From assembly GCF_013366375.1 (NCBI RefSeq), contig NZ_JABWMJ010000007.1, positions 1 through 64,000 of the forward strand: DNA of 64,000 nt, written 5' to 3'. Of the stretch, positions 1 to 64,000 are shown piece after piece. A model generated the notes under the pieces. It saw only the letters and a program-made list of their open reading frames with translations. It did not search any database and was not told the origin of the DNA. This DNA comes from Rhizobacter koreensis (GTDB taxonomy: Bacteria; Pseudomonadota; Gammaproteobacteria; Burkholderiales; Burkholderiaceae_C). Both the position numbers and the translations under genes were made by a program. How positions within the stretch are numbered: position 1 is the stretch's first letter; each line of letters opens with the position of its first letter.

Positions 1-61
1 GCTTGCGCGTCTTCTTGGTCGAGAGATTCAGGCCGAGTCCGAGCTGCTTCATGCTCGCCAT
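1..61 (-). CDS. IS5-family transposase, N-terminus only (cut by the window edge)
   Basis: Twenty codons are visible on the minus strand and read MASMKQLGLGLNLSTKKTRK. This resembles the start of IS5-type DDE transposases of proteobacteria, in which a short MKQLGL-like lead and a TKKTRK stretch precede a VVPW segment. A second possible start is the internal Met at 52. The catalytic domain is outside the window, so the family call rests on this short N-terminus plus the IS-like end at 120. Confidence 0.55.
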   Translation of the reverse strand, partial: MASMKQLGLGLNLSTKKTRK

Positions 62-120
62 CGTCGCGCCGGCGCCGACCTCATGCAAGACGGGTCAGCA
101 CGGGGTTATGCAGACCTTCC
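1..120 (-). mobile_element. IS5-family insertion sequence, end only (continues beyond the left window edge)
   Basis: The window opens inside an insertion sequence. Its outer end appears to be at 120, where the minus strand begins GGAAGGTCTGCATAACCCCG (101-120), an IS5-like terminal repeat start. The next bases outside, CTAA at 121-124, fit the 4-bp YTAR target that IS5 elements duplicate. The transposase start codon lies about 60 bases inside this end. The other end and the second target copy are outside the window, so the duplication cannot be confirmed. Confidence 0.6.
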
Positions 121-308
121 CTAATGCTCGCCGTAAACACACCTGCAATTAGTGCGCCAGCAAGAGCCGCCGAGATCTGTGGATGGAGACTCCCCACGGC
201 GATAGAGCAAGCCGCAGCCTCTGCTGCGGCTTGTGCTATCGCAGGATGCGCCGTAGAGGCACATACGAAGCCAAGTGCAGTCAGGCGTTTCATCCCGGCA
301 GTATCCAT
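121..308 (-). pseudogene. cassette gene of unknown function, 3' end cut off by the IS5-like element
   Basis: The reading frame starts shortly after the attC core at 317-323. The first in-frame Met is at 308, and a second at 293 gives MKRLTALGFVCASTAHPAIAQ, which resembles a Sec signal peptide followed by an Ala-rich hydrophobic segment. The frame runs straight into the insertion sequence end at 120 and stops at 81 within it, so the last ten residues come from IS DNA. No attC follows it in the window, as expected if the 3' part was separated by the insertion. A second overlapping frame begins with ATG at 318. The function is unknown. Confidence 0.45.
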
Positions 309-316
309 GTGAAGAC

Positions 317-394
317 ATCTAACGTTCGACATGAGCGGCGGCCCAAAGGGCGTGAAGCGGCCTTTGCGCCGTCCGCTCGATGGAGGGGTTAGGC
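317..394 (-). repeat. attC recombination site 1 (78 bp)
   Basis: Read on the minus strand it starts with the core GCCTAAC (388-394) and ends with GTTAGAT (317-323). The arms CCCTCCATCGAGCGGACG and GCCGCCGCTCATGTCGAAC are shared almost exactly with the attC sites at 858 and 1375. The central part differs and forms its own imperfect hairpin. It closes the cassette whose ORF ends at 417. Confidence 0.85.
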
Positions 395-416
395 CCCGCC
401 CCTTGAAAGCTTAGGT

Positions 417-851
417 TCATATCGGAAGGACAGTCCGACGCTGCAGGATTGAAACCGCATTACCGAGGTTCGAGTGCAGACTGAAAGTATCTGTTATCGG
501 TTCAATGAGTCTGAACTGGAACCAGCCAAGCAGACGGGGATGCGCGGGCCGTTCTTGCCGATGAAACTCGGGCCCAGCCTTATGAAAGAACAGCATTGCG
601 TATCGACCATCCGGCGGCTCGACGCATGCGACGCAGCTTTGCGGAAGGATGTAGTGTGCTAGGACTCCGAGGCGCCAATCGGGTGGAACCAGGCCTTCGA
701 TAAGCGAGCAGCTGTCGAGCTCTCCGACAGTCACAGCGGGCGCCGAACTAAGGGCACCGATCCATGGCGGCCGCGGCGGAGCCGCATGCTCGAATTTCGT
801 GGGTAGAGGGGCGTAGATCATCCATTCGCGTGTGTCAGCCTGCTGCGTCAT
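417..851 (-). CDS. integron cassette protein of unknown function (144 aa)
   Basis: The start is placed at the ATG (851) that lies 6 nt past the core site at 858-864. A longer frame reaching 974 would run through the attC palindrome and is unlikely. The stop at 417 is 22 nt before the next attC. The protein begins MTQQADTREWMIYAPLPTKF, contains two Cys (CVACVEPPDG), and has no signal peptide or membrane segment. I recognise no family. Codon use is less GC-rich than in the chromosomal genes to the right, as is common for cassettes. Confidence 0.65.
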   Translation of the reverse strand: MTQQADTREWMIYAPLPTKFEHAAPPRPPWIGALSSAPAVTVGELDSCSLIEGLVPPDWRLGVLAHYILPQSCVACVEPPDGRYAMLFFHKAGPEFHRQERPAHPRLLGWFQFRLIEPITDTFSLHSNLGNAVSILQRRTVLPI

Positions 852-857
852 CGTGAG

Positions 858-935
858 GCCTATCGTTCGACATGAGCGGCGGCCGCAGGCGGGCGAAGCC
901 TGCCGGAGGACGTCCGGTCGATGGAGTGGTTTGGC
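858..935 (-). repeat. attC recombination site 2 (78 bp) with both core sites altered
   Basis: Same length and arms as the sites at 317 and 1375, with the central palindrome GGCAGGC-type stem in GCAGGC/GCCTGCC form. The cleavage-side core reads GATAGGC (858-864) instead of GTTAGGC, and the distal core reads GCCAAAC (929-935) instead of GCCTAAC. Each differs by one base. The GTT triplet that carries the recombination point is lost. Confidence 0.8.
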
Positions 936-936
936 G

Positions 937-1371
937 TCATGCGCCCATAACGGCGCCGGCCGCGAAGAGGCCAAGCCATACTGGCAGCAGCGAGCTGCGG
1001 AATGCGTGCTCGATGAGGTAGCCGACGTACTTGTTGAACAGCAACCACTGCGGACCGCCAGCGAAAGGTCCGACGAGCGCGAAAGCTACAACCACGGCCA
1101 GGAAAGGTAGCGCGATGGCAAGCGCCCAAGCGCCTGCAAAGAGCACCCCGGCCGCTACAGGTCGAGCACGCGAGGGCGCGCGAGCGCGAGCTACCCGGCC
1201 GGCGAACGCTTGAGCAACGAACGCACTGACCACAAGGTAGAGAGCAGCGAGCCACGTGTGTGGTGCCGAAAAGGCATACGAGGTTGAGCTCAACGGGGCC
1301 ATTCCAGGCGTCACGAAAGCTGATGAGGCTGCGAGGACGGAAGCTACTGAGACTACGCGGGCGTGCTCCAT
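937..1371 (-). CDS. integron cassette membrane protein (144 aa)
   Basis: The ATG at 1371 lies three bases after the attC core GTTAGGC at 1375-1381, and the TGA at 937 touches the next attC, so the ORF fills its cassette. The product is very hydrophobic, with four to five likely transmembrane segments (about residues 5-25, 42-58, 72-104 as a pair, 126-144), and has an Arg/Ala-rich loop (about 59-70) between the second and third. It has no motif I recognise. Small multi-spanning proteins are common among cassette products. No clear ribosome binding site fits between core and start. Confidence 0.7.
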   Translation of the reverse strand: MEHARVVSVASVLAASSAFVTPGMAPLSSTSYAFSAPHTWLAALYLVVSAFVAQAFAGRVARARAPSRARPVAAGVLFAGAWALAIALPFLAVVVAFALVGPFAGGPQWLLFNKYVGYLIEHAFRSSLLPVWLGLFAAGAVMGA

Positions 1372-1374
1372 GGT

Positions 1375-1452
1375 GCCTAACGTTCGACATGAGCGGCGGC
1401 CGTAGGCAGGCGAAGCCTGCCGGAGGGCGTCCGCTCGATGGAGGGGTTAGGC
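1375..1452 (-). repeat. attC recombination site 3 (78 bp), intact
   Basis: Minus strand: core GCCTAAC (1446-1452), arm CCCTCCATCGAGCGGACG, central stem GGCAGGC-TTC-GCCTGCC, arm GCCGCCGCTCATGTCGAAC, core GTTAGGC (1375-1381). Both core sites match consensus. The close likeness to the sites at 317 and 858 suggests the uniform attC family of a chromosomal integron. Confidence 0.9.
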
Positions 1453-1459
1453 CACACAG

Positions 1460-2002
1460 TCAGTCCACCTGTTCATACGGTACGAGGCGCCACAGACGCG
1501 GAGGCATGGCAACCATAGGCGGAAGCTCAACTGGCCCATACGATGAGAGAAGTGGCAGGCGCTGGTTCCAAGAGTGCATGTAAAAGGCGACCCGATATTG
1601 ATTCTCGGTAGGCAGTTCGTTGAAGCTGAAGTCTCCCAGCAAATGCTCGCCGTCTGCGGTGAGAAACTTCTCGCACCAAGCGACTTGCCACCGACCTTCC
1701 GGCACCTGTGGATTCGGCTGGATGAATTCGCCTACGCTAAACGAAGCGTCTGGTTGCTCAACAAGTACTTCAACTAGTGCTGCAGACGATAGCTCTTGCT
1801 CAAAGTATGCACGCCGCTCGGCAAGTTCATCTTCCGATAGCGCCACGATCTCCGCCTCGCGACCTACCCGCTTCAGGAATGCCTTAGTCTCCGCGGAGAA
1901 GTTGATCGGGTTCTGCGACTCGATTTCCCGCTGCACGAACTCCGCGTACTCGACTTCGTTCGCCTTCGGCGAGTAGACGCCAATGACTTGGAGCGAAGGC
2001 AT
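1460..2002 (-). CDS. integron cassette protein of unknown function (180 aa)
   Basis: The start is set at the ATG (2002) found 5 nt after the core GTTAGGC at 2008-2014. The longer frame to 2071 would read back through the attC. The stop at 1460 lies 7 nt before the next attC. The protein starts MPSLQVIGVYSPKANEVEYA, is acidic and soluble, and has a central Glu-rich helix (about residues 50-70) and a Trp/Pro-rich C-terminus ending PPRLWRLVPYEQVD. It shows no signal peptide. The size and lack of known motifs are typical for cassette ORFs; some such proteins turn out to be immunity or toxin-neutralising proteins, but nothing here proves that. Confidence 0.7.
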   Translation of the reverse strand: MPSLQVIGVYSPKANEVEYAEFVQREIESQNPINFSAETKAFLKRVGREAEIVALSEDELAERRAYFEQELSSAALVEVLVEQPDASFSVGEFIQPNPQVPEGRWQVAWCEKFLTADGEHLLGDFSFNELPTENQYRVAFYMHSWNQRLPLLSSYGPVELPPMVAMPPRLWRLVPYEQVD

Positions 2003-2007
2003 ATGGG

Positions 2008-2121
2008 GCCTAACGTCGGAGTTGACCGGCACGCACCGGCAAGGCGGCGCGAGACGTATGCCCCCGCGCACGGCTCGCGGCGCCTTGCCGGTGCGTGTCC
2101 GCGTCGAACGACCTGTTAGGC
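2008..2121 (-). repeat. attC recombination site 4 (114 bp), different subtype
   Basis: Minus strand: core GCCTAAC (2115-2121), then a long imperfect palindrome whose arms contain CACGCACCGGCAAGGC and GCCTTGCCGGTGCGTG, then the core GTTAGGC (2008-2014). It is longer than the other three sites and has unrelated arms, so its cassette probably came from a different integron. The TAA of the upstream ORF lies inside the GCCTAAC core. Confidence 0.9.
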
Positions 2122-2607
2122 ATCAGCGGCACGGGTCGCCTCACTAGTATTTGCGGCCGACGGCTTGGGTGTACGCCGATGTACGGCCGCTTTGTACTTC
2201 CGGACTCGGCTTGCCAGTTCGTTCACCAGAGCTGCCCCCTCAGGCGCCATGCGCGCGAGCTTGTCATTGATGCTCTTGAAGTCGGGAGTGTCAGTGATCT
2301 CGTGCATCAGATCGTTGCGCTTGTCCTTCCAGCGCTTGATTCGTCCAAGGAGCTCTTTGTGGACGTTCTTGAGACAGTCCTCATCTCGCGGGTGAATCTT
2401 CTCCGAGATGTGCTCGAGCTTACGATCCAGGCCGCGAAGGGTCTTCAGAAATGCCTCACCTTGGGTGGGGTACGCGTGGCGGATCACGGAGTTGAACCGA
2501 TCTTCGACAATCGCGTACTGAATCCAGCACGCCTCCATGTAGTAGCCCGCGGCGTCGGCCTTCTTCATTCGCGCGAGAAGGTCTTTGTACAGATTTGTCT
2601 TGGTCAT
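2116..2607 (-). CDS. HEPN-like protein in an integron cassette (163 aa)
   Basis: The start chosen is the ATG at 2607 (MTKTNLYKDLL); the frame is open to 2682, but those extra residues look non-coding. The protein is mainly alpha-helical. It carries RNDLMH at residues 97-102 within KDKRNDLMHEI, which fits the R-polar-x3-H active site of HEPN RNases. HEPN proteins act as RNA-cleaving toxins or defence effectors, so RNA cleavage is a reasonable inference but unproven. The stop codon sits inside the attC core at 2115-2121. It shares its cassette with the larger HEPN-like ORF upstream, 75 nt away, with no attC between. Confidence 0.65.
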   Translation of the reverse strand: MTKTNLYKDLLARMKKADAAGYYMEACWIQYAIVEDRFNSVIRHAYPTQGEAFLKTLRGLDRKLEHISEKIHPRDEDCLKNVHKELLGRIKRWKDKRNDLMHEITDTPDFKSINDKLARMAPEGAALVNELASRVRKYKAAVHRRTPKPSAANTSEATRAADA

Positions 2608-2682
2608 TGGGGTATGTGGTTCTGCTTCAGAGCGCACTGCTACACGATCATGGGCTCGTTCGGACCGCAGCGCACACCGCAA

Positions 2683-3906
2683 TCATGGCGCACCAGCCTT
2701 CGAGCTTTCGGGTCGCGGCTTTGCGCGCGCGGCCTTCGCTGCATAGGCCGGGTCGAAAGAAGCAATCGGCTCCAGCCCCAGATCGAACGGCTTGTATCTA
2801 CCCTTGAACTGGGGCTCACCGGGTAGACGAGCGATATCTCTCCAATAGGCGGGCTCAAGCTTGCCGCCCTCGTCTGTTCGCGGTCTCCTGATGCATCGGG
2901 CTACTACTTGCTCACATACACCGTCGAGGAGCGATGTGTTCTTATATCCGCTCGCACAAGCAGAAAGTAAATGGAATAGCGCCGTGAGCGCCGCGGTTGC
3001 CTCGTCCAGTTCCGGCTGGGCACCGCGATGGATGAATTCGTTCCGGGCCTTCCGCGCTCGGTTGAGAGCGCGATACGTTTCAGTCTGAATGAGACCTTTT
3101 TGAAAGAGAACCTCAATGCGGGCGGAAGTGGTCCAAACCCGATAGTCCTTAAGAAATCCACTACGGTTCGGGATGGCGTCTGCCTGAACCTTAGCCTCGA
3201 TCTCCATCCGCCACATCCGGCTGATCGCCTGCTCGATCGAAGTCCACAAGCATGTTAGCGCCTCTGCCAGCGATCCGGCGACGTAGTGCGTTACTCCAGC
3301 CAGAGCAATCTCAGGGCTTAGAGGTTCACAATGACTCAAGACTGAGCGACCTCTGATGACTGCCTTCTGCAAAGCTGCCAGCGTGATCGTTTTTCGATCG
3401 AGAAGAATGATGTTGTCGCTGATGCTGGCGCTTCGGTCCCGGAGAGCTGAGTGCAAGGACGTGTTGCGACTAGCTCCGCTCAACATTCGTATGTATCCGG
3501 TCTTGAACAGCCATCCCCTGCAAATGTCTGCGGGTGCCGCCCCTTCCGTGTACACGCCGCCTAGAAGCATCTCTAGAAACACGCGATTGAATATCTTCAG
3601 GGCGACTTCCGGCGCGGAGAATTCAGGAAGTGCTGGCATGGCGAGGCTTCCATCGAAGCCTACTAGCATCATGTACGGCGCTACGTTGCCATCAATAAAT
3701 CCACTCGCGCGATTGAGCTTAAGGTAGTCGTACGTGGAGCGATTGATGTCTTCGAGCGAAGGTCTCCAGTGATCACGTTGGTCCTTCGCAATAAGCTTCA
3801 GCGGCGCGCTTACTGCCATGACGAGGGGCATTCCTTCGGGCATTTCCGGATCGACAGACGCTGTCATTGCTTCGTTCCCTGTCCTGTGCACACGGGGCTT
3901 GTTCAT
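2683..3906 (-). CDS. HEPN-like cassette protein (407 aa)
   Basis: A soluble protein of unknown family. The N-terminal 200 residues show no motif I know. The helical C-terminal part (about 205-320) includes RNEFIH at residues 288-293 in LNRARKARNEFIHRGAQPE, again the R-N-x3-H pattern of HEPN RNases, in a context much like Apea-type HEPN domains. Two starts are possible: Met at 3906, or Met at 3867, which has GGGAACGAAG just upstream and would give 394 aa. The gene lies first in the array, about 100 nt after the core site at 4010-4016, and the smaller HEPN-like gene follows. The pair could form a toxin-antitoxin or abortive-infection module; no nucleotidyltransferase partner is visible. Confidence 0.65.
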   Translation of the reverse strand: MNKPRVHRTGNEAMTASVDPEMPEGMPLVMAVSAPLKLIAKDQRDHWRPSLEDINRSTYDYLKLNRASGFIDGNVAPYMMLVGFDGSLAMPALPEFSAPEVALKIFNRVFLEMLLGGVYTEGAAPADICRGWLFKTGYIRMLSGASRNTSLHSALRDRSASISDNIILLDRKTITLAALQKAVIRGRSVLSHCEPLSPEIALAGVTHYVAGSLAEALTCLWTSIEQAISRMWRMEIEAKVQADAIPNRSGFLKDYRVWTTSARIEVLFQKGLIQTETYRALNRARKARNEFIHRGAQPELDEATAALTALFHLLSACASGYKNTSLLDGVCEQVVARCIRRPRTDEGGKLEPAYWRDIARLPGEPQFKGRYKPFDLGLEPIASFDPAYAAKAARAKPRPESSKAGAP

Positions 3907-4009
3907 GGATCGCTCGGGGTGGTCTGATCTTCACCCGAGCACTGGCGGCACGGAAAGGAGAGTTCTTGCTGGGATAGCACGGAGGGGTAAGGATCGCAGT
4001 CTTCATGGG

Positions 4010-4072
4010 GCCTAACATGATCTAGAGCGCAATCGCGCCCCGTAAACAGGTTATCTGGCAGAAGCGATTGCG
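4010..4072 (-). other. lone integron core site with adjacent inverted repeat (array start)
   Basis: The minus strand has GTTAGGC at 4010-4016, the left boundary of the first cassette. To its right is a 9-bp perfect inverted repeat, CGCAATCGC (4028-4036) and GCGATTGCG (4064-4072), but no second RYYYAAC core. It may be the relic of an attI site whose integrase gene was lost, or an attC that has lost one end. Confidence 0.5.
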
Positions 4073-4124
4073 TATCCATTTACGCCACCGGCTTCTGCAC
4101 AGACTCAACCGACCCTACGCTGTG

Positions 4125-4820
4125 TCAATTCGCCGCAAAGCAGTAAAGCAGCCCCGCCCCACCCGTCCCCTTCAGCGCATCCTGGCTGCACCCGCCGCGC
4201 GACAAGTGCGACGAGTTCCACGACTTCGCCGGCGCGCTGTCGTCGAGGCCCATGCGGTCGTGGTGGCCGACCATGGCGGCGCCGTCGGGGCCGCTGTGGG
4301 TCCAGTTGCGGCAGGTGGAGTCGACGTTGCCGGAGATGAAGGTGCCGTCGGGCTGCGAGCCGGTCAGCACGTCGTGCATGTTGGGCGTGTCGCCGCGGCC
4401 GTTGACGGTGGCGCCCTTCTCGGTGAGCGCGGTCTGCTTGTTGATGTTGTTCCCGGCGCCGTGCAGCGCGGCGACGTCGCTGGCGATCAGCTGGCCCTTG
4501 GCGTTGTGCCAGGGGCCGCGGCCGATGCGGTCGCGGGCGTTGACGCCGGCGGTGCCGCCCGCGGGTTGCGCGCTGAGATACGCGCGCCAGGTGCGCGAGC
4601 CGGCCCCGGCCGAGGCGGCGAGCGTCTGGCAGATGCGGTCGGCGCCGGCCAGGCCGCCGAGGTCGGCACCCTTGCCCGAGCCGGCGCTGGTCACGAAGAA
4701 CGACATGCCGGGGCCGGAGCCCTGCCCCGGCTGGCTGGGCGTATTGCCACAGGCGGCGATGCCGGCGACGGCGACGACGGCGGCAGCGATGAGGGTCTGG
4801 CGCTTGAGGGTGGCTCGCAT
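4125..4820 (-). CDS. DUF1554-like secreted lipoprotein (231 aa)
   Basis: The start at 4820 is supported by AGGAGA six bases upstream; the frame is open further but reads through non-coding sequence. Residues 1-24 form a lipoprotein signal with lipobox GIAAC (Cys24), so the protein should be anchored in a membrane facing the periplasm or outside. After a Gly/Pro/Ser linker, residues about 38-231 contain FFVTSAGSGKGADLGGLAGADRICQ, the typical opening of DUF1554, a lectin/endostatin-like fold found in secreted proteins of Leptospira and myxobacteria. Four Cys after the lipobox probably form disulfides. The binding partner is unknown. The gene is divergent from the CrtC-like gene. Confidence 0.75.
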   Translation of the reverse strand: MRATLKRQTLIAAAVVAVAGIAACGNTPSQPGQGSGPGMSFFVTSAGSGKGADLGGLAGADRICQTLAASAGAGSRTWRAYLSAQPAGGTAGVNARDRIGRGPWHNAKGQLIASDVAALHGAGNNINKQTALTEKGATVNGRGDTPNMHDVLTGSQPDGTFISGNVDSTCRNWTHSGPDGAAMVGHHDRMGLDDSAPAKSWNSSHLSRGGCSQDALKGTGGAGLLYCFAAN

Positions 4821-5131
4821 GAGGGTCTCCTGGGGTCGTGCCGCCGGGCGGCGGCGATGAAGGACGCTGGAGCATAGGCAAAGCCGCCTCGTTGCGCACC
4901 GGTGGTCGGCCCTGTGCGGCAGCCGGGCAACGCTGGGTCGATCGCGTTCGAGCGAGGTGAGGCTTCGACGCACGCGAGGCCGGCACGATGGGCGAGCGGC
5001 TTGGCAGGCGTACTGGGCGCCGGGCGCGCCCTCGCTGTCCTCGATTTCCATGGCCGTGGGGAAGGCACCCGAGACGGTCGTCCCATGGCCGCCATACCGC
5101 AAGCTCGCTCCACCCGTGCGAAGCTCGCGCG
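4821..5131. other. divergent intergenic region, 311 bp
   Basis: This lies between the lipoprotein gene (leftward) and the CrtC-like gene (rightward) and must hold both promoters. I see the AGGAGA ribosome site of the left gene at its edge, but no convincing -35/-10 pair, repeat or RNA structure. Confidence 0.5.
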
Positions 5132-6337
5132 ATGCATCGCCGACACCTGCTCCGCTCGCTGCTCGCGCTGGCCGGCGTTTCCCCGGCCGCTTCCGCCCTG
5201 GAGCCGCGTTCGCTTGTCTTTCCGCGCGACTTCGGGTCGCACCCCGAGACGCGCATCGAGTGGTGGTACATGACCGGCGAGTTGCGCGTGCGTTCGGCCG
5301 GCAGCAGCGCCTCCGCTCGCGACACGGGCCGCACGACGGACCGCGGCGACGACGTCACGCGGGCAGCGAACCGAGCGTCAGAGGCCGCACGCCCGTCGGC
5401 GGCGCCCGCCAACACGGCATCGGGCCCCGCCGACACCTTCGGCTTCCAGGTCACCTTCTTCCGCTCGGCGACCGGCCTCGCCGCCGCCTCGCCGAGCCGC
5501 TTCGCTGCGCGCCAGCTCGTCTTCGCTCACGCCGCGCTCAGCGACCTCGCCGGCCGGCGCCTGCGCCACGACCAGCGCATCGCGCGTGCCGGGTTCGGCG
5601 TCGCGAGCGCGGCGGAAGCCGACACGGCGCTGGTGCTCGACGGCTGGCGGCTCAGCCGCGAAGCGGCAGCCCCGGTTGGGCACTACCGGACTCAGCTCCA
5701 GAGCGACCTCGCCGGCTTCGCCTTCGACTTCACCGTCACGCCGACGCAGCCGGTGCTGCTGCAGGGCAACGCCGGCTGGTCGCGCAAGGGCGGCCGCGCC
5801 GAGCAGGCGAGCTTCTACTACAGCGAGCCGCAGCTCGCGGTCGCCGGCCGCCTGCGCGTCGACGGCCGCACGCTCGACGTCGACGGCCGCGCCTGGCTCG
5901 ACCACGAGTGGAGCGACTCGCTGCTCGAGGCCGGCGCGGTAGGCTGGGACTGGATCGGCATGAACCTCGACGACGGCAGCGCGCTCACCGCGTTCCGCAT
6001 CCGCGACGCGCAAGGCGGCACGCGCTGGGCGGGCGGCAGCTTCCGCCGTGCCGGCGGGTCGGTGCAGGACTTCGCGTCGGGCGACGTGCGCTTCGAGCCC
6101 GTGCGGCGCTGGACCAGCGCGGCAACGCGCGCGACCTACCCGGTCGAGTGGACCGTCGACACGCCCGCCGGGCGCTTCGCGGTGAAGGCGTTGCTCGACG
6201 ACCAGGAGCTCGACAGCCGGTCGAGCACCGGCTCGGTCTACTGGGAAGGCCTCAGCGACCTGCTGGACGCGAGCGGCCGGCGCGTCGGGCGCGGCTATCT
6301 GGAGATGACGGGGTACGCGGCGCCGCTGGCGCTTTGA
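5132..6337 (+). CDS. CrtC/AttH lipocalin-like secreted protein (401 aa)
   Basis: The start is at ATG 5132 (MHRRHLLRSLLALAGVSPAASA), which gives a clean signal peptide with an early RR; the longer frame reads through intergenic DNA. After the signal, EWWYMTGEL, FGFQVTFFR and WLDHEWSD are the recurring motifs of the carotenoid 1,2-hydratase/AttH family (CrtC plus a lipocalin-like C-terminal domain). Most members are not carotenoid enzymes but exported proteins of unknown role, often next to LolCDE-like ABC transporters, which are absent here. A low-complexity Arg/Ala/Thr insertion at about residues 52-92 interrupts the first domain. It is followed by a terminator. Confidence 0.8.
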   Translation: MHRRHLLRSLLALAGVSPAASALEPRSLVFPRDFGSHPETRIEWWYMTGELRVRSAGSSASARDTGRTTDRGDDVTRAANRASEAARPSAAPANTASGPADTFGFQVTFFRSATGLAAASPSRFAARQLVFAHAALSDLAGRRLRHDQRIARAGFGVASAAEADTALVLDGWRLSREAAAPVGHYRTQLQSDLAGFAFDFTVTPTQPVLLQGNAGWSRKGGRAEQASFYYSEPQLAVAGRLRVDGRTLDVDGRAWLDHEWSDSLLEAGAVGWDWIGMNLDDGSALTAFRIRDAQGGTRWAGGSFRRAGGSVQDFASGDVRFEPVRRWTSAATRATYPVEWTVDTPAGRFAVKALLDDQELDSRSSTGSVYWEGLSDLLDASGRRVGRGYLEMTGYAAPLAL

Positions 6338-6416
6338 GCAGGCGCGACTCGGCGCGATCTCGTGTCGGCACCCCGCTCGCGTTGCCGAGCCCGGCGGCTC
6401 TCTCTCGCCAACCACA

Positions 6417-6456
6417 AGAAAAAAGCCGGCCGGAACAACGCCCCGCCGGCTTCTTC
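6417..6456. terminator. bidirectional rho-independent terminator
   Basis: Stem AAGCCGGC (6423-6430) and GCCGGCTT (6445-6452), preceded by an A-run and followed by TTCTTC. It lies between the convergent CrtC-like gene and emrB and can serve both. Confidence 0.75.
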
Positions 6457-6506
6457 ATCTGCAGCGCAACCAGCGGCGCCGAAACACCGCTGCGGTCACG
6501 GGGGCG

Positions 6507-8123
6507 TCAATGCGCTCCGCCCACGTCCCCGCCGCCGCCGAGCGTCGGCTTCGTCATCCACACCAGTCCGAGCAGCACCACGAACAGCCCCGCCGACAGC
6601 ATGAAGAGGTCGGTCGCGGCCATCGTGAACGCCTGCTGGTCGACGAGGCGGTTGATGGTGCCGAGCGCCTGATCGGTGCTCATGCCGCCCGCGCGCAGCT
6701 GGTCGAGCGTCGCCATCGCGGCGGCGTTGCCGCGGTTCACCGACTCGGCAAGCTGCGCGTGGTGCAGCACCGCGCGGTCCTCCCACGCGGTGGTGAAGAG
6801 CGAGGTGCCCATCGCGCCGGCGGTGATGCGAACGAAGTTGCTGAGTCCGGCCGCTGCGGGCATCTTTTCCGGGCCGAGGCCCGAGAAGATCACGGCCTGC
6901 AGCGGGATGAAGAAGAACGCCATCGCCGCACCCTGCATCAGTGTGGGGATCAGCACGGTGCGGAAGTCGGCCTGCACGTTGAAGCGCGACCGCATCCACA
7001 GCACCAGCGCGAAGCCCAGGAACGCCACGGTCGCCAGGCGCCGCGGGTCGATCTTCGAGACGTTCTTGCCGACCCACGGCGAGAGCACGATCGCCAGCAG
7101 GCCGACCGGCGCCATCGCCAAGCCCGCCCAGGTGGCGGTGTAGCCCATGTACTGCTGCAGCCAGAGCGGCAGCAGCACCACGTTGCCGAAGAACAGGCCA
7201 TACGCGACCGAGAGCGCCAGCGTGCCGGCCATGAAGTTGCGACGCCCGAAGAGGCGCAGGTCGACGATGGGGTTCTTCTCGGTGAGCTCCCAGGCCAGGA
7301 AGAACAGGAAGCCGACCACCGCGACAACCGCGAGCACGACGATCTGCGTGGAGCCGAACCAGTCGAGCTCCTTGCCCTTGTCGATCATGATCTGCAGCGC
7401 GCCGACCCAGAGCACCAGAAGCCCCAGGCCGACGAAATCGAGCGGCAGCTTCTTCGGGCCGGGGTCGCGCTCGCGGTAGATCGACCACGTGATCGCGGCC
7501 GCGATCATCCCGACCGGGATGTTGATGTAGAAGATCCACGGCCACGACATGTTGTCGGTGATCCAGCCGCCGAGCAGCGGCCCCATCACCGGCGCCACCA
7601 GCACGGTAATCGCCCACATCGCCATCGCACTGCCCGCCTTGGCGCGCGGGTAGCTCGACAGCAGCAGCGTCTGCGAGAGCGGGATCATCGGCCCGGCGAC
7701 CAGGCCCTGCAGCACGCGGAACGCGATCAGCAGGCCGATGTTGGGCGCCAGGCCGCACAGCCACGACGCCAGCACGAACAGCAGGATGCTCGCGACGAAC
7801 AGGCGCACCGGTCCGAAGCGCTGGGTCAGCCAGCCGGTGAGCGGCACCGAGATCGCGTTGGCGACCCCGAACGAGGTGATGACCCAGGTGCCCTGCGCAG
7901 GGCTCACGCCCATGTCGCCGGCGATCGCCGGAATCGACACGTTCGCGATCGACGAGTCGAGCACGTTCATGAACGTCGCGAGCGACAGCGCGATGGTGCC
8001 GAGCACCAGCTGGCTGCCGTGCAGCGGCGGGTACTCGACATGACGCGGCGGCGCGGCGGGCGCCGCAGCGGCCGGCCCCGAACCCTCGCGCGGATCGCCC
8101 GCAGCGACAGCAGTCGACGACAT
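6507..8123 (-). CDS. emrB: DHA2-family MFS multidrug efflux pump, EmrB type (538 aa)
   Basis: Inner-membrane proton antiporter with about 14 transmembrane helices, the DHA2 length. Typical features are the early membrane segment with FMNVLDSSIANVSIPAIAGD (motif D1 region), the motif WVITSFGVANAISVPLTGWL, and the motif C-like LLAPVMGPLLGGWI region (here APVMGPLLGGWITD). It should pump hydrophobic drugs through EmrA and an outer membrane factor. It is the last gene of the marR-OMF-emrA-emrB operon, 9 nt after emrA. The substrate cannot be told from sequence. Confidence 0.9.
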   Translation of the reverse strand: MSSTAVAAGDPREGSGPAAAAPAAPPRHVEYPPLHGSQLVLGTIALSLATFMNVLDSSIANVSIPAIAGDMGVSPAQGTWVITSFGVANAISVPLTGWLTQRFGPVRLFVASILLFVLASWLCGLAPNIGLLIAFRVLQGLVAGPMIPLSQTLLLSSYPRAKAGSAMAMWAITVLVAPVMGPLLGGWITDNMSWPWIFYINIPVGMIAAAITWSIYRERDPGPKKLPLDFVGLGLLVLWVGALQIMIDKGKELDWFGSTQIVVLAVVAVVGFLFFLAWELTEKNPIVDLRLFGRRNFMAGTLALSVAYGLFFGNVVLLPLWLQQYMGYTATWAGLAMAPVGLLAIVLSPWVGKNVSKIDPRRLATVAFLGFALVLWMRSRFNVQADFRTVLIPTLMQGAAMAFFFIPLQAVIFSGLGPEKMPAAAGLSNFVRITAGAMGTSLFTTAWEDRAVLHHAQLAESVNRGNAAAMATLDQLRAGGMSTDQALGTINRLVDQQAFTMAATDLFMLSAGLFVVLLGLVWMTKPTLGGGGDVGGAH

Positions 8124-8132
8124 GGCGATGGC

Positions 8133-9554
8133 TTAGCGGTTGGACGCCGGCACGCGCGCCGCGGCGGTCTGCGTGTGGGCAGCAGCCGGGGCGCGGCTGG
8201 CGTGCGACGCCGGGTCGGCGTGCGTGGCCCCCTGGTCGCCGGCCGGGCCGCCGTGCGTGGCTGCGTTCGACGGCGCAGCCGTCGCGGGCCGGGCGGCGCG
8301 GCCGAGGTTGGCCGCAATGATGCGTTGCACCTCGGCGTCTGCACCGGCGTTGACCTGGTCGAACACCTGCGTGGCCGCCCGCGTGGGCTGGCGCGTCGCG
8401 TCCGAGAGGATCGGCCCCTGCACGTTGCTGACGTCGACCTTGGCTTCCATCGAGAGGCCCACGCGCAGCGGGTGCTCGGCGAGCTCCTTCGGGTCGAGCG
8501 CGATGCGCACCGGCACGCGCTGCACCACCTTGATCCAGTTGCCGGTGGCGTTCTGCGCCGGCAGCAGCGCAAACGCCGAGCCGGTGCCGGCCCCCAGGCC
8601 TTCGATCGTGCCGTGGTAGACCACGCGCTTGCCGTACACGTCGGCTTCGAGCGTCACCGGCTGGCCGATGCGCACGCTGCGCAGCTGGCTTTCCTTGAAG
8701 TTGGCGTCGACCCAAAGGTCGCCGAGCGACACCACCGACATCAGCGGCACCCCCGGCTGCACGCGCTGGCCGAGCTGCACGCTGCGCTTGGCGATGTGGC
8801 CGTCGACCGGCGCGATCAGGTCGACGCGCGCCAGCGCGAGGTAGGCCTCGCGGACGCGGGCGGCGGCGCGCAGCACGTTCGGGTGATCCTCGACCGCAAC
8901 GCCTTGCGTGAGCGACTGGTTCGACGCGAGCTGCTCGCGCGCGGCGGTCGCGCCGGCTTCGGCGGCGGCGAGCGCGGTGCGCGCGGCGGCGAGCTGGGCG
9001 TTCGCGTGGTTGAACTCCTCGGCACCGACCGCGCCGCTCGCCACCAGCGGGGCGCGACGGTTGACGTCGTCCTGCGCGCGGGCGACGTCGCTGCGGGCCC
9101 GCGCCACGTCGGCGACGCGCGCCGAGATCTGCGCGTTGTAGGTGTTGTTGTTCACGTAGAGGATGCGCGCCTCGCGCACCGCCTGGGCCAGCTGCGCCTC
9201 GGCCTGCTCAAGCGCGACGTGGGCGTCGGCCGGGTCGAGCTTGACCAGCGTGGTGCCGGCCTTCACGAAGTCGGTCTCGTCGGCGTTGATCGCGACCACC
9301 GTGCCGCCGACCTGCGGCGTCAGCTGCACCACGTTGCCCTGCACGTAGGCGTTGTCGGTGCTCTCGTAGTGGTCGAGCACCAGGAGGTAGTAGATGCCGT
9401 AGGCGATGCCGGCCAGCAGCACCAGCGCGGTGACGCCGAGCAGCGCTTTCTTCCGCGCCGGGTTGCCGGTGCGCGCCGGGACCGCCGTCGCGGCGGGTGT
9501 CGCCGGTGCGTTCGCGGCGCCGGCAGTCGGGGTGGCGTTGTCGTTGGACTTCAT
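8133..9554 (-). CDS. emrA: HlyD-family membrane fusion protein, EmrA type (473 aa)
   Basis: Periplasmic adaptor of a tripartite pump. Residues about 1-35 are cytoplasmic; one membrane helix (about 37-57, LLGVTALVLLAGIAYGIYYLLVL) is followed by YESTDNAYVQGNVVQLTPQVGGTV, the conserved start of the EmrA beta-barrel/lipoyl region, then a long helical hairpin rich in Ala and Glu, a second lipoyl half (LARVDLIAPVDGHIAKRSVQ) and beta-barrel. The C-terminal 70 residues are an Ala/His/Pro-rich tail that is longer than usual. Start ATG 9554 overlaps the stop of the preceding gene (ATGA), so the genes are translationally coupled. Confidence 0.9.
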   Translation of the reverse strand: MKSNDNATPTAGAANAPATPAATAVPARTGNPARKKALLGVTALVLLAGIAYGIYYLLVLDHYESTDNAYVQGNVVQLTPQVGGTVVAINADETDFVKAGTTLVKLDPADAHVALEQAEAQLAQAVREARILYVNNNTYNAQISARVADVARARSDVARAQDDVNRRAPLVASGAVGAEEFNHANAQLAAARTALAAAEAGATAAREQLASNQSLTQGVAVEDHPNVLRAAARVREAYLALARVDLIAPVDGHIAKRSVQLGQRVQPGVPLMSVVSLGDLWVDANFKESQLRSVRIGQPVTLEADVYGKRVVYHGTIEGLGAGTGSAFALLPAQNATGNWIKVVQRVPVRIALDPKELAEHPLRVGLSMEAKVDVSNVQGPILSDATRQPTRAATQVFDQVNAGADAEVQRIIAANLGRAARPATAAPSNAATHGGPAGDQGATHADPASHASRAPAAAHTQTAAARVPASNR

Positions 9555-11125
9555 CGGGAGACTCCGGCAAGCGTGGTGTTCGGGGTGGCGCTGGCGGTGG
9601 CGGGCGCAGCGCGGTCGGCGCGGGCGGTCGCCGGCGCGGGGGCGCGGAAGCCGCCGCCGAGGGCGCGGATCAGCAGCACCTGCGCATCGAGCGCACGCGC
9701 ATCGAGGTCGGCGCCCTGGCGGCGCTGGTTCAGCACGTTGGTTTCGGCGTTGAGCACGGTGAGATAGGTCGTGAGGCCGGCGCGGAAGCGCTGCGTCGCC
9801 GCCGCGTAGGCCGCCTCGGCGGCCGCGGCCGCAGCCGCCTGCTCGCGCTGCTGGCGTTCGATGGCACGCAGCGAGCCGATCTGGTCGGCGACCTCGCGCA
9901 CCGCATCGACGATCGCGCCGTTGTAGCTCTCGATCGCCGCGTCGACGTCGGCGGCGCGGCCGGCCAGGTTGGCGCGCAGGCGGCGCCCGTCGAAGATCGG
10001 CAGGCGGATCGCGGGGCCGGCGCCGTACTGCTCGCTGCCCGAACGCACCAGGCGGTCGAGCCCGAGGCTCGACAGGCCCACGAACGCGGTGAGGTTGACG
10101 TTCGGATAGAACTGCGCGCGCGCCGCGGCGACCTCGCGGGTCGACGCCTCCACGCGCCAGCGCGCGGCGGCGATGTCGGCGCGCTGGCCGAGCAGGTCGG
10201 CCGGCACCTCGGTCGGGAGCGGGCGCGCGTGCAGCCCGGCAAGGCGCGGCGTCAGGCCGGCAAGCGCCTTCGGCGGCTGCAGCGTCAGCGCGGCGAGCGC
10301 GTTGCGCGCCAGGGTGATCTGCTCCTCGACCGCCTCCGCCTGCTGGCGCGTCTCGGGGATCGCGCCTTCGCCGACGCGCAGCTCGACCACGGTGTCGAGG
10401 CCCGCCTGGACGCGCTGGCGGATGAGCCCCAGCGTCTGCTCGCGCTGGCCGATCGAGCGCGCGAGCACCTCGCGCTGCTCGAGCATGCGGGCGAGCTGCA
10501 CGTAGCTGCGCGCGACGTTGGTGGCGAGCAGGTTGCGCGCGGCCTGCGCGTCGGCTTCGGCCGCGCGCTGGCTGCCGAGGGCGGCCTCGAGCGCGGCGCG
10601 ATGGCGGCCGAAGAAGTCGAGCTCCCACGAGCCGGCGAGCTGCGCGTTGGCGGTCGTCATCATCGAGCCGGCCACCGGCGGCGGGATCATGCCGTTGGCG
10701 GTGAAGCGCTGGCGCGTCGCGTCGGCGGTGATCTGGCCCTGCGGGCCCTCCGCCGCTTCGGCACCGGCGACGCCGGCCGCGGCGCGCGCGATGCGCGCTT
10801 CGGCCACGCGCAGGTTGGGGCTGCCGGCGAGCGCGCGCTCGATCAGGCTGCTCAGCTGCGGGTCGTCGAACTCACGCCACCAGTCGGCGGCGAGCGGAGC
10901 CGCGAGCGGCGCGCCGGTGACGCCGACCTGCGCCGGCTCGATCGCCTGCGCCTTGGGCGCGATGCCGCCGGTGCTGGCGCAGCCGCCGAGCGTCAGCACG
11001 ACGCTCGACGCGATCGCCACCACCAGCGCCGTCACGGTCGGCGGCGGGGTCCATCTGCGGATCTTGTCGTTGATGTTCACGGTGTTCTCGGGATGCGTCG
11101 CGACGACGCGGTTCGGGTCGGTCAT
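9551..11125 (-). CDS. NodT-family outer membrane efflux lipoprotein (524 aa)
   Basis: TolC-like outer membrane factor that completes the Emr pump. The N-terminus has a membrane segment ending in the lipobox LTLGGC (Cys49), so it should be lipid-anchored; about 28 extra residues precede the hydrophobic segment, so the true start could be further downstream, though the ATG at 11125 overlaps the marR stop (ATGA). Two OEP repeats follow (about 85-290 and 300-500), with the typical [18 protein letters not shown] and [12 protein letters not shown] motifs, and the second half starting after [15 protein letters not shown] long Ala/Thr-rich C-terminus follows. Confidence 0.88.
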
Positions 11126-11604
11126 GCCGCCGCCTTCAGCGCTTCCGCGTTGGCCAGCATGCGGCGCAGCAGGTTCTTGAGGGTCTGGAACTCGGCCTCG
11201 CTGAAGCCCGCCAGGTGCTCGTTGAGCACGCTCGACAGCGCGACCGGCACCTTGTCGGCGGCGGCCTCGCCTTCGGGCGTGAGCACGATGCGGACCACCC
11301 GGCGATCGTCGGTCGAGCGCTCGCGGCGGCACAGGCCCTTGGCCTCGAGCCGGTCGAGGAGGCGCGTCATCGCGCCCGGATCGGTCTGCATCTCGCGGGC
11401 GAGCTCGGCGACGGTCGACGCCTTCTCGCGGCGCAGCAGGAAGAGCGGGCCCCACTGCGCGTGCGTGAGTCCGCACGGCTCGAGGCGGGCGTCGGTTGCC
11501 GCTGCGACCGCGATCAGGACGCGGCGCATCAGGAAGCCGACGCTCTCCTCGGTGCAGTAATCCGTGGCGGCGTAGAAGTCGGCGGGGTTCAAGGGACAAG
11601 CCAT
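11122..11604 (-). CDS. MarR-family regulator of the efflux operon (160 aa)
   Basis: Winged-helix repressor. The region [52 protein letters not shown] holds the recognition helix and the DxRR wing typical of MarR/EmrR. It heads the operon, overlaps the next gene by four bases, and its own promoter contains a MarR-type palindrome (TGCCTAGGCA, 11620-11629), so autorepression relieved by pump substrates is the likely mode. Helices before and after the DNA-binding domain form the dimer. Ligand unknown. Confidence 0.9.
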
Positions 11605-11611
11605 GACCGCG

Positions 11612-11640
11612 AATATACTTGCCTAGGCATTGATTGTCAA
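11612..11640 (-). promoter_or_regulatory. consensus sigma-70 promoter of the marR-emr operon with MarR operator in the spacer
   Basis: On the minus strand TTGACA (11635-11640) and TATATT (11612-11617) are separated by exactly 17 bp. The spacer contains the perfect palindrome TGCCTAGGCA (11620-11629). A bound MarR dimer would cover the promoter. The -10 hexamer lies 7 nt before the marR ATG, so the transcript should be nearly leaderless. Confidence 0.85.
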
Positions 11641-11661
11641 GGCTTTGTTTGCCGGTACACT
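11634..11661 (+). promoter_or_regulatory. divergent promoter of the MsbA-type ABC exporter gene
   Basis: TTGTCA (11634-11639), 16-bp gap, TACACT (11656-11661), then 7 nt to the ATG at 11669. Its -35 overlaps the -35 of the marR promoter on the other strand, so the MarR protein could also influence this gene. The short distance to the start codon suggests a leaderless mRNA. Confidence 0.6.
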
Positions 11662-11668
11662 CTTCGCC

Positions 11669-13486
11669 ATGTCGAGTTCTTCTCCTGCCGCCGGCCACGC
11701 GCCCGCGGTCGCCTCGGCCGCCGAGCCCGCCCGCCGCAACGTGCGGGCGCTGCGCGGGCTCGTGCCGTTCCTGCGGCCGTATCGCGGCCGCATCGCGCTC
11801 GCCGGGGTGTTCCTGGTGCTCGCCGCGTTGACCACGCTGGCGTTCCCGATCGCACTCAAGTCGCTGATCGACGAGGGCCTGATTGCCGCCGATCCGGGGG
11901 CGCGCGTGCTCGCATTGCGCGGCCACTTCTTCGAGCTGTTCGGCGTCGGCGTCGCGCTCGGCGTGTTCTCGGCGTTGCGCTTCTTCATGGTCACGTGGCT
12001 GGGCGAGCGCGTGACCGCCGACCTGCGCGACGCCGTCTACGCGCACGTGGTGCGCCAGAGCCCCGAGTTCTTCGAGACCACGCAGACCGGCGAGGTGCTG
12101 TCGCGCCTGACGACCGACACGACGCTGGTGCAGACGGTCGTCGGCTCGAGCCTCTCGATGGGCCTGCGCAACACCGTCATGGGGCTCGGCGCGATGGCGA
12201 TGCTGATCGTCACCAACCCGCGCGTGATGACGCAGGTGCTCGGCATCCTGGTGCTGGTGGTGCTGCCGTCGCTGTTCTTCGGGCGCCGCGTGCGCAAGCT
12301 CTCGCGCGCCAGCCAGGACCGCGTCGCCGACTCGAGCGCCATCGCGGCCGAGGTGCTGAACGCGATTCCCGTGGTGCAGAGCTACGTGCAAGAGGAGCGC
12401 GAGGCGACGCGCTTCGCGCGCTCGACCGAGGACGCGTTCGAGACGGCCGTGCGGCGCACCCGCATGCGCTCGATGCTGGTCGCGTTCATCATCAGCGCGA
12501 CCTTCGGCGCCCTGCTCTGGGGCCTGTACCAGGGCACGCAGGCGGTGATCCGCGGCGACATCACGGCCGGCCACCTGGGCCAGACCGTGGTCTACGTGGT
12601 GCTGCTGGTGAGCAGCGTCGCGGTGCTGTCCGAGGTGTACGGCGATCTGTTGCGCGCGGCCGGCGCGACCGAGCGGCTGATGGAACTGCTTCAGCTCCGC
12701 TCGCCGATCGTCTCGCCGCCGGTGCCGGTGAAGCCGCAGCCCTCACGCGCCGGTGCCAGCGTGCAGCTGCAGCGGGTGACGTTCCGCTACCCGTCGCGGC
12801 CGAACCAACCGACGCTGATCGGGTTCGATCTCGACGTGAAGGCCGGCGAGACCGTCGCGCTCGTCGGCCCGAGCGGTGCCGGCAAAAGCACGGTGTTCCA
12901 GCTGCTGCTGCGCTTCTACGACGTTGCGGAAGGCGAGGTGCGGATCGACGGCGTCCCGGTGCGCGACCTCGCGCTCGCCGACCTGCGCCATCGCATCGGC
13001 ATCGTCCCGCAGGACAGCGTGATCTTCTCGGCCGACGCGCTCGAGAACATCCGCTACGGCAAGCCCGACGCGAGCGACGACGAGGTGATCGCTGCGGCCA
13101 AGGCCGCGTTCGCACACGACTTCATCACCGCCCTGCCCGACGGCTACCGCACCTTCCTCGGCGAGCGCGGGGTGCGTCTCTCGGGCGGCCAGCGCCAGCG
13201 CATCAGCATCGCGCGGGCGATCCTCAAGAACCCGCCGCTGCTGCTGCTCGACGAGGCGACGAGCGCGCTCGACGCCGAGAGCGAGCGCATGGTGCAGGCC
13301 GCGCTCGAGTCGGCGATGAAGGACCGCACCACCCTGGTGATCGCACACCGCCTGTCGACCGTGCAGCGCGCCGACCGCATCGTCGTCATGGAGGCCGGGC
13401 AGATCGTCGAGACCGGCACGCACGCGGAGCTCGCCGCATCGGGCGGGCTCTACGCGCGGCTGGCGGCGCTGCAGTTCGACCGCTGA
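11669..13486 (+). CDS. ABC exporter with fused membrane and ATPase domains, MsbA-like (605 aa)
   Basis: A half-transporter: a six-helix ABC transmembrane domain (about residues 40-330) followed by a nucleotide-binding domain (about 365-600) with Walker A GPSGAGKS (400-407), signature LSGGQ (504-508) and Walker B LLLLDE (524-529). It should work as a homodimer in the inner membrane, exporting a lipid or drug. Proteobacterial homologues are labelled MsbA-like or multidrug exporters; without an adjacent lpxK the lipid A role is less likely here. It is divergent from the marR-emr operon, which fits a shared drug-efflux locus. Start ATG 11669 follows the TACACT box by 7 nt. Confidence 0.88.
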
Positions 13487-13527
13487 GCCAGGCGACCGCC
13501 TGGCTGTGGCAGCCGCCCACGGCCGCC

Positions 13528-13533
13528 CATAAT
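13528..13533 (+). promoter_or_regulatory. -10 element of thyA
   Basis: CATAAT at 13528-13533, 24 nt before the GTG start. No strong -35 is visible, because the upstream bases belong to the end of the ABC exporter gene. Confidence 0.4.
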
Positions 13534-13557
13534 CGCCGCTTTGCCGAGCCCGCCACC

Positions 13558-14400
13558 GTGTCCGACCTGCCCGCCCGCCCCGTCCGAACGACGTACGAGG
13601 ACTTCATGCGCCACGTGCGCGACCACGGGGTGCAGAAGGCCGACCGCACCGGCACCGGCACGCGCAGCGTGTTCGGGCACCAGATGCGCTTCGACCTGAG
13701 CGAGGGATTCCCGCTCGTCACGACCAAGAAGGTGCACTTCCGCTCGATCGTCCTCGAGCTGCTGTGGTTCCTGCGGGGCGACAGCAACGTGCGTTGGCTG
13801 CAGGAACGCGGCGTGACGATCTGGGACGAGTGGGCCGCGCCCGACGGCGAGCTCGGGCCGGTCTACGGCGTGCAGTGGCGCTCGTGGCCGACGCCGGGCG
13901 GCGGTCACGTCGACCAGATCGCGGCCGTCGTCGAGCAGCTCAGGACCAACCCCGACTCGCGCCGCATCCTGGTGAGCGCGTGGAACGTCGCCGACCTGCC
14001 GAAGATGGCGCTGCTGCCGTGCCACGCCCTGTTCCAGTTCTACGTCGCGCCGCCGACGGAGCCGGGCGGCCGCGGCAGGCTGAGCTGCCAGCTCTACCAG
14101 CGCAGCGCCGACATCTTTCTCGGCGTGCCGTTCAACATCGCGAGCTACGCGCTGCTGACGCACATGCTCGCGCAGCAGTGCGAGCTCGACGTCGGTGACT
14201 TCATCTGGACCGGCGGCGACTGCCACATCTACGCCAACCACATGGAGCAGGTCGAGCGCCAGCTCGCGCGCGAGCCGTTCCCGTTCCCCACGCTCGAGAT
14301 CGCACGCAAGCCCGCGTCGATCTTCGACTGCGAGGAAGCCGACTTCGTGCTCGTCGACTACCAGCACCACGCGGGGATCAAGGCGCCGGTGGCGGTGTAG
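13558..14400 (+). CDS. thyA: thymidylate synthase (280 aa)
   Basis: Methylates dUMP to dTMP with methylene-tetrahydrofolate in the cytoplasm. [19 protein letters not shown] (from residue 29) binds phosphate, the catalytic Cys155 lies in [13 protein letters not shown], and the dUMP/folate motifs [23 protein letters not shown] and [14 protein letters not shown] are intact. The GTG start (13558) gives an N-terminus ([14 protein letters not shown]) that aligns with the first residues of known ThyA; the later ATG (13606) would lose part of the first helix. It is longer by a loop around 170-176 (PPTEPGGRG). A folA gene is not next to it. Confidence 0.95.
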
Positions 14401-14476
14401 CCGTCGGTTCCCGCCTTCGCGCTCGGGTCGCGCGACGCTGGCGGCCGCGACGTCGAAGCGGGCAACGCCATGAAAA

Positions 14477-14499
14477 ACGCCGCTGCGGTGCAGCGGCGT
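14477..14499. terminator. hairpin between thyA and the PEP-CTERM gene
   Basis: Perfect 10-bp stem ACGCCGCTGC/GCAGCGGCGT with a 3-nt loop, preceded by an A-run on the + strand. It can end the leftward transcript of the PEP-CTERM gene and perhaps thyA. Confidence 0.6.
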
Positions 14500-14532
14500 C
14501 GTCGTCGATGCAGCCCGGCAGGGCTGCCGCAC

Positions 14533-15177
14533 TCAGGCTCGTGGAGCTGCCTTGCGGCGCCGCGTCACCGCGCCGGCCACCCCGACCGCGGCCAGCATCA
14601 GCGCGAGCGTGGTCGGCTCCGGAACCTGCGCGATCAGCAGGTCGTTGACCGCGACGAACGAGCCACGGTCGGCGATGCTGACGGTCAGCGACACCAGCGA
14701 CGCGTTCGAGGTGAAGCCTCGGAACGACGACGCGGTGGCATTGAGGATCGTCTCGACGGCCGTCGCGCCCAGCGCATCAAGCACGCTGATCGTGATGTTC
14801 TGGCCCGCGAGGAACATGCCGTCCACGTCGGCACCGAAGAAGTTGCCGCCGATCGCCTTGACGCGGTCGTTGAAGCCGCTGAACGTGATCGAGGCGCCGG
14901 AGAAGTTGGTCGACAGCCAGGTGTCGGCCCCGCTCCCGGCGCTGTAGAAGCCGCCTTCACTGGTGGCCGAGAAGCTGTACATGCCCGCATTCACGGTGTA
15001 GGGCGACGCGGTGAAGCCGATCGGCAGGCCGTTGAACGACTGGCTCGCGGGTGCGAACTGATTCTGGTTGAACGCTGCAGTGGAGCTGGAGACGACGATC
15101 GCCGCGCTCGCGGCGCTGGAGAGGGCCACCAGCGCTGCGGCAGCAGCGACCTTGAGGACGGATGTGTTGAATGACAT
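14533..15177 (-). CDS. PEP-CTERM sorting-signal protein (214 aa)
   Basis: An exported protein with a Sec signal (residues 1-25, ending SSAASA) and a C-terminal sorting signal: VPEPTTLALMLAAVGVAGAVTRRRKAAPRA (VPEP near residue 185, a hydrophobic helix, then RRR). Such tails are recognised by exosortase (EpsH/XrtA), removed, and the protein is released or joined to exopolysaccharide; no exosortase is in this window. The body is a Ser/Gly/Asn-rich beta-type domain with no catalytic motif. AAGGAAAA precedes the ATG at 15177 and supports this start. Function unknown, possibly biofilm or floc matrix. Confidence 0.85.
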   Translation of the reverse strand: MSFNTSVLKVAAAAALVALSSAASAAIVVSSSTAAFNQNQFAPASQSFNGLPIGFTASPYTVNAGMYSFSATSEGGFYSAGSGADTWLSTNFSGASITFSGFNDRVKAIGGNFFGADVDGMFLAGQNITISVLDALGATAVETILNATASSFRGFTSNASLVSLTVSIADRGSFVAVNDLLIAQVPEPTTLALMLAAVGVAGAVTRRRKAAPRA

Positions 15178-15294
15178 GGCTGTTTTCCTTTGTTCGTGTG
15201 TCGATGAAGGGAACGCTACGGTGCGGCGCCGCCGCGTGCCTCGGGATGTTCCCGTGGCCGCCGCAGCCTCTGCATGGTTAGGCCGCGTCGCGCA

Positions 15295-16566
15295 TCAGTT
15301 GAAGAGCGACAGATCGATCGCGTTGCCCATGACCTCGTAGCCCGCGTTGTTGGGGTGCAACTGGTCGCCGCTCTGCAGGTCGTTGCGCATCATCCGCGGG
15401 TTGGCCGGGTCGCGGATCACGGCGTCGAAGTCGACGTAGCCATCGGTTTCGCGAGTGGTGCGGATCCAGTTGTTGATGAGGATCCGCCTCGCCTCGACGA
15501 CGTCGGTGGCGCGCCCGAATGGCGTGATGGTGGCGATGAAGATCTTCATCTGCTGTGCGCGGGCGCGGATCGCGACCTGACGCAGCGCCGAGATGATGTC
15601 TTCACCCGAGGTGCCGCCGTTCGCGTCGTTGATGCCGAGCAGCACGATGACGTACTTGGCACCGGTTCGCGCGATCACGTCGGCGTCGAAACGCGCGAGT
15701 GCGCTCGGGTTGGTCGAACCCGCGCCGACCGACACGCGGTTGCCGCTGATGCCGACGTTCGCGATGCCGAGGCGGTTGGCCGGCAGCAGGCGTCGCGCGA
15801 GCACGTCGGGCCAGCGGCCGTTCGAGTTCGTGACCATGCCGAAGCCTTCGGTGATCGAGTCGCCGAGCGCGACGATGGCGCCGCGGTTGCCCGGTGCGAC
15901 CACGTCGATCGAGGCCAGGAACTGCCAGATCGTGCGCGTGCCCGCTTGCGGGAACGCCGTCGAGCCGACGAAGTTGCCCTCCTGCGAGAGATAGTTGGTC
16001 TGGCGCGCGCCGCTGAACACCGACAGCACGTTGCCCGTCGCCGAGGTGTCACCCGGGATGTACAGGTCGACCGCCATGTCGACCAGGTCGGGCACCGTGA
16101 GGTCGACCCAGTCGCTCAGCATCTCGGAGAACGGCGGGATGACGATGCTCGAGCTGCCGCTGAACGTGAGCGGGCGGCTGGTCGAACCATCGATGCCGTT
16201 GTCGGTGGTGCGCAGCGCGACCTGCGCGCCACCAATCGTGAGCGGCTGCGGATTCCAGCGGTTCGTCAGTCGCACCCGCACCCGCGTCCCGCCGATGCTG
16301 ATGTGCGCGATCTGGCGCAGCGTCTGGTTGTTGACGCGGTTGCCGGTGGCCGGGTTCGCCGACACGATCGGCGCGCTCCAGGTGGCGACGGTGTCGACCT
16401 CGCTGCCATCCCGCAGCTGAGCCGCAGCGCCCATCGGCAACGCGATTGCCAGCGCTGCGACGCACGCGGTCGCGCCCTGCACGAGCCGGCGCCGCAACAC
16501 GTCGAAGCCGAACAGGCCCCACGTCTGGCCGGGCTGCCCGGAACCTTTGCTTCCAGTGAATTTCAT
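15295..16566 (-). CDS. secreted SGNH/GDSL hydrolase, XynE-like, copy 1 (423 aa)
   Basis: A Sec signal (hydrophobic 31-49, ending GAAAQ) exports it. An N-terminal beta-rich domain (about 50-225) precedes the SGNH domain: block I ALGDSITEG (nucleophile Ser237), block II GISGNRV, block III LLGIND (311-314), block V DQLHP (Asp401, His404). The block pattern matches the XynE-like esterase group, which deacetylates or cleaves esters of polysaccharides. Clearly closer to the third hydrolase of the cluster (both have GNFVGSTAFPQA-TRTIW) than to its neighbour. It is last of the four-gene cluster; substrate unknown. Confidence 0.88.
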   Translation of the reverse strand: MKFTGSKGSGQPGQTWGLFGFDVLRRRLVQGATACVAALAIALPMGAAAQLRDGSEVDTVATWSAPIVSANPATGNRVNNQTLRQIAHISIGGTRVRVRLTNRWNPQPLTIGGAQVALRTTDNGIDGSTSRPLTFSGSSSIVIPPFSEMLSDWVDLTVPDLVDMAVDLYIPGDTSATGNVLSVFSGARQTNYLSQEGNFVGSTAFPQAGTRTIWQFLASIDVVAPGNRGAIVALGDSITEGFGMVTNSNGRWPDVLARRLLPANRLGIANVGISGNRVSVGAGSTNPSALARFDADVIARTGAKYVIVLLGINDANGGTSGEDIISALRQVAIRARAQQMKIFIATITPFGRATDVVEARRILINNWIRTTRETDGYVDFDAVIRDPANPRMMRNDLQSGDQLHPNNAGYEVMGNAIDLSLFN

Positions 16567-16651
16567 TCGAGTCTCCTAATCGGGTGTGGATCGCGGCGGG
16601 TGACCTGGTCACTCATCGGCCGGCGATCGCCGTGATTCGATCGATCGAGGT

Positions 16652-17926
16652 TCAGAACAGACGCGGGCGCGGCCGGATCAGCTGCGCGAGGTCGACCGCG
16701 TTGGCCATCGCCTGGTAGCCCAGGCTGTTCGGGTGCAGCGTGTCGCCGCTGTCGAACTCGGCGCGCATCACGCGCGGGTTGGCAGGGTCGCGGGTGGCCA
16801 GATCGAAGTCGATCACCGCGTCGTACATGCCGCTGTTGCGGATCCAGTCGTTGACGACGACGCGCTGCGCCTCGCGGGCTTCGGGCGCCGCGCCGTACGG
16901 CGTGAGCGTCGCGCCGAGGATGCGCTTGCGCTTGGCGTGCGCGCGCGTGATCAGCTGACGGTGCCCCTCGATGATCCGGTCGGCGGTCGCGCCGCCGCTG
17001 ATGTCGTTGATGCCCTCGAGCACGATGATCGTGTAGGCGCCGGTCTGCGACAGCACGTCGCGATCGAAGCGCGCGAGCGCCGGATCGCCGGTGCCGCCGG
17101 TGAGCACGCGGTTGCCGCCGATGCCGAGGTTGACGACGCCCATCGGCGCGCTCGCCGTCGCCGCGAGCAGGCGACGTGCGAGGTAGTCGGGGTAGCGCGT
17201 GTTGGTGTTGGGCGTCGACTGGCTGCCGTCGGTGATCGAGTCGCCGAAGCACACCACCGAACCGGGCGAGCGTGCGTTGGACACGTCGACGCCGGTCAGG
17301 AAGTACCACGCCGTGCGCGACGTGGTGGCCGTGAACGACCCCGCGCCGAGTTGGTTGCCCTCGCCGAGGTACGACAGCACCTGCGTGGCCGGGCGCGCGT
17401 TGTGCAGCGTCACCGGCGAGGTGCCCGACGAGGTGTTGGACGCGATGTAGACGTCGATCGTGAGGTCGCCCTCGTTCGGCACGTTCCACGAGATCCAGTC
17501 GCTGTAGAGCTCGCCGAACGCCGGGATGTTGAACGTCGGCCGTCCATTGAACAGCAGCTGGCGCGCCGAGCCGGCGGCGATCTGGTCGGCACTGCCGGTG
17601 AGCGCGACGGAAGCACCGCTGATGAGAAGCGGCGTCGTTCCGTAGCGGTTCGACAGCTTCACGCGCAGCGAGTCGCCGCCGACGCTCAGGTGCACCTGCT
17701 GGCGAATGGTCTGGTTGTTGATCTGGTTCGCGGCAGCGGGCGCCGCCGAGACCGGGGCCGTCGACCAGCTTGCCGACGAGTTGAGGTCCTGGCGCGAGAT
17801 CGCGGCCGCTTCGTTCGACCAGCCGAGACCCGCGGCCACCGCCGGCACGCCGACGACGAACGCGCGGCGATCCAGCTTGATGCCGGCACGGTCCGTCGGC
17901 TGGGTGGGCAAGACTTTCGATTTCAT
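16652..17926 (-). CDS. secreted SGNH/GDSL hydrolase, XynE-like, copy 2, Tat type (424 aa)
   Basis: The N-terminus KLDRRAFVVGVPAVAAGLG (RR at 20-21) is a twin-arginine signal, unlike copies 1 and 3. The mature part starts near ISRQDLNSSASW. It has the same two-part build: a beta domain, then FGDSITDG (block I), GIGGNRV (block II), LEGIND (block III) and DTLHPNSLGY (block V). Very similar to copy 4 over its full length (ISRQDLN-SASW, NLGIGGNRVL, IRPRPRLF-like end). Tat export suggests folding before export. It lies between copies 1 and 3 in the same direction. Confidence 0.88.
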   Translation of the reverse strand: MKSKVLPTQPTDRAGIKLDRRAFVVGVPAVAAGLGWSNEAAAISRQDLNSSASWSTAPVSAAPAAANQINNQTIRQQVHLSVGGDSLRVKLSNRYGTTPLLISGASVALTGSADQIAAGSARQLLFNGRPTFNIPAFGELYSDWISWNVPNEGDLTIDVYIASNTSSGTSPVTLHNARPATQVLSYLGEGNQLGAGSFTATTSRTAWYFLTGVDVSNARSPGSVVCFGDSITDGSQSTPNTNTRYPDYLARRLLAATASAPMGVVNLGIGGNRVLTGGTGDPALARFDRDVLSQTGAYTIIVLEGINDISGGATADRIIEGHRQLITRAHAKRKRILGATLTPYGAAPEAREAQRVVVNDWIRNSGMYDAVIDFDLATRDPANPRVMRAEFDSGDTLHPNSLGYQAMANAVDLAQLIRPRPRLF

Positions 17927-18105
17927 CGTGCGTTCTCCTCGTGGCAGTGAGCGGGCATCGAGTCACGGAATTTCCGTCTCATCGGTTGTCTCCTTGGTGT
18001 TGTGGTGGCACGAAAACGGCCCGCCTCGACGGGCGGGCCCAAAGGGAAGTCACTCGCTCGGTGTCGCCGTCCTTCGTCGTGGTGCGCGCGCCTCGGATGC
18101 GCGGG

Positions 18106-19374
18106 TCACTTGAAGAGGTCGAGCGGAATGGCGTTGCCCATCACGGCATAGCCCGCGTCGTTCGGATGCAGCTGGTCGCCGATCTGCAACGAGGCGATCA
18201 TCAGTCGGGGGTTCGCGGGGTCACGGATCACCGCGTCGAAGTCGATGAAGCCATCGTGCTCGCGGGTGGTCCGGATCCAGCTGTTGACCGTCTGCCGGCG
18301 CGACTCGACCGAGTCGGATCCCCGCCCGTTCGGCGTGATGGTGCCGACGTAGATCTTCAGCTGTTGCAGGCGAGCCCGCGCCACGACCTGCTGCAGAGAC
18401 GCGATCACGTCCTCGGCGGACGTTCCGCCGTTGATGTCGTTGATGCCCAGGAGAAGGATCACGTGCGTCGCGCCGGTCTGCGCGATCACATCGGCGTCCA
18501 TCCGCGCGAGCGCGCTCGGGTTGGTCGCGCCGCCACCGAAGGCGACCCGGTTGCCGCCGATGCCGACGTCGGCCACTCCGAGTCGCATCGTGGGCAGGAG
18601 GCGCCGCGCGAGCACGTCGGGCCAGCGCGAGTTGGTGTTGGCACTCGATCCGAAGCCTTCGGTGATCGAGTCGCCGAACGCCACGATGGCACCGCGTCGC
18701 CCCGGCGCGTCGACGTCGATCGCGGCAAGGAAGTTCCAGATCGTGCGCGTCGAGGCTTGGGGGAACGCCGTCGAGCCGACGAAGTTGCCGGTCTGCGAAA
18801 CGTAGTTGGTCTGCTGTGCCGTCGTGCGCACCGTGAGCACCGTGCCGGTGGCCGAGGTATCACCCGGCAGGTACAGGTCGACCGCGACGTCGCCGAGGTC
18901 GGGCACGTCGAGCGTGACCCAGTCGCTGACCATCTCGGCGAACGGCGGGATCGTGACCGACGCGCTGCCGGCGAACGCGAGCGGCCGGCTGCTCGCCGGG
19001 TCGATGCCGTTGCCGGTGGTGCGCAGCGCGATCTGCGCAGCGCCGACCTCGAGCGGCAGCGGGTTCCAGCGGTTCGACAGCTTGATGCGCACCCGCGAGC
19101 CGCCGATGCTCAGGTGCGCGATCTCGCGCAAGGTCTGGTTGTTGACGCGATTTCCGGCCGACGGGTTGGCCGCGAACATCGGAACGCCCCAGCTGACGAC
19201 GGCGTTCGGATCGCCGATCGGCGCCTGCGCGTGGCCGAGGGTGGGCAGCGCCACGAGCGACGCTCCCGCGAGCAGTACGAAGGCCTGCATCAGACCGCGC
19301 CGCGCGCCGTCGAGACGACGGCGCCCCTGCCCGGCGCAGGTCCGCATCGCTGCCTTCAATGCCGTGAAGTTCAT
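18106..19374 (-). CDS. secreted SGNH/GDSL hydrolase, XynE-like, copy 3 (422 aa)
   Basis: The start at 19374 (MNFTALKAAM) precedes a Sec-type hydrophobic segment (about 28-49, ending LGHAQ); the frame stays open to 20064 only as a shadow of the next gene. Domains and motifs as in copy 1: AFGDSITEG, GIGGNRV, LLGIND, DQLHPNDAGY. It shares with copy 1 the stretches AGNRVNNQTLREIAHLSIGGSRVRIKLSNRWNPLPL and RTIWNFLAAIDV in near-identical form, so these two are paralogues from a tandem duplication. Confidence 0.88.
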   Translation of the reverse strand: MNFTALKAAMRTCAGQGRRRLDGARRGLMQAFVLLAGASLVALPTLGHAQAPIGDPNAVVSWGVPMFAANPSAGNRVNNQTLREIAHLSIGGSRVRIKLSNRWNPLPLEVGAAQIALRTTGNGIDPASSRPLAFAGSASVTIPPFAEMVSDWVTLDVPDLGDVAVDLYLPGDTSATGTVLTVRTTAQQTNYVSQTGNFVGSTAFPQASTRTIWNFLAAIDVDAPGRRGAIVAFGDSITEGFGSSANTNSRWPDVLARRLLPTMRLGVADVGIGGNRVAFGGGATNPSALARMDADVIAQTGATHVILLLGINDINGGTSAEDVIASLQQVVARARLQQLKIYVGTITPNGRGSDSVESRRQTVNSWIRTTREHDGFIDFDAVIRDPANPRLMIASLQIGDQLHPNDAGYAVMGNAIPLDLFK

Positions 19375-19460
19375 GAATGTCTCCTGTCTTCGTGAGCCGC
19401 CGGCGCACAGCGCTGCGGCGGCCCGATCTGGTTCTTGTAGGGGGTACGACGGGCCGCGCG

Positions 19461-20750
19461 TCAGAGCAGGCGCGGTCGCGGTCCGGCAAACAGGCTCAGC
19501 GGAACGGCATTGGCCATCGCGGCGTAGCCGGCGCTGTTGGGGTGCAGCGTGTCGCCGCTGTCGTACATCGCGAGCATGACGCGCGGGTTTGCCGGATCGC
19601 GCACCGCGGCGTCGAAGTCGATGACCGCGTCGTACTCGCCGCTGCTGCGGATCCACGCGTTGACCGCCTGACGTTCGGCCTCGCGCGCTTCCGGCGCGTT
19701 GCCGTACGGCGTGAGTGTCGCGCCGTAGATCTTCTTGCCCTTCGAGTGCGCGCGGCGGATCAGCTGCCGATGGCCGTCGATGATCCGCGGCGCCGTGGCG
19801 CCGCCGCTGATATCGTTGATGCCTTCGAGGACGACGATGTTGTAGACGCCGGTCTGCGCGAGCACGTCCCGATCGAAGCGCGCCAGTGCGCTGTCGCCGG
19901 TGCCGGTGGCGAGCACGCGGTTGCCGCCGATGCCGAGGTTGACGACACCCATCGGTGCCGACGGGCTCGCGGCCAGCAGCCGTTGCGCGAGGTAGTCGGG
20001 GTAGCGCGCGTTGGCGCCGATCGTCGACCAGCTGCCGTCGGTGATCGAATCGCCGAAGCAGCACACCGAGCCCGGCGAGCGGCTGTTCGAGACGTCGACA
20101 CCCGTGAGGAAGTACCAGGCCGTGCGGCTCGCGACGGTGGGGAACGTCGGCGTGCCCGCCACGTTGCCGTTGGCCAGGTACGAGAGCACCTGCCCTGCCG
20201 GGCGCGCGTTGTGCAGCGTCAGCGGCGACGTGCCCGACGACGTGTTCGACGCGATGTAGACGTCGATCACCAGATCGCTCTGGCTGGGCACGTTCCAGCC
20301 GATCCAGTCGCTGTACAGCTCGCCGAAGGCGGGAATGGTGAAGAAGGTCCGACCATTGAACGTGAGGGTGCGGGCCGACCCGGCCTGCGCGTTCTCGTTG
20401 CCGGCGGAGACGCCGATCGTCGCCGCGCTGACGACCAGCGTGCTCGTGCCGTAGCGGTTGGACAGCTTGACCCGAAGCGAGTCGCCGCCGACGCTCAGGT
20501 GGACGACCTGGCGGATGGTCTGGTTGTTGATCTGGTTGTCGGCGGCTGGAGCCGCCGACACCGGTGCGGCGGCCCAGCTCGCACTGGCGTTGAGATCCTG
20601 CCGCGAGATCGCGAACGCCGACGGCGCCAGCGCAAGACCCGCCGCGGCGGCCGGCACGCCGACCATGAACGAGCGTCGGCCCAGCCTTCCGCCGGAGCCT
20701 GCGCTCGGGTCGCCCGCCTCCGGTCGCGTCGGAACGGATTCCAGCTTCAT
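19461..20750 (-). CDS. secreted SGNH/GDSL hydrolase, XynE-like, copy 4, Tat type (429 aa)
   Basis: The start is placed at ATG 20750 (MKLESVPTRPEAG), with an AGGAGA site just upstream; the frame is open to 20828. Twin-arginine signal GRLGRRSFMVGVPAAAAGLALAPSAFA (RR at 25-26). SGNH blocks: FGDSITDG, GIGGNRV, LEGIND, DTLHPNSAGY. The nucleophile region has a CC pair (SVCCFGDSITDG). It is paired with copy 2. Being nearest to the transporter gene, it may be the first gene of the hydrolase transcript. Confidence 0.88.
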   Translation of the reverse strand: MKLESVPTRPEAGDPSAGSGGRLGRRSFMVGVPAAAAGLALAPSAFAISRQDLNASASWAAAPVSAAPAADNQINNQTIRQVVHLSVGGDSLRVKLSNRYGTSTLVVSAATIGVSAGNENAQAGSARTLTFNGRTFFTIPAFGELYSDWIGWNVPSQSDLVIDVYIASNTSSGTSPLTLHNARPAGQVLSYLANGNVAGTPTFPTVASRTAWYFLTGVDVSNSRSPGSVCCFGDSITDGSWSTIGANARYPDYLAQRLLAASPSAPMGVVNLGIGGNRVLATGTGDSALARFDRDVLAQTGVYNIVVLEGINDISGGATAPRIIDGHRQLIRRAHSKGKKIYGATLTPYGNAPEAREAERQAVNAWIRSSGEYDAVIDFDAAVRDPANPRVMLAMYDSGDTLHPNSAGYAAMANAVPLSLFAGPRPRLL

Positions 20751-20865
20751 CGTGTCGTCTCCTGTCGTTGTTGTGTGGCCCGGCAGCCCATCGTCGTGGC
20801 TGCGCGAGGCGCCCTCGTTCGAACGCACCCTCCGGACGGGCGGGTGCGGTGCGCGGTGGCGAGCC

Positions 20866-22563
20866 TCAGTCGTTCGCGTAGATGTCGACGTCCTTGGTCT
20901 CGCGGATGAAGAGCGTGCCGATGATGAAGGTCATCACCGCGATCACGATCGGGTACCACAGGCCGTTGTACATGTTGCCCGTGGAGGCGACGATCGCGAA
21001 CGTCGTCGTCGGCAGGAGCCCGCCGAACCAGCCGTTGCCCACGTGGTACGGCAGGCTCATCGACGTGTAGCGGATGCGCGTGGGGAAGAGCTCCACCAGC
21101 GCCGCGGCGATCGGGCCATAGACCATCGTCACGTAGATGACGAGGATCCACAGGATCGCGACGATCTTCCACCACTGCCCGCCCATGAACTCGATCGGCT
21201 TGGCCTTGGCCGGGTAGCCCGCGGCGCTGAGCGCGCTGCCGATCTCCTTCTTGAACGCGGCGATCTTGGCGGTGCTGTCGGCGTCGAACTTCTGGTTGAC
21301 GACGTTGGCCGCCGGCGGCGTGATGGTGGTGTTGCCGATCGTGACGGTCGCGGGCGTGCCGGCCGGCGCGTCGGCGTTGTCGTAGCTGACCGAGCTTTGC
21401 GCGAGGAAGCGCTTGGCGATGTCGCACGAGGTGCGGAAGTCGATCTCGCGCGCGATCGGGCTGCCCTGGAACGAGCACTGGCTCGGGTCGGCGTGGACGA
21501 CGACCTTGTTGTTGGCCTGCGCGGCGGCAAGCTCGGGGTTGGCCGCCTGCGTGAGCGCGCCGAACAGCGGGAAGTAGGTCAGCGCCGCAATCAGGCAGCC
21601 GGCCATGATGATGGGCTTTCTGCCGATGCGGTCGGACAAGGCGCCGAACACGATGAAGAACGGCGTGCCGAGCAGGAGCGCCGCGCCGATCATGAGCTGC
21701 GCGGTGGTGGCCTCGACCTTGAGCTGCGCGGTGAGGAAAAAGAGCGCGTAGAACTGGCCCGTGTACCAGACGACGCCCTGGCCGGCGGTGAGGCCCAGCA
21801 GGGCCAGCAGCACGATCTTGCCGTTCTTCCAGTTGGCGAACGACTCCGACAGCGGCGCCTTCGAGGTCTTGCCCTCGGACTTCATCTTGGCGAACGCCGG
21901 CGACTCGTTGAGCTTGAGCCGGATCCACACCGAGATGCCCAGCAGCACGATGGAGATCAGGAACGGGATGCGCCAGCCCCAGGCGTTGAAGGCCTCGTCG
22001 CCGACCATGGCCTTGACGGCGATGATGACGATGAGCGAGAGGAACAGGCCCATCGTCGCGGTGGTCTGGATCCACGAGGTGTACGCGCCGCGCTTGCCGT
22101 GCGGGGCGTGCTCGGCCACGTAGGTCGCCGCACCGCCGTACTCACCGCCGAGCGCCAGGCCCTGCACCAGGCGCAGCGCCACGAGGATGATCGGCGCGGC
22201 CGCGCCGATGGCGGCGTAGTTGGGCAGGATGCCGACGATGAAGGTCGACAGGCCCATCAAGAGGATGGTGACGAGGAAGGTGTACTTGCGGCCGATCATG
22301 TCGCCCAGGCGCCCGAACACGATGGCCCCGAACGGTCGCACCAGAAAGCCCGCCGCGAACGCCATCAGCGAGGCGATGAACGCGGCCGTGGGATCGAGCG
22401 CGGCGAAGAACTGCCGGCCGATGATCGCCGCCAGCGACCCGTACAGGTAGAAGTCGTACCACTCGAACACGGTCCCCAGACTCGACGCGAAGATGACCTT
22501 CTTCTCTTCGCTGGTCATGGGTCGTGGGACCTGTTGGTTGGCGGGAATCGCGGCTGCGACCAT
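20866..22563 (-). CDS. MHS-family MFS transporter with a large periplasmic insertion (565 aa)
   Basis: Metabolite:H+ symporter of the ShiA/KgtP/ProP group: GTVFEWYDFYLYGSLA in helix 1, RPFGAIVFGRLGDMIGRK (loop 2-3), LRLVQGLALGGEYGGAATYVAEHAP (helix 4-5) and GALSDRIGRKPIIMAG (loop 8-9) are diagnostic. Usual length is 420-450 residues; here about 130 extra residues (roughly 350-480, with SQCSFQGSPIAREIDFRTSCD and ITPPAANVV) are inserted between two late helices, probably outside the membrane, with two Cys that may pair. Expected substrates are organic acids or similar small anions. It is directly upstream of the four secreted hydrolases, in the same direction. Confidence 0.85.
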   Translation of the reverse strand: MVAAAIPANQQVPRPMTSEEKKVIFASSLGTVFEWYDFYLYGSLAAIIGRQFFAALDPTAAFIASLMAFAAGFLVRPFGAIVFGRLGDMIGRKYTFLVTILLMGLSTFIVGILPNYAAIGAAAPIILVALRLVQGLALGGEYGGAATYVAEHAPHGKRGAYTSWIQTTATMGLFLSLIVIIAVKAMVGDEAFNAWGWRIPFLISIVLLGISVWIRLKLNESPAFAKMKSEGKTSKAPLSESFANWKNGKIVLLALLGLTAGQGVVWYTGQFYALFFLTAQLKVEATTAQLMIGAALLLGTPFFIVFGALSDRIGRKPIIMAGCLIAALTYFPLFGALTQAANPELAAAQANNKVVVHADPSQCSFQGSPIAREIDFRTSCDIAKRFLAQSSVSYDNADAPAGTPATVTIGNTTITPPAANVVNQKFDADSTAKIAAFKKEIGSALSAAGYPAKAKPIEFMGGQWWKIVAILWILVIYVTMVYGPIAAALVELFPTRIRYTSMSLPYHVGNGWFGGLLPTTTFAIVASTGNMYNGLWYPIVIAVMTFIIGTLFIRETKDVDIYAND

Positions 22564-22987
22564 CGGCGGGCTCCTACGGTGGAAGTGGAATGGCGTGAGT
22601 GCCGGGGGACGCGCTCACCCCCGGGATGGCGCCGAGAATTGCATACGCCGGTCGCTTCCTGAATCCGGACTTAACGCTCCGGCAACGTTCTTGTAAAAAG
22701 GCCCACTCGACGCGCGCCGGCTTTGACAGCGATTGACATTGCAGTGCAGCAAGTCACCATCACGCCCGACACGCCACCGGTTGAACACCGCAGGGCTGGG
22801 GCCCGAAACAGCCGACGCAGCGGTCGTGGCCGCAGTACGCGATGTCCTGCAGCCGCATCGGCTCGCGAGAGCCGACAACCGGGGCATACACGGTTCGACC
22901 GATCGCACGCGTTCTTGTAAAAGCCGACACTCGCGAATCGATCCTTTGACAGGATTGACATTGCGCCGCAACACGAAGGACGCCTGC
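22564..22987. promoter_or_regulatory. divergent control region with two long direct repeats, 424 bp
   Basis: It separates the transporter gene (left) and the ScfR-like regulator gene (right). Two copies of a 55-60 bp sequence lie 224 bp apart in the same direction: CGTTCTTGTAAAA at 22686-22698 and 22910-22922, each followed about 25 bp later by TTTGACAG-GATTGACATTGC (22722-22742 and 22945-22964). The second copy ends about 23 nt before the regulator start. They are candidate binding sites for the regulator or repeated promoters. Confidence 0.6.
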
Positions 22988-24619
22988 TTGGCTCGCACCC
23001 TGATCGGCTCACGCATCCGCGACCGTCGCAAGGCGCTCGGCACGACCCAGCTCGCACTGGCGCAGCAGGTCGGCATCTCGCCGTCGTACCTGAACCTGAT
23101 CGAGAGCAACCGGCGCAACATCGGCGGCACGCTGCTGCGCCGCATCGCCGACGAACTTGGCCTCGGGGTCGACGACTTCGACGGCGCCGTCGAGCGGCGG
23201 CTCGTCGACGAGTTGGCCGAGGTCGCGGCGGCGCTCCAGGGCGGCCCGGCTCGCCCGGAGCCCGAGAGCTCCGCGCGCCTGGCAGCCGAGCATCCGCTCT
23301 GGGCGCAGACGCTGGTGTCGCTGCACCGCGCCTGCCTCGACCGCGACCAGACCATCGCGAGCCTCTCGGACCGGCTCAATCAGGACCCGTTCCTCGGCGA
23401 GGCGGTCCACCAGATGCTCAGCAAGGTGACCGCGATCCGCTCGGCCTGCGAGATCCTCGAAGGCGACGACGCACTGCAGCCCGGCCAGCGCGAGCGGTTC
23501 CTCTCGATCGTCAGCCAGGACAGCCGGCGCCTCGCGGACGTGGCGAGCTCGCTCGCCGCGTTCTTCGACAAGGCGCGCATGCGCTCGCGCTCGATCACGC
23601 CGGTCGAGGAGGTCGACGACCTGATCGGCGAGAGCGAGAACCACTTTCCCTCGCTCGAGGACGCCGCCGAACGGGTGCGCGCCTCGTGGCCCGCGGGCAG
23701 CGACGACGTCGAGCACGCGCTCACCGCCTACCTGCTGCGCGCGCACGGCGTGCACGTGCGACGGGTGCCGGCGAGCGTCGGCGCCGGCACGAGCGCGACG
23801 CAGCGAGTCGCTCCGCACTTCGACCCCGATGCCCACACGCTCGAGCTGCCCGAGCTCGCCGCCGGGCCGACACGCCGCTTCGCGCTCGCCCGCCTCGCGG
23901 CCAGCCTCGCCTGCTTCGCCGAGGTCGCGCAGATCGTCGAGACCTCCGATCTGCTGCATGCGCCGGCGGCTCGCCGCAAGGCGCGCGCCGCGCTGATCGC
24001 CTACGTCGCCGGCGCCATCCTGATGCCGTACGAGGCGTTCCGCGCCGAGGCCGTCGCCAGCCGCTACGACGTCGGTCACCTGTGCCGGCGCTTTCGCGTC
24101 AGCTTGGAGCAGGCGGCGCACCGCCTCACCACCCTGCGTCGCGCCGGCGCCGAAGGCGTGCGCTTCGGTTTCATCCGCGCCGACGCATCGGGGCACCTCA
24201 GCAAGCGCCTCGCCCTGCCGGACCTCGCGATGCCGCGCTACAGCTTCGCGTGCCCGCTCTGGGCGCTGCACGAGGCGTTCCAGACGCCCGGTCAGCTCAA
24301 GCGTCAGCTGGTCGAGTTCCCCAACGGCACGCGCTATGTCTTCTTCGCCCAGACGGTCGAGAAGGCGCGCGAGTCGCCGCACGGGCCGCGCCGGCTGATG
24401 GCCCTCATGCTGGCGTGCAACGTGTTGCACGCGCCGGCCATTGCCTATGCCGATGGGCTCGATCTCTCGTCGGCGGCGCCGGCGGTGCCGGTGGGTCAGA
24501 CCTGCCGCATGTGCGTGCGGCGGGGCTGCGCGTGGCGCCAGGAGGCGCCGATCATCGAGGACGCGAGCGAGCCCGCGCACCGGGAAGATTCCGATTACGG
24601 CGCGCTCCATCCGCTCTAG
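22988..24619 (+). CDS. XRE-family regulator of the ScfR (short-chain acyl sensing) type (543 aa)
   Basis: A TTG start (22988) gives LARTLIGSRIRDRRKALGTTQ, the usual beginning of this family; the longer frame lacks coding character. Residues about 8-60 are an XRE helix-turn-helix (TTQLALAQQVGISPSYLNLIESNRR). Residues about 130-195 (LSKVTAIRSACEILEG...FLSIVSQDSRRLADVAS) resemble a HisKA dimerisation helix pair, but with Lys in place of His. The middle matches the IrrE-like region without an HExxH, so it is not a protease. The C-terminus has the DUF2083-type Cys motif CRMCVRRGCAWRQEAP. Relatives (RamB, PrpR, MccR) sense short-chain acyl-CoA and control acetate or propionate use. Regulates probably its divergent neighbour. 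Confidence 0.8.
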   Translation: MARTLIGSRIRDRRKALGTTQLALAQQVGISPSYLNLIESNRRNIGGTLLRRIADELGLGVDDFDGAVERRLVDELAEVAAALQGGPARPEPESSARLAAEHPLWAQTLVSLHRACLDRDQTIASLSDRLNQDPFLGEAVHQMLSKVTAIRSACEILEGDDALQPGQRERFLSIVSQDSRRLADVASSLAAFFDKARMRSRSITPVEEVDDLIGESENHFPSLEDAAERVRASWPAGSDDVEHALTAYLLRAHGVHVRRVPASVGAGTSATQRVAPHFDPDAHTLELPELAAGPTRRFALARLAASLACFAEVAQIVETSDLLHAPAARRKARAALIAYVAGAILMPYEAFRAEAVASRYDVGHLCRRFRVSLEQAAHRLTTLRRAGAEGVRFGFIRADASGHLSKRLALPDLAMPRYSFACPLWALHEAFQTPGQLKRQLVEFPNGTRYVFFAQTVEKARESPHGPRRLMALMLACNVLHAPAIAYADGLDLSSAAPAVPVGQTCRMCVRRGCAWRQEAPIIEDASEPAHREDSDYGALHPL

Positions 24620-24656
24620 GCTCCGCCCTTCGCCCACCCTCACGAACGCCGATCCC

Positions 24657-25025
24657 ATGACCGCACGCGTGCTCATCGCCGAGGACGAAGAGAACATCGC
24701 GGAGTCGCTCAGCTTCATCCTGCGCCGCGACGGCTTCGAGGTCGATGGCGTGAGCGACGGCGCGAGCGCGCTCAACCGCGTGCGCGGTGGCCGCTTCGAC
24801 CTCCTCATGCTCGACGTGATGCTGCCGGCCATGAACGGCTTCGAGGTGCTGAAGAACCTGCGCGCCGACGCCGCGCTGCGCGACCTGCCGGTGGTGGTGG
24901 TGAGCGCCAAGGCACAGGCGCAAGACCGCGAGCTCGCCGCCTCGTTCGGCGTGCAGGCCTACGTGACCAAGCCGTTCTCGAACCGCGAGGTGGTCGACCT
25001 GGTACGGCGCCTCACCGCGCGCTGA
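24657..25025 (+). CDS. CheY-like single-domain response regulator (122 aa)
   Basis: A receiver domain with no output domain: acidic pair in LIAEDEEN, phospho-acceptor Asp in LLMLDVMLPAMNGFEVL, Ser in VVVVSAKAQ and Lys in VTKPFSN. It lies 37 nt after the ScfR-like gene and 1 nt before a small membrane protein gene and then a histidine kinase gene, so it is the likely phosphorylation target of that kinase. Signalling must pass on through protein contacts. The start is ATG 24657; upstream in-frame codons belong to the previous gene's shadow. Confidence 0.88.
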   Translation: MTARVLIAEDEENIAESLSFILRRDGFEVDGVSDGASALNRVRGGRFDLLMLDVMLPAMNGFEVLKNLRADAALRDLPVVVVSAKAQAQDRELAASFGVQAYVTKPFSNREVVDLVRRLTAR

Positions 25026-25026
25026 G

Positions 25027-25290
25027 GTGGACCCGGGCGCGCCGTCGCCGCGCGCACGCCAGCGCGCGGCGCTCGCGCCGGTGTTCGGCGCCTTCCTGCT
25101 GCTGCCGCCGTTCGTGTGGCTGTTCGCCGGCTACCGCACCGTCTTCGGCGTGCCGCTGATCGTCGCCTACCTGTTCGGGGTGTGGCTCGCGCTGATCGCG
25201 CTCACCTGGTGGCTGACGCGCCAGGTCGGCGCGGATGCCCCGGCGCACGCCGAACCCGCCACCGAGACGGCGCCACCGCCGGAGCCCTGA
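25027..25290 (+). CDS. small two-helix membrane protein next to an SLC5-type sensor kinase (87 aa)
   Basis: GTG start at 25027, one base after the response regulator stop; the TGA overlaps the ATG of the kinase. Two hydrophobic helices (about 17-35, 40-63), with FGVPLIVAYLFGVWLALIALTWWL resembling small subunits found beside sodium:solute symporters (compare YjcH/DUF485 and DUF4212). The C-terminus is Ala/Pro/Glu-rich. It likely sits in the inner membrane with the transporter-kinase. Confidence 0.7.
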   Translation: MDPGAPSPRARQRAALAPVFGAFLLLPPFVWLFAGYRTVFGVPLIVAYLFGVWLALIALTWWLTRQVGADAPAHAEPATETAPPPEP

Positions 25291-27992
25291 TGCTGTCGAC
25301 CAACGTCGTCATCGTCGTCGCGCTGGCGTACGTCGCATTCCTGTTCGCCGTCGCCTTCATCGGCGACCGGCGCGCGCGCCAGGGCCGGCCGGGGTGGCTG
25401 CAGTCGCCGCTGACCTACACGCTTTCGATCTCCGTCTACTGCACCTCCTGGACCTACTACGGCGCGGTCGGGTCCGCCGCCCGCAGCGGCATGGAATTCG
25501 TCGCGATCTACCTGGGGCCGACGCTGGTCTTCGTCGGCTGGTGGGTGCTGCTGCGCAAGCTCGTGCGCATCGGGCAGATCCACCGCATCACCTCGATCGC
25601 CGACATGATCTCGTCGCGCTACGGCAAGAGCGCGAGCCTCGCGGCGCTGGTCACGGTGATCGCGATCGCGGCGTCGACGCCGTACATCGCGCTGCAGCTG
25701 CAGGCGGTCGCGACGAGCTTCCAGGTGGTCAGCGGTTCGGGCAGCGACGCGGTGAGCGGCGTCTCGAGTGCACGCCCCAACTTCCAGCTCGCGTTCCTGA
25801 TCGCCGCCGGGATGGCGTTCTTCACGATCGTGTTCGGCACCCGCAACGTCGACGCCAACGAGCGCCATCACGGCGTCGTCGCGGCGATCGCGGTCGAGGC
25901 CGTGGTCAAGCTGGTCGCGATGATGGTCGTGGGCCTGCTGGTGGTGTTCGGCATCTCGGGCGGTCCGATCGACGCGTTCGCGTACATGCCCGACGGCATG
26001 CTGCGCGGCCCGCAAGGCTTCGGCTCGCAGTGGGCGACCCAGCTGTTCCTTGCCGCGACCGCCGTGATCTGCCTGCCGCGCCAGTTCCAGGTGACGGTGG
26101 TCGAGATCACCGACGAGCGGCACCTGCGCACCGCGGCGTGGCTGTTCCCGCTCTACCTGCTCCTGATCAGCCTCTTCGTGCTGCCGATCGCGATCGCCGG
26201 GGTGAACCATCTGCCGCCCGACGCCAACCCCGACATGTTCATGCTCACGCTGCCGATGTGGGCCGGGCGCAGCGAGATCGCGCTGCTCGCGTTCCTCGGC
26301 GGCTTCTCCGCGGCGACCTCGATGGTGATCGTCGCCTCGATCGCGCTCTCGACGATGGTGTCGAACCACATCATCCTGCCGGTCGCGCTGCGCCTCCCGT
26401 GGGTCTCGCTCAACGCCAGCGACGACGTGCGGCACCTGCTGCTGACCAGCCGCCGGGTCAGCATCTGCGTGATCCTGCTGCTGGCGTTCCTGTATTTCCG
26501 CCTGAGCGCGCGTTTCAACCCGCTGGCATCGATCGGCCTCACCGCGTTCGCCGGCGCGGCGCAGCTGCTGCCGTGTCTCGTCGGCGGCCTGTTCTGGCGC
26601 CAGGCGACGGCGCGCGGTGCGGTGGTCGGCCTCGCCGCCGGCGCGCTGATCTGGGCCTACACGCTGCTGCTGCCGGGCTTCCAGGGCGAGTTCCTGCTCT
26701 CGCGCAGCGACATCGCCGGAGGCGTGTTCGGGCAGTCGTGGCTGCGCCCGCAGGCGCTGTTCGGGCTCACGGGCCTCGACCCGCTGGTGCACGCGGCGTT
26801 CTGGAGCCTCTCGATCAACACAGTGTTGTTCGTCGCCGTGTCGCTGTGGCGCGAGGCCAAGCCGCTCGAGCAGCTGCAGAGCATGCTGTTCATCGACGTC
26901 TTCAAGAGCCGATCGGCCGACACCTCGCGCGTGGTCAGCCGCTCGGCCGCGACCGACGACCTCAACCTCCTGGCGCAACGCCTGATCGGCCACGACGCGG
27001 CACGCCAGCTGTTCGGCCCCGGGTCCGGCGGGAGCGAGGCGCAGCGCCCGGTCGCCGACAACGCGCTGATCACCGAGCTCGAGCGCAAGCTCGCCGGCAG
27101 CGTCGGCGCCGCGTCGGCACGCGCGATGGTGTCGCAGGTGGTGACCGGCGAGACCATCAGTCTCACGGAGCTGCTGCGCATCGCCGACGAGACGCAGCGC
27201 GTGCGCACCTACAGCCTGCAGCTCGAGGAGCAGTCGCGCCGGCTCGCCGCCACCGCTGCCGAGCTGCGGTCGGCGAACGAGCGCCTGACGCGACTCGACA
27301 GCCAGAAGGACGACTTCCTCAGCCAGATCAGCCACGAGGTGCGCACGCCGATGAGCTCGATTCGCGCGTTCTCCGAAATACTGATGGAGACGCTCGAGAT
27401 GGACCGCCAGCAGTCCGAGCGCTACCTGCAGATCATCCACGAGGAGAGCATCCGCATGACGCGCCTGCTCGACGGCATCCTCGACCTCAGCGTGCTCGAG
27501 GGCGGCGACGCGCCGTGGGCGCTGACGCCGACCGACCCGGAACTCGCGCTCGAAAACGCCATGCGCATCTGCCACGGACTCGCGCCGCACGGCCGCACCC
27601 GCCTGATCAGCGGCGAGCGCGCCGCCGGCATCCGCCTGCTTGCCGACGGCGATCGCCTCATCCAGGTCTTCATCAACCTGATCGCCAACGGCATCAAGTA
27701 CAACGACAGCGCCGAACCGTTCGTGCGCGTCAGCAGCGCGGTGCGCGGCGACCTCTACGAGGTGCTGGTCGACGACAACGGCCCCGGCATCCACGGCGAG
27801 GAGCGCGAGCGCGTGTTCTCGAAGTTCTCGCGCGGCTGGCACCAGCGGCGCTCGGCCGCGCAGGGCGCCGGTCTCGGCCTCGCGATCAGCTGGCAGATCA
27901 TGCGGCGCCTCGGCGGCACCCTCGAGCTCCTGCCCGACCGCGGCACCGGCGCATGTTTCCGCGTCCAGCTGCGCCGGATTGCCCCGGCTTGA
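25290..27992 (+). CDS. hybrid sodium:solute symporter (SLC5)/sensor histidine kinase, CbrA/CrbS-like (900 aa)
   Basis: Residues about 1-540 form an SSS transporter with 12-13 helices (YCTSWTYYGAVGSAARSGMEF, RITSIADMISSRYGKSA, LPRQFQVTVVEITD, FLGGFSAATSMVIVASIALSTMVSN). A coiled-coil/STAC-like linker follows, then HisKA (FLSQISHEVRTPMSSIRAF, phospho-His) and HATPase (N-box INLIANGIKYND, G1 DDNGPGIHGEE, G2 GAGLGLAIS). Such proteins (CbrA, CrbS) couple substrate transport or binding to signalling; CrbS controls acetate use. No REC domain is fused, so the adjacent CheY-like protein is the probable partner. It sits in the operon with the small membrane protein. Confidence 0.9.
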   Translation: MLSTNVVIVVALAYVAFLFAVAFIGDRRARQGRPGWLQSPLTYTLSISVYCTSWTYYGAVGSAARSGMEFVAIYLGPTLVFVGWWVLLRKLVRIGQIHRITSIADMISSRYGKSASLAALVTVIAIAASTPYIALQLQAVATSFQVVSGSGSDAVSGVSSARPNFQLAFLIAAGMAFFTIVFGTRNVDANERHHGVVAAIAVEAVVKLVAMMVVGLLVVFGISGGPIDAFAYMPDGMLRGPQGFGSQWATQLFLAATAVICLPRQFQVTVVEITDERHLRTAAWLFPLYLLLISLFVLPIAIAGVNHLPPDANPDMFMLTLPMWAGRSEIALLAFLGGFSAATSMVIVASIALSTMVSNHIILPVALRLPWVSLNASDDVRHLLLTSRRVSICVILLLAFLYFRLSARFNPLASIGLTAFAGAAQLLPCLVGGLFWRQATARGAVVGLAAGALIWAYTLLLPGFQGEFLLSRSDIAGGVFGQSWLRPQALFGLTGLDPLVHAAFWSLSINTVLFVAVSLWREAKPLEQLQSMLFIDVFKSRSADTSRVVSRSAATDDLNLLAQRLIGHDAARQLFGPGSGGSEAQRPVADNALITELERKLAGSVGAASARAMVSQVVTGETISLTELLRIADETQRVRTYSLQLEEQSRRLAATAAELRSANERLTRLDSQKDDFLSQISHEVRTPMSSIRAFSEILMETLEMDRQQSERYLQIIHEESIRMTRLLDGILDLSVLEGGDAPWALTPTDPELALENAMRICHGLAPHGRTRLISGERAAGIRLLADGDRLIQVFINLIANGIKYNDSAEPFVRVSSAVRGDLYEVLVDDNGPGIHGEERERVFSKFSRGWHQRRSAAQGAGLGLAISWQIMRRLGGTLELLPDRGTGACFRVQLRRIAPA

Positions 27993-28579
27993 CGCCGCCG
28001 GCCCGACCGTGCTTGGCCGGTCGGCCGTGCAATCCGGCACGAGCGGAGCCCGGCGGCGCTGCGCTCGCGAGTATCTCTGGCCACCTGGAGGAGCCAGCGC
28101 CGAGTATCTGCGGCTTGTGTTCCGAGCCGACTATTTTGACGGGCGATATTCACCGGACCGCTTCGATGAGGGCTCGTGAGTATCTCGGGAGAGTATTGCC
28201 AGACTTGCGGCTGAGCGGGGTCGGCGTCTGCGGTGCGGCAGAGCCGCCGCGGGCAGAGGGTCCCGGCGTTCGGCGCGCGTGGCCAGACGCGGCTCGAGGT
28301 TGAGCGACGCTCGAGCGGACGACGGCGCGCGCCCGGTCGTCGATGGTGGCTGGAGACGGCGGGTGGCGACCCGCCGCAATCGCATGCAGCGCCCCGCGCA
28401 ATGCCTGCGGCTCCGCCGGCGCCGGCGGCGGAGCCGCGATGCCCGAGCGTGGGCTGCAGCCCACGACGCGCGCCGCCGGTCGTATGGGACGTGAAAAGCA
28501 ACCGCTCGAGAGTGAGTCGCCGCCGCCGAGTCGCTGGTTCGCACCTACCCTCCGCGTGCCCCTCACTAGGAACAAACCC
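27993..28579. other. intergenic region, 587 bp, with repeated octamer and hairpin
   Basis: No convincing gene. The octamer GAGTATCT occurs three times (28069-28076, 28102-28109, 28178-28185). A GC-rich inverted repeat CGGCTCCGCC/GGCGGAGCCG lies at 28408-28436. A possible ribosome site TAGGAA precedes the TTG at 28580. The meaning of the octamer is unknown. Confidence 0.4.
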
Positions 28580-29449
28580 TTGGACGTCTATTCCTGGCTC
28601 CACGTCGGCATCGCCACTGCCGCCGTGGTCACCACCGGCGCCATCGCCGGCTGGCTTGCTCATACGCGCCGCTCGACCCGCGCTGCCGTCGCGGCTCGCG
28701 CCCGCGCCACCGCGAGCCGGGTCGAGACGGCGCGCGCCACACCCGCTAGAGCCGAGGCCCTGCCGACGCGCGCGGTCGGAGAGCACGCCGACGAATCCAC
28801 CACCCGGCCTGCAGCGCTGGACGAGATCGCGGGACCGGTGCGCGTCCTCAGCCGACCGGCTGGTGCAGCCGTCGTTCAGGGTGATGGGTCTGCCCACGTC
28901 CAGCCGACGCGCCGGATCGACCCGCTTGCAGACGGACGGCGCTCCGAACCGCCCCGCGCCGCCGCGTCGACGCCCGGCGAACCACGCACCCGATCGGCGC
29001 CATCGGGGGGCGACGGGCAAACCGCGCGGCCGGCGTCGATCGGCCCTTCAACGCGGGCGCACGCCACCGCCGCGGTTCTGGAAGCCGCAGCCAAGGCCCG
29101 CATGGAGGGCTTCGAGGCCGAGCACCGCGCTGTGCAGGTGGTGGCACGCGCGGCCGAGCGCCCGCCCGAAACGGACGGCACGGCGGCGTCGCGCGCCGCG
29201 CGCAGCCAGGGGGTGCGCGCGGCCGAGGCCCGCGCGCGCGCCGAGCGCGAGTCGATGGTGACCTCGATGAATCCGCGGGCCTTCACCGAGCAGATCGCCG
29301 AGTACCGCGCCGAGCTGCAGCGCCGGGTCGCGCAGGAGGAGGCGCGGGTCGAGGCGATGCAAGCCGAGGCGCGGCGGCAGTGGGCCGAGCGCACCGCGAC
29401 GCACGGGCACCGCATGCGCAGCGATGCGGCCGCTGCTGTACCCGGATGA
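28580..29449 (+). CDS. hypothetical membrane-anchored, Ala/Arg-rich protein (289 aa)
   Basis: The TTG start at 28580 has AGGAA seven bases upstream and yields LDVYSWLHVGIATAAVVTTGAIAGWLAHTRR, one N-terminal membrane helix. Residues about 35-190 are low-complexity (Ala, Arg, Pro, Thr). The last 100 residues form a charged helix likely to be a coiled coil (AAKARMEGFEAEHRAVQVVARAAER, EQIAEYRAELQRRVAQEEARVEAMQAEARRQWAE). I recognise no family. Composition this biased can arise by chance in high-GC DNA, but the helix plus heptad pattern speaks for a real gene. A longer frame to 28343 exists. Confidence 0.5.
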   Translation: MDVYSWLHVGIATAAVVTTGAIAGWLAHTRRSTRAAVAARARATASRVETARATPARAEALPTRAVGEHADESTTRPAALDEIAGPVRVLSRPAGAAVVQGDGSAHVQPTRRIDPLADGRRSEPPRAAASTPGEPRTRSAPSGGDGQTARPASIGPSTRAHATAAVLEAAAKARMEGFEAEHRAVQVVARAAERPPETDGTAASRAARSQGVRAAEARARAERESMVTSMNPRAFTEQIAEYRAELQRRVAQEEARVEAMQAEARRQWAERTATHGHRMRSDAAAAVPG

Positions 29450-29551
29450 GAAGCGGCCTGACGGCGTCGACCTGAACAGGCTCGGCCGGCGAACAGCAGC
29501 CGCCGGGACCGGCCCAAAAAAAGCGCCGCTTCGCGCGGCGCTTTTCATATC

Positions 29552-29922
29552 TGGTGGAGCTGGGGGGAATCGAACCCCCGTCCGAAAGCCTTTCTCAGGC
29601 AGGTCTACACGCTTAGCTGGCTGGTTTGGCTTTAAGGGTTCAGGTCGCGCAGCAGCACGCTACCGTCACCCCGAGTCACTTGATCTAGCCGGCTACCGAA
29701 TGACGCGGCAGCAAGCGATCCCATGTGTATGACCTCGCAGTCTTCCGGTTACCCGTCAGACCCAGCCCATGGGCCAACTGTTGCGAGGCTCACCGGTGTT
29801 AAGCGGCGAGAGCGTACGTTTGATCGTTCGCAGTTACTTTGTTTCCAGTGGATTTACGAGCGAACTGGTGCTCGGCGTGCACTGTCCCGAGTCCGAACCT
29901 TCGTCGAAACCAGGTCAGCCCC
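29552..29922 (-). ncRNA. ssrA: tmRNA (371 nt, one-piece)
   Basis: Minus strand: the 5' end GGGGCTGACCTGGTTTCGACG (first bases at 29922) pairs with CAGCTCC near the 3' CCA (29552-29554) to form the acceptor stem; the T-arm GGTTCGATTCCCCCC is intact. The tag reading frame at 29799-29831 is GCG-AAC-GAT-CAA-ACG-TAC-GCT..., encoding ANDQTYALAA and a TAA stop. It rescues stalled ribosomes and tags proteins for ClpXP with the -LAA end. The nearest gene on the same strand, gph, ends upstream at 29955. Confidence 0.95.
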
Positions 29923-29954
29923 AGAGCGCGCATCTTAAGCCAGCCGGCCCGATT

Positions 29955-30620
29955 TCAAGAGCTGCGCAGAGCGTCCTCGAGATCGGCGGGGCATTCGATC
30001 ACGCCGTCGGCGCCCCAGGCCTCGATCGGCTCGCCGTCGCCGAGGTAGCCCCAGGCCGCCACGACGGTCCGCATGCCGGCCGCGCGCCCGGCCTGCACGT
30101 CGCGCAGGTCGTCGCCGACGTAGCAGCACGCCTCGGGCGCGATGCCAAGCCGGCGCGCCGCTTCGAGCAGCGGCGCCGGGTGCGGCTTCGAATGGGGCGT
30201 GGTGTCGCCGCAGACCAGCACACGCGTCAACGCGTCGAGACCGAGCGCGGCGACCAGCGGCGCGGCGAAGCGAGTCGCCTTGTTGGTGACGATGCCGCAC
30301 GCGATGCCCTGCTCGCGCAGCGCCGCCAGCAAGGCTTCCACGCCCTCGAAGACGCGCGTTTCGGCCGTGAGGCGCGCCTCGTAGCGATCGAGGAACTCGT
30401 CGCGCAGGGCGGCAAAGTCGGGGTGGGCAGGGCCGATCCCGAGGGCGACCCCGAGCATGCCGCGCGCGCCCGAGCCGACCATCCGCCGCAGACGCTCGTA
30501 CGGCAGCGGCGGCAGGTCGCGCACCGCGCGCATGTCGTTGGCCGCCCCCGCCAGGTCGGGCGCGCTGTCGACCAGCGTGCCGTCCAGATCGAACAGCGCC
30601 GCGCGCCGGGCGCCGCTCAT
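29955..30620 (-). CDS. gph: phosphoglycolate phosphatase, HAD family (221 aa)
   Basis: Hydrolyses 2-phosphoglycolate formed in DNA repair or photorespiration-like metabolism. HAD motif [15 protein letters not shown] (Asp nucleophile about residue 10), motif II VTNKATR, motif III Lys in [13 protein letters not shown], motif [18 protein letters not shown]. The start at ATG 30620 overlaps the ubiG stop (ATGA). The ubiG-gph pair is common in Burkholderiales, so the substrate call relies partly on context; related HAD phosphatases look alike. Confidence 0.88.
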
Positions 30621-31318
30621 GCGCGCCGGCGGCACGCGAACAGGTAGTTCACGCTGGTGTCGTTCGAGAGGCGGTAGCGCCGCGTCAGCGGGTTGTAGTT
30701 CATGCCCCTGGTCTCGACCACGTCGAGATCGGCGGTGCGGCACCAGGCCGCCAGCTCGCTCGGCCGGATGAACTTGGCGTACTCGTGGGTGCCCTTGGGC
30801 AGCAGCTGCAGCAGGTGCTCGGCGCCGAGGATCGCGTAGACGAACGCCTTCGGGTTGCGGTGGATCGTCGAGAAGAAGACCCACCCGCCGGGGCGCACGA
30901 GCTGGCCGGCTGCGGCGACGACCGAGCCTGGCTCGGGCACGTGCTCGAGCATCTCCATGCAGGTGACGACATCGAACGCCGCCGGGCTCTCCGCGGCGAG
31001 CGCCTCGACCGCGACTTCGCGGTAGCGGATGCGCGGCGTCTCGGTCTCGATCGCGTGCAGCTGGGCCACCCGCAGTGCCTTGGTTGCCAGATCGATGCCG
31101 AGCACGTCGGCGCCGCGGCGGGCCATCGAATCGGAAAGGATGCCGCCGCCGCAGCCGACGTCGAGCACCGCCTTCCCGGCAAGCCCCGCGTGACGGTCGA
31201 TCCAGTCGAGGCGCAGCGGGTTGATCTCGTGCAACGGCCTGAACTGGCTCTCCGGGTCCCACCACTGATGGGCGAGCTCACTGAACTTGGCGAGTTCCTG
31301 CGGGTCGGCGTTGGTCAT
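30617..31318 (-). CDS. ubiG: ubiquinone biosynthesis O-methyltransferase (233 aa)
   Basis: Uses S-adenosylmethionine for the two O-methylations in ubiquinone synthesis. [27 protein letters not shown] is the UbiG N-terminal signature, [26 protein letters not shown] is the SAM site, and [11 protein letters not shown] and [21 protein letters not shown] are typical downstream motifs. A TACCAT box lies 6 nt before the ATG (31318), suggesting a nearly leaderless start. It is translated together with gph through the 4-base overlap. Confidence 0.95.
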
Positions 31319-31324
31319 CGGCCA

Positions 31325-31330
31325 ATGGTA
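31325..31330 (-). promoter_or_regulatory. -10-like box of ubiG, 6 nt before the start codon
   Basis: The minus strand reads TACCAT-N6-ATG. It fits the short -10-to-start spacing seen at seven other genes here. The ompA terminator hairpin overlaps the -35 area, so the two signals share space. Confidence 0.4.
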
Positions 31331-31342
31331 GTCGGGCTGGAA

Positions 31343-31371
31343 AAGACGAAACCCCGCCGGAGCGGGGTTTC
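31343..31371 (-). terminator. rho-independent terminator of the OmpA-like gene
   Basis: On the minus strand GAAACCCCGC and GCGGGGTTTC (31348-31357, 31362-31371) form a perfect 10-bp stem with a 4-nt loop, followed by GTCTTTTCC. It separates the OmpA-like gene from ubiG. Confidence 0.85.
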
Positions 31372-31417
31372 GGGCTGCGCCGGCGGCTCGAGAGCCGGCC
31401 GGCGTCGGAGCGGTCGA

Positions 31418-32083
31418 TCAGCGGTTGCGGGTGCCGACCACTTCGATTTCCACGCGACGGTTCTTCGCGCGGCCTTCGGCGGTGCGGTTGTCGGCGACCG
31501 GCTGCTTCTCGCCCTTGCCTTCGGTGTAGACGCGGTTGCGCTCGACACCCTTGCTGACGAGGTACGACTTCACGGCTTCGGCACGACGCACCGACAGGCG
31601 CTGGTTGTAGGCGTCGGTACCGATCGAGTCGGTGTGGCCGACCGCGATCACGACCTCGAGGTTCAGGCCGCTCATCTTGCTGACCAGATCGTCGAGCTTG
31701 GCGCGGCCTTCGGGCTTGAGCACCGACTTGTCGAAGTCGAAGAAGGCATCGGCGGCGAAGGTCACCTTCTCGCTGGTGGCAGCGGCGGCGGCAGGCGCGG
31801 GGGCCGGCGCGGGCGCGGGGGCCGGAGCCGGGGCCGGAGCAGCGCGCGGAGCGGGAGCCGGGGCCGGAGCGGGAGCCGGAGCGCTCGGGGCGCCATCGCA
31901 GCCGGGCAGCGCGGTCGCGGGGGTCCACACGCCATCACGCCAGCACAGCTCGTTGGTGCCGTTCTTCCACGGCAGGCCCGTACCGCTGACCCAGTTGTCG
32001 ACCGTCTGCGCGAAAGCGCCCGACATGGAAGATGCCAGAGCAGCGGTTGCAAAAAGCGACGCCACCTTATTCAGTTTCTTCAT
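31418..32083 (-). CDS. OmpA-like outer membrane/peptidoglycan-binding protein (221 aa)
   Basis: Sec signal 1-25 (MKKLNKVASLFATAALASSMSGAFA), AGGAG upstream of ATG 32083. Residues 26-64 have VDNWVSGTGLPWKNGTNELCWRDGVWTPATALPGCDG with two Cys, a short N-domain common in Burkholderiales OmpA-type proteins, without a beta-barrel. A long Ala-Pro repeat (about 66-100) leads to the OmpA C-terminal domain (FFDFDKSVLKPEGRAKLDDL, GHTDSIGTDAYNQRLSVRRAEAVKSYLV, NRRVEIEV) that binds diaminopimelate in peptidoglycan. The Asp and Arg ligands are present. It probably ties the envelope to the cell wall. Confidence 0.9.
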   Translation of the reverse strand: MKKLNKVASLFATAALASSMSGAFAQTVDNWVSGTGLPWKNGTNELCWRDGVWTPATALPGCDGAPSAPAPAPAPAPAPRAAPAPAPAPAPAPAPAPAAAAATSEKVTFAADAFFDFDKSVLKPEGRAKLDDLVSKMSGLNLEVVIAVGHTDSIGTDAYNQRLSVRRAEAVKSYLVSKGVERNRVYTEGKGEKQPVADNRTAEGRAKNRRVEIEVVGTRNR

Positions 32084-32288
32084 GATTCTCCTCTCGAGGG
32101 AAGGCGCAGTAATGTTCTGCTGAAAACGTCCGAACCTAAATCGGAAAGTACCGGCCACTCCCATGGAATGGGTGTTGACCACCGACCCGACCCATTGTGC
32201 CACTAGGGCTGCGATTGAACCGGGTTTTGGCCCGGTGCGGTATGCCTGCCGAAGCCTGTGTTGCGTAGCTGCTACAAGCACCGCCACC

Positions 32289-32294
32289 TACAAT
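32289..32294 (+). promoter_or_regulatory. probable -10 element of gyrA
   Basis: TACAAT at 32289-32294, 50 nt before the gyrA ATG. No good -35 at 16-18 bp; TTGCGT at 32261-32266 is 22 bp away. The 32084-32344 gap is the divergent region of the OmpA-like gene and gyrA. Confidence 0.4.
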
Positions 32295-32344
32295 CCGCGG
32301 TTGCGCACGCCTTCAGCAACCCCTGTTCCCGCTTCGGCCCATCG

Positions 32345-34992
<2,648 letters not shown>

Positions 34993-34996
<4 letters not shown>

Positions 34997-35616
34997 AGCG
35001 AATTCTCAGCGCGGCGATCGTCGCGTCGGCCGCCATCGGCGCTCACGCGCAGACCTCGACGACATCGCCGGCCAAGAAGGAGCTCGTGCAGAAGCTGATC
35101 CAGCTGCAGCAGCCCGACATCGAGGGCGTCGCGCGCGGCCTCGTCGAGCGGCCGGCCGGCCAGATGATGCAGGAGGTCAGCATGGTGCTCCAGCGCCAGA
35201 TTCCCGCCGAGAAGCGCGAGGCCGTCGGCAAGACGGTCGAGACCGAGATCCGCAAGTTCGTCGACGAGACCGTGCCGCTGGTGCGCGAGCGCGCGATGAA
35301 GCTCGCGCCCTCGACCATCGGCGCGGTCTACGAGGAGAAGTTCACCGAGGACGAGCTGAAGCAGCTGATCGCCTGGGTGTCGTCGCCTCTCAACAAGAAG
35401 TACGTCCAGCTCGCCCCGGAAATCCGCAACGGCTTCGTGCAGAAGCTGGTCGCCGAGTCGCAGCCAGCGGTCGAGCCGAAGGTGGTCGCGCTCGACGCGC
35501 GCATCCGCACCGCGCTCGGCCTGCCGCCGCCTGCCGCGCAGGGCGCCTCGGGCCCGCGTCCGGCCGCGCCGGCGCCGACGGCGGCACCCGCCGCGTCGCG
35601 GCCGAAGGGCCGCTGA
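34993..35616 (+). CDS. DUF2059 family exported protein (207 aa)
   Basis: Sec signal 1-19 (ending IGAHAQ), then a helical domain of the DUF2059 type ([32 protein letters not shown], and [24 protein letters not shown]), ending in a Pro/Ala-rich tail. DUF2059 proteins are periplasmic with unknown function. It overlaps gyrA by four bases (ATGA), so both are translated together, and it sits at the place normally followed by serC in related genomes. Start fixed by the overlap. Confidence 0.85.
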
Positions 35617-35664
35617 TGGGGGTTGCACGCGTCGACCACGCGCACTCCGCAGAGGCGTCCGTTC

Positions 35665-36774
35665 ATGGCTGAGCCGTCCGCTCCGCTCGACGAAGCGGGC
35701 CTGCTGGCGCTGCGCACGCGCATCGACGCCGTCGACCGTGAACTGCTCGCGCTGCTGAACCGGCGCGCGGGGCTTGCGATGGAAGTCGGCGCGCTGAAGA
35801 AGCGGGAGGGCTCGCCGACGTTTCGCCCCGAGCGCGAGGCGGCCGTGATCGACGCGCTCAAGCGCGACAGCGCCGGCCCGCTGCCGGCGACCGCGATCGC
35901 GCCGATCTGGCGCGAGATCATGTCGGCGTGCCGCGCCCTCGAGACGCCGACCCGCGTGGCGTACCTCGGCCCCGCCGGCACCTTCAGCGAGCTCGCGGTG
36001 CTCGGCTTTTTCGGCTCCTCGATCGTCAAGGTACCCTGCCCGAGCATCGACGAGGTGTTCCGCTCGACGAGTGCCGGCGCTGCCGACTTCGGGCTGGTGC
36101 CGATCGAGAACTCGACCGAGGGCGTGATCGCGCGTTCGCTCGACCTGCTGCTCGCGACGCCGCTGGTAATCGTCGGCGAGACCAGCCTGCTGGTGCAGCA
36201 TCACCTGCTGCGTCGCATCGACAGCCGCGCCGGCATCACGGCGGTGGTCGCGCATCCGCAGGCGCTCGCGCAGTGCCACGGCTGGCTGAGCGCCAACCTG
36301 CCGGGGGTCGAACGCCGCGCGGTGTCGAGCAACGCCGAGGGCGCACGCCTGGCTGCGGAAGACGACACGCTGGCGGCGCTCGCCGGCGACCGTGCCGCCT
36401 CCGAGTACGGGCTGCACGTGCTGGCGCCGGCGATCCAGGACGAGCCGCACAACCGCACGCGCTTCGCGGTCGTCACCGACCCGACGCGGCAGACCCTGCC
36501 CAGGCCGAGCGGCCACGACTGCACCAGCCTGGTCGTTTCGGTAACCAACCGACCGGGCGCCGTGCACGACATGCTGGTGCCGCTGAAGGCGCACGGCGTC
36601 TCGATGAGCCGCTTCGAGTCGCGTCCCGCGCGCTCCGGCCAGTGGGAGTACTTCTTCTTCATCGACCTCGAAGGCCATCCCGACGACCCGCGCGTCGCCG
36701 TGGCGCTCGACGAGCTGCGCGCCGCCTGCTCGTTCTTCAAGGTGCTCGGCAGCTATCCGGTCGACGTGCACTGA
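35665..36774 (+). CDS. pheA: bifunctional chorismate mutase/prephenate dehydratase, P-protein (369 aa)
   Basis: Makes phenylpyruvate from chorismate. Chorismate mutase domain about 8-95 (LRTRIDAVDRELLALLNRRAGLAMEVGALKKREG), prephenate dehydratase about 97-275 (RVAYLGPAGTFSE, PIENSTEGVIARSLDLL, with the catalytic Thr-Arg-Phe in HNRTRFAVV), ACT domain about 280-369 (SLVVSVTNRPGAVHDML, ESRPARSGQWEYFFFIDLEGH) for Phe feedback. The start is ATG 35665; a TTG at 35623 gives a longer form without conservation. It lies 49 nt after the DUF2059 gene, probably in the same transcript. Confidence 0.95.
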   Translation: MAEPSAPLDEAGLLALRTRIDAVDRELLALLNRRAGLAMEVGALKKREGSPTFRPEREAAVIDALKRDSAGPLPATAIAPIWREIMSACRALETPTRVAYLGPAGTFSELAVLGFFGSSIVKVPCPSIDEVFRSTSAGAADFGLVPIENSTEGVIARSLDLLLATPLVIVGETSLLVQHHLLRRIDSRAGITAVVAHPQALAQCHGWLSANLPGVERRAVSSNAEGARLAAEDDTLAALAGDRAASEYGLHVLAPAIQDEPHNRTRFAVVTDPTRQTLPRPSGHDCTSLVVSVTNRPGAVHDMLVPLKAHGVSMSRFESRPARSGQWEYFFFIDLEGHPDDPRVAVALDELRAACSFFKVLGSYPVDVH

Positions 36775-36837
36775 CGTGACGAGCACGGCCCGTCCCTCCA
36801 GCGCCGCCGGCACGATCGGCGCAGCCGCAAGCGACTG

Positions 36838-37722
36838 ATGTTCACGCAGCTCGGCATCATCGGCTGCGGCCTCATGGGCGGTTCGTTCGCGCTCGCCGCC
36901 AAGCGCGCCGGGATCGTCAAGCGCGTGGTCGGCTACAGCAAGTCGCCGTCGACGACCGAACAGGCCAAGCGCCTGGGCATCATCGACGCGAGCGCCGAGT
37001 CGGCGCTGCGCGCGGTGGCGGGCTCGGACCTGATCCTGATCGCGGTGCCGGTGTCGGCGATCGAGGCGACCTTCAAGGCGATTCGCCAGCTCATCGAGCC
37101 GGGTGCGCTCGTCATGGACGTCGGCTCGACCAAGCGCGACGTCGTCGACGCCGCCCGCCGCGTGCTGAAGGACCGCATCACCTCGTTCGTGCCCGCGCAC
37201 CCGATCGCCGGCAAGGAAGTCTCCGGCATCGCCAGCGCCGACGCGACCCTCTACCAGGGGCGCCAGGTGATCCTGACGCCGCTCCAGAAAACGCCCGCCG
37301 AGCTGGTGCAGAAGGCGACCGACGCGTGGGCGGCGGTCGGCTCGAACGTGCTGCGGATGACGCCCGAGAACCACGACGCGGCGTTCGCGGCGGTGAGCCA
37401 CCTGCCGCACATCCTCGCGTTCGCGTACTTCAACTCGGTGGCGCGGCAGCCGGCCGGGCGCGACTTCCTCTCGCTCGCCGGGCCCGGCTTTCGCGACTTC
37501 ACGCGCATCGCCGCCAGCAACCCCGAGATCTGGTGCGACATCCTGATGGCCAACCGCGAGGAGATCCTCAAGCAGACCCAGGCGTTCCGCCACACGCTCG
37601 ACGCGATGGAACACGTCATCCGGACCGGCAACGCCGATGCCCTCGAAGCGCTGATCCGCAGCGCCTCCGACGCGCGCGCGGGCTGGCAGATGAACGCCGG
37701 GACGCCCGGCAGCGCACGCTGA
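36838..37722 (+). CDS. tyrA: prephenate dehydrogenase (294 aa)
   Basis: Oxidative decarboxylation of prephenate to 4-hydroxyphenylpyruvate (tyrosine branch), or of arogenate. Rossmann motif [20 protein letters not shown] at the N-terminus; [11 protein letters not shown] and [13 protein letters not shown] (catalytic His region); [12 protein letters not shown] and [24 protein letters not shown] in the helical domain. No ACT domain or mutase is fused. It lies 61 nt after pheA, without the hisC gene that often sits between them. Confidence 0.94.
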
Positions 37723-37793
37723 CGCGCGGGCGGCCGCGCTCGCCCGATCCGCACCGACCCGCGAGCGCACGCCGCTCCCCCAGCCGCACATCG

Positions 37794-39809
37794 ATGTACA
37801 CGACCCGCTTCCTCGACGTCCCGCCGCTCGACAGCGTCGCCGGCACGGTGCGCCTGCCGGGGTCGAAGAGCATCTCGAACCGGGTCCTGCTGCTCGCCGG
37901 CCTGTGCGAGGGCGAGACCGTCATCGACGGCCTGCTCGCCTCGGACGACACCGAGGTGATGCTGCAGGCGCTGGCGGCGCTCGGCTGCACCGTCGAGCGC
38001 AGCGGCGAGGCGGTCTGCATCCGGGGCATCGGCGGCGAGCTGCCGGTGCGGGAGGCCGACCTCTTCCTCGGCAACGCCGGCACCGCGATGCGTCCGCTCA
38101 CCGCGGCGCTGGCGGTGCTCGCCGCGGTGCACGGCGGCGCCTTCCGCCTGCACGGCGTCGCCCGCATGCACGAGCGGCCGATCGGCGACCTCGTCGACGC
38201 GCTGCGCGCGATCGGCTGCCGCATCGACTACGAAGCCGCGCCGGGCTATCCGCCGCTGCGCATCGGCGCCGCGCCGTCGGGCCTGCACGCGCTTGACGCG
38301 ATCCGCGTGCGCGGCGACGTGTCGAGCCAGTTCCTCACCGCCCTGCTGCTCGCGCTGCCGCTCGCGACCGCCGGCGGCAGCTCGGCCCGCATCAGCGTCG
38401 ACGGCGAGCTGATCTCGAAGCCGTACGTCGGCATGACGCTGCAGCTGCTCGAGCGCTTCGGCATCGCCGTCGAGCGCGACGGCTGGCAGCGCTTCACCAT
38501 CCCCGCGAACAGCCAATACCGCTCGCCGCGCACGCTGCGCGTCGAGGGCGACGCGTCGTCGGCGTCGTATTTCATCGGTGCCGCCGCGATCGCCGCCGGC
38601 GGCCAGCCGCTGCGCATCGAGGGCGTCGGGCTCGACTCGATGCAGGGCGACATCCGCTTCGTCGACGCCGCGCGTGCGATGGGCGCGCAGGTCGACGGCG
38701 GCGCCGGCTGGCTCGAGGTGCGCCGCGGCACACTGCCGCTGCGCCCGATCGACCTCGACTGCAAGCACCTCCCCGACGCGGCGATGACGCTTGCGGTGCT
38801 CGCCCTGTTCGCCGAAGGCACCAGCCGGCTCACCGGCATTGCGAGCTGGCGCGTCAAGGAGACCGACCGCATCGCGGCGATGGCGACCGAGCTGCGCCGC
38901 ATCGGGGCGGCGGTCGAGACCACCGACGACAGCATCGCGATCACGCCGCCCGCCGAATGGCGCGCCGGCGCGATCAAGACCTACGACGACCACCGCGTCG
39001 CGATGTGCTTCGCGCTCGCGGCCTTCAGCCGCTGTGCCGGCGCGGCGCCGGCGCTTCCGGTGCGCATCCTCGACCCGCGCTGCGTCGGCAAAACCTTCCC
39101 CGACTTCTTCGAGGCGCTGTTCGGCGTCGCGGCCGCGCGGCCCGACGACATTCCGGTGCTCACGATCGACGGCCCGACCGCGTCCGGCAAGGGCACGCTC
39201 GCCAGCGCCGTGGCGGCCCGGCTCGGCTATCACCTGCTCGACTCCGGCGCGGTCTACCGGGCGGCGGCGCTCGCGGCGTCGCGCGCCGGCGTCGACCGGG
39301 ACGACGAGCCGGCGCTCGCCGACCTCGCGGCGCGCCTCGACCTCCGCTTCGGCGCCGACGGCGTCTGGCTGGGTGGCGACGAGGTCGGCGAGTCGCTGCG
39401 CCTCGAGGCGATCGGCAGCCTCGCGTCGCGCATCTCGGCGTGGCCGCGGGTGCGCCGTGCGCTGCTCGACATCCAGCTCGCGTTCCACCGCCTGCCGGGG
39501 CTGGTCGCCGACGGGCGCGACATGGGGACGGTGGTGTTCCCGGTAGCGCGCCTGAAGGTGTTCCTGACGGCGAGCGCGGCCCAGCGCGCCGAGCGCCGCT
39601 ACCGCCAATTGATTTCGCGTGGCATATCGGCTAATATCGACAGTCTTCGCGCCGACCTCGAGGCACGCGATGCACGCGATCAGTCGCGCAGCGTCTCTCC
39701 CTCCCGACCGGCTCCGGACGCCCTCTTGCTCGACAACTCGGCCCTTTCGATCGAAGACTCGGTCGAGCAGGTGCTGGCAGCCTGGCAAGCGCGCACGCCG
39801 TTCGGCTGA
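37794..39809 (+). CDS. aroA-cmk: bifunctional EPSP synthase/cytidylate kinase fusion (671 aa)
   Basis: Residues about 1-448 are 3-phosphoshikimate 1-carboxyvinyltransferase: [38 protein letters not shown] and the [11 protein letters not shown] motif, plus ISTYDDHR-like [12 protein letters not shown]. Residues about 455-671 are cytidylate kinase: P-loop [10 protein letters not shown] (459-468), [24 protein letters not shown] and [12 protein letters not shown]. Both active sites look intact; no stop lies between. Most bacteria have two genes; the fusion is known in some Burkholderiales. So one chain serves the shikimate pathway and CMP/dCMP phosphorylation. Start ATG 37794; the longer frame overlaps tyrA. 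Confidence 0.95.
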
Positions 39810-39938
39810 CCACCCGTCGGCCGGCAGTGCCGGCGAAGATACCCGCCCGTCGCCTACCCTCAGTGCCGCCTGGCACGCCGAGGCGACGGAACGCAACCCC
39901 TAACAACTGCGGCAACCCTGCTGCAGCGGAAATACCCA

Positions 39939-41660
<1,722 letters not shown>

Positions 41661-41737
41661 CGCCGACGGCGCGCCACGGCGGCGCGCTGCGTGGTTCCTC
41701 GGGACCGCGCGGCGCACGCCCGGCGCGCCACGACGCC

Positions 41738-42076
41738 ATGACGCGTTCCGATCTGGTGATCCGGCTGGCCGAGCGCTTCGGCCAGCTCACCCATCGCGAT
41801 ACCGAGTTCGCGGTCAAGACGATCATCGACGCGATGTCGGCCGCGCTCGCGCGCGGTCACCGCATCGAGATCCGCGGCTTCGGCAGCTTCTCGATCAACC
41901 GGCGGCCGCCGCGCGTCGGGCGCAACCCGCGTTCCGGCGAGCAGGTCGCGATTCCCGAGAAGCTGGTCCCGCACTTCAAGCCTGGGAAGGCGTTGCGGGA
42001 AGCCGTGGAGGCGCTGCCTCCCGAAGTGCTGCGGCACGCCGCCAAGGGCGCTGCTGCCGACGACGTCGGTTCCTGA
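41738..42076 (+). CDS. ihfB: integration host factor subunit beta (112 aa)
   Basis: DNA-bending protein, partner of IhfA. The HU/IHF fold is complete: [61 protein letters not shown] (the DNA-binding arm with Pro in [10 protein letters not shown]), [11 protein letters not shown]. The C-terminus is about 15 residues longer than in E. coli, Ala-rich. It is followed by a rho-independent terminator. Confidence 0.95.
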
Positions 42077-42113
42077 CGCACGTCGCGCCCGACGGCGCGA
42101 TCCAGTCATTCCA

Positions 42114-42135
42114 GACGCGCCGCAAGGCGCGTTTT
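42114..42135 (+). terminator. rho-independent terminator after ihfB
   Basis: Stem ACGCGCC/GGCGCGT with a GCAA tetraloop followed by TTTTT, a classic intrinsic terminator. Confidence 0.9.
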
Positions 42136-42432
42136 TCATTCGGGGCCTCGCCTCGCAGGCTGCGGCTTTTGTCCGTGGCTTCGCGTCGCAGAGGGCGCTC
42201 GCATCCGTCACGCCCGCACGGAGACACGACCTTGCCCAGGCTCAACGTCTGCGCCTTCTCCCAGCGCGGCGCCGCGCGAAGCGTGGCTCGCCTCGATCGG
42301 TGTACGGCCACGCCGCCGCGCTCCCCGAGTGGAAGCCAGGGCCAGCGACGATTCGACCCTTCGCCCGCTCCGCCGGATGGCCGCTTCACCGCCGACCCTG
42401 CGCGGCCAAGGGTGGCTCGCTCGGGCCGTCCC

Positions 42433-42438
42433 TAGAAT
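42433..42438 (+). promoter_or_regulatory. -10 box of lapA, 8 nt before the start codon
   Basis: TAGAAT-N8-ATG. The spacing would place the transcription start at or next to the ATG. It follows the ihfB terminator, so lapA-lapB need their own promoter. Confidence 0.5.
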
Positions 42439-42446
42439 CGCCGCCG

Positions 42447-42758
42447 ATGCGAACCCTCGTCTGGCTGTTCCGCGCCGCCGTGTTCTTCACGTTGTTCGCG
42501 TTCGCGCTCAACAACAACGAGCCGGCGCGCATCGTCTGGTTCTTCGGCTACGAGTGGCGCGCGCCGATGGTCTTCATCGTCCTGGTCGCATTCGCACTCG
42601 GCTGCGCGTTCGGCGTGTTCGCGATGGTGCCGAGCTGGTGGCGGCAACGCCGCGTCGCACGCATCGCCGGCGCCGCGACCGCGACGCCGGCCGACGCGGC
42701 CGTGGCCGCGCCGACGCCGCCGCCGGAGCCGATGCTGCCGCCGCGCGATGGACTTTGA
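42447..42758 (+). CDS. lapA: lipopolysaccharide assembly protein A domain protein (103 aa)
   Basis: Two membrane helices (about 4-22, 38-62) and a basic loop (WWRQRRVARIAG), ending in an Ala/Pro tail. DUF1049/LapA pattern: FAFALNNNEPARIVWFFGYEWRAPMVFIVLVAFALGCAFGV. With LapB it regulates LpxC proteolysis by FtsH and so LPS amount. It overlaps lapB by 11 nt. Start ATG 42447 follows the TAGAAT box directly. Confidence 0.88.
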   Translation: MRTLVWLFRAAVFFTLFAFALNNNEPARIVWFFGYEWRAPMVFIVLVAFALGCAFGVFAMVPSWWRQRRVARIAGAATATPADAAVAAPTPPPEPMLPPRDGL

Positions 42759-43923
42759 CCTGCAGTGGCTGCTCTGGAGCGTGCCGCTGGCGTTCGCGCT
42801 CGGCTGGGTCGCGTCGCGCTGGGACTTCCGCCAGTGGCGCCGCGACGTCACCGAGACGCCCAAGGTCTACTACAAGGGCCTCAACTTCCTGCTCAACGAG
42901 CAGCACGACAAGGCGATCGACGCCTTCATCGAAGCCGTCCAGCAGGACCCCGACACGTCGGACCTGCATTTCGCGCTCGGCAACCTGTTCCGCCGGCGCG
43001 GCGAGCATGAGCGCGCGGTCCGCGTGCATGAATACCTGCTGAACCGCGCCGACCTGCCGAAGGCCGAGCGCGAGCGCGCCCGTCACGAGCTCGCGCAGGA
43101 CTTCATGAAGGCCGGCCTGCTCGACCGCGCCGAGGCGGCCTACCAGGCGCTCGCCGGCACGGCCTTTGACACCGAGTCGCGCCTCGCGCTGCTCTCGCTG
43201 CACGAGCGTTCGCGCGCGTGGCAGGCGGCCATCGGCGTGGCGCGCGAGCTCGAGCAGCGCGGCGCCGGGTCGTTCGCCAGCCGCATCTCGCACTTCTTCT
43301 GCGAGCTCGCGGTCGAGGCCGACGCCGCGCATCAGCCGGACGACGCCGAGGCGCACCTGCGCGACGCGCGCGCGGCAGCGCCGCAGGCGCCGCGCCCGCT
43401 GGTCCTGACCGGCCAGCGCGCTGCCGCCGCCGGCGAGCACGAGCGCGCGCTGCGAGCGTGGGGCGCACTGCTGTCGGCGCAGTCGGCCTGGTTCAACCTC
43501 GTCGCCCACGAGTACGCAGCGAGCGCCGAGGCGCTCGGCCGCGCACCGGCGGCCCTCGAGCAGCTCGCCGGCGCCTACCGGCAGAACGCGTCGCTCGAGC
43601 TGCTCGACGCGATCACGCGGCTCGATCCCGACCCGGCGTCGCGCCGCGCACGGCTCATCGAGCACCTGCGTCAGCACCCGACGCTCGCCGCGGCGCTGGC
43701 CCTCCTCGCGTCGGCGCGCGACGCCGACCGCGAGCCCGAGTCGCCGAGCAGCGACGCCGCGGCGATCCAGGCGCTGCGCGTCGCGCTGCGCCGGGCCGCG
43801 CGGCCGCTCCATCGCTACCGTTGCGCCGCCTGCGGGTTTGAGGCGGAACACTATTTCTGGCAATGCCCGGGCTGCCTGGGCTGGGACACGTATCCGCCGC
43901 GGCGGCTGGAGGACTTTCGATGA
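42748..43923 (+). CDS. lapB: lipopolysaccharide assembly protein B (391 aa)
   Basis: N-terminal membrane anchor (residues 3-22), then TPR repeats (DETPKVYYKGLNFLLNEQHDKAIDAFIEAVQQDP onward) and a C-terminal rubredoxin-like metal site with two Cys pairs, CAACGFEAEHYFWQCPGC (about 357-375). In E. coli LapB recruits LpxC to FtsH. All four Cys are present. Overlaps: lapA at the start and hldE at the end (ATGA), indicating one operon. Confidence 0.92.
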   Translation: MDFDLQWLLWSVPLAFALGWVASRWDFRQWRRDVTETPKVYYKGLNFLLNEQHDKAIDAFIEAVQQDPDTSDLHFALGNLFRRRGEHERAVRVHEYLLNRADLPKAERERARHELAQDFMKAGLLDRAEAAYQALAGTAFDTESRLALLSLHERSRAWQAAIGVARELEQRGAGSFASRISHFFCELAVEADAAHQPDDAEAHLRDARAAAPQAPRPLVLTGQRAAAAGEHERALRAWGALLSAQSAWFNLVAHEYAASAEALGRAPAALEQLAGAYRQNASLELLDAITRLDPDPASRRARLIEHLRQHPTLAAALALLASARDADREPESPSSDAAAIQALRVALRRAARPLHRYRCAACGFEAEHYFWQCPGCLGWDTYPPRRLEDFR

Positions 43924-44855
43924 CGACGGCTCCGACTCGCGAGCGCCTCGCCGCGGCACGCGTGCTGGTCGTCGGCGACGCGATGCTCGACCGCTACTGG
44001 TTCGGCGCGGTCGACCGCATCTCGCCCGAGGCACCGGTGCCGGTGGTGCGCATCGACCGGGAGGAAGAACGCCTCGGCGGCGCGGCCAACGTCGCGCTGA
44101 ACGTGAAGACGCTGGGCGCGGCGGCGACGCTCCTTACCGTGGTCGGCATCGACGAGCCGGCGCGCCTGCTACGCGACCTCCTGGAGCGCCAGGGCGTCGA
44201 CGCGCTGCTCGGCACCGACCCGCAGCTCTACACCATCGTCAAGCTGCGCGTGATCGGCCGCGCCCAGCAGCTGATCCGGGTCGACTTCGAGAATCAGCCC
44301 GACCACGAGGTGCTGGCGAGCATGGTCGCCGACTTCGAGCGCGCCCTCCCCGAGCACGATGCGGTGCTGTTCTCGGACTACGGCAAGGGCGGCCTCACGC
44401 ACATCCCGCGCATGATCGAGACCGCGCGCGCGCTCGGCAAGCCGGTGCTGGTCGACCCCAAGGGCGGCGACTGGTCGCGCTACGCCCACGCCACCGTGAT
44501 CACGCCGAACCGCGCCGAGCTCGCGCAGGTGATCGGCGGCTGGAGCAGCCCCCGGCAACTCGAGGAGCGCGTCGCCGCACTGCGCGCCGAGCACGCGATC
44601 GACGCGATCGTGCTGACGCGCTCCGAGGAAGGCATGTCGCTGTTCGACGCCGCCGGCCACATGCACGCGCCGGCGCTCGCACGCGAGGTGTTCGACGTCA
44701 CCGGTGCCGGCGACACCGTGATCGCGACGCTCGCCGCGATGCTCGCCTGCGGCCTCGACCTCGGCGCTGCGATGCCGATCGCCAACCGCGCCGCCAGCAT
44801 CGTGGTCGGCAAGTTCGGCACCGCGACGGCGACCTACGACGAACTGTTCGCCTGA
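43920..44855 (+). CDS. hldE: D-glycero-beta-D-manno-heptose-7-phosphate kinase (311 aa)
   Basis: PfkB/ribokinase-fold kinase of the ADP-heptose pathway for LPS core. VVGDAMLDRYWFGAVDRISPEAPVPVVRIDREEERLGGAANVALN is the HldE (RfaE) kinase signature, and DVTGAGDTVIATLAAML holds the catalytic base. Only the kinase domain (HldA type) is present; the adenylyltransferase half must be a separate gene elsewhere. Start ATG 43920 overlaps lapB. The hldD gene follows after 15 nt. Confidence 0.92.
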   Translation: MTTAPTRERLAAARVLVVGDAMLDRYWFGAVDRISPEAPVPVVRIDREEERLGGAANVALNVKTLGAAATLLTVVGIDEPARLLRDLLERQGVDALLGTDPQLYTIVKLRVIGRAQQLIRVDFENQPDHEVLASMVADFERALPEHDAVLFSDYGKGGLTHIPRMIETARALGKPVLVDPKGGDWSRYAHATVITPNRAELAQVIGGWSSPRQLEERVAALRAEHAIDAIVLTRSEEGMSLFDAAGHMHAPALAREVFDVTGAGDTVIATLAAMLACGLDLGAAMPIANRAASIVVGKFGTATATYDELFA

Positions 44856-44870
44856 CATGAAGGAGCCGCG

Positions 44871-45869
44871 ATGAAAGTCGTCGTCACCGGCGCCGCCGGC
44901 ATGATCGGCAGCAACCTGGTCCACGGACTCAACGCGATCGGCATCGACGACGTCATCGCGGTCGACGAGCTCACCGACGGCACCAAGTACCGCAACCTGC
45001 TCGGCGCGCGCATCAGCGACTACTTCGACCGCAGCGAGTTCTACACGCGCTTCCGGCACGGCGATTTCGGCCGCGTCGACGTCGTGCTGCACCAGGGCGC
45101 GTGCTCGGACACCATGGTCCACGACGGGCGCTACATGCTCGACGTGAACTACCGCTGCTCGAAGGACCTGCTCGACGCCTGCCAGGCACGCGGCACGCGG
45201 CTGCTCTACGCGTCGTCGGCGGCCACCTACGGCGGCAGCGCGGCGTTCCGCGAGGAGCCCGAGTTCGAGCGCCCGCTCAACGTCTACGGCTGGTCGAAGC
45301 TGCTGTTCGACAACGTGGTGCGGCGCATGCTCGACGCGTCGACCGCGCAGGTCGCGGGCTTTCGCTACTTCAACGTCTACGGTCCGCGCGAGCAGCACAA
45401 GGGCCGTATGGCGTCGGTCGCGTATCACCACGCGCAGCAGCTCAGGGAGACCGGCCGCGTGAAGCTGTTCGGCGAGTACGGCGGCTACGGCCCGGGCGAG
45501 CAGTCGCGCGACTTCGTGTTCGTCGACGACGTGGTCGCCGTGAATCTGTGGTTCCTCGAACATCCGGACGTGTCCGGCATCTTCAATCTCGGCACCGGGC
45601 GCGCGCAGCCGTTCAACGACGTCGCGGTCGCGGTGATCAACGCCACCGCGGCGGCACGCGGCGAGGCGCCGCGCCCGCTCGACGGCATGGTGCGCGACGG
45701 CGCGATCGAGTACATCGAGTTCCCGGCCGCGCTCGTCGGCAAGTACCAGTGTTTCACCCAAGCCGATCTCGCGCGCCTGCGCGCGGCCGGCTGCGACCAC
45801 GAGTTCGCCGACGTCGCGAGCGGCGTCGCACGCTACATGGAGTGGCTGCGCACGAGCGACGCGGGCTGA
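44871..45869 (+). CDS. hldD: ADP-L-glycero-D-manno-heptose-6-epimerase (332 aa)
   Basis: Short-chain dehydrogenase-type epimerase, the last step of ADP-heptose synthesis. N-terminal NADP motif [30 protein letters not shown], catalytic Tyr/Lys in [32 protein letters not shown] and [16 protein letters not shown] upstream (44859-44865 region) supports the start. It ends the LPS operon. Confidence 0.95.
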
Positions 45870-45942
45870 ACGGTCAACCCCGCCGGCCGCCCGGCGTTAG
45901 GCCCAGGGACGCCATCATCCCCACTCGCCCGAAAGGACATCG

Positions 45943-46455
45943 ATGTTCAAGAAGCTCCTCATCAGCCTCCTCGCCCTCGTCGCGGCGAGCGCGTTCGCGC
46001 TCGAGGTCAACACCGCCTCGCAGGCCCAGCTCGAATCGATCAAGGGCATCGGTCCGACCATTTCATCCTCGATCCTCGCCGAGCGCAAGAAGGGCCACTT
46101 CAAGAGCTGGAGCGACCTCGTGTCGCGCGTCCGGGGCGTCGGCGAAGCGAGCGCGGCCGGCTTCTCTGCGGCCGGCCTCACCGTCAACGGCACCACCTAC
46201 ACGCAGGCCGCAGCGACCAGCAGCGACGCCTCGGTGCCGCAGAAGGCCGCGGCCGGGACCGCCCGCGCCGCGTCGGCGACGGCGACCGGCGTCCGCACCG
46301 CCGCGTCGGCCACCGCGAGCGGCGTGCAGCGCGCCGCCTCGGCTACCGCGAGCGGGGTGCAACGGGCGGCGTCGGCGACGGCGACCGGCGTGCAGCGGGC
46401 CGCGTCGGCCGCCGCCAGCGGCGTGCACCGCGCCGCGTCGGCGGTCACGCGCTGA
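45943..46455 (+). CDS. ComEA-like helix-hairpin-helix protein with an 11-residue repeat tail (170 aa)
   Basis: Sec signal 1-19 (LISLLALVAASAFALE), then one ComEA-type HhH DNA-binding domain (EVNTASQAQLESIKGIGPTISSSILAERKKGHFKSWSDLVSRVRGVGEASA, about 20-78). From residue 108 to the end the sequence is about 5.7 copies of an 11-residue unit, RAASATASGVQ-like. The short HhH proteins of this family bind DNA in the periplasm and are linked to natural competence; the repeat tail is unusual. AAAGGAC precedes the ATG. Confidence 0.85.
   Translation: MFKKLLISLLALVAASAFALEVNTASQAQLESIKGIGPTISSSILAERKKGHFKSWSDLVSRVRGVGEASAAGFSAAGLTVNGTTYTQAAATSSDASVPQKAAAGTARAASATATGVRTAASATASGVQRAASATASGVQRAASATATGVQRAASAAASGVHRAASAVTR
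46264..46452 (+). repeat. 33-bp tandem repeats in the comEA-like gene (about 5.7 units)
   Basis: In frame, each unit encodes R/T-AASATA-S/T-GV-Q/R/H. Units differ by silent and conservative changes, so they are not a recent expansion. The repeats keep the reading frame. Confidence 0.85.
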
Positions 46456-46465
46456 CGCGCTGAGG

Positions 46466-46493
46466 AACGCTGCGCGCGGTGGCGCGCAGCGTT
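46466..46493. terminator. bidirectional hairpin between the comEA-like gene and dnaE
   Basis: Perfect 12-bp stem AACGCTGCGCGC/GCGCGCAGCGTT with a 4-nt loop, between convergent genes. No strong T-run, so it may work weakly or with Rho. Confidence 0.65.
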
Positions 46494-46512
46494 GCGCGCC
46501 GCCAGCGGACCG

Positions 46513-49500
46513 TCAGTCGTAGACGACGCTGGCGCGCCCTTTCGACGCGGCAGCGCGCCAGCGCGCCAGGGCGGCGTCGGTGGGATAGAAGCGCGCCGCG
46601 TCGCCGAGGTCGAGCTCGCCGCTCGCGAACTCGCGCTGCAACGCGAGGCGGATCGGAAGGCCCGCCGAGCGATCGCCGTACTCCGTGCTGACGCGCCGGG
46701 TCGGGAACTCGCGCAGCATCTCGGCGACCGGCGGCACGCTGCCGTTGACCTCGACCCGCAGGTACTTGCCGAAGCGGCAGCGGGCTTCGGCGAGGTCCCA
46801 CACCTGCTGCACGTTCAGGCGCACGCCGCCCGAGAAGCGGTCGGGCTGGACCTTGCCCTGGATGATGACGAGCTCGTCCTCCTTCAGCAGGTCGCGGCAG
46901 GCGTTGATCAGGTCCTCGCTCGCGACCGCCTCGATGGTGTCGCTCATGTCGTCGAGCTTGAAGATCGCGGCACGGCCTCGCTGTCCGTTGACGACGCGCA
47001 GGTCGGTCACGATGCCGGCGAGCAGCTGCGGCTCGCGGCTGTCGATCAGGTCGGCGATCGCGACCCGCGCGAAGCGCCGCACCTCGTCGGCGTTCTGCTC
47101 GAAAAGGTGCCCCGAGAGATAGAGGCCGAGCGCCGCCTTCTCGAGCATCAGGCGCTCGCGCACCTCCCACGGCGCGGCGGCCACGAGCTCGGGCTCCTGC
47201 GTGCTCGCGGCGTGCGCGTCGGGCTCGAAGTCGAACAAGCCCCCCTGATCGGCGTGCGCTGCCTGCGAGTCCGCGAACTCGAGCGCGAGGCCGACGCTCG
47301 CCAGCACGCTCGCGCGGTTCGGATGCAGCGCATCGAACGCGCCGGACTTCACGAGCGCCTCGATCACGCGCTTGTTGATGCGCTGGCGATCGACGCGCGC
47401 GCAGAAGTCGAAGATGCTCTTGAACGGCCCGTCGGCGCGCGCCGCGAGGATCGCCTCGATGGCCGACTGCCCCGTGCCCTTGATCGCGCCGAGGCCGTAG
47501 CGCACGCGCTTCCTGTCGATCGGCTCGAAGCGGTAGCTGCCGAGGTTGACGTCGGGCGAGTCGACCGTGATGCCGAAGGTGCGCGCGTCGGCGATCAGCA
47601 CCTTGAGCTTGTCGGTGTCGTCGAGCTCGACCGTCATGTTGGCCGCGAAGAACTCGGCCGTGTAGTGCACCTTGACCCACGCAGTCTGGTACGCGAGCAG
47701 CGAGTACGCGGCGGCGTGCGACTTGTTGAAGCCGTAGCCCGCGAACTTCTCCATCAGGTCGAACACCTCGTCGGCCACCGCGAGGTCGATGCCCTTCTCG
47801 GCCGCGCCCTTGCGGAAGATCTCGCGGTGCTTGGCCATCTCCTCGGGCTTCTTCTTGCCCATGGCGCGGCGCAGCAGGTCGGCGCCGCCGAGCGAGTAGC
47901 CGCCGAGCACCTGCGCGGCCTGCATCACCTGCTCCTGGTAGACCATGATCCCGTAGGTCTCGCCGAGCACGCCTTCGAGCAGCGGGTGCGGGTAGCGCAC
48001 CTCCTCCTTGCCGTGCTTGCGCGCGCAAAAGCTCGGGATGTTCTCCATCGGCCCCGGCCGGAACATTGCGTTGAGAGCGATCAGGTCCTCGAGCCGGCTC
48101 GGCTTGGCGTCGCGCAGCATGCGCCGCATGCCGCCGGATTCGAATTGGAACACCGACTCGGTGCGCCCTTCGGTGAAGAGCCGGTAGACCGCGCGGTCGT
48201 CGAGCGGCAGCGTCTCGTACGAGAAGTCCTTCTGGTCCGGGTGGTTGCGGACGATGAAGGTCTTCGCGAGCTCGAGGATGGTCAGTGTCGCGAGGCCCAG
48301 GAAGTCGAACTTGACGAGGCCGATCGCCTCGACGTCGTCCTTGTCGAACTGGCTCACGGCGCTGTCGCTGCCGGGCTGCATGTAGAGCGGGCAGAAGTCC
48401 GTGATCTTGCCCGGCGCGATCAGCACGCCGCCGGCGTGCATGCCGACGTTGCGCACGATGCCCTCGACCCGCTCGGCCAGTGCGAGCAGCTCGGCGACCT
48501 CGACCTCGTCGCGCTCGCGCTGCTCGATCTCGGGCGCCTCGCGGCGCGCGTAGATCACGCTGTTGTCCGGCGGCTCCGGCGGGCGGCGCAGCGTGACCGT
48601 CTTGCCGGGCGGCGCCGGCACCAGGCGTGCGACCGAGTCGACGTGGCCGTAGCTCATGCCGAGCACGCGGCCGATGTCGCGCAGCGCGGCCTTGGCCGCC
48701 ATCGTTCCGAAGGTCGCGATCTGGCTCACCGCGTCGCGCCCGTAGCGCTGCTTCACGTACTCGATGACGCGGTCGCGGTTGGCCTGGCAGAAGTCGATGT
48801 CGAAGTCGGGCATCGACACCCGCTCGGGATTCAGGAAGCGCTCGAACAGCAGGTTGTATTGCAGCGGGTCGAGGTCGGTGATGTTGAGCGCGTAGGCGAC
48901 CAGCGAGCCGGCGCCCGAGCCGCGCCCCGGGCCCACCGGGCAGCCGTTGCCGCGCGCCCAGTTGATGAAGTCGGCGACGATCAGGAAATAGCCCGGAAAG
49001 CCCATCTTGAGGATGGTCGCGATCTCGAACTCGAGCCGCTCGACGTAGCGCGGCCGCTCGGCGTCGCGCACCGCACGGTCGGGGTAGCGCTGGGCGAGCC
49101 GCACCTCGAGGCCCTGGTGCGAGGCATGGCCGAAGTAGTCGGCCATCGGCATGCGGGCGCCGTCGACCAGCGGGGTCTCGAAATCCGGCAGCTGGGGCTT
49201 GCCGAGCACCAGCGTCAGGTTGCAGCGCCTCGCGATCTCGACGCTGTTGCGCAGCGCGCCGGGCAGGTCTTCGAACAGGGCCTCCATCTGGCCTTGCGAC
49301 TTGAAGTACTGCTCGCGCGTGAAGCGCTTGATGCGGCGCGGGTTCGCGAGCGTGTCGCCGTCGGCCACGCAGACGCGCGCCTCGTGCGCCTCGTGGTCGT
49401 CGGGCGTGAGGTACTGGACCGGGTGCGTCGCGACCACCGGCAGCCTGAGCGCGACACCGAGCTCGACCGCGCCGCGCAGCTGCGCCTCGGCCGACGCCGC

Positions 49501-50013
49501 ACCGGTGCGCTGCACCTCGAGGTAGAAGCGGCCCGGAAAGCACGCGGCCAGGCGGCGCGCGATCGTCTCGGCGCGTGCGGCGTCGCGCGCCAGCAGGGCC
49601 TGGCCGACGGCGCCGAGCTCCGCGCCCGAAAGCGCGATCAGCCCGCCGGCGAACTCGTCGAGCCAGGCCCAGGCGACCCAGGGCTGGCCGCGCGAGCCGT
49701 TCTCGAGCCATGCCTTCGACAGAAGCTGGCAGAGGTTGAGGTAGCCGGTGCGGTTCTGGGCCAGCAGAAGGAGCCGGCTCGCCGTCTTCTCGCCGGGTTC
49801 GGGCTCGAGCCAGACCTCGGCGCCGATGATCGGCTTGACGCCGGCCTTGCGGGCCGTGCCGTAGAACTTGACCGCGCCGAAGAGGTTGGCGAGATCGGTG
49901 ATCGCGAGCGCGCCCTGGTTGTCGGCGGCCGCCGCGGCGACGGCATCGTCGACCCTGAGCGTGCCGTCGACGACCGAATATTCGGTGTGGGTACGCAGGT
50001 GAACGAAGGGCAT
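46513..50013 (-). CDS. dnaE: DNA polymerase III subunit alpha (1166 aa)
   Basis: Replicative polymerase. N-terminal PHP domain (FVHLRTHTEYSVVDGTLRV), polymerase core with MPDFDIDFCQANRDRVIEY (catalytic Asp pair near residue 400) and GPGRGSGAGSLVAYALNIT, finger region MGKKKPEEMAKHREIF, HhH and OB domains (VNGQRGRAAIFKLDDMSDTIEA) at the C-terminus. Length matches DnaE1. The start at ATG 50013 is 7 nt after a TAAAAT box. Divergent from trhO. Confidence 0.97.
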   Translation of the reverse strand: MPFVHLRTHTEYSVVDGTLRVDDAVAAAAADNQGALAITDLANLFGAVKFYGTARKAGVKPIIGAEVWLEPEPGEKTASRLLLLAQNRTGYLNLCQLLSKAWLENGSRGQPWVAWAWLDEFAGGLIALSGAELGAVGQALLARDAARAETIARRLAACFPGRFYLEVQRTGAASAEAQLRGAVELGVALRLPVVATHPVQYLTPDDHEAHEARVCVADGDTLANPRRIKRFTREQYFKSQGQMEALFEDLPGALRNSVEIARRCNLTLVLGKPQLPDFETPLVDGARMPMADYFGHASHQGLEVRLAQRYPDRAVRDAERPRYVERLEFEIATILKMGFPGYFLIVADFINWARGNGCPVGPGRGSGAGSLVAYALNITDLDPLQYNLLFERFLNPERVSMPDFDIDFCQANRDRVIEYVKQRYGRDAVSQIATFGTMAAKAALRDIGRVLGMSYGHVDSVARLVPAPPGKTVTLRRPPEPPDNSVIYARREAPEIEQRERDEVEVAELLALAERVEGIVRNVGMHAGGVLIAPGKITDFCPLYMQPGSDSAVSQFDKDDVEAIGLVKFDFLGLATLTILELAKTFIVRNHPDQKDFSYETLPLDDRAVYRLFTEGRTESVFQFESGGMRRMLRDAKPSRLEDLIALNAMFRPGPMENIPSFCARKHGKEEVRYPHPLLEGVLGETYGIMVYQEQVMQAAQVLGGYSLGGADLLRRAMGKKKPEEMAKHREIFRKGAAEKGIDLAVADEVFDLMEKFAGYGFNKSHAAAYSLLAYQTAWVKVHYTAEFFAANMTVELDDTDKLKVLIADARTFGITVDSPDVNLGSYRFEPIDRKRVRYGLGAIKGTGQSAIEAILAARADGPFKSIFDFCARVDRQRINKRVIEALVKSGAFDALHPNRASVLASVGLALEFADSQAAHADQGGLFDFEPDAHAASTQEPELVAAAPWEVRERLMLEKAALGLYLSGHLFEQNADEVRRFARVAIADLIDSREPQLLAGIVTDLRVVNGQRGRAAIFKLDDMSDTIEAVASEDLINACRDLLKEDELVIIQGKVQPDRFSGGVRLNVQQVWDLAEARCRFGKYLRVEVNGSVPPVAEMLREFPTRRVSTEYGDRSAGLPIRLALQREFASGELDLGDAARFYPTDAALARWRAAASKGRASVVYD

Positions 50014-50020
50014 TGGCGGG

Positions 50021-50048
50021 ATTTTACGAAAGCGGGGTTTCGTAAAAT
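50021..50048. promoter_or_regulatory. back-to-back -10 boxes inside an 11-bp palindrome (dnaE/trhO)
   Basis: ATTTTACGAAA (50021-50031) and TTTCGTAAAAT (50038-50048) form a perfect inverted repeat with a 6-nt gap. Each arm gives a TAAAAT hexamer on its outward strand, 7 nt before the dnaE ATG and 6 nt before the trhO GTG. It may be two divergent promoters, an operator, or both. Confidence 0.6.
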
Positions 50049-50054
50049 CCGTCG

Positions 50055-50843
50055 GTGACGCGAACCCTCAACGCCAGTGCGTACCGCTTCGTCGAGCTCG
50101 ACGACGTCGCCGGCTGGCGCACCACCATCGAAGCCGAGGCGCGCCGGCGCGGCCTCAAGGGCACCGTCCTGCTGGCCCCAGAAGGCATCAACCTCTCGCT
50201 TGCCGGTGCGCCCGACGCGCTGAGCGGCTTCATGACCTGGCTCGGCGCGCACCCGCCGTTCGCGGGCCTCGCCGCCACCGAAACCGAGTCGGACCGGGTG
50301 CCGTTCCGGCGCCTTGGGGTCAAGGTCAAGCGCGAGATCATCCGCATGAATCGCGGCTCGATCGCGCCCCAGCGCGGCCGCGCGCCGGCGGTCGACGCCG
50401 CCACGCTCGGGCGCTGGCTCGACGCGGGCCTCGACGACGCCGGGCACCCGATCGCGATCCTCGACACCCGCAACGCCTTCGAGGTCGACGCAGGCCGCAT
50501 CAAGGGCGCGCTCGACTGGCGCCTGGGCCGCTTCAGCGAGTTCCCCGAGGCGCTGGCGGCGAACCGAGCGGCGCTCCGCGGCAAGACCGTGGTCGCCTAC
50601 TGCACCGGCGGCATCCGCTGCGAAAAGGCCGCGCTCGAGATGGTGAGCGCGGGCCTCGACCGCGTCTACCAGCTCGAGGGTGGCATCCTTGCGCTGTTGC
50701 GCGCGAGCGGCAGCACCCACTACGACGGCCACTGCGTCGTCTTCGACGAACGAGGCGCCGTCGACACGGCACTGCGCCCCCGAGGAGCCTCCGATGAGCA
50801 CCCCAGCGTCACGACTCGAGAGATCGCGGGCCAGCCTGCCTGA
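50055..50843 (+). CDS. trhO: tRNA uridine(34) hydroxylase, rhodanese family (262 aa)
   Basis: Oxygen-dependent hydroxylation of U34 in tRNA. N-terminal domain with GTVLLAPEGINLSLAGAPDAL, then KREIIRMNRGSIAPQ, then a rhodanese domain with AILDTRNAFEVDAGRIKGALD and the active Cys183 in AYCTGGIRCEKA. GTG start, 6 nt after a TAAAAT box. The lower-case family name is UPF0176. It overlaps the start of egtB by 50 nt. Confidence 0.9.
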   Translation: MTRTLNASAYRFVELDDVAGWRTTIEAEARRRGLKGTVLLAPEGINLSLAGAPDALSGFMTWLGAHPPFAGLAATETESDRVPFRRLGVKVKREIIRMNRGSIAPQRGRAPAVDAATLGRWLDAGLDDAGHPIAILDTRNAFEVDAGRIKGALDWRLGRFSEFPEALAANRAALRGKTVVAYCTGGIRCEKAALEMVSAGLDRVYQLEGGILALLRASGSTHYDGHCVVFDERGAVDTALRPRGASDEHPSVTTREIAGQPA

Positions 50844-52137
50844 CGCACGCCCGAGCGGGCCCGCCGCTGCCGAACGGCTGGCGCGGCGCTTTCGCGCGGT
50901 GCGCGACCGCACCGTTGCGCTGGCGGCACCGCTTTCCCCCGAAGACGCGCAGGTGCAGTCGATGCCTGACGCGAGCCCAGCCAAGTGGCACCTGGCGCAC
51001 GTCACCTGGTTCTTCGAGACCTTCATCCTCGAGCGCTTCGAGCCGGACTTCGCGCCGCACGACGCGGCGTTCCGCGTCCTCTTCAACAGCTACTACCACG
51101 GGGTCGGCGCGCAGCACCCGCGCGCGCAGCGTGGCCTCGTGACCCGGCCCACGCTCGACGCGGTGCTCGCCTACCGGCGCGACGTCGACGCACGCATGCA
51201 GGCACTGCTGGCAGGATCGCTGCCGCCCGACGCCGCATCGGCGGTCGAGGCGCTCGTCACGCTCGGGCTCGAACACGAGCAGCAGCACCAGGAGCTGCTG
51301 CTCACCGACATCAAGCACGCGTTCAGCCTCAACCCGCTGGCGCCGGCGTACGCGCAGCGCTGGCCGATCGCGCAGGTGCAACCGGCGCCGCTCGCCTGGT
51401 TCGGCTTACCCGGCGGCCTGGTCGGCATCGGACACGATCCGGGGCTCGACGGCGCCTTCGCGTTCGACAACGAGGCGCCGCGCCACCGCGTGTGGCTCGA
51501 GCCGTACGAGCTGGCGTCGCGGCCGGCCACCAACGGCGACTTCGCCGCCTTCATCGACGACGGCGGTTACCGCCGGCCCGAGCTCTGGCTGTCGATGGGC
51601 TGGGACTGGGTGCAGGCTGGCGCGCGCGCGGCGCCGCTCTACTGGCGTCGCGACGGCGCGCGCTGGCTCAGCCACACGCTGCACGGCGTGGTCGAGATCG
51701 ACCCGCACACGCCGGTCTGCCACCTCAGCTACTTCGAGGCCGACGCCTATGCGCGCTGGGCCGGCGCGCGGCTGCCGACGGAGGCCGAGTGGGAGCACGC
51801 GGCACGCCGGCTCGCCGGCGGCGTGCGCGGCAACTTCGCCGATCGGGGCGCGTACCACCCGCTGCCGCCCGCCGTGACTGGCGATACCCAGCCGGTGCAG
51901 ATGTTCGGCGATGTCTGGGAGTGGACCGGCTCGGCCTACCTGCCCTACCCCGGATACCGGCCGGCACCCGGTGCCGTCGGCGAGTACAACGGCAAGTTCA
52001 TGTGCAACCAGTTCGTGCTGCGCGGCGGGTCGTGCGCGACCCCCGAAGGCCACGTGCGTGCGAGCTACCGCAACTTCTTTCCGCCCGACGCGCAGTGGCA
52101 GTTCAGCGGGGTGCGGCTGGCGCGCGACGTCGGCTGA
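50794..52137 (+). CDS. egtB: EgtB-like ergothioneine biosynthesis iron sulfoxide synthase (447 aa)
   Basis: Non-haem iron enzyme that joins a thiol (Cys or gamma-Glu-Cys) to trimethyl-histidine. DinB-like domain with His66/His69 (SPAKWHLAHVTWFFETF) and HEQQHQE (His161, His165), then the FGE-sulfatase domain (HRVWLEPYELASRPATNGDFAAFIDDGGY, RLPTEAEWEHAAR, FGDVWEWTGSAY, LRGGSCATPEGHVRASYRNFFPPDAQWQFSGVRLARD). Start ATG 50794, with GAGGAG upstream, inside the end of trhO. No egtD (methyltransferase) lies next to it; that gene must be elsewhere for the pathway to work. Confidence 0.88.
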   Translation: MSTPASRLERSRASLPDARPSGPAAAERLARRFRAVRDRTVALAAPLSPEDAQVQSMPDASPAKWHLAHVTWFFETFILERFEPDFAPHDAAFRVLFNSYYHGVGAQHPRAQRGLVTRPTLDAVLAYRRDVDARMQALLAGSLPPDAASAVEALVTLGLEHEQQHQELLLTDIKHAFSLNPLAPAYAQRWPIAQVQPAPLAWFGLPGGLVGIGHDPGLDGAFAFDNEAPRHRVWLEPYELASRPATNGDFAAFIDDGGYRRPELWLSMGWDWVQAGARAAPLYWRRDGARWLSHTLHGVVEIDPHTPVCHLSYFEADAYARWAGARLPTEAEWEHAARRLAGGVRGNFADRGAYHPLPPAVTGDTQPVQMFGDVWEWTGSAYLPYPGYRPAPGAVGEYNGKFMCNQFVLRGGSCATPEGHVRASYRNFFPPDAQWQFSGVRLARDVG

Positions 52138-52210
52138 GGCCGGCGGCGCCGCCGCCCGCAGCCCGTGCCGCGGTGACGGCGCTGGAGCCGCCGTCACGCC
52201 GCCCTGAGCA

Positions 52211-52678
52211 TCAGGCCGCGCGCCGGCGCGCGTCGAGGCTGAAGCGACCCGGTCCCGACGCCGCGAGAACCAGCAGGCCGCCGATCACCGCGATGTTCTT
52301 CAGGAACATCAGCTTCTGGATCATCTGCTGCTCGGCCGGCATGGCCCAGAAGTTGTGGAAGAAGAGGCTCGCGACGAGCGTGAACACGGCCAGCGCGAGC
52401 GCCGACGTGCGCGTGAAGAGGCCGAACACGATGGCGAGGCCGGCGCCGACCTCGACCACGATCGCGACCAGCGCCGCGACTTGCGGCATGGGCAGACCTT
52501 TCGACGCGATGTAGCCGGCGGTGCCGTCGAAGCCGCCGATCTTGCCGAAGCCCGACATCACGAACATCGCGACCAGCAGGATTCGTCCGACCAGCGCGAG
52601 CGTGTCGTTCAGCGAGGAGCCGCCGGCGGCGTAGGAAGCGGCGGAGCGGTTGGCGATCGAAGGGTTCATCGAGTTCAT
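52211..52678 (-). CDS. DoxX family membrane protein (155 aa)
   Basis: Four transmembrane helices (about 25-45, 62-86, 90-110, 120-140) with the DoxX pattern LVGRILLVAMFVMSGFGKIGGFDGTAGYIASKGLPMP. The N-terminus has three Met (MNSMNPSIANRSA). Roles in the family range from thiosulfate oxidation subunits to redox and membrane stress proteins. It lies just downstream of the broken pirin gene on the same strand, a pairing often seen under a LysR regulator. Confidence 0.85.
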   Translation of the reverse strand: MNSMNPSIANRSAASYAAGGSSLNDTLALVGRILLVAMFVMSGFGKIGGFDGTAGYIASKGLPMPQVAALVAIVVEVGAGLAIVFGLFTRTSALALAVFTLVASLFFHNFWAMPAEQQMIQKLMFLKNIAVIGGLLVLAASGPGRFSLDARRRAA

Positions 52679-52791
52679 GGCACGGTGGCTTGGTTGAGGG
52701 AAATCGTGTCGGCCGCCAACGCTGGCGCGGCCGGGTCGGTGCGCTCAGGCGTTGCACGGCGCGCGCCTGCAGCCGAGGCTGCAGGCGCTGC

Positions 52792-53507
52792 TCAGTGACT
52801 CGCCAGATCGAACAGCAGGATCTCGGCGTTGTCGGCCTCTTCGATCGTCAGCGTCGGCTCACCCTCGATCTTGAGGGCATCGCCGGCGCCGAGCGCCTGG
52901 CCGTTGACGCGCGCCTTGCCGCGCACGACGTGCACGTAGGCCTTGCGCGCGGGGTCGAGTGCGCGCTCGGTGCGCTCGTCGGCGTCGAAGAGGCCGCTGT
53001 AGATCGCCGCGTCGGCGTGGATGGTCACCGAGCCGTCGCGGCCGTCGGGCGAGGCGATGAGGCGCAGCCGCCCGCGCTTGTCGGCCTCGTCGAAGTGCTT
53101 CTGCTCGTAGCCGGGCGCGATGCCACGCTCGGTGGGCTGGATCCAGATCTGCAGGAAGTGCGTCGTCGCGTTGGCGGCGTGGTTGAACTCGCTGTGCGTC
53201 ACCCCGCGCCCGGCGCTCATGCGCTGCACGTCGCCGGGACGGATCACGCCCGGCTGGCCGTTGGGGCCGCCGTTGCCGAGGCTGTCCTTGTGCGCGAGCT
53301 CGCCCGCGAGGACGTAGCTCACGATCTCCATGTCGCGTGCGCGCCGAAGCCGCTGCCCGGCGCGATGCGATCCTCGTTGATCACGCGCAGGTTGCCGAAG
53401 CCCATCTCCTTCGGATCGAAGTAGTCGGCGAACGAGAAGCTGTGGAAGCTCTTGAGCCAGCCGTGATCGGCGTAGCCGCGGTCGGAAGCGGAACGAAGCG
53501 TGACCAT
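52792..53507 (-). pseudogene. pirin family gene split by a frameshift
   Basis: The 5' part (53507-53319) encodes [21 protein letters not shown]...[19 protein letters not shown] and stops; the 3' part (53331-52792) continues in another frame as [20 protein letters not shown]...LFDLASH. In intact pirins the join reads GFG-x-HGHRDMEI; here about 7 bp is missing between 53334 and 53342, which also removes the second His of the iron-binding HxH motif. The remaining ligands (HSEF, about residue 46 of the 3' part) are present. It may be a sequencing error. The two halves could be called as separate CDS. Divergent from the LysR gene. Confidence 0.8.
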
Positions 53508-53617
53508 GAGAACTCCTGAAGTCGCGATGGCCTCACTGTAGGAGCCGCGAGGTGCCGTGCCGTCGAGGCGACGTGAAGCAAGCGTTCAAATAAGATGAAC
53601 GCCGTCCCAGGATCCCG

Positions 53618-54634
53618 ATGTCTGCCGGTCGTAACGTCCTCACCCCCGAAGCGCTCACGATGATGGACGTCATCGCGCGCACCGGCAGCTTCGCCGCGGC
53701 CGCACGCGCGCTCGGCAAGGTGCCGTCGTCGCTGACCTACAGCGTGCGCCAGCTCGAGGACGCGCTCGACGTGCTGCTGTTCGACCGCCGCTCGGGCCAG
53801 GCCCGGCTCACCGCGGCCGGCCAGGAACTGCTCGACGAAGGGCGGCGCCTGCTCGAGCAGATCGACGCGGTTGCCAACCGGGTGCGCCGGGTCGCGACCG
53901 GCTGGGAGACGCAGCTCGGCATCGCGCTCGACGGCATCCTCTCGCGGCCGACGGTGCTCGAGCTCTGCGAGGCTTTTTACGCGGCGTGCGCGTCGCTCTC
54001 GGGCGGCGCGAGCGGCGCCGGGACCCACTCGACGCGACTCAAGCTGCGCACCGAGGTGCTCGCCGGCACCTGGGAGGCGCTCGTCACCGGGCAAGTCGAC
54101 CTCGCGATCGGCGTCGGCAGCGATCGCCTGCTGCCGCCCGGCATCCGCCTGAAAGAGCTCGGCAGCGTGCGGTTCGTGTTCGCAGTCGCGCCGCACCACC
54201 CGCTCGCCGCCGCGAGCGAACCGATCAGCGACGCCGAGCTCGCGCGCCACCGCGCCGTCGCGGTCGCCGATTCGGCGCAGCGTCTGACGCCGCTCACCGT
54301 CAACCTGCTCCCGGAACAGGACGTGCTCACCGTCAGCAGCATGCAGGTCAAGATCGACGCTCAGCTGCGCGGCCTCGGTTGCGGCTTCGTTCCCGAGCCG
54401 CTCGCGCGCGTCCACATCGACGCCGGCCGGCTGGTGGCCAAACCGGTGCAGCGCGCGCTGCGTCCGGTGGCGATGGGCTACGCCTGGCGCGCGCCCGAAA
54501 CCGCCGGCCCGGAAGGCGACCACGCCGGCCTCGGACTCGCGCTGCGCTGGTGGCTCGAGCAGCTCGAGAGCCCGACCACGCGGCGGGCGTTGCTCGAGCG
54601 CCACGGCAACCCGGCGGCGCTGGGGCTGGCGTGA
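53618..54634 (+). CDS. LysR-family regulator, divergent from the pirin gene (338 aa)
   Basis: LTTR: N-terminal winged helix ([51 protein letters not shown]), linker helix, then a two-lobed ligand domain ([26 protein letters not shown]). The loop at about 120-137 ([17 protein letters not shown]) is unusual. AGGA precedes the ATG at 53618. Homologues next to pirin and DoxX genes regulate them in response to oxidative or aromatic stress; here the pirin is broken, so DoxX may be its only intact local target. Confidence 0.9.
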
Positions 54635-54707
54635 GCGGGGCGGTGCCGCGACGCGTGCATCGGCGGCGGCACGCCGCGCCGATCGCCTGCCGACTCTGGG
54701 CCGCGGC

Positions 54708-55622
54708 ATGGTGATCGGCCGCTTCGCGCCGTCGCCTACCGGGCCGCTGCACGCCGGCTCGCTGGTCGCCGCCCTCGCCTCGTGGCTCGACGCGCGCGCC
54801 GCCGGCGGCCGCTGGCTGGTCCGCATCGAGGACGTCGACCCGCCGCGCGAGATGAAGGGTGCCGCCGAGCTGATCCTGCAGCAGCTCGACCGCTGCGGCC
54901 TGCGTCCGGACGAGCCGCCGCTCTACCAGTCGACGCGGGGCGATCACTACCAGGCGGCGCTGGACCGCCTCGTCGAGCAGGGTTGGGCTTATCCGTGCGG
55001 CTGCTCGCGCAGCGATGTCGCGGCCGCGCTCACGGCGCGCGGCGAAGCGATCGCCCGCCCCGTCGGCGAGCTCGTCTACCCGAACACCTGCCGTGGCGGG
55101 CTCGGCGGCAAGCCGGCACGGTCGTTCCGGCTTCGGGTCGCGCCGACGCCCGGGCCGACGAGCGGCCCCGCATGCGACCCCGTGCCGGTCGCCTGGCACG
55201 ATCGCCGCCTCGGACCGCAGTGCCAGGACGTCGCGGCTTTCGTCGGCGACTTCGTGCTCCGGCGCGCCGACGGCTTCTGGGCCTACCAGCTCGCGGTCGT
55301 GGTCGACGATGCCGCGCAGGGCATCACCGACGTGGTGCGCGGCGAGGACCTCGCCGACAACACGGCACGTCAGATCTTCCTGCAGCGGCGGCTCGGCCTT
55401 GCCACCCCGCGCTACCTGCACACGCCGCTCGTCCGCAACCCCGACGGCAGCAAGCTCTCGAAGCAGACCGGCGCCGCCGCCGTCGACCTCGCCGACCCGC
55501 TGGCGGCGCTCCGTTCGGCGGGAGCGCGGCTCGGCATCGACGTTCCCGGCACCACGCTTGCCGAGTGGCTCGAGCGAGCGACGGCCGCGTGGCGCGTGCA
55601 GTGGCTCGCGCCGATGGCCTGA
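54708..55622 (+). CDS. gluQ: glutamyl-Q tRNA(Asp) synthetase (304 aa)
   Basis: Attaches glutamate to queuosine at position 34 of tRNA(Asp). The class I catalytic core of GluRS without the anticodon-binding domain: [26 protein letters not shown] (HIGH-like PLHAGS), RIEDVDPPR, zinc-binding Cys in YPCGCSRSD and NTCRG, and KLSKQT (KMSKS-like, Lys near 249). Full length for the family. Preceded by a short Arg-rich gap after the LysR gene. Confidence 0.93.
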
Positions 55623-55697
55623 CGCCAAGCCGGGCGCTCGCCTCGGGCGGCGCGCTGCCCTGTCATCATCACGGGTTCCGCACTTCCCACGACAACC

Positions 55698-56045
55698 ATG
55701 CAAACGCTCGATTCAGGACTGCAATACGAAGACACCGTGCAGGGCAGCGGCGCGGTCGCGAGCGCCGGCCACAGCGTCGCGGTGCACTACACCGGCTGGC
55801 TCTACAACGACGGCGTCAAGGGCGCCAAGTTCGATTCGAGCAAGGACCGCGGCGAGCCGTTCGAGTTCGACCTTGGCGCCGGCATGGTGATCCGCGGCTG
55901 GGACGAAGGCGTGCAGGGCATGCAGGTCGGCGGCACGCGCATCCTCGTCATCCCGCCGGCGCTCGGCTACGGCGCACGGGGTGCCGGCCGCGTCATCCCG
56001 CCGAACGCGACGCTGATGTTCGAGGTCGAGCTGCTCGACGCCTGA
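55698..56045 (+). CDS. FKBP-type peptidyl-prolyl isomerase (115 aa)
   Basis: Single FKBP domain with no signal peptide: [89 protein letters not shown]. The active-site Tyr, Asp, Phe, Val-Ile, Trp and Tyr residues are kept. Cytoplasmic folding helper. It starts a short run with the transglutaminase-like gene 7 nt downstream. Confidence 0.93.
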
Positions 56046-56052
56046 GACGCCC

Positions 56053-56934
56053 GTGCCGATCCGCTACGACATCACGCACACGACGGTCTACCGCTACAAG
56101 CAGCCGGTGACCTTCGGCGAACATCGCGTGATGTTCCGGCCGCGCGACAGCCACGACCTGCGCGTGCTGGCGACCGACCTCGAGGTGAGCCCGCACGCGA
56201 CGATCCGGCTGATTCAGGACCCGCTGTCGAACTCGGTCGCGCTCGTCCAGCCGACCGAGCCGGCCGACCGCCTCGAGATCGTCTGCACGTTCGCGATCGA
56301 GCACGCGCACAGCCTCAACCTCGAGCTGCCGCTCAGCCCGAGCGCGGAGCTCTATCCGTTCGCCTATGCGCTCAGCGAGCGCCTCGACCTCGAGCACTAC
56401 CTGCGCCCGAACCACGAGGACCCCGACGGCGAGCTCACCGCCTGGGCGCGCCAGTTCATCCGCCAGGACGGACCCACGCACACCCGCGAGCTGCTGATCG
56501 AGATGAATCAGCACATCCGCGACCACTTCAAGTACGTCGCGCGCGACGAGGAAGGCACGCAGACGCCCAACGAGACGCTCGAGCTCGGCAGCGGCTCGTG
56601 CCGCGACTACGCCCTGCTCATGATGGAGGCGGCGCGCCGCCTCGGCTATGCGACGCGGTTCGTTTCGGGCTACATCTACGACCCCGCGCTCGATGGCGCC
56701 GCCGCATCGGGCACGGTCGGCTCGGGGCAGACCCACGCCTGGCTGCAGGTCTACCTGCCCGGGGCCGGCTGGGTGCCCTTCGACCCCACCAACAACCTGC
56801 TCGGCAGCAGCCAGCTGATCCGCGTCGGGGTCGCTCGCGACCCCGCGCAGGCGGCCCCGATCTCGGGCTGCTGGTACGGCGAGAGCGACGACTACATCGG
56901 GATGGAAGTCAGCGTCGAGGTGACGCAGCGCTGA
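56053..56934 (+). CDS. transglutaminase-like cysteine-protease-fold protein (293 aa)
   Basis: GTG start at 56053, 7 nt after the FKBP gene. N-terminal bacterial transglutaminase-like domain (RYDITHTTVYRYKQPVTFGEHRVMFRPRD), then the core with catalytic Cys in LELGSGSCRDYALLMMEAARRLGYATRFVSGY, His in QTHAWLQVYLPGAGWVPFDPTN (His then Asp). It acts as a peptidase or amidase rather than a true transglutaminase in most bacteria; substrate unknown, no signal peptide. Confidence 0.88.
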   Translation: MPIRYDITHTTVYRYKQPVTFGEHRVMFRPRDSHDLRVLATDLEVSPHATIRLIQDPLSNSVALVQPTEPADRLEIVCTFAIEHAHSLNLELPLSPSAELYPFAYALSERLDLEHYLRPNHEDPDGELTAWARQFIRQDGPTHTRELLIEMNQHIRDHFKYVARDEEGTQTPNETLELGSGSCRDYALLMMEAARRLGYATRFVSGYIYDPALDGAAASGTVGSGQTHAWLQVYLPGAGWVPFDPTNNLLGSSQLIRVGVARDPAQAAPISGCWYGESDDYIGMEVSVEVTQR

Positions 56935-57008
56935 GGCCGCGCCGGCGGCACGTGCGCGCCGGCTTTCGAGCGCGGCAGCTGAGGAGCCGTACCGGCTCCA
57001 CAAAGACA

Positions 57009-57042
57009 AACGGGGGACCGGCCTCTCGACCGATCCCCCGTT
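57009..57042. terminator. bidirectional terminator between the transglutaminase-like gene and rhlE
   Basis: Stem of 13 bp with one mismatch, AACGGGGGACCGG (57009-57021) with CCGATCCCCCGTT (57030-57042), between two convergent genes. Confidence 0.75.
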
Positions 57043-57081
57043 CACGCCGGCCTCAGAGCCGGCGTTGCTGACGCTGCTCGC

Positions 57082-58524
57082 TCAGCGGCCGTAGCCGTCC
57101 GAGCGGGCGCGCGGCGCCTTGAAGCCGCCCTTGTCGCCGAAGGCCTTGCGCGGCGCCTTGGCGAAGCCTTCGCTGCGGCCGGCCGGGGCACGGTCGAACG
57201 GGCTGCGCGCATCGCGCGCCGGCGCAGCGCCGTCGCGCGTGGCGAACGGCTTCGAGGCAAAACCACGGCCCGGCGCCTTGCCGAACGACGGCCGACCGCC
57301 ACCCGGACGACGGTCGTCGAAGCGACCTTCGGCACGCGGCGGGAACATCTTCGGCTCGGGCGACTTCGGCTCGAGGCCGACGATCGTCTTGGCCGGGATC
57401 GACTGGGTCGTGAACTGCTGGATGCGGCGGATCATCCCGGCGTCCATGCGCTCGGCCAGCGTCACCGCCAGGCCGTTGCGACCGGCGCGGCCGGTGCGGC
57501 CAATGCGGTGCACGTAGTCCTCGGCCTTCATCGGCAGCCCGTAGTTGATCACGTGGCTGATCGTCGGCACGTCGATGCCGCGCGCCGCGACGTCGGTCGC
57601 CACCAGCACCTTGAGCTGCCGCGAGCGCAGGCCCTGCAGCACGCGGTTGCGACGACCCTGCGGCATGCCGCCGTGCAGCGACGCGACCGCGTGACCCATG
57701 TCCGCCAGGCGGTCGGCCAGCCAGTCGGCATCGCGCTGCGTGCTCGTGAAGACGAGCGCCTGCTCCATCTCGCGCTCGGTCAGCAGATGGTCGAGCAGCG
57801 CGTTCTTGTGGTTCGCGTTGTCGGCCCAGTGCAGACGCTGCTCGATGTTCTCGTGGGTGTCGGTGTGCGAGGCGACGTCGACGCGCTGCGGGTCGCGCAG
57901 CAGGTTCTGCGCGAGACGGCCGACGTGGCCGGCGAAGGTCGCGCTGTACATGACCGTCTGACGCGTCGCCGGCACGTGGTCGGCAATCGTCGTGATGTCG
58001 TCGATGAAACCCATGTCGAGCATGCGGTCGGCTTCGTCGAGCACCAGCACCTCGACGTTCTCGAGCACCGCCTTGCCGGTCTGCAGGTGGTCGAGCAGGC
58101 GGCCCGGGGTCGAGATCAGGATGTCGAGGGGACCGCGCAGCGCGGCGATCTGCGCCGGATACGGCACGCCACCGACCACCGTGGCGACGCGCAGGCCGGG
58201 CACGTGGCGCCCGTAGATGCCGGCCGCCTTGGCAATCTGCATCGCGAGCTCGCGGGTCGGCGTGAGCACCAGCACGCGCGGGCCGTAGATCACGCCCTTC
58301 TCGCGGCGCTTGGCGTTGTCGCCGCGCGCGGCGAGCACGCGCTCGAGCGCCGGCAGGATGAACGACGCGGTCTTGCCGCTGCCGGTGCTGGCCGAGACCA
58401 TCAGGTCGGCGCCGGTGAGCGCGAGCGGGATGGAGCGGGTCTGGACCTCGGTCGCGGCGGTATAGCCCGCATCGGCGACGGCCTTGACGAGGGCCGGGTT
58501 CAGGCCGAGGGTATCGAAACTCAT
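57082..58524 (-). CDS. rhlE: DEAD-box RNA helicase, RhlE type (480 aa)
   Basis: Start ATG 58524 (MSFDTLGLNPALVKAVADAGY). All helicase motifs: Q motif region, GxGKT (STGSGKTASFILPAL), PTRELAMQI, TPGRLLDHL, DEAD (VLDEADRMLDMGF), SAT (MYSATF), VFTSTQRDADWL, ATDVAARGIDVP and HRIGRTGRAGRNG. The C-terminus (about 395-480) is a basic Gly/Arg/Pro tail for RNA binding. It unwinds RNA in ribosome assembly or decay. A long leader upstream suggests post-transcriptional control. Confidence 0.95.
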   Translation of the reverse strand: MSFDTLGLNPALVKAVADAGYTAATEVQTRSIPLALTGADLMVSASTGSGKTASFILPALERVLAARGDNAKRREKGVIYGPRVLVLTPTRELAMQIAKAAGIYGRHVPGLRVATVVGGVPYPAQIAALRGPLDILISTPGRLLDHLQTGKAVLENVEVLVLDEADRMLDMGFIDDITTIADHVPATRQTVMYSATFAGHVGRLAQNLLRDPQRVDVASHTDTHENIEQRLHWADNANHKNALLDHLLTEREMEQALVFTSTQRDADWLADRLADMGHAVASLHGGMPQGRRNRVLQGLRSRQLKVLVATDVAARGIDVPTISHVINYGLPMKAEDYVHRIGRTGRAGRNGLAVTLAERMDAGMIRRIQQFTTQSIPAKTIVGLEPKSPEPKMFPPRAEGRFDDRRPGGGRPSFGKAPGRGFASKPFATRDGAAPARDARSPFDRAPAGRSEGFAKAPRKAFGDKGGFKAPRARSDGYGR

Positions 58525-58850
58525 GAGTCTTCTTTCTTCATGCGTGCACGCCCCCGCGGCCGAGCCGCGCGGGAAGCGCACAGCCGGCGCGGAGATCGCG
58601 CCGACCCGGTCAGTCGCTGGAGGAGAACGCCCGTGGCCGGCCCAGGGCGGGCGGCATCAGGAACGGTCGAAGCGACGGCATCGCCGCCGACCGTCCCGAG
58701 GGATCCGGGCTGCGCCGCTGAGCGTCCGGATGGACGTGGCCGCGACCCGATGAGGTCAGAGGGGATGAACGAGTTGCCGCGCTGTTCTGCGGCAAGCCCA
58801 CGATTATATCCGAGATCGGGTTTTCCCGTGTCCCACGGACTCGAACGAAC
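58525..58850 (-). other. rhlE leader region, about 280 nt, untranslated
   Basis: The strong -10 TATAAT (58803-58808, minus strand) implies a leader of about 270 nt before the rhlE ATG. It is GC-rich with several short stems, but I cannot define a single structure. No conserved ORF is seen. Confidence 0.4.
58803..58808 (-). promoter_or_regulatory. consensus -10 element upstream of rhlE
   Basis: TATAAT on the minus strand, in a stretch unlike its GC-rich surroundings. No -35 of similar quality at 16-18 bp upstream. Confidence 0.5.
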
Positions 58851-59441
58851 TCAGAGTCCGAGTTCGTCGCTGCCGGCCGTCGGCACCGCGAGCAGGTGCT
58901 CGCGGTAGTACGCGAGCTCGTCGATCGACTCCTCGATGTCGGCGAGCGCGGTGTGCGCCTGCGCCTTCCTGAAGCCCGCCAGGATCTCCGGCTTCCAGCG
59001 CTTGGCGAGCTCCTTGAGGGTGCTGACGTCGAGGTTGCGGTAGTGGAAGAACGACTCGAGCTGCGGCATCGTGTTGGCGAGGAAGCGCCGGTCCTGGCAG
59101 ATGCTGTTGCCGCACATCGGCGACTTGCCCGCCGGCACGTACTGCTTGAGGAACTCGATGACCTGACGCTCGGCGCTCGCCTCGTCGACGGTCGACGCCT
59201 TGACGCGATCGATGAGACCGCTGCGGCCGTGGGTGCCCTTGTTCCATGCATCCATGCCGTCGAGCACGGCATCGCTCTGGTGAATCGCGAACACCGGGCC
59301 ACGCGTGCGCCGCCCGAGTTGCGCGTCCGTGACGACGACCGCGATCTCGATGATGCGGTCGCGATCCGGGTAGAGGCCGGTCATCTCGAGGTCGATCCAG
59401 ATCAGGTTTTGGTCGTCGAGGGTCAGTTCGTTCGTGCTCAT
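58851..59441 (-). CDS. orn: oligoribonuclease (196 aa)
   Basis: DEDDh 3'-5' exonuclease that degrades 2-5 nt RNAs and pGp[27 protein letters not shown] (Exo I), [40 protein letters not shown] (Exo II), and [23 protein letters not shown] (Exo III with His, Asp). Start ATG 59441 has GAGGAG upstream; the frame extends to 59510 without conservation. It is divergent from the M48 gene. Confidence 0.96.
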
Positions 59442-59535
59442 GGGTGCTCCTCGGCCGATTCTCGCAGGGACGCTGCCGGACGGCATGTGCTGCGCCCCGC
59501 CCGGCCCCACGCCCGCTCGCCCGCAGCACCGGTCC

Positions 59536-59541
59536 TACACT
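59536..59541 (+). promoter_or_regulatory. -10 box of the M48 protease gene, 7 nt before the start codon
   Basis: TACACT-N7-ATG, the same hexamer and gap as at the MsbA-type gene (11656). It lies between the orn and M48 starts. Confidence 0.5.
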
Positions 59542-59548
59542 GCGCGCG

Positions 59549-60823
59549 ATGACCGCCGACACCTTCACCCTCGTTTTCGCCGTCTCGCTGGTGCTGTCGC
59601 TGGCGCTGCGCTTCTGGCTGTCGGCGCGCCAGATCCGCCACGTCGCACGGCACCGCGACACGGTGCCGGCGGCGTTCGCCGGCTCGGTGTCGATCGAGGC
59701 GCACCGCAAGGCCGCCGACTACACGATCGCGAAGGCCCGCTTCAGTCAGCTCAGCATGGCCTTCGGTGCCGTGGTGCTGCTCGGCTGGACCCTGTTCGGC
59801 GGTCTCGACGCGCTCGACCGCTGGCTGCGTGGCGTCGTCGTTCCGCTCGCCGGCAGTCGCGCCTACGAGGTCGCGCTCGTGATGGCGGTGGTCGCGATCG
59901 GCGCGCTCGTCGATCTGCCGTTCGAGATGTGGAGCACGTTCCGCCTCGAGCAGCGCTTCGGGTTCAACCGCATGACGTGGCGCCTCTATCTGAGCGACCT
60001 CGTCAAGGGCGCCGTCATCGCCCTTCTGATCGGCACGCCGATCGCCGCGGCGATCCTCGGCATCATGGCAGCGGCCGGGTCGCTGTGGTGGCTGTGGGCT
60101 TGGATCGCCTGGACCGTGTTCATGGTGCTCGCGCTGGTGGTCGTGCCGACCTTCATCGCTCCCCTCTTCAACCGCTTCGAGCCGCTCGCCGACGCGAGCC
60201 TCAGGGAGCGCGTCGAGGCGCTGATGGCGCGCGCCGGCTTCGCGGCCAAGGGCCTCTTCGTGATGGACGGCAGCCGGCGCTCGGCGCACGCCAACGCCTA
60301 TTTCACCGGCCTCGGCCGCGCCAAGCGCGTCGTCTTCTACGACACGCTGCTGGCGCGCCTGGTGCCGGCCGAGGTCGAGGCGGTGCTCGCGCACGAGCTC
60401 GGCCACTTCCGCTTGCGCCACATCGGCAAGCGCATCGCCAGCACGCTGGCGATCAGCTTCCTCGGCTTCGCGCTGCTCGGCTGGCTGGCGTCGCGCAGCT
60501 GGTTCTACGCCGGACTCGGCGTCGCGCCGAGCCTGAGCGGCGTCAACAATGCGCTCGCGCTGGTGCTCTTCATGCTGGTCGTGCCGGTCTATGGCGTGTT
60601 CCTGTCGCCGCTGCTCTCGGGCCTGTCGCGCCGCCACGAATTCGAGGCCGACGCCTACGCCTCACGGCTCGCCGACGGCGGACAGCTCGCCTCGGCGCTG
60701 CTCAAGCTGCACGCCGACAACGCCACCACGCTCACGCCCGACCCGCTGGTCGCCCGCTTCTATTATTCGCACCCGCCAGCGGCCGAGCGCCTTGCTGCGC
60801 TCGCGGCGGCGACCGCGCACTGA
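59549..60823 (+). CDS. M48 family metallopeptidase, CAAX-protease (Ste24) like (424 aa)
   Basis: Membrane zinc protease with about seven helices. The zinc site is HELGH at 282-286 (VLAHELGHFRLRHIGKR) plus Glu in RRHEFEADAYAS. The N-terminal CAAX-type region (KARFSQLSMAFGAVVLLGWTLFGG, FGFNRMTWRLYLSDLVKGAV) fits Ste24/HtpX relatives. It trims membrane proteins; targets unknown. Start ATG 59549 after a TACACT box. Divergent from orn; phhB follows after 14 nt. Confidence 0.92.
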   Translation: MTADTFTLVFAVSLVLSLALRFWLSARQIRHVARHRDTVPAAFAGSVSIEAHRKAADYTIAKARFSQLSMAFGAVVLLGWTLFGGLDALDRWLRGVVVPLAGSRAYEVALVMAVVAIGALVDLPFEMWSTFRLEQRFGFNRMTWRLYLSDLVKGAVIALLIGTPIAAAILGIMAAAGSLWWLWAWIAWTVFMVLALVVVPTFIAPLFNRFEPLADASLRERVEALMARAGFAAKGLFVMDGSRRSAHANAYFTGLGRAKRVVFYDTLLARLVPAEVEAVLAHELGHFRLRHIGKRIASTLAISFLGFALLGWLASRSWFYAGLGVAPSLSGVNNALALVLFMLVVPVYGVFLSPLLSGLSRRHEFEADAYASRLADGGQLASALLKLHADNATTLTPDPLVARFYYSHPPAAERLAALAAATAH

Positions 60824-60837
60824 CCGGAGGAACCGCG

Positions 60838-61164
60838 ATGAATCTGCTCGAACAACGCTGCCAGGGTGCGGGCGTGTCCGCGATGGCCGAGAGCGACGTG
60901 CGTCGTCACCTGTCGCAGGTGAGCGGCTGGCAGCTGATCGGCGGCGCGATCGAGAAGACGTTCCGTTTCAGGGACGATCTCGAGACGCTCGCCTTCGTGA
61001 ATGCGCTCGGCTGGATGTCGCACGTCGAGGACCACCACGCCGAACTGCGCGTCACGTACGACCACTGCGTGGTGCGCTTCAACACGCATTCGGTTGGCGG
61101 GATCTCGCTCAACGACTTCATCTGCGCCGCCAAGGCCGACGCGCTCGTCGCGTTCGCCGCCTGA
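60838..61164 (+). CDS. phhB: pterin-4a-carbinolamine dehydratase (108 aa)
   Basis: Dehydrates 4a-hydroxytetrahydropterin, normally recycling the cofactor of phenylalanine hydroxylase. ALGWMSHVEDHHAELRVTYDHCVVRFNTHSVGGISLNDFICAAKAD contains the active His residues and Asp. GGAGG lies 7 nt before ATG 60838. It sits between a protease and rsgA, without phhA, so its role in aromatic catabolism is not certain. Confidence 0.9.
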   Translation: MNLLEQRCQGAGVSAMAESDVRRHLSQVSGWQLIGGAIEKTFRFRDDLETLAFVNALGWMSHVEDHHAELRVTYDHCVVRFNTHSVGGISLNDFICAAKADALVAFAA

Positions 61165-61198
61165 GCTCGCTGGGCTCGATGCGCGGCGACGCCCCGGC

Positions 61199-62095
61199 TT
61201 GAGCAACGACCCGGCCCTGCAGCGCGGGCGCGTGGTCACGGGCCACGGCCGCCACTACGTGGTCGAGGCCGGCGACGGCAGCCGCATCACCTGCCACACG
61301 CGCGGCAAGAAGAGCGACTGCGTAGTCGGCGACCTGGTGCGCTGGCGCGCCAGCGGCGACGAGGGCGTGATCGAGAGCGTCGAGCCCCGCCGCAACCTGC
61401 TGCACCGGCAGGACGAGTGGAAGACCAAGTCGTTCGCCGCCAACATCGACCAGCTGCTCGTGGTCGTCGCGGTCGAGCCGGTGTTCAGCGAGTCTCAGCT
61501 GGCACGCGCGCTGATCGCCGCCGAGCGCGCCGGCATCCCGTCGCGGGTCATCCTCAACAAGCGCGACCTGCCCGGGTTCGAGGCGCAGCGGCGCCGCCTC
61601 GACCCCTACGTGGCGATGGGCGTCGAGGTGCTCGAGCTGACGCTCAAGCACGCGCCCGACGAGGCACGTGCGCGCCTCGCGCCGCTGCTCGACGGCCGCG
61701 CCACCTTCGTGCTCGGGCCGAGCGGCGCCGGCAAGAGCACGCTCGTCAACCTGCTGGTGCCGGGCGCGCGCGCGACGACCGCCGAGATCTCGCACGCGAT
61801 GAACACCGGGCGCCACACGACGACGACTACCGAGTGGTACTGGCTCGACGCGGCCCGCAGCTCGGCGCTGATCGATTCGCCGGGCTTTCAGGAATTCGGC
61901 CTTCGCCACATCGACCCGCAGGAGCTCGCCGGGCTGATGCCCGACATCCGCGCACACGCCGACTGCCGCTTCTACAACTGCACGCACCTGCACGAGCCGG
62001 GCTGCGGCGTACGCGCCGCGGTCGAGGCCGGCGCGATCAGCGAGTCGCGCTATCGCATCTACCGGGAGATCCGCGCCGAGCTGGCGCCGGGCTGA
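61199..62095 (+). CDS. rsgA: small ribosomal subunit biogenesis GTPase (298 aa)
   Basis: Circularly permuted GTPase that checks 30S maturation. OB-fold N-terminus (QRGRVVTGHGRHYVVEAGDGSRITCHTRGKK), G4 ILNKRDLPG, G1 [18 protein letters not shown]2 TGRHTTTTTEWYWL, G3 DSPGFQEFGL, and the zinc motif C-R-FYNCTHLHEPGC with Cys and His. The start is taken as TTG 61199; a later GTG is possible. It follows phhB by 34 nt. Confidence 0.93.
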   Translation: MSNDPALQRGRVVTGHGRHYVVEAGDGSRITCHTRGKKSDCVVGDLVRWRASGDEGVIESVEPRRNLLHRQDEWKTKSFAANIDQLLVVVAVEPVFSESQLARALIAAERAGIPSRVILNKRDLPGFEAQRRRLDPYVAMGVEVLELTLKHAPDEARARLAPLLDGRATFVLGPSGAGKSTLVNLLVPGARATTAEISHAMNTGRHTTTTTEWYWLDAARSSALIDSPGFQEFGLRHIDPQELAGLMPDIRAHADCRFYNCTHLHEPGCGVRAAVEAGAISESRYRIYREIRAELAPG

Positions 62096-62096
62096 G

Positions 62097-63086
62097 TCAG
62101 CCGACGAGGTGGGCGAGCGACAGCAGCGCGAGGAGCAGCATCCAGAGCACCACCGAGCGCCAGACGAGCCCGACGATGCTGCGCAGATGGCCGAGCACCG
62201 GCGGCACCCCACCCGTCGAGCCATCGGCGTCGGCGTAGCCGGGTGGCGCGCCCGATTCGAAGGTCTTCGAGCGATCGGGCGTGAGGCCGGGCGCGGAGCC
62301 GCCGCCCAACTGCACGCCGACCGCACCGGCGGCCGCCGCGAGGATCACGCCCTCGTTCGGGTACTTCCAGAGCATGGCGTCGCGGCGCCAGCAGGCGACC
62401 GCCTCCTCGAAGTTGCCGACGATCGCGAAGCCGGCCGCCGTGAGGCGCGCCGGCACGTGATCGAGCGCGTTGAAGAGGCGCAGCGAGAGGTCCATCAGCC
62501 GCACGTTGAGCGCCACGCCTGCGGTGTTGCTCTTGTAGGTCCAGTACCGGCTCGCGAACTCGGCCATGCGGTAGAGCACGGCACCGGCGGGCCCGAAGCC
62601 GAGCGTCGACAGCACGACGAACCAGAAGAACACGCCGAACACGTGGCGGTGCGCGGCGAGCAGCGAATGCTCGATCACGTGACGCAGCAACTCGGTGCGC
62701 GGCAGGTCGCTGGCGTCGAGATGGCGCCACTGCGCGAGCAGGCGCCGCGCCTCGTCCTCGTCGGCGCGTTCCAGGGCATCGCGGATGTCGGTGAAGTAGT
62801 GGCTGAACTGGCGAAAGCCGAGCGTCACGTAGAGCACGACGACGTCGAGCAGCAGCCCGAGCACGCCGCTCACGCGGTTGAGCGCGACGAAGGCGACGCC
62901 GACGCCGAGCGTCGGCACCAGCGTCGAGACGCACCACACGACCCAGGCGTGGCTGTCGCGACCGGCGTCGAAGTTTCGCGCGGTCCAGCGCATCCAGCTC
63001 GTCATCGCGTCGTGCACCACGTTGCTGCGCGGCAGCGGCTTGACTTGCTCGAGCAGCAGCGCGAACAGGACGGCGAAGAAGCTCAT
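62097..63086 (-). CDS. CobD/CbiB family membrane protein (329 aa)
   Basis: Inner-membrane protein with about five helices (N-terminal MSFFAVLFALLLEQVKPLPRSNVV, 45-85, 149-170, C-terminal helix). It resembles AmpE/CobD-CbiB relatives common next to the rsgA gene in Burkholderiales; true CobD would be in a cobalamin cluster, which is not here. The role is unclear. TATCAT lies 7 nt before ATG 63086. It ends head-on with rsgA, 1 nt apart. Confidence 0.8.
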   Translation of the reverse strand: MSFFAVLFALLLEQVKPLPRSNVVHDAMTSWMRWTARNFDAGRDSHAWVVWCVSTLVPTLGVGVAFVALNRVSGVLGLLLDVVVLYVTLGFRQFSHYFTDIRDALERADEDEARRLLAQWRHLDASDLPRTELLRHVIEHSLLAAHRHVFGVFFWFVVLSTLGFGPAGAVLYRMAEFASRYWTYKSNTAGVALNVRLMDLSLRLFNALDHVPARLTAAGFAIVGNFEEAVACWRRDAMLWKYPNEGVILAAAAGAVGVQLGGGSAPGLTPDRSKTFESGAPPGYADADGSTGGVPPVLGHLRSIVGLVWRSVVLWMLLLALLSLAHLVG

Positions 63087-63093
63087 CGCAAAG

Positions 63094-63099
63094 ATGATA
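63094..63099 (-). promoter_or_regulatory. -10 box of the CobD/CbiB-like gene, 7 nt before the start codon
   Basis: The minus strand reads TATCAT-N7-ATG. Like the other cases it gives a nearly leaderless transcript. The next upstream gene ends at 63175. Confidence 0.5.
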
Positions 63100-63174
63100 G
63101 CGAGCGACTTTTCGGCTCCGCCCCGCGGTGGGGCGCTGCGCCGCGGAGGCCCCTCGGCCCCCGGCGCGCCCCAT

Positions 63175-63888
63175 TCAGGCGCTCAGGAACCGGTAAAGGT
63201 TGCGCAGCATCGCCGCGGTCGCGCCCCAGATGAAGTAGCGGCGCGGCGCTTCGGCGTGCGTCGCGTCCTCCCACGGCATCGACAGGAACTCGCGGCGCAC
63301 GGCGGCGACCTCGACCGCGTGGCGGCGGTGGTGGCGCGGGTCCATCAGGAAGGCGAGCGGCACCTCGAACACCTCGGCGACCTCGAACGGGTCGATCGAG
63401 AGCGTGATCGACGGATCGACCAGCGCAACCACCGGCGTCACGACGAAGCCGGTGCCGGTGGTGTAGGCCGGGAGGCACCCCAGCACCTCGACCAGACCGG
63501 CGTCGAGGCCGATCTCCTCGGCCGCCTCGCGCAGCGCGGTCGCCACCGCGTCGGCGTCCTCGGGCTCCGCGCGGCCGCCCGGGAAGCTGATCTGGCCCGG
63601 GTGGTCGGTGAGATGCTCGGTGCGCTGCGTCAGCAGCACGCGCAGGCCATCGGCACGCGGCACGAGGCCGATCAGCACCGAGGCGTCGGCGGGCGGACGG
63701 GCGTCGAAGCGGCGCTCGCCCTGGATCTCGGGAACCCATGCCGGCGGCGCGGCGAAGCGCGCGCGCAGCGCCGCGGCGTCGAGTCGCGTCGGGCCGACCG
63801 CCGGCAGGTGCTCGTCGGTGCCGAGCACGTCGAGGCGCTCGGGATCGAAGCTCAGCGCCACGATGTCAGCTCGACCCGCGGGCGGCAC
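63175..63888 (-). CDS. NUDIX CoA pyrophosphatase (237 aa)
   Basis: Splits CoA into phosphopantetheine and ADP. NuCoA motif LLTQRTEHLTDHPGQISFPGG, followed by the NUDIX box with REAAEEIGLD, then TTGTGFVVTPVVALVDP and FLMDPRHHRR. The proposed start is GTG 63888; the first 30 residues are variable in this family. It sits between rplS and the CobD/CbiB-like gene in the typical Burkholderiales order. Confidence 0.9.
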   Translation of the reverse strand: MPPAGRADIVALSFDPERLDVLGTDEHLPAVGPTRLDAAALRARFAAPPAWVPEIQGERRFDARPPADASVLIGLVPRADGLRVLLTQRTEHLTDHPGQISFPGGRAEPEDADAVATALREAAEEIGLDAGLVEVLGCLPAYTTGTGFVVTPVVALVDPSITLSIDPFEVAEVFEVPLAFLMDPRHHRRHAVEVAAVRREFLSMPWEDATHAEAPRRYFIWGATAAMLRNLYRFLSA

Positions 63889-63975
63889 AACGCCGCGACG
63901 CCGCCGGACCCGAAGGCCACGGCGGCGCCGCGAACGAACCAGGGCGGGCGGCTGCCGGCGGCAGCCGCAGCGCGA

Positions 63976-64000
63976 TCAAGCCAGCTTTTCCTTGATGCGC
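63976..64000 (-). CDS. rplS: 50S ribosomal protein L19, last codons only (cut by the window edge)
   Basis: The final codons read RIKEKLA followed by TGA. This matches the end of L19 of related bacteria (KAARI-KEKL type) and the position next to the NUDIX gene, but only seven codons are visible. Confidence 0.65.

Follow-up and report, generated by a model that had tools for sequence, protein, structure and literature searches.

A lineage-specific tandem array of predicted-secreted SGNH esterases beside a transporter and an ScfR-type regulator in Rhizobacter koreensis

Four intact open reading frames for SGNH hydrolases fill positions 15295-20750 of a 64,000-nt stretch of Rhizobacter koreensis DNA (contig NZ_JABWMJ010000007.1; hereafter the window), all on the minus strand. 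How did such an array arise, do its products leave the cytoplasm by one route or by two, and what could they serve? The genes are read in the order D4, C3, B2, A1, the digits being the copy numbers of a preliminary description of the locus, and each ATG is preceded by a purine-rich GGAG-type ribosome-binding site. The assembly from which the window comes has an estimated contamination of 7.18%. The array and the features within and directly downstream of it are the following.

19461-20750, minus strand: D4 (copy 4), predicted two-domain SGNH hydrolase, 429 aa, signal RRSFM
18106-19374, minus strand: C3 (copy 3), predicted two-domain SGNH hydrolase, 422 aa, signal RRGLM
18018-18039, minus strand: terminator-like hairpin, eight G-C pairs followed by GTTTTC, between the two gene units
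17923-17982, minus strand: putative 19-codon leader reading frame, read from the sequence, with AGGAG upstream and a stop that overlaps the B2 start as ATGA
16652-17926, minus strand: B2 (copy 2), predicted two-domain SGNH hydrolase, 424 aa, signal RRAFV
15295-16566, minus strand: A1 (copy 1), predicted two-domain SGNH hydrolase, 423 aa, signal RRRLV
14533-15177, minus strand: PEP-CTERM surface-protein gene, 117 nt downstream of A1 and on the same strand

The last of these genes has its own copy as the sole strong full-length match in six genomes of the genus; one weak near-full-length match occurs in genome G002 (E 2e-4), and the matches elsewhere are mainly C-terminal.

All four proteins match Lipase_GDSL_2 (PF13472; 95.2-104.4 bits against a cut-off of 32.9, E 9e-27 to 1e-29), in agreement with the preliminary description of four tandem SGNH hydrolase genes. 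Lipase_GDSL also scores above its cut-off in every copy, and no NCBIfam family exceeds its own cut-off for any of the four. Over their full length, D4 and B2 share 313 of 424 residues (74%) and C3 and A1 share 277 of 422 (66%), versus 174-184 of 410-417 residues (42-45%) for the four cross pairs; copies 2 and 4, like copies 1 and 3, are thus close paralogues, as had been proposed.

For the phylogeny, relatives were gathered by searches of kin genomes at several ranks, with at most 30 loci taken per search. Two were removed because the profile match listed first for them covered little; this left 92 distinct reading frames, 91 of which passed the length filter into a main tree of 95 rows. The topology obtained is ((D4,B2),(C3,A1)), with support of 100/100 for each sister pair and 100/99 for all four copies together; the four-copy clade sits on a stem of 0.29, and its sister group is uncertain (L023, L024, L026; 85/20). 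A tree of 23 rows has the same topology, and when neighbouring copies were forced together in it (1 with 2, 3 with 4), the grouping that the preliminary description had named as contrary evidence, both pairs were rejected (p-AU 1.5e-112 for B2+A1 and 1.5e-5 for D4+C3). The spacers follow the same division, with 86 nt between D4 and C3 and 85 nt between B2 and A1, within the units, versus 179 nt between the units (C3-B2). All of this supports an origin of the array by duplication of a two-gene unit, the history first suggested for it. By the tree topology, a first duplication of an ancestor within this lineage was followed by divergence of the two copies and then by duplication of the pair.

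Other traces of this history were sought within the array. The spacer sequences, compared as 10 pairs, show no detectable similarity that would back unit duplication (best p 0.037, uncorrected, for the region upstream of D4 against the C3-B2 spacer; best p 0.022 for the same two among six pairs after omission of the last 15 nt), and since these p-values are weak and uncorrected, spacer homology is not used as evidence. Dating by synonymous sites was abandoned: the share of identical codons is 0.62-0.70 in the six gene pairs versus 0.59-0.61 expected from codon usage, so close to saturation that the duplication steps cannot be dated and the equal values of the sister pairs say little. Gene conversion between neighbouring copies was rejected, as the sister pairs lead the cross pairs throughout the sliding codon identity, with no mosaic. 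The leader reading frame upstream of B2 might serve translational coupling, or might be a remnant of a duplicated 5' end.

The array has no match in the five other genomes of the genus (E 1e-3), three of which are less than 93% complete. Relatives are found in 12 of 60 kin genomes and 97 of 399 genomes of the family at E 1e-3, and, at E 1e-20, in 34 of 399 genomes of the order, 10 of 369 of the class and 31 of 398 of the phylum; these counts include the source genome and overlap between sets, and many of the E 1e-3 matches are weak. Among the matches listed, directly adjacent members occur in the source genome only; in one other genome (G810), two distant members lie about 3 kb from each other. 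As no more than four candidates per genome entered the scoring of the large searches, additional copies could escape. Matches also occur in 74 plasmid records, with a best identity below 60%; some records, such as H5, H10, H12 and H23, have several matching places, and the three plasmid regions inspected have no annotated tandem partner in their gene tables, which are incomplete. A back-translated pattern search of genome contigs returned one weak Verrucomicrobia locus only. The array represents a tandem expansion, specific to this lineage, within an already known kind of predicted-secreted SGNH esterase.

When the four-copy profile was compared with solved structures, 9kr0 (E 4e-90), 7tog (1e-88) and 7toj (1e-79) matched across both domains. 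From these alignments the array proteins are assigned as two-domain SGNH hydrolases, with a predicted N-terminal beta (CBM-like) domain followed by the SGNH domain. The catalytic residues Ser188, Asn265, Asp363 and His366 (7tog numbering; blocks I, III and V) are present in all four copies and conserved in 92, 92, 91 and 91 of the 92 relatives, respectively. At the Gly position of block II, B2, C3 and D4 have Gly and A1 has Ser, as do 49 of the 92 relatives. The serine motif reads GDSI in every copy, and its Asp is shared by 91 of the 92 relatives. A structure model computed from the four sequences reached a mean pLDDT of 52.2, a low confidence, and was set aside.

The enzymes of 7tog and 7toj are acetyl-xylan esterases of the FjoAcXE type. 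According to PMC9105624, the motif of this type is GNSI, and its ligand, MeGlcA-xylose, is contacted by Arg25, Asn26, Arg139 and Arg193; PMC12247016 places 7tog and 7toj in an unclassified carbohydrate-esterase family. Could the array encode true members of this type, acting on 2-O-methylglucuronoyl-3-O-acetyl xylose? These are the closest published structures with a function, and the genome has one GH10 xylanase match, so that xylan is a possible substrate. However, GNSI is found in none of the four copies, R25, N26 and R193 are missing from all of them, and the Arg equivalent to R139, present in A1 and in 43 of the 92 relatives, is replaced by Gln in B2, C3 and D4; moreover, no glycoside hydrolase occurs among the eight neighbouring window genes that were scanned. 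We therefore regard this specificity as very unlikely. Retention of the catalytic residues, together with GDSI and the missing ligand contacts, points to active-looking esterases of this fold with a specificity that is probably other or broader than that of FjoAcXE.

The preliminary description held that copies 1 and 3 carry Sec-type and copies 2 and 4 Tat-type signals, and that the sister enzymes thus keep two export routes. When the four copies are aligned, all have the twin arginine at one and the same position, and each signal listed above matches RR-x-[FILVM]-[FILVM]. In A1 and C3, 24 residues precede the arginine pair, and from estimated cleavage sites their signals are about 50 residues in length, which is long for plain Sec. 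The NCBIfam Tat model TIGR01409 (cut-off 16.7) favours D4 (15.0 bits) and A1 (11.5 bits), both below cut-off, and gives no match at all for B2 and C3; a Pfam search of the four N-termini gave no match. Three features agree with a division into two routes: Phe at +2 of the motif, more canonical for Tat, occurs only in B2 and D4; the signal cores of these two are less hydrophobic (best 17-residue Kyte-Doolittle mean 1.33 in B2 and 1.71 in D4, against 1.91 in A1 and 2.01 in C3); and over the first 60 aligned codons A1 and C3 have diverged further in DNA identity (0.51-0.54) than D4 and B2 (0.66-0.68). Nevertheless, the aligned arginines, the length of the A1 and C3 signals and a Tat model that picks D4 and A1 instead of D4 and B2 all speak against Sec export of A1 and C3 beside Tat export of B2 and D4, which we consider improbable. 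Differing cofactors had been offered as a reason for two routes; SGNH hydrolases, to our knowledge, require no metal or organic cofactor, which makes this reason a misfit, and use of Tat, if any, must reflect folding or kinetics.

Judged by their sequences, the four copies read as carrying a shared, variably degenerate Tat-like signal, and the Sec route remains conceivable, for C3 in particular. TatC has one match in the same genome. A crude core finder was applied to the 88 relatives whose upstream stretch was usable; it placed RR-x-hydrophobic beside the core in 17 of them and RR-x-F-hydrophobic in two, and eight of the ten best-scoring relatives belong to the 17. Our literature search found no paper that joins SGNH hydrolase, twin-arginine and tandem arrangement. 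Lip1 of Acidovorax, an SGNH protein described in the literature, is assigned there to a different SGNH subfamily. One relative of the array proteins lies on an Indioceanicola plasmid among type II secretion genes (L168, NZ_CP030128.1 218122-243171); onward secretion after either Sec or Tat would fit such a setting. The Sec/Tat idea would be of importance only if export experiments confirmed it.

On the other side of D4, the window contains a transporter gene and a divergent regulator gene, and a tmRNA gene lies beyond them. These features are the following.

20866-22563, minus strand: MFS transporter, metabolite:H+ symporter-like, 115 nt upstream of D4
22686-22751, plus strand: copy 1 of an element of about 63 nt, TTCTTGTAAAA ... 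CTTTGACAGCGATTGACATTGC, in the regulator/MFS spacer, candidate operator
22733-24619, plus strand: ScfR/RamB-like regulator with HTH, IrrE-like domain, PF09856 and C-x2-C-x4-C, divergent to the MFS gene
22910-22973, plus strand: copy 2 of the element, in the regulator/MFS spacer, candidate operator
29552-29922, minus strand: tmRNA gene, tag ANDQTYALAA, about 5 kb from the regulator

The best NCBIfam match of the MFS gene is TIGR00883 (362.3 bits, under the cut-off of 443.45). This gene is a second, non-syntenic copy: the segment 20860-22563 (1704 nt) is 99.1% identical to a gene elsewhere in the same genome (G000:C37:137568-139262; 8569-10272 in L159), and the flanks that recur in the genus's five other genomes are those of the latter. 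The two copies differ at 15 positions, 10 of them within the first 32 nt and five at third codon positions, and their identity stops 6 nt beyond the stop codon, the flanks being unrelated, a pattern suggestive of gene conversion or of a recent copying event bounded by the gene. The MFS gene is found in all five other genomes (in G002 the match covers residues 138-565 only), where it adjoins DNA resembling a malonyl-CoA synthase gene; this association gives a hint that the transporter may take up short-chain carboxylates.

The regulator matches the ScfRs family (PF09856) at E 1.5e-41 (142.3 bits against a gathering score of 24) and PrpR structures at E 1e-44, and it scores 289.8 bits with the RamB equivalog NF038139, below the cut-off of 700. 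Judging from where the HTH match begins, its true start is probably near 22988. In PMC6765138, C-x2-C-x4-C is given for iron-sulfur acyl-CoA regulators; PMC10370305 reports binding of CoA thioesters to a RamB of the ScfR family and describes ScfR sites as commonly consisting of two boxes that are nearly identical. The two element copies in the spacer stand 222-224 nt apart, and neither TTCTTGTAAAA nor TTGACATTGC occurs elsewhere in the 64 kb. The PrpR box given in PMC6765138, TTTGCAAA, is absent from the element and from the whole window.

How far do these genes belong together? The regulator has no match in the five other genomes of the genus at E 1e-30. Around 16 relatives of the array proteins, tblastn found no MFS homologue (E 1e-3), and blastp of crudely called genes in the relatives' neighbourhoods gave no regulator homologue as best hit; the gene calling failed to recover C3 of the window as well as the SGNH gene of each of L125, L134 and L138, so that the lack of regulator matches is weak evidence. 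The association therefore comes from this genome alone so far. tmRNA genes are a common integration site of islands. Between 14400 and 23100, a scan limited to sigma-70-like promoters found none, with 0.6 expected by chance from shuffles. Terminator-like sites in the same interval number seven versus 3.9 expected from shuffles, which makes the single hairpin at 18018-18039 weak evidence; transcription may be split there between the units.

These observations bear on a simpler possibility, an expansion for gene dosage, in which four near-redundant secreted esterases share one substrate and one route and have no connection with the adjoining regulator and transporter. The catalytic residues and the RR-x-hydrophobic motif kept in all four copies, the hairpin that parts the two units and the failure to see the MFS/regulator association in the 16 neighbourhoods would all be expected from it. 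On the other hand, the two types share just 42-45% identity and differ at position 139 (Arg in A1, Gln in B2, C3 and D4), which suggests diverged specificity, and neither regulator nor array was found in the five other genomes of the genus. We find such an expansion rather unlikely, and prefer a locus in which esterases, transporter and regulator act together.

For this preferred reading, we infer export, acyl specificity, co-transcription, transporter substrate and regulation as follows. An ancestral secreted SGNH esterase would have become a two-gene unit by duplication, its two members would have diverged, and the diverged unit would then have been copied in tandem, giving D4-C3 and B2-A1. 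Since the catalytic residues and the N-terminal beta domain are kept in all four copies, export and acyl removal outside the cell are most likely; the four enzymes would leave the cytoplasm, most likely by their long twin-arginine-like signals, and cleave short acyl groups, most likely acetyl, from an external polymer or glycoside. The upstream MFS transporter would take in the released acid or product, and short-chain acyl-CoA would be the signal to which the divergent ScfR-type regulator responds in switching the locus. We favour this explanation as a whole, on balance and with some reserve, and an accessory, acyl-responsive role in ester scavenging is the most likely function of the locus. 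The narrower proposal of a single accessory regulon for ester scavenging that senses acyl-CoA, made up of array, transporter and regulator, with the regulator acting at the duplicated element of about 63 nt, is put forward tentatively. If true, it would place secreted carbohydrate-esterase-like enzymes under ScfR control, an arrangement that does not appear in the available parts of PMC10370305 and PMC6765138, and, if the regulatory link holds, acyl release outside the cell would be tied to acyl-CoA sensing inside. A more useful hypothesis than two export routes comes from the short-acyl-type regulator and the transporter next to the array. In addition, the four genes amount to a clean experiment by nature on how esterases specialise: two types of paralogue occur in two copies each, and the substrate-contacting arginine (R139) is retained in A1 only.

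Compared with known systems, the regulator resembles the ScfR regulators RamB, PrpR/MccR and PccR in its PF09856, HTH and IrrE-like domains and in C-x2-C-x4-C, but unlike them its gene adjoins a transporter and esterases, and its score is below the RamB equivalog cut-off. The best profile match of the array in both domains is the SGNH/GDSL hydrolase 9kr0/9kqz, for which our literature search found no paper; GDSI is common to both. Among solved structures whose function is published, the closest to the array proteins are the FjoAcXE-like acetyl-xylan esterases PbeAcXE (7tog) and CspAcXE (7toj), and the array proteins share with this group the predicted CBM-like and SGNH layout, a match across both domains and the catalytic Ser, Asn, Asp and His. 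They differ from it in having GDSI for GNSI, in mostly lacking the residues that hold methyl-glucuronic acid, and in being encoded by four genes in tandem.
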